The position numbers and the translations under genes are program-made. Under the pieces are notes generated by a model. That model searched no databases. It had not been told where the DNA came from and saw nothing but the letters and a program-made list of their open reading frames with translations. From Desulfobacterales bacterium (GTDB taxonomy: Bacteria > Desulfobacterota > Desulfobacteria > Desulfobacterales > JAHEIW01), in contig JAQYWI010000209.1 of NCBI GenBank assembly GCA_030145015.1, positions 1 through 9,080 of the forward strand: a stretch of 9,080 bases of DNA. Reading direction: 5' to 3'. The number at the start of each line of letters is the position of its first letter. The first letter of the stretch is position 1. This document shows, in pieces, positions 1 through 9,080 of the stretch.

Positions 1-47
1 TAGGCGGTAAAAGACAGGGTGCGAAGTGCCCCAATCGTTGCGGGTGG

Positions 48-70
48 AACCGGGTGCGAGGCACCCGGTT
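48..70. repeat. perfect 10-bp hairpin in the upstream noncoding region
   Basis: The arms 48-57 (AACCGGGTGC) and 61-70 (GCACCCGGTT) are exact reverse complements around a GAG loop. A less perfect version of the same motif (GGGTGCGAAGTGCCC) lies about 35 bp upstream, near 18-32. No T-run follows the hairpin, so it is not a classical intrinsic terminator. It could still end or protect a transcript from a gene upstream of the window, or be a dispersed repeat. The structure is seen directly; its role is unknown. Confidence 0.5.
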
Positions 71-100
71 TGGAAAACCCAATCAGTCGCAGGCGAACCT

Positions 101-142
101 TCGTTCGACGTTGGACGTTCAACGTTGAATGTTGGACGTTCG
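101..142. repeat. TTGGACGTTC repeat cluster with 12-bp palindrome
   Basis: The 11-mer GTTGGACGTTC occurs at 110-120 and again at 131-141. Between and overlapping them is the perfect palindrome TTCAACGTTGAA (118-129). A related CGTTCGACG stretch precedes it at 102-110. The cluster ends about 100 bp before the methyltransferase start. It could be a dispersed intergenic repeat or a binding site for a dimeric regulator. No convincing -35/-10 pair was found between it and the gene. Confidence 0.5.
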
Positions 143-244
143 TCTTTATGAAACCTTGGACCCTTAAACTATACATATTGGAATTTATAAGACAACAACG
201 AATGCAGAAGATGCGATTGTAAAAAAATATAAGGAGGATCCAGC

Positions 245-1627
245 ATGTCTACCCCCTATCGTCTCTGGGAAATTTTACAGCGGTCTAATACAGGTCCATT
301 TTGCGATGAAGATGATTTCTTGCCAAAAATATTTACACCCAAGCTGCAGGAAGTCATCAAAAAATATGAGATCACCTATGATCCCAAAACCCCGGTGCCG
401 ACCGACGACGATCTGGCGGACAGGGTGTGGCAGGCCGGCTGGGAGTTATTCCGTGAGGTGGGCCTTTACAACACAGACACCCACCGGATCATTCAGGTCT
501 CCGACGATGAAATCAAAGAAGCGCTTTATATGGCGCCGGGGGCCTACTGGGTCGGCGCTGGAAAGGACGCTGTGCTATGGAAATACCGCCGGGTGGAGGA
601 TCGCGAGCCGCCATTTTGCATCTTCAGCCCGGACATAACCTGTGATGAAAATCTGCACCACTCCATGTGCCTCGCCTATCTCAAGGAGCCGCTTCTGGAT
701 GGTTTTTGTGCCCCCATCCTGGAGGACTCCATCGGCCAGAAAATCTCATCGGGCTCGCCGACTGAAATCAACGGGTGTACCCAGCACATATACAATCTTC
801 GACTGGCGGCCAAGCAAGTCGGCCGGCCCGGTGTTTTTTTTGTTGCCGTCGGGACCGCCGAGCATGACACCGGTCAAATTGCCGTATCCGACAACGAGTG
901 GGGGGTGCGCACCACCGATTCTCGACTCGTCGGAACTCTCACCGAGTTCAAAACGGCGGATACGCTGCTGAACCGGGTCACCCACTACGCCCAATATGGA
1001 TGTTATACCGGCAACCTTACAGGCCCCATCTACGGGGGCTGGTGTATGGGTTCGGAGGGGGTTGCCGTTACCCTGGTAGCCTACAGTCTGAGCGGCCTGT
1101 GCATCCATGGTGCGGCCTACAACCAGCATTTTCCCTTTCACCTGCATTGGGGCTCCAATACGACCCGAGAGCTTCTTTGGCCGATCAGTGTGGCCGGCCA
1201 GGCCATGGCGCGCAACAGCAAGCTTCTGCATACTTCCAACGGATTTTCAAACGCAGGCCCCATGACGGAAATGGTCTTATACGAAACCGCCTGTCATGCG
1301 CTTGTCAGCACGGTGTCAGGATGGCACCTGTGGGAAATGGCCTCGGCCCGCAATAAATATCGAAATCGGGCAACCCCGATGGAGGCCCGCATCGGTATGG
1401 AAGTCGGCCATGCCGTTGCCGGTCAGGGAATGACAAGAGAGCAGGCCAACGAGCTGGCCCTGAGGCTATTGTCAAAATATGAGGCCAATGCCGCCGATGC
1501 TCCCATGGGCAAAGAATACCCGGAATGCTACGACGTGGCCACGGCACTTCCGACCCCGGAGCACTTTGATTTGTACCGACGCATCAAGGATGAGCTGGCT
1601 GAAATGGGTATCGAATTCCCATACTAA
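245..1627 (+). CDS. pyrrolysine-free MtmB-family methyltransferase (substrate unknown)
   Basis: The 460-residue product matches the usual length of monomethylamine methyltransferase MtmB (about 458) and aligns with it throughout. Shared blocks include TDTHRI (79-84), GRPG (193-196), TDS (224-226), HY (247-248), GPIYGG (260-265), HxxWGS then TRE (299-309), AGPxTEM (337-343), PMEAR and KEYPECYDV near the C-terminus. MtmB is a TIM-barrel enzyme that moves a methyl group from monomethylamine to the Co(I) corrinoid of MtmC, using pyrrolysine encoded by an in-frame UAG. Here the frame is open with no UAG, and Val200 (Ala201 if the gap is placed differently) sits at the pyrrolysine position. The MtmB pocket residues Glu229, Glu259, Gln333 and Tyr335 align with Leu228, Leu258, Asn332 and Phe334. 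The alignment was made by eye from memory of the Methanosarcina sequence. GGAGG at 233-237, 7 nt before ATG, fixes the start. By analogy with the pyrrolysine-free MttB relatives (MtgB and others), it probably demethylates another methylated compound. The amino-acid-type importer downstream suggests one that resembles an amino acid. Family assignment is strong; substrate is inferred. Confidence 0.9.
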   Translation: MSTPYRLWEILQRSNTGPFCDEDDFLPKIFTPKLQEVIKKYEITYDPKTPVPTDDDLADRVWQAGWELFREVGLYNTDTHRIIQVSDDEIKEALYMAPGAYWVGAGKDAVLWKYRRVEDREPPFCIFSPDITCDENLHHSMCLAYLKEPLLDGFCAPILEDSIGQKISSGSPTEINGCTQHIYNLRLAAKQVGRPGVFFVAVGTAEHDTGQIAVSDNEWGVRTTDSRLVGTLTEFKTADTLLNRVTHYAQYGCYTGNLTGPIYGGWCMGSEGVAVTLVAYSLSGLCIHGAAYNQHFPFHLHWGSNTTRELLWPISVAGQAMARNSKLLHTSNGFSNAGPMTEMVLYETACHALVSTVSGWHLWEMASARNKYRNRATPMEARIGMEVGHAVAGQGMTREQANELALRLLSKYEANAADAPMGKEYPECYDVATALPTPEHFDLYRRIKDELAEMGIEFPY

Positions 1628-1665
1628 CAACAAAAATTTTCTTTCCAATGAATTGATTGTCCGCT

Positions 1666-2487
1666 ATGTCTACTGGAATGTCCCCATCATACCCAAAAAT
1701 CTGGTTAAATCTGAAGCGTTCTCCGCTGATGGACGTCACCAAATTCCTGATGGTGGTGGCAGTCCTCATTTGGGTTATGGCTCGCGGCACGCAGCAACTC
1801 GGTTATAACTGGCAATGGTACCAGGTCCCCAAATATATCTTTCAGTTTCAGGATGGTGAATTTTCTTTTGGGCCCCTTCTGTTCGGGTTGTCCATGACGT
1901 TTCGTATTACCGCCTGGGGCCTTGTATTGTCGATGACCATCGGATTGGTGACCGCCCTTTTGCGGCTATCCGACTCTTTCTTTGCCAGGATCGTTGCCAG
2001 AGGATATCTGGAGCTGATCCGCAACACACCGCTTCTGGTTCAAATCTTTTTCCTTTACTTCGTTCTGGCACCCATCTTCGGTTTCAGCCGCTTTTTTGCA
2101 GGCGTGCTTGCGCTGAGTCTTTTCGAAGGTGCCTATGCCTCGGAAATTTTTCGCGCCGGCATCGTCTCCATTCACAAAGGCCAGTGGGAAGCCTCGCACA
2201 GCCTGGGCTTGAACATCTTTGACACCTACCGCTGCATTATCCTGCCCCAGGCGATCCGGCGTATCCTCCCTCCCCTTACCGGCCAGGCAATATCACTGAT
2301 CAAAGACTCGGCCCTTGTCAGCACCATCGCTATTTATGATTTGACCATGGAAGGCCGGGCCGTTATCGCCGAAACATTTCTGACATTTGAGATCTGGTTC
2401 ACGATTGCTTTCATGTACCTCATTATTACGATAACGCTGTCTATTGTTGTCAATGTCCTCGAAAATCGGTTTCGAATTCAGACCTGA
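1666..2487 (+). CDS. polar amino acid ABC transporter permease 1 (HisM/GlnP type)
   Basis: This is an inner-membrane permease of the polar amino acid uptake (PAAT/HAAT) family. The product is about 273 residues: one N-terminal hydrophobic segment near 25-40, a YNWQW loop (47-51), then several membrane segments. The cytoplasmic EAA loop that docks to the ATPase is clear: KGQWEASHSLGL at 171-182 followed by IILPQAIRRILPPL at 191-204. It is clearly a paralogue of the permease at 4387-5271, sharing YNWQW, the EGAY..EI.RAGI block and the EAA loop, so the two probably form a heterodimer as in GltJ/GltK or AapQ/AapM. It begins 38 nt after the methyltransferase stop with no terminator between, which implies cotranscription. 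The start is uncertain: no good ribosome-binding site precedes TTG 1657, ATG 1666, ATG 1678 or ATG 1729. I chose 1666 because the paralogue also has a basic stretch before its first membrane segment, which rules against 1729. Confidence 0.9.
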   Translation: MSTGMSPSYPKIWLNLKRSPLMDVTKFLMVVAVLIWVMARGTQQLGYNWQWYQVPKYIFQFQDGEFSFGPLLFGLSMTFRITAWGLVLSMTIGLVTALLRLSDSFFARIVARGYLELIRNTPLLVQIFFLYFVLAPIFGFSRFFAGVLALSLFEGAYASEIFRAGIVSIHKGQWEASHSLGLNIFDTYRCIILPQAIRRILPPLTGQAISLIKDSALVSTIAIYDLTMEGRAVIAETFLTFEIWFTIAFMYLIITITLSIVVNVLENRFRIQT

Positions 2488-2508
2488 GGCGACAAGGAGG
2501 ATCTGTCC

Positions 2509-3261
2509 GTGCAAGAAAAGAAACTGGGTGATTATATTGTGACGGTGGATAAGATCGGCAAAACATTTCCCAACGGGGTTTGTGCATTGCGTGATTTTTC
2601 CACCCGAATCCGTCGCAGTGAGGTCGTGGTCATCATCGGCCCATCCGGTTCGGGAAAATCCACGTTTCTGCGTTGCCTCAACGGATTGGAAGAGATCGAT
2701 AGTGGTTCCATCGTTATCGACGGGACGCCGCTCGATGAAAACAAAAAAAATAGACTGGAGATCCGCAAAGAGGTCGGCATGGTTTTCCAGTCGTTCAATC
2801 TGTTTCCGCATAAAACCGTGCTCGGAAATATCATCCTGGCTCCCGGGCTGGTGCGTAAAAAAAGCAAGGATGAAGTCATGAAGATGGCGATGGACCTCCT
2901 GAAGAAAGTTAATATTCCGGAAAAAGCCGGCAGTTACCCTTCTCAGCTGAGCGGGGGCCAGCAGCAGCGGGTTGCGATTGCCCGGGCGCTGGCAATGCAC
3001 CCGAAAGTAATGATGTTCGATGAGGCCACGTCCGCTCTGGATCCTGAAATGATTGGCGAAGTTTTGGACGTTATGAAAAACCTTGCCGGAGAAGGGATGA
3101 CCATGATCGTCGTCACGCATGAAATGGGCTTTGCCCGTGAGGTCAGCGACCGCGTGATCTTTATGGAAGACGGTTGCATTGTCGAGGAAGGAACAGCAGA
3201 GCATTTTTTCACAAACCCGCAGAAAGATCGGACAAAACTTTTTCTCAGTCAGATTTTATAG
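2509..3261 (+). CDS. polar amino acid ABC transporter ATPase (GlnQ/HisP type)
   Basis: This 250-residue cytoplasmic subunit hydrolyses ATP to drive the importer formed with the permeases at 1666-2487 and 4387-5271. All nucleotide-binding motifs are present: Walker [10 protein letters not shown] (44-52), Q-loop Gln94 in [10 protein letters not shown], signature LSGGQ (147-151), Walker B VMMFDE (167-172), D-loop SALDPE (175-180) and switch His204 in VVTHEMGFA. Length and the QSFNLFPH form of the Q-loop are typical of the GlnQ/HisP/ArtP group. The start is GTG, decided by a near-consensus AAGGAGG at 2494-2500, 8 nt upstream. The gene lies 21 nt after permease 1, so they are almost certainly in one operon. 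Nothing in the ATPase itself indicates the substrate. Confidence 0.96.
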
Positions 3262-3292
3262 AATTTGAAACCACTTCTAAAAATAATTGATG

Positions 3293-3300
3293 AAAGGAGG
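3293..3300 (+). promoter_or_regulatory. stray Shine-Dalgarno sequence with no start codon
   Basis: AAAGGAGG at 3293-3300, followed by TT, is an almost perfect ribosome-binding site, but no ATG, GTG or TTG lies at usable spacing. The first candidate, GTG at 3320, is 19 nt away and opens only 12 codons. The binding-protein gene has its own AAAGGAGGG at 3434-3442. The copy here may be a relic of that gene's original leader, displaced by the repeat-rich 3341-3430 segment, or it may aid ribosome loading or mRNA stability. Only the sequence match is certain. Confidence 0.4.
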
Positions 3301-3342
3301 TTATACTTCAGACCGAATCGTGTCAGAACTCAATTCGGTGTT

Positions 3343-3430
3343 CTATGTTAACCGTTAATCGTTATTCGTTTTATGTGATTAAATGGTGTTTTTTTCCATC
3401 CAAATAACGAATAGCCAATAGCAATTAATT
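3343..3430. repeat. AT-rich intergenic repeat with GTTATTCGTT unit
   Basis: This AT-rich stretch between the ATPase and binding-protein genes contains GTTATTCGTT (3361-3370). An inverted partial copy, AACGAATA at 3406-3413, pairs with TATTCGTT at 3363-3370. The identical 10-mer recurs at 4340-4349 in the next intergenic gap, and AGTTATTGGT occurs at 5300-5309 and 9011-9020. It looks like a family of degenerate heptamer-like units confined to gaps between genes. The loop side contains a run of seven T (3390-3396 region), but no GC-rich stem precedes it. Confidence 0.45.
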
Positions 3431-3446
3431 ATTAAAGGAGGGAATG

Positions 3447-4274
3447 ATGAGAAAACAATTCTACGTTTCAGCAATTGTGCTCGTATGTGTTTTCGTTCTT
3501 AGCTTGGCTGCCAGTACCTCAGCAGGGGAGATTCAGAGAAAACTGGCAGGCGAAAGCGCCGTCGAACAGATCGCCAAACGCGGTGTCATAAAGGTGGGTA
3601 TGGACGTATTCGTGCCATGGGCCATGAAAGATAAAAAGGGGGAATTAATCGGCTTTGAGATCGATATCGCCAAAAAATTCGCAGAGGACATGGGCGTCAA
3701 AATAGAGTTTGTACCGACGAAATGGTCCGGAATTATCCCTGCCCTGATTACCGGCAAGTTTGATGTGCTTATCGGCGGGATGACAATTACGACCCAGCGC
3801 AACCTGAAAATCAATTTCACAAGGCCTTATTACTATACCGAGCAGGGGTTAATGGCGCATAAAAAGAAAGCTGCGGGCTTTAAAGTCGCCGACTTCAACA
3901 GCCCGGGTGTCACCATCGCCGCCAGATTAGGGTCAACGGCCGCCGTTGCTGCAAAGCAGCAGTTTCCAAAAGCAAAACTGCGCCTCTTTGATGACGAACC
4001 CGCGGCGGTCCAGGAGCTGCGCAATGGTAATGTGCACGGCATGGTTTCTGCGCAACCACTGCCGTCAAGCACCGCCCTGGAATATCCCGATACGATCATG
4101 GTTTATGACGAAGTCATGATGCTCGAGGCGATCGGCATTGGCGTTCGCAAGAGCGACAACGACACCCTCAACTTGATAAACAACTGGATTGAGATTAACC
4201 GAAACAACGGATGGATCCAGGGCAGATACGCATACTGGTTCAAATCACAGGACTGGAAGAGTCTGATTGAATAG
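3447..4274 (+). CDS. periplasmic substrate-binding protein, amino-acid type (SBP_bac_3 family)
   Basis: The 275-residue product is exported to the periplasm and captures the ligand for the importer. Residues 1-26 form a signal peptide: basic MRK, hydrophobic core, and ASTSA before a likely cleavage after Ala26. There is no lipobox Cys, so it is soluble. The mature part is a family 3 solute-binding protein, with GVIKVGMD near 46-53, GFEIDIAKKFAE (69-80), GGMTIT..R (110-118), FTRPYYY (124-130) and the second-lobe block 191-215. In HisJ/GlnH relatives the Arg after TIT binds the ligand alpha-carboxylate, and Arg118 is kept. The Asp that binds the alpha-amino group (as in GlnH LHDTP) aligns with Ala202 in VSAQP, and the usual PFEF pocket edge is PWAM with Trp58. 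These changes suggest a carboxylate ligand without a free alpha-amino group; that is inference from a by-eye alignment. ATG 3447 is preferred to ATG 3444 because AGGAGG (3436-3441) then sits 5 nt upstream. Confidence 0.93.
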   Translation: MRKQFYVSAIVLVCVFVLSLAASTSAGEIQRKLAGESAVEQIAKRGVIKVGMDVFVPWAMKDKKGELIGFEIDIAKKFAEDMGVKIEFVPTKWSGIIPALITGKFDVLIGGMTITTQRNLKINFTRPYYYTEQGLMAHKKKAAGFKVADFNSPGVTIAARLGSTAAVAAKQQFPKAKLRLFDDEPAAVQELRNGNVHGMVSAQPLPSSTALEYPDTIMVYDEVMMLEAIGIGVRKSDNDTLNLINNWIEINRNNGWIQGRYAYWFKSQDWKSLIE

Positions 4275-4289
4275 CCTTCCGTAAAGAAC

Positions 4290-4326
4290 GGCGGCGGCAG
4301 GGTTTGAGACGAGCCCTGCCGCCGCC
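4290..4326 (+). terminator. GC-rich hairpin between binding-protein and permease 2 genes
   Basis: GGCGGCGGCAGGG (4290-4302) and CCCTGCCGCCGCC (4314-4326) form a perfect 13-bp stem with an 11-nt loop, starting 15 nt after the binding-protein stop. The sequence after it is T-rich (TTAATGGTTATTTGTTATT) but not an uninterrupted U-tract. It is likely a partial terminator or a 3'-end mRNA stabiliser that yields more binding protein than permease 2, as is common in binding-protein-dependent operons. The structure is certain; the strength of termination cannot be read from sequence. Confidence 0.7.
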
Positions 4327-4330
4327 TTAA

Positions 4331-4364
4331 TGGTTATTTGTTATTCGTTATCTGTTATTTATTG
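4331..4364. repeat. TTATT-rich intergenic repeat, second copy
   Basis: This gap carries serial GTTATTTGTTATTCGTTATCTGTTATTTATT-like units, roughly one per 7-9 bp. It includes GTTATTCGTT at 4340-4349, identical to 3361-3370. The reading frame of permease 2 runs open through it, but its translation there is low-complexity and precedes the likely start. Confidence 0.45.
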
Positions 4365-4386
4365 TAAAGGAACTAAGAGAACTACG

Positions 4387-5271
4387 GTGCTGCAAAAGAA
4401 AAGCAAAATGACACCCCTTGACGTTCTCGTATTGCTCACCCTTCTCGGGGGGCTGGCATATGTTATTTATCAGGTCAAGGTCAAACTCAACTATAACTGG
4501 CAATGGGGAATCATCCCCCAGTATCTCTTTCGCTACGATGCAGAATCCGGAAAGTGGGTGTCCAACTACCTGATCCATGGCCTAATGACCACCCTGCGGC
4601 TGAGCATCTGGGGCACCCTGCTGGCCATCATCCTCGGCACGGTGATGGGGCTGCTGCGGGTCAGCAAAAGCCTATTTCACAGAATGATCGCGCGCGCCTA
4701 TGTTGAGCTCATGCGCAACCTCCCGCCGCTGGTCATCATCTTCATTTTCTATTTCTTTATCAGCGACCAGATCATGCCGGTCATCGGTATTGACGATTTT
4801 CTCAGAAACAGTTCTCCAGAAACACAACGACTCTTTGAGATGTTCTTTTCACCGCCGCAATTTGCGTCGGCATTCATCGCCGCCCTCTTCACACTGGCTA
4901 TTTTCGAGGGCGCCTATATCACAGAGATCGTGCGAGCAGGTATCGAGTCTGTGGAGAAAGGCCAATGGGAGGCATCCCATGCCCTGGGCCTGTCAAAATA
5001 TCATAACATGCGCCATATTATTCTGCCCCAGGCGATGCAACGTCTTCTGCCGGCCCTTGCCGGACAGTTCATCTCTCTGATCAAGGATTCGGCCATCGTT
5101 TCGGTCATATCGATCCAGGAGTTATCCTACCAGGGAACGCAATTAATGGCGTCTACCTACCTGACGATCGAAATCTGGATTACGATCACCGCCCTTTATC
5201 TGGTGATGACCCTGACGTTTTCCCTCGGCGTCGGAAAACTCGAAACGTATATGGCCAGAAGCCAGGCATAG
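4387..5271 (+). CDS. polar amino acid ABC transporter permease 2 (HisM/GltK type)
   Basis: This is the second inner-membrane permease of the importer, about 294 residues from GTG 4387. It has an N-terminal membrane segment near 11-29, the YNWQW loop (36-40) shared with permease 1, further membrane segments, and the EAA loop KGQWEASHALGL (191-202) followed by IILPQAMQRLLPAL (211-224). It differs from permease 1 by an extra loop of about 25 residues near 127-158 (IMPVIGIDDFLRN..SPPQF) between membrane segments. That suggests a heterodimer rather than a recent duplication. GTG 4387 was chosen because the frame upstream to ATG 4330 translates the intergenic repeat. Support is modest: AAAGGA lies 15 nt upstream, and ATG 4408 is an alternative. 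Its placement after the binding-protein gene is less usual than adjacent permease genes. The stop is followed at once by a hairpin. Confidence 0.9.
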   Translation: MLQKKSKMTPLDVLVLLTLLGGLAYVIYQVKVKLNYNWQWGIIPQYLFRYDAESGKWVSNYLIHGLMTTLRLSIWGTLLAIILGTVMGLLRVSKSLFHRMIARAYVELMRNLPPLVIIFIFYFFISDQIMPVIGIDDFLRNSSPETQRLFEMFFSPPQFASAFIAALFTLAIFEGAYITEIVRAGIESVEKGQWEASHALGLSKYHNMRHIILPQAMQRLLPALAGQFISLIKDSAIVSVISIQELSYQGTQLMASTYLTIEIWITITALYLVMTLTFSLGVGKLETYMARSQA

Positions 5272-5299
5272 TCCAATTGAGCACAAACGCTCAATTGGA
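5272..5299 (+). terminator. hairpin directly after the permease 2 stop codon
   Basis: TCCAATTGAGC (5272-5282) and GCTCAATTGGA (5289-5299) are exact reverse complements around ACAAAC. The stem starts on the first base after the TAG at 5269-5271 and closes the transporter block. The stem has moderate GC and is followed by AGTTATTGG rather than a U-tract. An intrinsic terminator is therefore only a fair guess; an mRNA-end stabiliser is equally possible. Being symmetric, it could act on both strands. Confidence 0.5.
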
Positions 5300-5411
5300 A
5301 GTTATTGGTAATTGGTTATTAGTCAATTAGAAGAAGGTTTCGGGTTCAGTATTTAGCCTCTGGTCACTGGCTTCTTGTTCCTGGCTATCGATCGCTTTCT
5401 TCTGCCATCTG
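5300..5411. other. gap between converging gene blocks
   Basis: The first part (5300-5330) holds TTATTGG/AATTGG units of the same style as the other intergenic repeats. The second part (5350-5395) holds CTGG units (CTCTGG, CACTGG, CCTGG) about every 8-15 bp. No ORF with a ribosome-binding site was seen. The minus-strand amidohydrolase stop is at 5412-5414, and no clear terminator for it was found here. Confidence 0.4.
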
Positions 5412-6671
5412 TTATCTAACCTCTGAACCTTTCAACAGCGACAGCGGCTTTTTTAGCCTGTTGCTCAGGAAATCGACCGCGCAGCAGGCCTGAATCGCTG
5501 CGCCCAGAGCCATGGCCTCCTCATTAAAATCAAAAAACGGGCTGTGGAGCGGGTGGGTGAAACCCAGGGCGGGATTTGCGGTTCCCAGGAGCCAGTGAGC
5601 ACCGGGGACCTTCTGATGGAAGTAGGCGACGTCTTCTCCGGTCATGCTGGGGGATTGCATGTCGATGACTCTGTCGGCCGGCACAACTTTGGCCGCCGAA
5701 TCCTTGAATTCCGCTGCCAGCTCCGGATGGTTGAAAACCGACGGATATTCCCGCTTAACGGTTAGATGGCATGTTCCCCCGCTTGTTTGCGCCACTCCCC
5801 GAGCCACCTGGTCTAACGCATTGGCCAGTTCTTCGCGCTTCTCTGGATTGAGGGCCCGGATGGAGCCTGTCAGCGTGACCTCTTCAGGAATAATGTTACT
5901 GGCCGTCCCCCCGCGAACCTTGCAAAACGAGAGGATTGCAGGATCCAGGGGACTTTTTTTCCTGGAGACGATGGTTTGGCCGGCCATGATCACCATTGCC
6001 GCCATGATGACAGGATCCACGCCTTCATGGGGGCTTGCTACGTGGCAGCCTTTGCCGATCATCCTCAGAACAAATTCAGCCGATGAGATCGTGCCGAAGC
6101 CGGATTTTATCCCGACGGTGCCTTCGGGTAAATCGGGGTTCAGGTGCAGCGAAAAGATGCCATCGACATCCGGATTTTTGAGGGCACCATCCGCTATCAT
6201 GGGTATGGCACCGCCCGGCGCCTTATCTTCGCTGGGTTGAAAGACGAACTTGACGCTGCCCTCGAGCAGATCCGGGAATCTGCAGAGCAAACTGGCGGTT
6301 CCCAACAGGATGGCCGTATGCCCGTCGTGGCCGCAGCAATGCGCAACACCGGGCCTGGTCGAAACATAGGGAACGGCATTTTTTTCTTCTATAGGAAGTG
6401 CATCCATGTCCGCACGCAAGGCAACACATTTTCCCGCTTCCTTGGCTGACAGCGTGGCGATAACACCATGACCGCCGATGCCGGTGCGCACATCGAGTCC
6501 GAGATGCTTCAGATAGTCGGCAACAATCCGGGATGTTCGAACTTCTTGGGTTCCGAGTTCGGGGTGCTTGTGCAGATCTCTGCGGATTTCCCGCATCTGG
6601 CTTAGAAGATTCCCGGCTTCCTGCAAAAAACGGTGTTGTTTCCTTATACGTATGTCTTTTTTCGACTTCAC
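5412..6671 (-). CDS. M20D-family metal-dependent amidohydrolase
   Basis: The 419-residue cytoplasmic enzyme belongs to the peptidase M20 subfamily D (hippurate hydrolase, IAA-amino acid hydrolase, N-acyl amino acid deacylase), which splits N-acyl or amide bonds of amino acid conjugates with two metal ions. Visible motifs are HKHPELG (34-40), ALRADMDALP (84-93), HCCGHDGH (111-118; likely ligands Cys113 and His115), FQPSEDKAPGGA (144-155; Glu148 the likely catalytic base, Asp149 where Glu is more common), HLNP (176-179; His176), the dimerisation-domain block SPHEGVDP (213-220), MTGED (343-347) and HSPFFDFNEE (376-385; His376). The frame opens at TTG 6704, inside the preceding gene, but GTG 6671 is preferred. 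GGGAG (minus strand, plus positions 6677-6681) lies 5 nt upstream, and the start then falls 16 nt after the molybdopterin enzyme stop. The two genes are presumably cotranscribed. The true amide substrate cannot be told from sequence. Confidence 0.92.
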   Translation of the reverse strand: MKSKKDIRIRKQHRFLQEAGNLLSQMREIRRDLHKHPELGTQEVRTSRIVADYLKHLGLDVRTGIGGHGVIATLSAKEAGKCVALRADMDALPIEEKNAVPYVSTRPGVAHCCGHDGHTAILLGTASLLCRFPDLLEGSVKFVFQPSEDKAPGGAIPMIADGALKNPDVDGIFSLHLNPDLPEGTVGIKSGFGTISSAEFVLRMIGKGCHVASPHEGVDPVIMAAMVIMAGQTIVSRKKSPLDPAILSFCKVRGGTASNIIPEEVTLTGSIRALNPEKREELANALDQVARGVAQTSGGTCHLTVKREYPSVFNHPELAAEFKDSAAKVVPADRVIDMQSPSMTGEDVAYFHQKVPGAHWLLGTANPALGFTHPLHSPFFDFNEEAMALGAAIQACCAVDFLSNRLKKPLSLLKGSEVR

Positions 6672-6687
6672 CTTTGCTCCCTTTGTA

Positions 6688-8751
6688 TTAAGGAATCTTC
6701 TCAATCCGGACGGGAACGGCTTTTAACAGGGGAAAACCACTGATCGGATCATTGATATTATCAAAGGTTACATGGTTAACATTGCTATCCTGCCAGCCGT
6801 GGGGAATTTCAACGAAGCCCGCAAGAATTTGCGCGGCATCGACTATTTTTACCCGGACTTGCACCGCGCCGATTTCCGATATGACCCGAACCTGTTCGGT
6901 GTTTTCAATTCCCAGTCTCTCAGCATCTTTCGGATTCATCTCCATTTCAGCAATGGGAAAGGCTTTCCGAAACTTTGGAATATTGTGATATCGGGAGTGG
7001 TAGTAAAGCGGGTTGCGCGTGCCGGTGTTCAGTACAAAGGGAAACTCCTTGTTGGGATGACGAAGGTAGCGGGGCGGGATATACTCCGGAATCTCCGGGA
7101 GATTGAGATCTTTCAAATATTGTGAGGTAAATTCAACCTTCCCGGAACGCGTCGGGAAGGGCCGGGCTTCATATTTCTTATAACGTACGGGTCTGTAAAC
7201 AATACCTTCGGGACGCTTTTGCAGCGCTTCCAGAGAAATGCCGGTCGGCTCGAGAATCCAGCGGGTCACCTGTTCTTCGTTTTCCCATGGAAAATATTCC
7301 TTCCCAAAACCGAGGCGGTGGGCCAGATCATGCCACAGGGAGTACTCATCGTTCACACCCGCAACTTCAGCCACTTTGGAGGTCAGCGCAACCATCTGGT
7401 ATTTTGGATGAAAATGGAGCTCGGATCTTTCAAGAAAGCTGGCCGCAGGCAGAACATAATGCGCCAGCTGGGCAGTTTCAGTGAGGAACAGGTCATTTAC
7501 CACCAGGAGTTCCAGCGAGGAAAGCGCCTGGACAACTTTTGTTGTATTGGGATTGTTAATCGCCGGATTGGCTGCGGTCATGATGATCCCTTTGAGGGGG
7601 TATCCACCATTTCCGAGCATGTAATCCATGGCCGTCATTGTGTGGCATTCCCAGCGGTAATCATAAAGGACCGGAAACCTATCCGCTCCGATCGGCTTTT
7701 GATCGCTGAGTGAAATCTCGTCACATAAAGAGAGTTTGCGCTCTCCCATTGCTTCCGGCCAGGTGAATCCCCCTTTGATATCAAGAGCCCCGCAGAGGGC
7801 CGCCAGGCAAGCGATCGTGCGGACGTCGTTGACACCATTTTCCTGGTGTTCTAACCCGATTCCCGGGAAAATATTTATGCGGGGAAGGTTGCCCGAAACC
7901 ATTTCGGCGATTGCCTCAAAAGTTTGCCGGTCCACCCCGGTCTGTTGCTGCACGAATCCCGGGGTAAATGCCTCGGCGCAGCGAGCAAAGGCTTCAAAAC
8001 CGATGCAATATTTGTTTACAAATTCTTGATCATAGGCATCGGTCTTAATCAGATGCCGACACAACCCCCACGCCAGAGCGCCATCGGTTCCGGGCAAGGG
8101 GCGCGCAACGACATCGGCTTTTTTTGTGGTTTTATTCAGACGCGGGTCGATTACAATGAGTCCGGCGCCCCGCTTTCGGGCCTTGGCAACCTCGCGCATA
8201 TACGTCGGATGGCTTACGGAGAGATTGGTACCCCACAGGATAATGAGATCCGAATGTTCAAATTCCGGATGAGAATTCCAGAACCCGTGCACCAATAGAA
8301 AACCCAGGTAACGGCCATTAAAACAGACAGAATCATTTGACAGATAATTGGGCGATCCAAAGGCATGGATAAAGCGTCTGGCATAATCTTCTTCCTGAAA
8401 GTACCCGATCGCCTCTCCCTTCCAGACGCCCACGGACCGGGCTCCATATTTTTCCCGGATATGAAGAATCTTCGCGGCAATCTCATCGAAAGCCTGCTCC
8501 CGGGAGATTTCCATGAAGGAACCATCAGGCTTTTTCTTAAGCGGACTTAAGAGTCGATCCTCATGGTAAAAAAGGTCTTTGGCAGCCCGGCCTTTCACGC
8601 AGATCGGCTCCCGATTTTCCGGGTGTTCATCCAGAGCGGAAAAATCCACAATCGCCCCATCGCGGATATGCACATTCATACCACAGCGAATACCGCATTG
8701 GCGGCACAGGGTTGGGATGGTACCGTTTTTAATAACTGTGTTTACATCCAT
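6688..8751 (-). CDS. molybdopterin/tungstopterin oxidoreductase family protein, acetylene-hydratase-like branch
   Basis: The 687-residue product is a DMSO-reductase-superfamily enzyme holding a bis-pterin Mo or W and one [4Fe-4S] cluster. The cluster motif is CRQCGIRC...C (Cys16, Cys19, Cys23, Cys51), followed by Lys53, the usual electron-transfer Lys. The likely metal ligand is Cys143 in DSVCFNGR; no Sec codon is present. Later blocks are IDPRLNKT, LPGTDGALAWG, PLKGIIMTAANPA, DLFLTETAQLAHYVLPAASFLER, and a C-terminal pterin-binding domain with NTGTRNPLYYHSRYHN and IPHGW. The order and wording resemble Pelobacter acetylene hydratase, but that enzyme has its catalytic Asp right after the second cluster Cys, where this protein has Gly20. 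Hydratase activity is therefore unlikely and a redox role is more probable. There is no twin-Arg signal, so it is cytoplasmic. No electron-transfer subunit lies alongside. The frame extends to TTG 8820, but the conserved region begins just after ATG 8751, and the extra 23 codons overlap promoter-like sequence. No good ribosome-binding site was seen. The exact substrate is unknown. Confidence 0.88.
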   Translation of the reverse strand: MDVNTVIKNGTIPTLCRQCGIRCGMNVHIRDGAIVDFSALDEHPENREPICVKGRAAKDLFYHEDRLLSPLKKKPDGSFMEISREQAFDEIAAKILHIREKYGARSVGVWKGEAIGYFQEEDYARRFIHAFGSPNYLSNDSVCFNGRYLGFLLVHGFWNSHPEFEHSDLIILWGTNLSVSHPTYMREVAKARKRGAGLIVIDPRLNKTTKKADVVARPLPGTDGALAWGLCRHLIKTDAYDQEFVNKYCIGFEAFARCAEAFTPGFVQQQTGVDRQTFEAIAEMVSGNLPRINIFPGIGLEHQENGVNDVRTIACLAALCGALDIKGGFTWPEAMGERKLSLCDEISLSDQKPIGADRFPVLYDYRWECHTMTAMDYMLGNGGYPLKGIIMTAANPAINNPNTTKVVQALSSLELLVVNDLFLTETAQLAHYVLPAASFLERSELHFHPKYQMVALTSKVAEVAGVNDEYSLWHDLAHRLGFGKEYFPWENEEQVTRWILEPTGISLEALQKRPEGIVYRPVRYKKYEARPFPTRSGKVEFTSQYLKDLNLPEIPEYIPPRYLRHPNKEFPFVLNTGTRNPLYYHSRYHNIPKFRKAFPIAEMEMNPKDAERLGIENTEQVRVISEIGAVQVRVKIVDAAQILAGFVEIPHGWQDSNVNHVTFDNINDPISGFPLLKAVPVRIEKIP

Positions 8752-8797
8752 TGGTGAAGAGATCTCAATTCCAGCTCGACATGGGTAACCGTAAAAG

Positions 8798-8839
8798 AGT
8801 ATAAATGTCAAAAATGTCAAAGGAAAGATTGATTGTCAA
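8798..8839 (-). promoter_or_regulatory. possible promoter/operator with tandem TTTGACATT repeat
   Basis: Read on the minus strand, three TTGACA hexamers lie before the molybdopterin enzyme gene, at 8839-8834, 8820-8815 and 8811-8806. The last two are part of an exact tandem repeat, TTTGACATT twice (8821-8804). A TATACT hexamer follows at 8803-8798, about 47 nt before ATG 8751. None of the TTGACA copies is spaced 16-18 nt from TATACT, so this is not a textbook sigma-70 promoter. The tandem copies may be activator or repressor sites beside a -10 element. Confidence 0.35.
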
Positions 8840-9080
8840 CAAGGATTGCGGGGAATATTACCGGGTGGGAACAGAAGAGTAGCAGCGATCTCAAAATTAG
8901 CAGTTCATCTTGGAAGACAGAGAAATAAAGTTTAAAAGGTGCGCTAACGTTAGAAGTGCCTTGTATGGTTAAAGTTAATTAAAAATCAGTTTCTTTATTT
9001 CGGTAAAATCAGTTATTGGTTGGAAGAGAAGGAAAGTGCCTTGGGCTACGAGCCCGGATTTTAGTATCTTCCTTCCACCA
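8840..9080. other. noncoding tail of the window
   Basis: No ORF with a ribosome-binding site, tRNA or rRNA was recognised. It contains a 10-bp palindrome CTAACGTTAG (8944-8953), a direct repeat AAGTGCCTTG (8954-8963 and 9034-9043), a second direct repeat AAATCAGTT (8983-8991 and 9006-9014), AGTTATTGGT (9011-9020, as at 5300-5309) and a small hairpin GGGCT-ACG-AGCCC (9043-9055). It is probably the intergenic region before the molybdopterin enzyme gene. Confidence 0.4.

Follow-up and report, generated by a model that had tools for sequence, protein, structure and literature searches.

What does a member of the monomethylamine methyltransferase (MtmB) family do when it carries no pyrrolysine (Pyl)? 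The question is raised by a gene near one end of a 9,080-nucleotide stretch of DNA from a Desulfobacterales bacterium, which was analysed as a whole and is called the window here (Table 1). The explanation that best fits the evidence below is that the gene encodes a direct, corrinoid-dependent methyltransferase that works without pyrrolysine on a substrate resembling an N-methylated amino acid. We give this reading a probability of a little under 60%.

The sequence-only reading of this DNA had stated that no function was described for pyrrolysine-free MtmB relatives. A paper of March 2026 (PMC13044021) has overtaken that statement: the MtmB homologue MtqB of Methanococcoides methylutens Q3c, which has no Pyl, was reported there to remove methyl groups from tetramethylammonium and choline. 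By the account of PMC13044021, no non-Pyl MtmB had been given a demonstrated function before MtqB; the partially purified enzyme, supplied with free cob(I)alamin, gave 37, 42 and 11 nmol/min/mg with tetramethylammonium, choline and monomethylamine, respectively, and was inactive on trimethylamine and glycine betaine. MtqC and MtqB are adjacent by locus number, and the tree of that paper, comprising 1,061 Pyl and non-Pyl MtmBs, marks the non-Pyl proteins outside its highlighted clades as 'of unknown function'. MtqB, from one methanogen, was the single assayed non-Pyl MtmB that we found in the openly licensed PubMed Central literature. In Formimonas grown on dichloromethane, the protein with the highest fold change was a non-Pyl member of the MtmB superfamily (PMC9768040, 2022). 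Ga0180325_111810 of 'Candidatus Formimonas warabiya' resembles the window protein in being a bacterial non-Pyl member of the MtmB superfamily; it differs in being approximately 30% identical to other superfamily members, as PMC9768040 gives it, and abundant in dichloromethane cultures. The dual use of Pyl and selenocysteine (Sec) in marine Deltaproteobacteria is described in PMC8318568, the extracts of which contain no MtmB. Two comparisons were set aside: CdmB, for chloromethane (PMC13222342), is a URO-D protein, and the MtaA-like proteins of PMC10418091 belong to another cluster type. Searches of the openly licensed PubMed Central literature returned no description of the window clade or its operon, and nothing besides PMC9768040 on non-Pyl MttB with spirochaetes.

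Table 1. Annotated features of the window, with strand and supporting matches. Percentages in the last column are identities to the corresponding gene at L001, a related locus with the same operon.
Feature	Position	Strand	Evidence
Imperfect palindrome or terminator-like element upstream of the methyltransferase gene	112..142	+	putative
Non-pyrrolysine MtmB-family methyltransferase (MT1), 460 aa	245..1627	+	PF05369; 1L2Q/1NTH by sequence and fold
GTT codon, Val200, at the Pyl202 position of M. barkeri MtmB1	842..844	+	alignment, codon list, column count
ABC permease, polar amino-acid type; TTG start, in-frame ATG at 1666	1657..2487	+	PF00528; TIGR01726 over cut-off; 91%
ABC ATPase, polar amino-acid type	2509..3261	+	PF00005; best NCBIfam match GlnQ, below cut-off; 92%
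Family-3 solute-binding protein	3444..4274	+	PF00497; nearest solved structure by sequence 9e2b, 2.2e-93; 87%
Second ABC permease, polar amino-acid type	4330..5271	+	PF00528; TIGR01726 over cut-off; 91%
11-pair hairpin directly past the ABC operon	5272..5299	+	consensus scan only
M20 amidohydrolase (IAA-amino acid hydrolase / YxeP-like), convergent	5412..6704	-	TIGR01891 over cut-off; 1xmb 3.5e-67
Molybdopterin oxidoreductase (DMSO-reductase family), overlapping the M20 gene	6688..8820	-	PF00384, PF01568, PF04879

The methyltransferase and its pyrrolysine site

The protein matched PF05369 over positions 3-450 of the 450-position profile (E 8.3e-92). This was its sole family, and there was no match to PF06253, the non-Pyl MttB superfamily, at 0.001. 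The predicted structure was confident and superposed on MtmB at 1.4 Å, which places an MtmB fold in the model, and the identity to M. barkeri MtmB1 was 30%. The sequence-only description of a full-length, uninterrupted MtmB homologue that does without pyrrolysine was borne out by this match and by the codons at the site, and the assignment of the product as a non-Pyl MtmB homologue is well supported by profile and predicted fold.

From searches that included the best 120 of 245 matches to M. barkeri MtmB1, 262 full-length proteins (440 aa or more) were gathered and clustered at 85% to give 130 representatives; the set is a sample and not a census of the family. Those above 70% identity to the window protein, 39 in number, are taken as the window clade and cover 157 of the 262 sequences gathered. 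The Pyl column holds Val in all 39. An assembly error, or a decaying gene that formerly contained a TAG, might be suspected from the run of eight T near the site (window 834-841). Against this stand the frame, open over 460 codons with no in-frame TAG, the invariant Val of the clade and the nearest cluster, P0001, which is 95% identical to the window protein and has 251 member sequences; the chance of such an artefact is negligible.

The surroundings of the site were also changed. Six positions of MtmB1 were compared (Pyl202, E205, E229, E259, Q333 and Y335), and all are replaced in the window protein (V200, G203, L228, L258, N332 and F334). The five apart from Pyl202 reportedly line the pyrrolysine pocket of MtmB. 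Across the clade, the column of F334 holds Tyr, and that of N332 Ala or Gly, in 3/39 representatives each. Among the residues that at least 97% of the clade share and that are uncommon outside it are F198, A201, G203, E206-H207-D208, W219, R227, Y263, W266, W360 and W363. Position 227 is Arg in 39/39 clade representatives and in the sister protein L070_2, and His in nine hand-picked sequences of the Pyl side; Arg227 is possibly a carboxylate clamp.

A quick maximum-likelihood tree of 108 rows was built from the representatives, with 31 of the 130 left out (24 of the window clade and 7 others) and nine truncated C-terminal pieces, taken as Pyl-type, added; long branches meet elsewhere in this tree. 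The window clade formed one group (SH-aLRT 99) with L070_2 as its sister (100), both lying within a 51-row group (99), apart from a 29-row group (99) that holds the M. barkeri enzyme and the presumed Pyl-type pieces. This Pyl-side group also includes proteins with other residues at the site. Seven of its members (P0121, P0122, P0123, P0125, P0127, P0130 and P0133) have Gln, Cys or Lys there, possibly as replacements of Pyl or as deposited translations that write a residue for amber. More widely, the family is large and uncharacterised: its paralogues fall into numerous distinct clades whose residue at the site is His, Gly, Ile, Leu, Met or Val, and single genomes carry up to seven near-full-length copies (G677), with no internal TAG among the matches listed. 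PF05369 was found in 9/297, 8/198 and 6/201 genomes of three phyla, and in 33/194 genomes of the order to which the host of L001 belongs.

Relatives, their hosts and their neighbouring genes

The neighbourhoods of relatives were compared at 26 loci in 25 genomes, bacterial by title, from Desulfobacterales and other Deltaproteobacteria, Spirochaetes and one member of the Anaerolineae. Neighbouring genes were called by tblastn; longest-ORF lists hide genes that lie under antisense ORFs, such as the corrinoid gene of L008 and the ABC ATPases.

The PylS C-terminal domain was over its curated cut-off in 11 of the 25 host genomes, G001, the host of L001, among them, and in 1 of 14 control genomes. 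At 0.001, 22 of the 25 gave some match to the PylS profile, mostly other synthetases. None of the six genomes from spirochaetes, nor that from the Anaerolineae, had PylS over the curated cut-off. When these 25 genomes were searched with PF06253, at least 29 rows had exactly one internal TAG, in at least 11 genomes, and 9 of the 11 listed genomes with amber MttB also had PylS over the cut-off. The PF05369 searches, with stops counted in the same way, had no internal TAG among the matches listed; the few internal stops were TAA or TGA, in fragments. As these hosts combine PylS and amber MttB with an MtmB that has no TAG, it is probably the enzyme, and not the decoding, that accounts for the absence of Pyl. 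The same genomes bear on whether the protein is still a monomethylamine methyltransferase that dispenses with pyrrolysine. Its MtmB fold, its 30% identity to MtmB1 and the low monomethylamine activity of MtqB (PMC13044021) would allow this, but all six compared positions are changed, with Tyr at the F334 column in 3/39 of the clade as the residue kept, and the many hosts that encode pyrrolysyl-tRNA synthetase would have no need of a Pyl-free substitute; we consider it very unlikely.

A gene for a corrinoid protein lies directly upstream of the methyltransferase gene, on the same strand, in 23/23 of the 26 loci with room for it (L015, L022 and L023 have none). The two genes are 15 to 270 bases apart when the stop codon is left out. 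The corrinoid protein of L001 contains PF02607 and PF02310 and scores 199 bits on TIGR02370 (cut-off 215), and the DxHxxG motif was present in 23/23 corrinoid ORFs listed, from 22 loci (the L008 gene falls outside the list). Two additional clade loci, L128 and L129, both have the gene. This adjacency fits corrinoid-dependent methyl transfer. Two observations count against that reading: the 244 bases upstream of position 245 in the window contain no corrinoid gene, and among 95 short-flank whole-genome loci of the wider family, partly overlapping the 26, a corrinoid gene was present in 75 and absent in 20, several of these with full flanks. The absence from the window itself is uninformative because the relatives' spacers reach 270 bases.

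The first permease gene of the window begins 29 bases past the methyltransferase stop. At L001 the same importer gene order follows the methyltransferase gene, with 87-92% identity to the window and contiguous in both. All NCBIfam equivalog matches of the importer (glutamine, cystine, ectoine and others) were below cut-off. A family-3 solute-binding protein is encoded in the window and at 6/26 loci, a low frequency that counts against the proposed reading. An MttB homologue lies near the clade gene at 14/26 loci. There were 16 MttB genes in 320 kb versus about 1.05 expected from genome density, an excess whose significance is overstated since MttB genes cluster. In two genomes (G818 and G790) the single MttB homologue found in the search adjoins the clade gene. 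URO-D genes were near the clade gene at 10/26 loci, with none in the window, and a GntR-UTRA regulator at 6/26. L128 brings together a regulator, the corrinoid protein, the methyltransferase, URO-D, the importer and a molybdopterin oxidoreductase; L129 has this set minus the importer and plus MttB.

The remaining window genes recur less often. Relatives of the M20 gene occur near clade genes at L012 and L023 (2/26 loci). The closest solved relative of the window's molybdopterin oxidoreductase is acetylene hydratase (2e7z), and an oxidoreductase of this kind is found near the clade gene at 6/26 loci; in L014, L016 and L022 a 4Fe-4S gene adjoins it. One also occurs near the sister clade (L135-L137). 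The window protein has an active-site-like Cys with no His following it; in formate dehydrogenases the active-site Cys is followed by His. The upstream palindromic repeat (window 102-142) is perhaps a small dispersed intergenic element. A search of the whole window at Rfam gathering scores gave no match. Downstream of the Anaerolineae gene (L024, 10570-17380) there are carbamoyltransferase and xanthine-dehydrogenase-type genes, and N-methylated purine-like compounds therefore stay among the candidate substrates.

A predicted selenoprotein beside the methyltransferase

A URO-D gene of the type we call a lies directly downstream of the MtmB-like gene and has an in-frame TGA in 11 of the 12 distinct clade loci that carry it: L006 (9406-10450), L009, L012, L013, L014, L016, L017, L018, L128, L129 and L113, the last with a methyltransferase 71.5% identical to that of the window. 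The twelfth, L022, has TGC. The codon stands in the context APG-(TGA)-D-[IL]-P, followed by about 30 more conserved residues in frame. From 15 bases past the TGA, a SECIS-like hairpin can be drawn with an 8-pair stem and a 3-base loop, G(G/U)C. Of its eight pairs, seven or eight form in all 11 TGA genes and two in the Cys gene of L022; paired changes occur at two positions (AT/GC and TA/CG). None of 2,000 synonymous-codon draws matched the observed pairing, with either pooled or uniform codon usage. Among the 15 genomes tried, a set from which the L113 host was left out, selB was over cut-off in 14 (not the L012 host) versus 2/14 controls, and tRNA-Sec over its gathering score in 13 (not the L006 and L018 hosts) versus 5/14 controls. 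The URO-D type a protein is probably a selenoprotein, in which the TGA would be read as selenocysteine.

The TGA position aligns with the PGC of URO-D type b proteins, and the one type a protein compared has as its closest solved structure the methylcobalamin:CoM methyltransferase MtaA (4ay7). We take PGC together with HxC to be the zinc site of MtaA-type enzymes, so the predicted Sec would stand in the place of the zinc-ligand Cys of MtaA. This would be an unusual use of selenocysteine. In the type b proteins (L006, L009, L012, L014 and L025), both HxC and PGC are kept in 5/5; these motifs are presumably a zinc/thiol site, and their conservation raises the question of which thiol accepts the methyl group. 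The words uroporphyrinogen, UroD and MtaA are absent from the extracts of two reviews of prokaryotic selenoproteins (PMC13188914, PMC9312934). A gene for a conserved protein of about 130 aa lies 3' of the URO-D type a gene in L016, L017, L018, L022, L128 and L129 (the L017 copy has no Pfam match), with a CobW-type GTPase gene near it in L017, L018, L022, L128 and L129.

The presence of URO-D genes at 10/26 loci is relevant to the source of the methyl group, as this superfamily includes enzymes acting on O-, S- or halogen-bound methyl groups. The clade might thus demethylate a methoxylated aromatic, a sulfonium such as DMSP or a chlorinated methane, and the Formimonas protein with the top fold change on dichloromethane (PMC9768040) would be in line with this. 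However, the similarity of the type a protein to MtaA makes a role in the second step as likely, the nearby MttB homologues point to amines, and neither the importer nor the aminotransferase described below fits; such a substrate is in our judgement rather unlikely.

Spirochaete operons and the candidate substrate

Neighbour sets vary by lineage, which counts against the proposed reading: an oxidoreductase, a ligase and a HisC-type aminotransferase stand beside the gene in spirochaetes and are absent from the Desulfobacterales loci. Genes for the alpha and beta subunits of an IOR-type 2-oxoacid:ferredoxin oxidoreductase, an ADP-forming acyl-CoA ligase and a class-I aminotransferase were present at 5/6 spirochaete loci (not L023). 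At L002 the genes for IclR, aminotransferase, corrinoid protein, MtmB-like protein, IOR alpha, IOR beta and ligase are co-directional with spacers below 55 bases. The aminotransferases of L002 and L008 are of the HisC type, over the TIGR01141 cut-off; those of L005 and L026 gave a HisC-type match by tblastn, and that of L007 is of another type. The association outlasts rearrangement, as the oxidoreductase block is divergent in L005, L007 and L026. The methyltransferases of L002, L005, L007 and L008 are 82-85% identical. The spirochaete IOR copies score 567-608 bits against a curated cut-off of 650.9, which leaves 'indolepyruvate' as their 2-oxoacid not established. The IOR and ligase genes of the Anaerolineae locus (L024/L138) were excluded from the counts, being separated from the methyltransferase by approximately 11 kb that contains other genes.

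These neighbours bear on whether the window protein is a bacterial counterpart of MtqB, acting on a small quaternary amine with no carboxylate, for example tetramethylammonium or choline. The two share their family, the lack of Pyl and an adjacent corrinoid gene, as for MtqC/MtqB (here, in the relatives), and direct transfer, shown for MtqB, is expected here (PMC13044021). The clade-specific aromatic residues W62, W66, W219, Y263, W266, W360 and W363 would also suit a quaternary ammonium group. MtqB differs in being archaeal and methanogenic and in acting on substrates that have no carboxylate, whereas the window clade is bacterial, has an importer of the amino-acid type with a family-3 (PF00497) binding protein and, in spirochaetes, stands with amino-acid fermentation genes; an aminotransferase and a 2-oxoacid oxidoreductase would be of no use for choline or tetramethylammonium, and the invariant Arg227 would be odd for a cation-only substrate. 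MtqB is drawn near the Pyl-MtmBs in PMC13044021 and the window clade falls in a separate, supported group, the placement of MtqB being taken from that paper as drawn. No protein named Methanococcoides was among the best 120 of 245 MtmB1 matches or the 22 from the distant-member alignment, where most rows are nameless. An MtqB-like substrate is unlikely on this evidence.

We therefore return to the N-methylated amino-acid-like substrate. The product of 245-1627 would be the substrate-specific MT1 of a three-component corrinoid-dependent system. An N-methylated amino acid or betaine-like compound would enter through the adjacent family-3 ABC transporter and sit directly in the TIM-barrel pocket, in the place of Pyl and the bound amine in MtmB, perhaps held by Arg227. 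The cob(I)alamin of an MtxC-type partner would attack the substrate methyl directly and take one methyl group, a direct route that the MtqB precedent makes plausible (PMC13044021); the inactivity of MtqB on glycine betaine and trimethylamine counts against extending that precedent to betaines. A second methyltransferase would pass the methyl group onward; for roughly one in three relatives this is probably the adjacent MtaA-like predicted selenoprotein. The MttB homologue found near the gene in about half of the relatives would probably strip another methyl group from the same compound. Spirochaetes would then gain ATP from the demethylated amino acid through transamination and oxidative decarboxylation. 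The non-Pyl MttB superfamily (MtgB, MtpB, MtcB and MtyB) would by inference be alike in its TIM barrel, its dependence on corrinoid and its use of N-methyl substrates without Pyl. M. barkeri MtmB1 (1NTH, 1L2Q) differs at 30% identity, with Pyl202 and the five other compared positions replaced in the window protein.

A more specific proposal is offered tentatively. The substrate may be the betaine of an aromatic or heteroaromatic amino acid, comparable to hypaphorine, hercynine or tyrosine betaine, from which the clade enzyme and its MttB homologue take the N-methyl groups one after another, with the freed amino acid fermented through the HisC-type aminotransferase, the IOR-type oxidoreductase and the ADP-forming acyl-CoA ligase, and the methyl group leaving through the Sec-containing MtaA-like enzyme in sulfate reducers. 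No paper on hypaphorine or hercynine demethylation was found in the openly licensed PubMed Central literature.

The sequence-only suggestion of a parallel, unexplored branch of corrinoid-dependent demethylation holds in part: the relatives' corrinoid gene fits it and the clade has its own pocket and operon, but MtqB (PMC13044021) already provides one described function for a non-Pyl MtmB. The clade spans genomes labelled Desulfobacterales, Deltaproteobacteria, Spirochaetes and Anaerolineae, and its operon narrows the substrate to something testable. If the betaine proposal is true, the MtmB family would have diversified without the 22nd amino acid while a partner took up the 21st. If the broader reading of an N-methylated amino-acid-like substrate is right, anaerobes would have a route for N-methylated amino acids that bypasses trimethylamine, and what pyrrolysine contributes could be studied in another enzyme family besides MttB, in hosts whose MttB genes carry amber and in which no MtmB that was found does.
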